From positions 1 through 8,527 of the forward strand of contig CATPBC010000372.1 of NCBI GenBank assembly GCA_955652195.1: a stretch of 8,527 nt of DNA. Direction: 5' to 3'. Both the position numbers and the translations under genes were made by a program. The notes under the pieces were generated by a model. It was not told the origin of the DNA. It searched no databases and saw only the letters and a list, made by a program, of their open reading frames with translations. The stretch comes from an uncultured Xanthobacteraceae bacterium. GTDB lineage: Bacteria > Pseudomonadota > Alphaproteobacteria > Rhizobiales > Xanthobacteraceae. This document shows, piece after piece, positions 1-8,527 of this stretch; the first letter of the stretch is position 1, and the number at the start of each line of letters is the position of its first letter.

Positions 1-1
1 G

Positions 2-955
2 CTTTATACGCGCCTCGTCAACCAGGACCTCGCGCAGTTTCTGTTCGGCCCCTATTCGTCGGGGCTGACCGCGCCGGCGGCCGTGATCAGCGAGCAGTAC
101 GGCAAGATCATGGTCATCAGCGGCGGCGCCGAGGAGAAGCCGTTCCAGCTCGGCAACAAATATCTGTTCATGGTGATCACTTCGGCCACCCATTACCTGT
201 CCGGCGCGGTCGAGGCGCTCAAATCGAAAAATCCGCATGCCAAGATCGCGATCGTCTATTCCGACGATCCGTTCTCCAAGACCGTGCTGAACGCCGCCAA
301 GCAGCAGGCTGAGGCCGCCGGGCTGCAAGTGGTGATGGATGAATCCTACGCGCCGTCGACCACCGATTTCGGTCCGATCGTCAACAAGATCATCTCGTCA
401 AACGCCGACGCGTTTTTGGGCGGCGGTCACTACTCCGACGGCGCTACGCTGGCGCGGCAGATGTACGATCAGAAGGCCAATATGAAATATGTCTCGATTC
501 TGGTCGCGCCGGGCGACGACAAATTCGCCGAGCTAGGACCGGGGGCGATGGGCGTGACCGTGCCGTCGCAGTGGGAGGTCCAGGTCTCCTACAAGCCGCA
601 ATTCGGTCCGACCACGGAACAATTCGCCAAGGCGTTCCAGGACAAATACAACGCCAAGGCCGACTATCACGCGGCCTCGGGCTACACGAGCGGCGCCATC
701 CTGCAGCATGCCATCGAGCAAGCGAATTCGATCGAGCCGGACAAAGTGGCGGCGGCGCTCAACGCGACCGACGTCACGACCTTCTTCGGGCATATCAAGT
801 TCGCCACCGATCCCGGACATCATGGCTTGCAAGCCGCCCATGAGATGGTGCTGGCGCAGTGGCAAAAGGTGAACGGCAAGCCCGGCCGTCAGGTGGTTTG
901 GCCGGAGACGGCGAAATCCGCCGATCTGATCTATCCGTTGTCGGCCAGTCAGTAA
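2..955 (+). CDS. Branched-chain amino acid-type ABC transporter substrate-binding protein (5' partial)
   Basis: The periplasmic solute receptor of a HAAT/Liv-type ABC transporter: it binds substrate and delivers it to the LivHM channel. The reading frame is open from base 2 (LYTRLVNQDLAQF...), so the gene starts before the window and the signal peptide is missing; the internal GTG at 83 is not a true start. The 317 visible residues have the two-lobed Peripla_BP_6 (Leu/Ile/Val-binding) character: a 'LFGPYSSGLTAPAA' segment, 'KIAIVYSDDPFSK' followed by 'TTDFGPIVNKI' and 'NADAFLGGGHYSDG', then the late 'YHAASGYTSGAILQHAIEQA' helix. Family members are about 380-420 residues, so some 70-100 are missing. 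The gene ends in TAA 49 bp before livH and is the first visible gene of the operon. The ligand is unknown: this family also binds amides, urea, short-chain acids and aromatic acids, so leucine specificity should not be assumed. Confidence 0.93.
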   Translation, partial: LYTRLVNQDLAQFLFGPYSSGLTAPAAVISEQYGKIMVISGGAEEKPFQLGNKYLFMVITSATHYLSGAVEALKSKNPHAKIAIVYSDDPFSKTVLNAAKQQAEAAGLQVVMDESYAPSTTDFGPIVNKIISSNADAFLGGGHYSDGATLARQMYDQKANMKYVSILVAPGDDKFAELGPGAMGVTVPSQWEVQVSYKPQFGPTTEQFAKAFQDKYNAKADYHAASGYTSGAILQHAIEQANSIEPDKVAAALNATDVTTFFGHIKFATDPGHHGLQAAHEMVLAQWQKVNGKPGRQVVWPETAKSADLIYPLSASQ

Positions 956-963
956 GCGAAGCA

Positions 964-988
964 GGGCCGGCGCATTCGCCGCCGGCCC
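964..988 (+). promoter_or_regulatory. Intergenic hairpin between the binding-protein gene and livH
   Basis: GGGCCGGCG (964-972) and CGCCGGCCC (980-988) form a perfect 9-bp G+C stem with the 7-nt loop CATTCGC. It lies 8 bp after the binding-protein stop and 16 bp before the livH start. There is no T-run after it, so it is not a classical intrinsic terminator. A 3' stem of this kind can protect the upstream mRNA from exonucleases or partly attenuate transcription, which fits the need for more binding protein than permease; that role is inference. Confidence 0.5.
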
Positions 989-1004
989 ATCCGCTTGATC
1001 GCGC

Positions 1005-1871
1005 ATGTTTGGCATTCTCGCTTCGATCATCGACGGCGTCCTGGTTGGGCTGGTCTACGGATTAGCCGCCATGGGCTTGACGCTGATCTGGGGCGTCATG
1101 GACGTGATCAATCTGACCCATGGCATGATGATCGTCGCCGGGATGATGGGGCTTTATCTCTTGGCCGGCGCGTTTGACATCTCGCCCTATTTCACTTTGC
1201 CGCCGGTCCTGATCGGCGGCTTTTTTGTCGGCGTCGCGCTTTATTGGATCGCCGTGCACCGCATGATGGGCCGGCCGCCGCTGATGAGTCTGTTGTCGAC
1301 CTTTTCGGTGAACCTGATTTTGGTTGGGCTGGGCACCGCGATTTGGGGCACCGCGCTCTTTAACGTCAATGTGTCGCTGCCCGGCGTGACCATCGACCGC
1401 TATACGTTTCCCGGCGCGCATATCCTTGCCGCGGCTTTGGCGGCGGTGATCGCCGGCTTGCTTTACCTCTTTCTGCACTATACGCGGCTCGGCAAAGCCT
1501 TGCGCGCGGTTGCCAATAACCGCGAAGCCGCCGAATTGGTCGGCATTCCGACCACGCGAGTCCTCGCCATTGCGGTCGGTTGCGGGGTCGCGCTCGCCGG
1601 CGTGTCGGGCATGCTGATCGGCACGCTGTTTCCGTTCACGATCCTCTCGGGCGACGGTTATCAGCTTAAAAGTTTCGTCGTCACCGTTCTCGGCGGCTTC
1701 GGCAATCCGGTCGGCGCGTTGCTGGGCGGCGTTGCGCTCGGTCTCCTGGAGGGCGCGGTGACGCCATTTGTGCCGGTAAGCTGGACGCTGGTGATTGAAT
1801 TCGCGCTGTTCGTGCTGGTGCTGATCGCTTTTCCAGGCGGTGTTTTTGTTTCACGGCGCGGAGCGCTGTAA
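1005..1871 (+). CDS. livH: Branched-chain amino acid-type ABC transporter permease, LivH family
   Basis: One of the two inner-membrane permease subunits; pairs with LivM to form the translocation path. The 288-residue length is normal for LivH. It opens with 'GLVYGLAAMGLTLIWGV' followed by 'MDVINLTHGMMIVAGMMG', a highly typical LivH N-terminus. About eight hydrophobic stretches span the chain. 'ANNREAAELVGI' near residue 170 is the cytoplasmic loop expected to contact the ATPases, and 'KSFVVTVLGGFGNPVGALLGG' is the conserved C-terminal block. The ATG at 1005 is chosen because homology starts at once after it, although no strong Shine-Dalgarno is seen; expression may depend on readthrough from the binding-protein gene. 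Its TAA (1869-1871) touches the livM ATG with no gap. Confidence 0.96.
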   Translation: MFGILASIIDGVLVGLVYGLAAMGLTLIWGVMDVINLTHGMMIVAGMMGLYLLAGAFDISPYFTLPPVLIGGFFVGVALYWIAVHRMMGRPPLMSLLSTFSVNLILVGLGTAIWGTALFNVNVSLPGVTIDRYTFPGAHILAAALAAVIAGLLYLFLHYTRLGKALRAVANNREAAELVGIPTTRVLAIAVGCGVALAGVSGMLIGTLFPFTILSGDGYQLKSFVVTVLGGFGNPVGALLGGVALGLLEGAVTPFVPVSWTLVIEFALFVLVLIAFPGGVFVSRRGAL

Positions 1872-2834
1872 ATGTTGCGCCGCCCATTCTTCTGGATCAT
1901 CGCGCTTGTGGTCGCCGCCTTCGTCGTGTTGCCGCCGATCGGCAACAACGTCGAATTACGCGAGAGCCTGGCGCTTGCCGCCGTTTACATCACGCTCGCC
2001 AGCAACCTCAATTTGATGCTGGGTTATGCCGGCTATATCAATTTCGGCAGCATCGTATTCTTCGGGCTCGGCGGCTATATCTGCGTCTGGCTCGTCGATG
2101 CGCATGGCTGGCCGCTCGCCTTGAGTCTCGCAGCCGCCGGTATCGGCGTGAGCGGGCTCTCGCTTATTTTCGGCTTCGGCATTTTGCGGCTGCGCGGCCC
2201 GTTCTTCGCGCTGTCGACCATCGGCATCGTCGAAGGCGTGCAGGCGTTCGTCGAAAATTTCAAACCATGGGGCGGTTCGTCAGGCATTTATATTTCGCCG
2301 GAAGTGTTCCAGCCGCTGGGCGGGCCCGGACCGGCTTTGTGGGTGATCTATTTTCTGTTTGTCACGGTGATGGCGGCCTCGCTCTATCTGAGCTACGGCA
2401 TCAAGATTTCGAAATTCGGCTTAGGGCTGCTTGCCATTGGCCAGAACGAAGATGCCGCCGCGATCCTCGGCGTGCCGACGCCGCGCTACAAAGCGCTATG
2501 TTACAGCGCGTCTGCATTCCTGCCCGCGATCGCCGGCGGGCTTTACTTTTTCAAGGGCGCCTTCGTCCAGCCGACCGACGCCTTCGATCTGACCTTATCC
2601 ACCGAGGCGATCGTCATCTGCATGCTGGGCGGGCAGGGCACCGTGACCGGCGTTGCGCTCGGCGCCTATCTCTACGAGGAGCTGCGCGGTTATCTGCTCA
2701 CCTCTTCGACCTTCTCGAATTTTCAGCTGGTGATCGCCGGTGCGCTGTTGCTCATGATCGTGTCGTTTTTTCCCTCCGGCCTGATGGGCTTCATCTATAG
2801 CCGCTTTCCGCGCATGCAGAAGATCCTGGAATGA
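1872..2834 (+). CDS. livM: Branched-chain amino acid-type ABC transporter permease, LivM family
   Basis: The second permease subunit, 320 residues, usual for LivM. The sequence shows the LivM hallmark '[18 protein letters not shown]', a segment near residue 60, then '[20 protein letters not shown]'. The cytoplasmic ATPase-contact loop is '[18 protein letters not shown]', and the C-terminal block is '[20 protein letters not shown]'. Around nine to ten hydrophobic segments are present. The ATG at 1872 follows the livH stop directly; GGAG at 1860-1863 inside the end of livH gives a ribosome binding site at about 8 nt. The TGA overlaps the livG ATG by 4 bp (ATGA, 2831-2834), a translational coupling arrangement. 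With LivH it forms the heterodimeric channel in the cytoplasmic membrane. Confidence 0.96.
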
Positions 2835-3607
2835 CGGCGCTGCTTGAACTCGACCGCGTCACCAGGCGCTTCGGCGGGCTCCTTGCCGTGCACAACCTGA
2901 GCTTCGCCATGCGCGAGGGCGAAATTCTTGGGCTGATCGGGCCGAACGGCGCTGGCAAGTCGACCTTGTTCAATCTGATCAACGGCGTGTTCCCGCCTAA
3001 TTCCGGTCGGATCGTCTTTGCGGGTGCCGACATAACCGGAGAACGGCCGTTTTTGGTCGCGCGCCACGGCATCGCCCGCACTCATCAGATCGTGCAGCCG
3101 CTCACCAATATGACCGTGCTGGAGAATTGCGCGGTCGGCGCCTGTTTCGGCCGCGGGAACCTGCCGCTTAGTCGCGCCACCGAGGCGGCGCGCGCGGCAG
3201 CCGTCGTGGTCGGCCTGGAAGATCGGCTGCACGTCTTGGCGCTTCATCTCACTATTGCCGGCAAGAAGCGGCTCGAACTCGCGCGCGCGCTTGCCGCGCA
3301 ACCGAAATTGCTGCTGCTGGACGAGGTGCTCGCCGGATTAAATCCGACCGAGATCGAGCACATGATCGCCGTGATCCGCCGCATTCGCGATAGCGGCGTA
3401 ACCATCCTGATCATCGAGCATCTGATGCAGGCGATCATGAGCCTGTCCGATCGCATCGTGGTGCTTAATTACGGCGAGAAACTCGCCGAAGGGCTGCCGG
3501 CCGAGGTCGCGCGCGATCCGCAAGTCATCGAAGCCTATCTCGGCGATCCGAAGCTTGCCGCCGAGCTGGAAGGCAAAGACAACCAAGCAGGCGGCGCGCA
3601 TGCCTGA
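2831..3607 (+). CDS. livG: Branched-chain amino acid-type ABC transporter ATP-binding protein, LivG family
   Basis: Cytoplasmic ATPase subunit, 258 residues (normal for LivG). Walker A is GPNGAGKST at residues 37-45, the Q-loop is in ARTHQIVQ (Q85), Walker B is LLLLDE (160-165, catalytic E165) followed by the D-loop region AGLNPTE, and the switch histidine is H197 in IIEHLMQ. The signature motif is [15 protein letters not shown] (from residue 140) rather than canonical LSGGQ; LTxAGxKRLE variants are recalled in one LivG branch, so this is probably a subfamily trait and not a defect. The ATG overlaps the livM stop (ATGA), and the gene's own stop is overlapped by the livF start. It pairs with LivF to drive transport. 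Confidence 0.96.
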
Positions 3608-4352
3608 CGTGATGACTGAAGCGACCGCTGAAACGATGTCCGATACGCTGCTTTCGGTCGAAGGGCTCGAAGCCGGCTACGGCGAAGTACAGGTGCTGTG
3701 GGGTTTGTCCCTCAAAGCCCGCCGCGGCAAACTCACCGCCATCGTCGGCGCCAACGGTGCCGGCAAGACCACGACGCTGCGTGCGATCGCCGGCACGCTC
3801 ACGCCCTGGGGCGGGCGGGTGATGCTCGATGGTGCGGACGTCACGCGCGTACCGAGCCATGTCAAAGCGGCGCGCGGGCTCGCTTTGGTGCCGGAAGGCC
3901 GCCAATTGTTTTCCGCGATGAGCGTCGCCGAAAATCTCGAACTCGGCGCCTTCTCGCCGCGCGCCTCGCGTCGCTACGCCGAGCGGCTCCAGGAGGTGTT
4001 CACGCTGTTTCCGCGATTAGCCGAAAGGCAGCGCCAGCGCGCCGGCACGCTGTCCGGCGGCGAGCAGCAGATGGTGGCGATCGCCCGCGGGCTGATGTCC
4101 GATCCGCAAATTTTGATCATCGATGAACTCTCGCTCGGGCTGGCTCCCGTCGTCGTTTATCAGCTCCTCGCCACCTTGAAGCGGCTCAAGCAAGCCGGCC
4201 TGACGATTTTGTTGGTCGAGCAGAATGTGCATCTGGCTTTGGCGCTGAGCGACTACGCTTACGTCGTCGCTGAAGGTCGCATTTTCACCGAAGGCCTGCC
4301 GGCGGAGCTGGCGGCCAAGCCGGAGATCAGACGCGCCTATTTGGGATTGTGA
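3600..4352 (+). CDS. livF: Branched-chain amino acid-type ABC transporter ATP-binding protein, LivF family
   Basis: The second ATPase subunit, 250 residues from the chosen start. Walker A is GANGAGKTT (50-58), the Q-loop glutamine is Q102 in PEGRQLF, the signature is a canonical LSGGEQQ (151-157), and Walker B is ILIIDE (171-176) followed by LSLGLAP. The H-loop position is a glutamine (LLVEQN, Q208), which is normal for LivF. Start choice: ATG at 3600 overlaps the livG stop by 8 bp and is the best-coupled start; ATGs at 3612 and 3636 are also in frame and would give lengths closer to the roughly 235-residue family norm. The upstream ATG at 3555 would overlap livG by 53 bp and is unlikely. LivF is the last gene of the operon and is followed by palindromic repeats, not by a clear T-rich terminator. 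Confidence 0.96.
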   Translation: MPDVMTEATAETMSDTLLSVEGLEAGYGEVQVLWGLSLKARRGKLTAIVGANGAGKTTTLRAIAGTLTPWGGRVMLDGADVTRVPSHVKAARGLALVPEGRQLFSAMSVAENLELGAFSPRASRRYAERLQEVFTLFPRLAERQRQRAGTLSGGEQQMVAIARGLMSDPQILIIDELSLGLAPVVVYQLLATLKRLKQAGLTILLVEQNVHLALALSDYAYVVAEGRIFTEGLPAELAAKPEIRRAYLGL

Positions 4353-4376
4353 AGTGGGTGCTCCGTACGGTGAGTC

Positions 4377-4454
4377 GTCACCGCCGGGCTTGACCCGGCG
4401 GTCCATGCAGCGGGGCGAGGCACCATGGATTGCCGGATCAAGTCCGGCAATGAG
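4377..4454. repeat. Intergenic palindromic repeat of two inverted hairpin units
   Basis: Two hairpins stand in inverted orientation. Unit 1 is CCGCCGGG-CTTGA-CCCGGCGG (4381-4401, perfect 8-bp stem); unit 2 is ATTGCCGGA-TCAAG-TCCGGCAAT (4429-4451, perfect 9-bp stem). The loops are reverse complements, and 4377-4408 matches the reverse complement of 4423-4454 at 24 of 32 positions, with the conserved flank TCCATG. Six of the eight mismatches are paired within the stem and preserve pairing. This is the architecture of a dispersed BIME-like intergenic element; antisense translation gives the 'MDRRVKPGGDD' peptide often mis-annotated as a gene in alphaproteobacteria (recalled, not searched). It lies 24 bp after livF and could help end or stabilise the operon transcript. 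Confidence 0.78.
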
Positions 4455-4460
4455 GAGCGA

Positions 4461-4515
4461 ACGTTTCCCGGACGCGGTGCAGCGTGAAACGGTGCGCTGC
4501 AGACCCGGGGTCTTC
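4461..4515. repeat. Second palindromic intergenic repeat
   Basis: TGCAGCG (4478-4484) pairs with CGCTGCA (4495-4501) around a 10-nt loop, and the flanking CCCGG (4467-4471) can pair with CCGGG (4505-4509). The run 'GTTTCCCGGACGCGGTGCAG' resembles a family of dispersed intergenic sequences recalled from Bradyrhizobium-like genomes. It sits directly after the first repeat and before the 3' end of the minus-strand small peptide gene, so it may serve as a shared 3' structure. The right-hand border cannot be set from one copy, and nothing else is recognisable between it and 4562. Confidence 0.5.
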
Positions 4516-4562
4516 GCTTGTCATCGGGCCGGCCACTTCGGACCGAACCCGTTGGGGCCGCC

Positions 4563-4700
4563 TCAGGAAGTTGGCTTTGGGCAGCCGCACGTATCGGGTC
4601 GAGGGGCACCGGGAAGGCCGCCGCCGCTAACGGCTTCCAACTCGTCCACCGTCAATTCCCTGATCGTGTTTTTCGACTCGCTGATGATTTGCTCAGTCAT
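4563..4700 (-). CDS. Small double-glycine leader peptide (bacteriocin-type signal sequence)
   Basis: A 45-residue peptide with two parts. Residues 1-27 end in IRELTVDELEAVSGG, a classic double-glycine leader: the conserved E-L-x-x-x-E-L-x-x-V/I-x-G-G pattern recognised by C39-peptidase ABC exporters, with predicted cleavage after G27. The remainder, GLPGAPRPDTCGCPKPTS, is 18 residues, rich in Pro and Gly, with a CGC motif (Cys38, Cys40). Start: ATG at 4700 (complement), preceded by AAGGGAGAG at good spacing; the longer reading from 4760 has no such site and adds residues before the leader. A candidate promoter and palindrome lie upstream. No exporter, modification enzyme or immunity gene lies in the window. 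It could be a bacteriocin, a signalling peptide or a modified peptide precursor; the leader is clear, the function of the core is unknown. Confidence 0.75.
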   Translation of the reverse strand: MTEQIISESKNTIRELTVDELEAVSGGGLPGAPRPDTCGCPKPTS

Positions 4701-4705
4701 TCCAA

Positions 4706-4714
4706 CTCTCCCTT
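4706..4714 (-). promoter_or_regulatory. Ribosome binding site deciding the start of the leader peptide
   Basis: The complement reads AAGGGAGAG, whose GGGAG core ends 7 nt before the ATG at 4700. It selects the 45-residue form over the 65-residue reading that would start at 4760. Confidence 0.6.
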
Positions 4715-4743
4715 GCGTTTGCTTGGTGCGGTTGCCTTGACCA

Positions 4744-4757
4744 ATCCAAGCTTGGAT
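4744..4757. promoter_or_regulatory. Perfect 14-bp palindrome, candidate operator
   Basis: ATCCAAGCTTGGAT is a perfect dyad. On the minus strand it starts inside the candidate -10 box (4756-4761) and covers the expected transcription start of the leader peptide gene. That is where a repressor would act. No regulator gene is next to it. The dyad is seen directly; the operator role is inferred. Confidence 0.4.
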
Positions 4758-4786
4758 CATAGCGCGTTGAATGACCGACCTGACAA
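4756..4786 (-). promoter_or_regulatory. Candidate sigma-70-type promoter of the leader peptide gene
   Basis: On the complement, TTGTCA (4786-4781) is followed after 19 bp by TATGAT (4761-4756), each one mismatch from consensus. The spacing is 2 bp long. The start codon lies about 55 bp beyond the -10 box. An inverted repeat TTGAA-N5-TTCAA (4795-4809) sits just upstream of the -35 box in an A+T-rich stretch. Confidence 0.35.
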
Positions 4787-4939
4787 ATCATGAATTGAAA
4801 ATTGTTCAACTGAGAATGAATGAAATGGATTCTTGAATCTGGCACAGCTTCTCATCTCTGCCGTTTTGCGAGCGCGACACGACAACGATAGCGACGGCGC
4901 GCGTGGTTCTTTCTAAATACTGCTTTCGTCGCTCCCGAA

Positions 4940-4972
4940 GGCTGCACCTTTATCCCAAAAATCCGTGCAGCC
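4940..4972 (-). terminator. Inverted repeat at the 3' end of the toxin gene
   Basis: GGCTGCAC (4940-4947) and GTGCAGCC (4965-4972) form a perfect 8-bp stem around a 17-nt loop that straddles the toxin stop codon. There is no T-run behind it on the minus strand, so termination is only possible. It could instead affect toxin mRNA stability. Confidence 0.25.
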
Positions 4973-5300
4973 GCTGGCTGACGGTCTTAACCGCGGTCTT
5001 GTCGAGACGCCCGATGCGACGATCGATGTGGCCAGGCTCAATGCATGCGATCTTTGCTGGTCGCACCACAGATGGTGCGGGCAGCCCTGCGCGCTTGCTG
5101 TCGCGGATCGTCACGTCGCTGGACCAAGCCTCGTTCTCGGTGCTGGTAATCATCGCAACCCATATCAGGTCGTGCGCGGCTAGCTTGTGATTCGAAATTA
5201 CCAGTGCAGGACGGCGTTTCTCGGCCAGACGGTCGGCATAAGGAAACGGGACGACCACCACGTCAAACGGCTTAAAGCGATGCGAGGCCTGTATTATCAC
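4950..5300 (-). CDS. Type II toxin, PemK/MazF family endoribonuclease
   Basis: A 116-residue protein with the PemK/MazF fold signature: 'FDVVVVPFPYADRLAEKRRP' followed by 'ALVISNHK' (residues 12-39), the second-strand motif 'IWVAMITSTEN' (46-56), and the C-terminal 'SVVRPAKIACIE...RRIGRLDKTAVKTVSQRL' that ends the family. Such toxins cleave mRNA, often at short motifs, when their antitoxin is degraded. The length is normal for MazF-like proteins, and the Arg-Pro and Thr-Ser motif positions expected near the active site are present, so it looks intact. It starts with GTG at 5300; GTGA (5300-5297) overlaps the antitoxin stop, so its translation is coupled to and probably kept below that of the antitoxin. 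Antitoxin-first order is typical for MazEF/PemIK systems. Cleavage specificity cannot be predicted from the sequence. Confidence 0.9.
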   Translation of the reverse strand: MIIQASHRFKPFDVVVVPFPYADRLAEKRRPALVISNHKLAAHDLIWVAMITSTENEAWSSDVTIRDSKRAGLPAPSVVRPAKIACIEPGHIDRRIGRLDKTAVKTVSQRLHGFLG

Positions 5301-5533
5301 AGGTCCTGATAGGCTCTCTCGTCAGCCTCGCTGGCCCATTCGGAGAACGACGCAAACGGATCGTCCGCCTCAGGTGTGGGCGCTTTATCCAGGAGCACGC
5401 CGTGATCGGTCACACGGTACCGCAGCGTGTCGCCGGGCTTGAGGCCCAAACGCCTGCGCACTTCACGCGGGATCACGGTCTGGCTTTTGACCGAAACCTT
5501 GGAAGACACGGTTTCCAGCGATCGGCGCTTCAT
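5297..5533 (-). CDS. Antitoxin with AbrB/MazE-type DNA-binding domain
   Basis: A 78-residue protein. Residues 7-50 (ETVSSKVSVKSQTVIPREVR, then RRLGLKPGDTLRYRVTDHGV) are a SpoVT/AbrB swapped-hairpin DNA-binding domain with the hallmark V-x-x-K-x-Q-x-x-IP-x-x-x-R. The acidic, aromatic tail DDPFASFSEWASEADERAYQ is the expected flexible toxin-binding segment. Such antitoxins block the toxin active site and repress their own promoter. The ATG at 5533 is the sensible start because the AbrB domain begins right after it; no good Shine-Dalgarno is visible and the transcript may be nearly leaderless. The same frame stays open upstream to about 6772, but that part is antisense to the DUF2865-like gene and is not part of this protein. 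Confidence 0.91.
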   Translation of the reverse strand: MKRRSLETVSSKVSVKSQTVIPREVRRRLGLKPGDTLRYRVTDHGVLLDKAPTPEADDPFASFSEWASEADERAYQDL

Positions 5534-5539
5534 CGGCGT

Positions 5540-5568
5540 AATATGGCTTACTGCCTTACGTCTTACAA
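5540..5568 (-). promoter_or_regulatory. Candidate toxin-antitoxin promoter with three GTAAG boxes
   Basis: On the complement, TTGTAA (5568-5563) is followed after exactly 17 bp by CATATT (5545-5540), each 4 of 6 to consensus. Three direct GTAAG boxes (complement of CTTAC at 5562-5566, 5555-5559 and 5547-5551) lie across the -35 box and spacer. The start would fall at or next to the antitoxin ATG. The rest of the gap to the divergent gene at 5759 shows no other clear signal. Confidence 0.3.
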
Positions 5569-5758
5569 CAGCCAATGGCCCAGCCCCTTCATGCTTTCTT
5601 TGCCATAGCCACAAATGAGCGCGGGCCAGGCGGTCGGCTTTCCACAGGATGGTGAAGCTTTTCCGATATTTGAGGGAAATGGGCGGAACGAAGCGGCCAT
5701 CCGCACGGTTGTCGAGCCGAATTGTGTTTTGAAAGCGATTTGGCCGAAAGGGATTGCC

Positions 5759-6535
5759 GTGGTGCTGCGTCGCAATAAGCCATTGATACGCCATGCCGCG
5801 ATTGTGCTCGCCGCAGTCGCGGCTTTCGCTTTGCCGGCTGAAGCAGCGTACGCCGCCGGTTTGTTCGATTTCCTGTTTGGCGGCTTCCATGATCGGCCAA
5901 CGCCTCCGCCGGCAGCGCGGCCCTATGCCGAACCCATGGCGCCGATCGCGCCGCCGCCGCTCGGCTCGGAGAGCGTGCGGGGCGGCGGGGGCAGCGGCCA
6001 TGCCGTCGCCTATTGCGTGCGGCTGTGCGACGGCCAGCACTTCCCGATGGAGCACATCACCAATGCGACGCCGGTCGAGACTTGCCGCGCGATGTGTCCG
6101 GCGAGCAAGACCAAGGTCTATTTCGGCAGCGAGATTGGCGGCGCTATGACGAGAGACGGCGCGCGTTATGCCGATCTCGACAATGCTTTTCTCTATCGCA
6201 AGCAGCTCGTCGCCAATTGCACATGTAACGGCAAGGACGCATTCGGCTTGGCGCCGTTCGACTTGTCGAGCGATCCGACGCTGCGGCCCGGCGACATCGT
6301 TGCGACCAAAGACGGGCTGCTCGCTTACACCGGCAAGACCGCAAGGGGCGACGGCTTTGTCCCGGTTAAGCCATCGAGCGCTGCGGCGCGATTGAACGCG
6401 GCCGCATCGCGCAACCAGCCGACTAGGCGCGACGAGCCCGCGATCGACGACGATCCGGGAACCATCGCGATGCCGCAGCGCACTTCCGCGCCGGTCAATG
6501 GCGGCGCCGAAACGCCCGGCCAGAGTTTCCGATAG
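5759..6535 (+). CDS. Secreted DUF2865-like protein
   Basis: About 258 residues of unknown function. Residues 1-33 are a signal peptide: VLRRNKPLIRHAAIVLAAVA then AFALPAEAAYAAG, with likely cleavage after an A-x-A near 29-33, so it acts in the envelope. A Pro-rich linker (48-68) and a Gly-rich run (75-80) precede the conserved core: YCVRLCDGQHFPMEH, TCRAMCPASKTKVYFG, RDGARYADLDNAFLYRKQ, NCTCNGKDAFGLA and DPTLRPGDIVATKDGLLAY. Six cysteines (86, 90, 109, 113, 154, 156) could form three disulfides. The core matches DUF2865 of Rhizobiales as recalled. Start: GTG at 5759, or GTG at 5762, behind AAAGGGA (5747-5753); the longer reading from 5615 puts about 48 residues before the signal peptide and is unlikely. 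The tail after residue 205 is of low complexity. It is divergent from the antitoxin gene and convergent with the oxidoreductase gene. Confidence 0.87.
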   Translation: MVLRRNKPLIRHAAIVLAAVAAFALPAEAAYAAGLFDFLFGGFHDRPTPPPAARPYAEPMAPIAPPPLGSESVRGGGGSGHAVAYCVRLCDGQHFPMEHITNATPVETCRAMCPASKTKVYFGSEIGGAMTRDGARYADLDNAFLYRKQLVANCTCNGKDAFGLAPFDLSSDPTLRPGDIVATKDGLLAYTGKTARGDGFVPVKPSSAAARLNAAASRNQPTRRDEPAIDDDPGTIAMPQRTSAPVNGGAETPGQSFR

Positions 6536-6561
6536 AGCGCCAGACAAACGCGCGTCCCAGT

Positions 6562-7653
6562 TCAGGCAAGCTTGCCGACGACGTCCTCCGCCAGCGATAG
6601 CGAGGCGGTCAGCCCCGGCGATTCGATGCCGAACAGATTGACGAGCCGCGGCATGCCGTGCTCCGCCGGCCCGGCAATCATGAAATCGGCTTGCGGTTCG
6701 CCGGGACCGCGCAGCTTCGGCCGGATGCCGGAATAGTCCGGCACCAGCGAGCCGTCCGGCAGGTCCGGCCAATAGGTGCGGATGCGGGAATAGAAACTAT
6801 CGGCGCGGCGGGGATCGACCGCGTAATTTTCTTCGCTGACCCACTCGACGTCCGGCCCGAACCGCATGCGGCCTGCCATATCGAGCGTGACGTGAACGCC
6901 AAGCCCGCCGTCGATCGGGGTTGGATAAATCAGCCGGGAAAATACCGGCCGACCGGCATAGCCGAAGTAATTGCCCTTGCCGAGCACAAGCCGCGGCACT
7001 TGCTCGGCCGGATAGCCTTCGATGCGGCGCGCCAATGCCTGCGCGCCCAGTCCCGCGGCATTGACGACGGCGTCGAATTCCAGAGTGCAAGGTTCGCGGC
7101 CGCCGAATTGCACGCGCCAGTGCGGCGCCTTGAAGCTCAGACGCTCCACCGGAGTTGCGAACGCGATCGCTCCGCCGCAGTCTTCGAGTTCGCCCCACAG
7201 CGCGCGCATAAAGGCATGACTGTCGATGATGCCGGTTTCCGGCGACCACAAAGCGCCGATGCAGGATAGTTCGCTCTCCATCGCGCGCGCGGCATTGGCG
7301 CCGATCATTTCCGTGCCCTCGACGCCATTGATCTGTGCTTGGGTGTGAATGGTCTCGACCTTCGCCAATTCGGCGGGACTGGTCGCGACGACAAGTTTGC
7401 CGCATTTGCGATGCGGCACGTCGTGCGAGCCGCAGAACGCGTACAACATCCGGCGGCCGCGCACGCAATGCCGGGCGCGCAGCGAGTCGGTCGGGTAATA
7501 AAGGCCGGCATGGATTACCTCGCTGTTGCGCGAGGAAACGCCGTTGGCGATTCCGCCGGTCATTTCGGCGACGGTGACATCGTGGCCGGCCTGCGCCGCC
7601 GTGCGCGCGATGGCAAGCCCGATGACGCCCGCACCGATCACCAGAACCTGCAT
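6562..7653 (-). CDS. FAD-dependent oxidoreductase, DAO fold, LhgO-like
   Basis: A 363-residue flavoprotein. The N-terminal VLVIGAGVIGLAIART holds the FAD-binding GxGxxG (G7, G9, G12), followed by the acidic residue of the Rossmann fold (VAEMTGG). SSRNSEVIHAGLYYP (40-54) is the strong hallmark of the L-2-hydroxyglutarate oxidase/dehydrogenase group, as are PETGIIDSHAFMRAL, the NAAGLGAQALAR segment, YPTPIDGGLGVHVTLDMAGR and the C-terminal ESPGLTASLSLAEDV. Members oxidise 2-hydroxy acids or amino acids and pass electrons to quinone or oxygen. Classical LhgO is about 400-420 residues, so this shorter form may act on another 2-hydroxy or amino acid. ATG at 7653 (complement) with AAAGGC upstream. 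The gene ends 26 bp from the convergent DUF2865-like gene and is divergent from the Rieske gene across 84 bp. The substrate is inferred only by family. Confidence 0.94.
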   Translation of the reverse strand: MQVLVIGAGVIGLAIARTAAQAGHDVTVAEMTGGIANGVSSRNSEVIHAGLYYPTDSLRARHCVRGRRMLYAFCGSHDVPHRKCGKLVVATSPAELAKVETIHTQAQINGVEGTEMIGANAARAMESELSCIGALWSPETGIIDSHAFMRALWGELEDCGGAIAFATPVERLSFKAPHWRVQFGGREPCTLEFDAVVNAAGLGAQALARRIEGYPAEQVPRLVLGKGNYFGYAGRPVFSRLIYPTPIDGGLGVHVTLDMAGRMRFGPDVEWVSEENYAVDPRRADSFYSRIRTYWPDLPDGSLVPDYSGIRPKLRGPGEPQADFMIAGPAEHGMPRLVNLFGIESPGLTASLSLAEDVVGKLA

Positions 7654-7737
7654 TGCGTTTTTGCCTTTGTGCTGTTTGTCGTCGCGCTTCGCGCACGCGT
7701 GGAATGACTATATAACAGGCGCTCAAAGAGGAGAGCC
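7654..7737 (+). promoter_or_regulatory. Divergent intergenic region with candidate -10 box and strong RBS
   Basis: The 84 bp between the divergent oxidoreductase and Rieske genes must hold both promoters. On the + strand TATAAC (7711-7716, 5 of 6 to the -10 consensus) lies in ACTATATAACAGG; no good -35 box precedes it, so an activator or other sigma factor may be needed. AGAGGAGAG (7727-7735) is a strong ribosome binding site for the ATG at 7738 and supports that start over the in-frame ATGs at 7750 and 7774. Confidence 0.4.
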
Positions 7738-7797
7738 ATGTCGGGTAATATGTCGGAAAAAACGCCGGAAAAAATGCCGGATAATGTGGCGGCTAAC
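7738..7797 (+). repeat. Five-unit 12-bp tandem repeat at the start of the Rieske gene
   Basis: In-frame units at 7738, 7750, 7762, 7774 and 7786 read ATGTCGGGTAAT, ATGTCGGAAAAA, ACGCCGGAAAAA, ATGCCGGATAAT and GTGGCGGCTAAC, encoding MSGN-MSEK-TPEK-MPDN-VAAN. Units 1-4 share A-x-G-Y-CGG-x-x-A-A; unit 5 is more diverged. The repeat ends exactly where the conserved ferredoxin domain (VVRICAQ) begins. Confidence 0.6.
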
Positions 7798-8124
7798 GTC
7801 GTCCGCATCTGCGCGCAGAGTGAAATCGCGCCTGACAGCGTCAAAGCATTCGAGGTCGGCGATAGGCGGCTCGCCGTGTTCAATATTGGCGGCCGCTTTT
7901 ATGCCACCGATGACGAATGCACCCACGCCTCGGCGAGCCTTGCCGACGGCATGCTGGATGGCGAGGTGATCGAATGTGCGATGCATATGGGGGCGTTCCA
8001 CGTGCCGACCGGGGAAGTGAAGGCGCCGCCTTGTGCGGTGGCGCTGCGCACCTACAAGGTCATACTGGAAAGTAATGACGTGGTGGTCGATCTCGACCGC
8101 GATGCTGCCGGCGAATTGGCGTGA
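7738..8124 (+). CDS. Rieske-type [2Fe-2S] ferredoxin
   Basis: A 128-residue small electron carrier. The cluster ligands are C61 and H63 in CTHASASL and C80 and H83 in CAMHMGAFHV, giving C-x-H-x16-C-x2-H, the spacing of Rieske ferredoxins. The motif after the second cysteine is C-A-M-H-M-G rather than the more common C-P-x-H-G. FNIGGRFYATDDECTH and TGEVKAPPCAVALRTYKV are typical of ferredoxin components of ring-hydroxylating dioxygenases and of the MocE-like ferredoxins of rhizobia. No signal peptide or oxygenase alpha subunit is present, so it should act in the cytoplasm with a partner encoded elsewhere. The first 20 residues are a low-complexity extension made of tetrapeptide repeats. Strong RBS before the ATG at 7738. 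It is divergent from the flavoprotein gene and upstream of an alcohol dehydrogenase gene, so a shared catabolic pathway is plausible. Confidence 0.93.
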   Translation: MSGNMSEKTPEKMPDNVAANVVRICAQSEIAPDSVKAFEVGDRRLAVFNIGGRFYATDDECTHASASLADGMLDGEVIECAMHMGAFHVPTGEVKAPPCAVALRTYKVILESNDVVVDLDRDAAGELA

Positions 8125-8204
8125 ATTGATGCCGGTTTCGCTGCAAGGCAAGACACATTATACATGTCGGAATATTTGCCGGACTATAAGCAGCGGTTCC
8201 CGCG

Positions 8205-8243
8205 TTCGGCCAAAAGGCCGAAAAACCACGAACTGCACGAACT
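8205..8243 (+). repeat. Hairpin followed by 9-bp tandem direct repeat
   Basis: TTCGGCC-AAAA-GGCCGAA (8205-8222) is a perfect 7-bp stem with a 4-nt loop. It is followed by CACGAACT twice (8227-8234 and 8236-8243), a 9-bp period. Both lie in the 137-bp gap between the Rieske and dehydrogenase genes. No T-run follows the stem, so it is not a standard terminator. Confidence 0.5.
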
Positions 8244-8261
8244 AAAGTCGGAGGAGAGATC

Positions 8262-8527
8262 ATGTATGCCGGGCCCGGCGTGAAGACGAACAAGGATTTT
8301 CCGATCCCCGACACCATGAAGGCCTGGGTTCTCGGCAATCCCGGCGAGCTTAAGCTCGCGCAAAAGCCGGTTCCTGTGCCCAAGCGCGCCGAAGTCCTGG
8401 TGCGTATCGACGCAGTAGCGATCTGCGCCACCGATCTTGAGATCATCGATCACGGTTCGCCGGCTTTGATCCAGGGCGGCAAACCGTTCAACAAGCACTT
8501 CACGCCCGGCCACGAATATATGGGCAC
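8262..8527 (+). CDS. Zinc-dependent MDR-family alcohol dehydrogenase (3' partial)
   Basis: The first 88 codons of a medium-chain dehydrogenase that oxidises an alcohol or polyol with NAD(P). After a short N-terminal extension (MYAGPGVKTNKDFPIPDT) comes the GroES-like domain opening MKAWVLGNPGELKLAQKPVP, then the catalytic-zinc segment VAICATDLEI, where the Cys (residue 58) is the first zinc ligand, and TPGHEYMG at the end, where His and Glu are the second ligand region. The NAD-binding Rossmann half lies beyond the window. Start: ATG at 8262 behind GGAGGAG (8250-8256), an excellent RBS; the alternative ATG at 8316, where most family members begin, has none as good. It may be cotranscribed with the Rieske gene, though the 137-bp gap allows its own promoter. 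The substrate cannot be told from the N-terminus. Confidence 0.93.
   Translation, partial: MYAGPGVKTNKDFPIPDTMKAWVLGNPGELKLAQKPVPVPKRAEVLVRIDAVAICATDLEIIDHGSPALIQGGKPFNKHFTPGHEYMG

Follow-up and report, generated by a model that had tools for sequence, protein, structure and literature searches.

An open reading frame of 45 codons on a contig of an uncultured Xanthobacteraceae bacterium raises the question of whether it encodes an exported peptide, and by which machinery such a peptide could leave the cell. The window, i.e., the whole stretch of DNA that was analyzed, comprises 8,527 nucleotides and is the entire contig. The frame spans 4700 to 4563 of the minus strand, ATG to TGA, and its product of 45 amino acids consists of MTEQIISESKNTIRELTVDELEAVSGG followed by GLPGAPRPDTCGCPKPTS. 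The features of the locus are given below.

4563..4700, minus strand: double-glycine precursor gene, 45 amino acids (ATG at 4700, TGA at 4565-4563), with near-identical proteins P0001 and P0002
4620..4700, minus strand: leader MTEQIISESKNTIRELTVDELEAVSGG, 27 residues with a Gly-Gly end, supported by a profile built without the window (44.3 bits) and by NCBIfam CCRG-2
4566..4619, minus strand: predicted core GLPGAPRPDTCGCPKPTS, 18 residues with Cys-Gly-Cys, read from the sequence and delimited by a predicted cleavage
4516..4568, no strand assigned: copy of a dispersed intergenic repeat, whose minus-strand TCCTGAGG provides the precursor with its final codon and stop

Since the double-glycine leader is complete, the peptide is likely cut to 18 residues and exported. 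The frame, with this leader and its 18-residue CGC core, is probably a precursor for a C39 ABC exporter, none of which was found in the 85%-complete genome. The precursor would be translated from the minus-strand frame, its leader would dock on the C39 domain of a C39-peptidase ABC exporter and be cleaved off after Gly-Gly, and the 18-residue Pro/Gly-rich core would be exported, possibly as a small secreted antagonist or signal. Present function in this bacterium would require that the missing part of the assembly encode an exporter.

Relatives of the whole peptide were limited to two protein clusters, P0001 (45 amino acids) and P0002 (65 amino acids), each 98% identical, and over the shared 45 residues the sole change from the window was a Gly-to-Ala substitution at the final position of the leader. 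Gly-Ala is counted among the accepted C39 peptidase sites in an excerpt of PMC6363468. The reading frame was unbroken in the window and likewise in both clusters. An in-frame ATG upstream, at 4760, allows an alternative reading of 65 amino acids, and GGGAGAG lies just before the ATG at 4700. In the precursor region, promoter-like and terminator-like patterns were looked for and none was found, there was no match to Rfam, and the 3' fold was no better than shuffles (z 0.30).

The leader is beyond chance. Scored with a profile of 17 columns, which was built from 48 distinct leader ends of other loci with the window left out, it reached 44.3 bits, compared to a maximum of 13.7 bits in 300 simulated first-order Markov windows. 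It carries L-12, E-8, L-7, V-4, G-2, and G-1, which are all six positions named for C39 recognition in the excerpt of PMC6363468, and it has the combination by which a C39-type leader was defined (L-12, E-8, L-7, and V-4 followed by GG, GA, or GS). An earlier note on this DNA had described a clear double-glycine leader and an 18-residue core with a CGC motif; the score and the six recognition residues bore out the former, and the sequence itself the latter. Two NCBIfam models matched the end of the leader, both under their cut-offs: NF033456 (CCRG-2 family RiPP; E 4.5e-5, 23.3 bits against 24) and TIGR01847 (bacteriocin signal; 14.4 bits against 15.7). No curated NCBIfam or Pfam cut-off was reached by the precursor.

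The Gram-negative double-glycine leader consensus M(R/K)ELX3E(I/L)X2(I/V)XG(G/A), as quoted in an excerpt of PMC3140520, fits the leader at all but the first position, where Ile takes the place of Met before Arg-Glu-Leu. The locus had been put forward in the earlier note as the best candidate in the window for an undescribed system, a claim left unsupported because a leader of this kind plus a C39 exporter is a described system. The peptide shares the double-glycine site and the short core with Gram-negative double-glycine precursors that have C39 exporters, but no exporter was found in its own genome. Overall, the precursor is known by kind, new by core, and unusual in standing alone.

On one side of the precursor lie branched-chain amino acid uptake (liv) operon genes, named from sequence, and on the other side a PemK/MazF-like toxin with a MazE-like antitoxin, a DUF2865 protein, an FAD oxidoreductase, and a Rieske protein. 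The toxin and antitoxin genes, at 4950-5533 on the minus strand, adjoin the precursor. The window, six proteins of which were scanned against Pfam, showed no genes for exporting or modifying a peptide or for immunity to it, and the earlier statement that none is nearby holds for the contig. Class II microcins of the colicin V type have a double-glycine leader and C39 export, both of which are shared by the working model for the window. In contrast to these microcins, the window precursor has no adjacent immunity gene, its neighbors being the liv genes and the MazEF-like pair, and no linked exporter was seen, with no C39 in the assembly. Four stretches from congeners (L110, L112, L113, and L115) share the order of the DUF2865, oxidoreductase, and Rieske genes, so the contig belongs in this genus. 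No Liv, precursor, or MazEF match (E 1e-5) was found in L110, L112, or L115, for each of which more than 2 kb was fetched upstream of DUF2865; hence, the precursor block looks special to this lineage. MazEF-like relatives did occur in several congeners, and were not beside DUF2865 in the stretches read.

Of 296 genomes in the family, 10 were found to carry the leader type of the window on other cores (profile, E no higher than 0.01), as were 17 of 397 in the order (E no higher than 0.001). The richest family genomes held 9, 8, 7, 7, and 6 leader matches, and all leader counts are lower bounds, as in some large genomes a part of the first-look candidates was scored (e.g., 21 of 69 in G220). Named leader-bearing records were a Hyphomicrobiales MAG, a Hyphomicrobium MAG, Nitrobacter sp. 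JJSN, and a Phyllobacterium zundukense plasmid; the loci L014 and L015 are not independent of genomes G135 and G574.

The leader is statistically, and often physically, linked to strong C39 exporters. Strong matches to C39, with E values below 1e-25, were present in eight of the 10 leader-positive family genomes versus 18 of the 286 others (Fisher p 5e-8), and in 16 of the 17 leader-positive order genomes versus 33 of the 380 others (Fisher p 4e-15), where both p values assume independence between genomes, an assumption that does not hold. The two leader-positive sets share G000 and G220, and their union without the genome of the window comprises 24 genomes, 23 of which had a strong C39. A leader lay within 7 kb of the strong C39 in 16 of these 23. 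Seven genomes (G055, G135, G150, G177, and G220 in the family, as well as G380 and G557) had no listed leader on the contig of the strong C39, so that scattered precursors with an exporter elsewhere are common in the family. The catalytic Cys and His were kept in all eight exporters read from leader-positive genomes. However, no leader of this type was seen in 18 of the 26 family genomes that carry a strong C39; hence, the exporter also acts on other substrates, or on leaders that escape the profile. One stretch, L086 (G054:C140), contained seven double-glycine leader peptides on both strands and one C39 exporter within 5.8 kb.

The genome of the window is the exception. The earlier note had held that the machinery must be encoded elsewhere; this arrangement is real in the five family genomes above, but a C39 domain search of the window's own assembly, which is 85% complete, gave no match. 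A whole-protein search with the G135 exporter yielded no closer exporter in this genome: the seven ABC transporters found had 26-38% identity, and none of them aligns into the first 150 residues of the query. Lack of a C39 exporter in the genome had been named in advance as refuting the proposal, and the result goes against it to a degree tempered by the completeness, since a genome that is 85% complete may hide an exporter. Paralogous leaders, a search for which had also been suggested, were not forthcoming: the leader profile returned one clear leader in this genome and no second, with one piece at E 0.87 in a 195-aa frame. C484, at E 0.73, was rejected as a second precursor, as it lies in a 319-aa frame. 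Among 19 congeners, neither the leader nor a strong C39 was found in any, and three weak leader pieces (E 0.3-0.4) lay in long frames. In terms of the comparison of leader and core across species that had been proposed, the two 98% relatives keep both, with Gly-Gly becoming Gly-Ala, and the congeners showed no leader.

These results bear on the strongest alternative, a serious contender of clearly lower probability than the preferred reading, in which the lineage has no C39 exporter and the precursor is stranded and now functionless, its 3' end perhaps truncated by a repeat. The assembly with no C39 match and the 19 congeners with neither component are consistent with such a relic, as are the last codon and stop that fall within a repeat, whereas the frame and all recognition residues are intact in the window, the frame is intact in P0001 and P0002 too, 15% of the genome is missing, and the exporter is present in 23 of the 24 other leader-positive genomes. 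A parallel for a relic was seen in G081, the second leader-positive genome with no C39 match. It retains one double-glycine leader peptide and contains, in L109 (G081:C265) at about 7542-7806, a frame-broken remnant of a C39 exporter ATPase, in which segments of 70 and 25 residues are 67% and 88% identical, respectively. In our judgement, a hidden exporter and a stranded precursor are about evenly balanced, and the peptide is of an ordinary kind in an unusual state, being a lone and perhaps stranded precursor.

The repeat at 4516-4568 had copies in at least nine of 20 genus genomes among the matches listed. In 20 fetched repeat-bearing loci (six from the own genome and 14 from congeners), the sequence beside the repeat differs, and the repeat was therefore taken as non-coding. 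GGPNGFGPKWPAR, which follows the stop in frame, was rejected both as a missing piece of the peptide and as a core held in common, since the repeat adjoins differing sequence. As the last codon and stop fall in the repeat, the short core has perhaps lost its original end, and it may have been shortened at the 3' end by the repeat.

The core was compared with a catalogue of 51 cores from related genomes, which was picked by regular expression from leader-profile loci and includes near-duplicates and entries cut by locus ends. These cores ranged from 15 to 56 residues and were mostly unrelated by eye, and the 18-residue core of the window is shorter than all except the 15-residue entries. Likeness of the window core to any of them was rejected, with a best score of 25 versus a mean of 29.5 for shuffled cores, and a CxC motif was present in none of the 51. 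The earlier view that the core resembles no bacteriocin stands within this catalogue and the Pfam and NCBIfam libraries, and extends no wider. Among the matches listed from open-licence PMC papers, none was on this peptide set. As a speculation, the CGC motif could form a small disulfide loop or bind a metal. A modified core, with the two Cys placed in thioether or other links before export as in a RiPP, is improbable: the CGC core and a weak match to the type-A lantibiotic family (Pfam PF04604; E 0.066, 13.5 bits against a gathering threshold of 21.7, covering the leader only) would agree with it, but no modification gene was seen in the window.

Export of the uncut peptide through an HlyB/RTX-type exporter of the genus, with a non-cleaving C39-like domain, is very improbable. 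Weak C39 matches were found in 10 of the 19 congeners, and the one scanned was an HlyB over the HlyB cut-off. In the C39-like exporters of congeners, the Cys position was occupied by Ala, Ser, or Thr in all seven read (from four of the ten weak-match genomes together with G226, G202, and G233, with G184, G240, and G246 left out), and the His position by Gly, Ser, Glu, or Arg in all five read. However, the own genome had no such match, and the 45 residues contain no C-terminal RTX-type signal by eye. A chance open reading frame is scarcely credible, given the leader score far above those of the simulated windows and the near-identical proteins in other assemblies, despite the short length, the lack of a promoter pattern in the region, and a third-codon-position GC of 0.67 compared to 0.74-0.79 in the neighbors.

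Beyond the single precursor for a C39 exporter, a broader interpretation is offered with somewhat less than even confidence: in Hyphomicrobiales, one leader type and the C39 exporter may serve a combinatorial repertoire of secreted peptides, and the CGC peptide may be a lone member that either entered a genus otherwise devoid of the system or persisted there after its exporter was lost. If true, the different cores would number in the dozens, often encoded at a great distance from the exporter and for the most part unannotated. The C39-type leader in this order marks scattered short genes, some wholly unannotated, such as that on the Phyllobacterium plasmid, and nearly always occurs with a strong C39, so that likely exported peptides of these bacteria can be listed. 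The single peptide is modest, and the wider result on leader and exporter is more useful; the genome of the window and G081 would be rare cases for the fate of precursors after exporter loss.

One family with the same leader type as the window consists of the AEAHIGP-type peptides P0003 to P0011 (one from Nitrobacter sp. JJSN) and L058 (G135). The named members are recorded as hypothetical protein, and they have their own conserved 44-residue core, which is unrelated to that of the window. The mean identity was 88% in the core versus 62% in the leader, with the core higher in 35 of 36 pairs, in a comparison of nine of 11 proteins from which P0012 (other core) and P0013 (cut leader) were dropped. 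From this stronger conservation of the core, it is argued that the core acts after release. The family ranges from Nitrobacter to metagenomes, with no given function.

Among 17 records with plasmid matches at E 3 to 5, 15 were set aside as lying inside a permease gene. The match on the Phyllobacterium zundukense plasmid has a genuine-looking leader: at about 4001-4110 of L150, an unannotated double-glycine peptide has the leader MTTDKNTIRDLNVNEINTVSGG and a different core. Additionally, L004 and L005 were rejected as precursors, as their frames have an internal stop and show no leader by eye.

The stretch from 4375 to 4568 is a mosaic of dispersed repeats at 4375-4456, 4460-4515, and 4516-4568. 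The last of these holds a unit of about 40 bases, other copies of which sit, by eye, within two differing REP-like palindromes that start with CGTCATCCTGAGG or CGTCATTGCGAGG, as though an element had been inserted into another.
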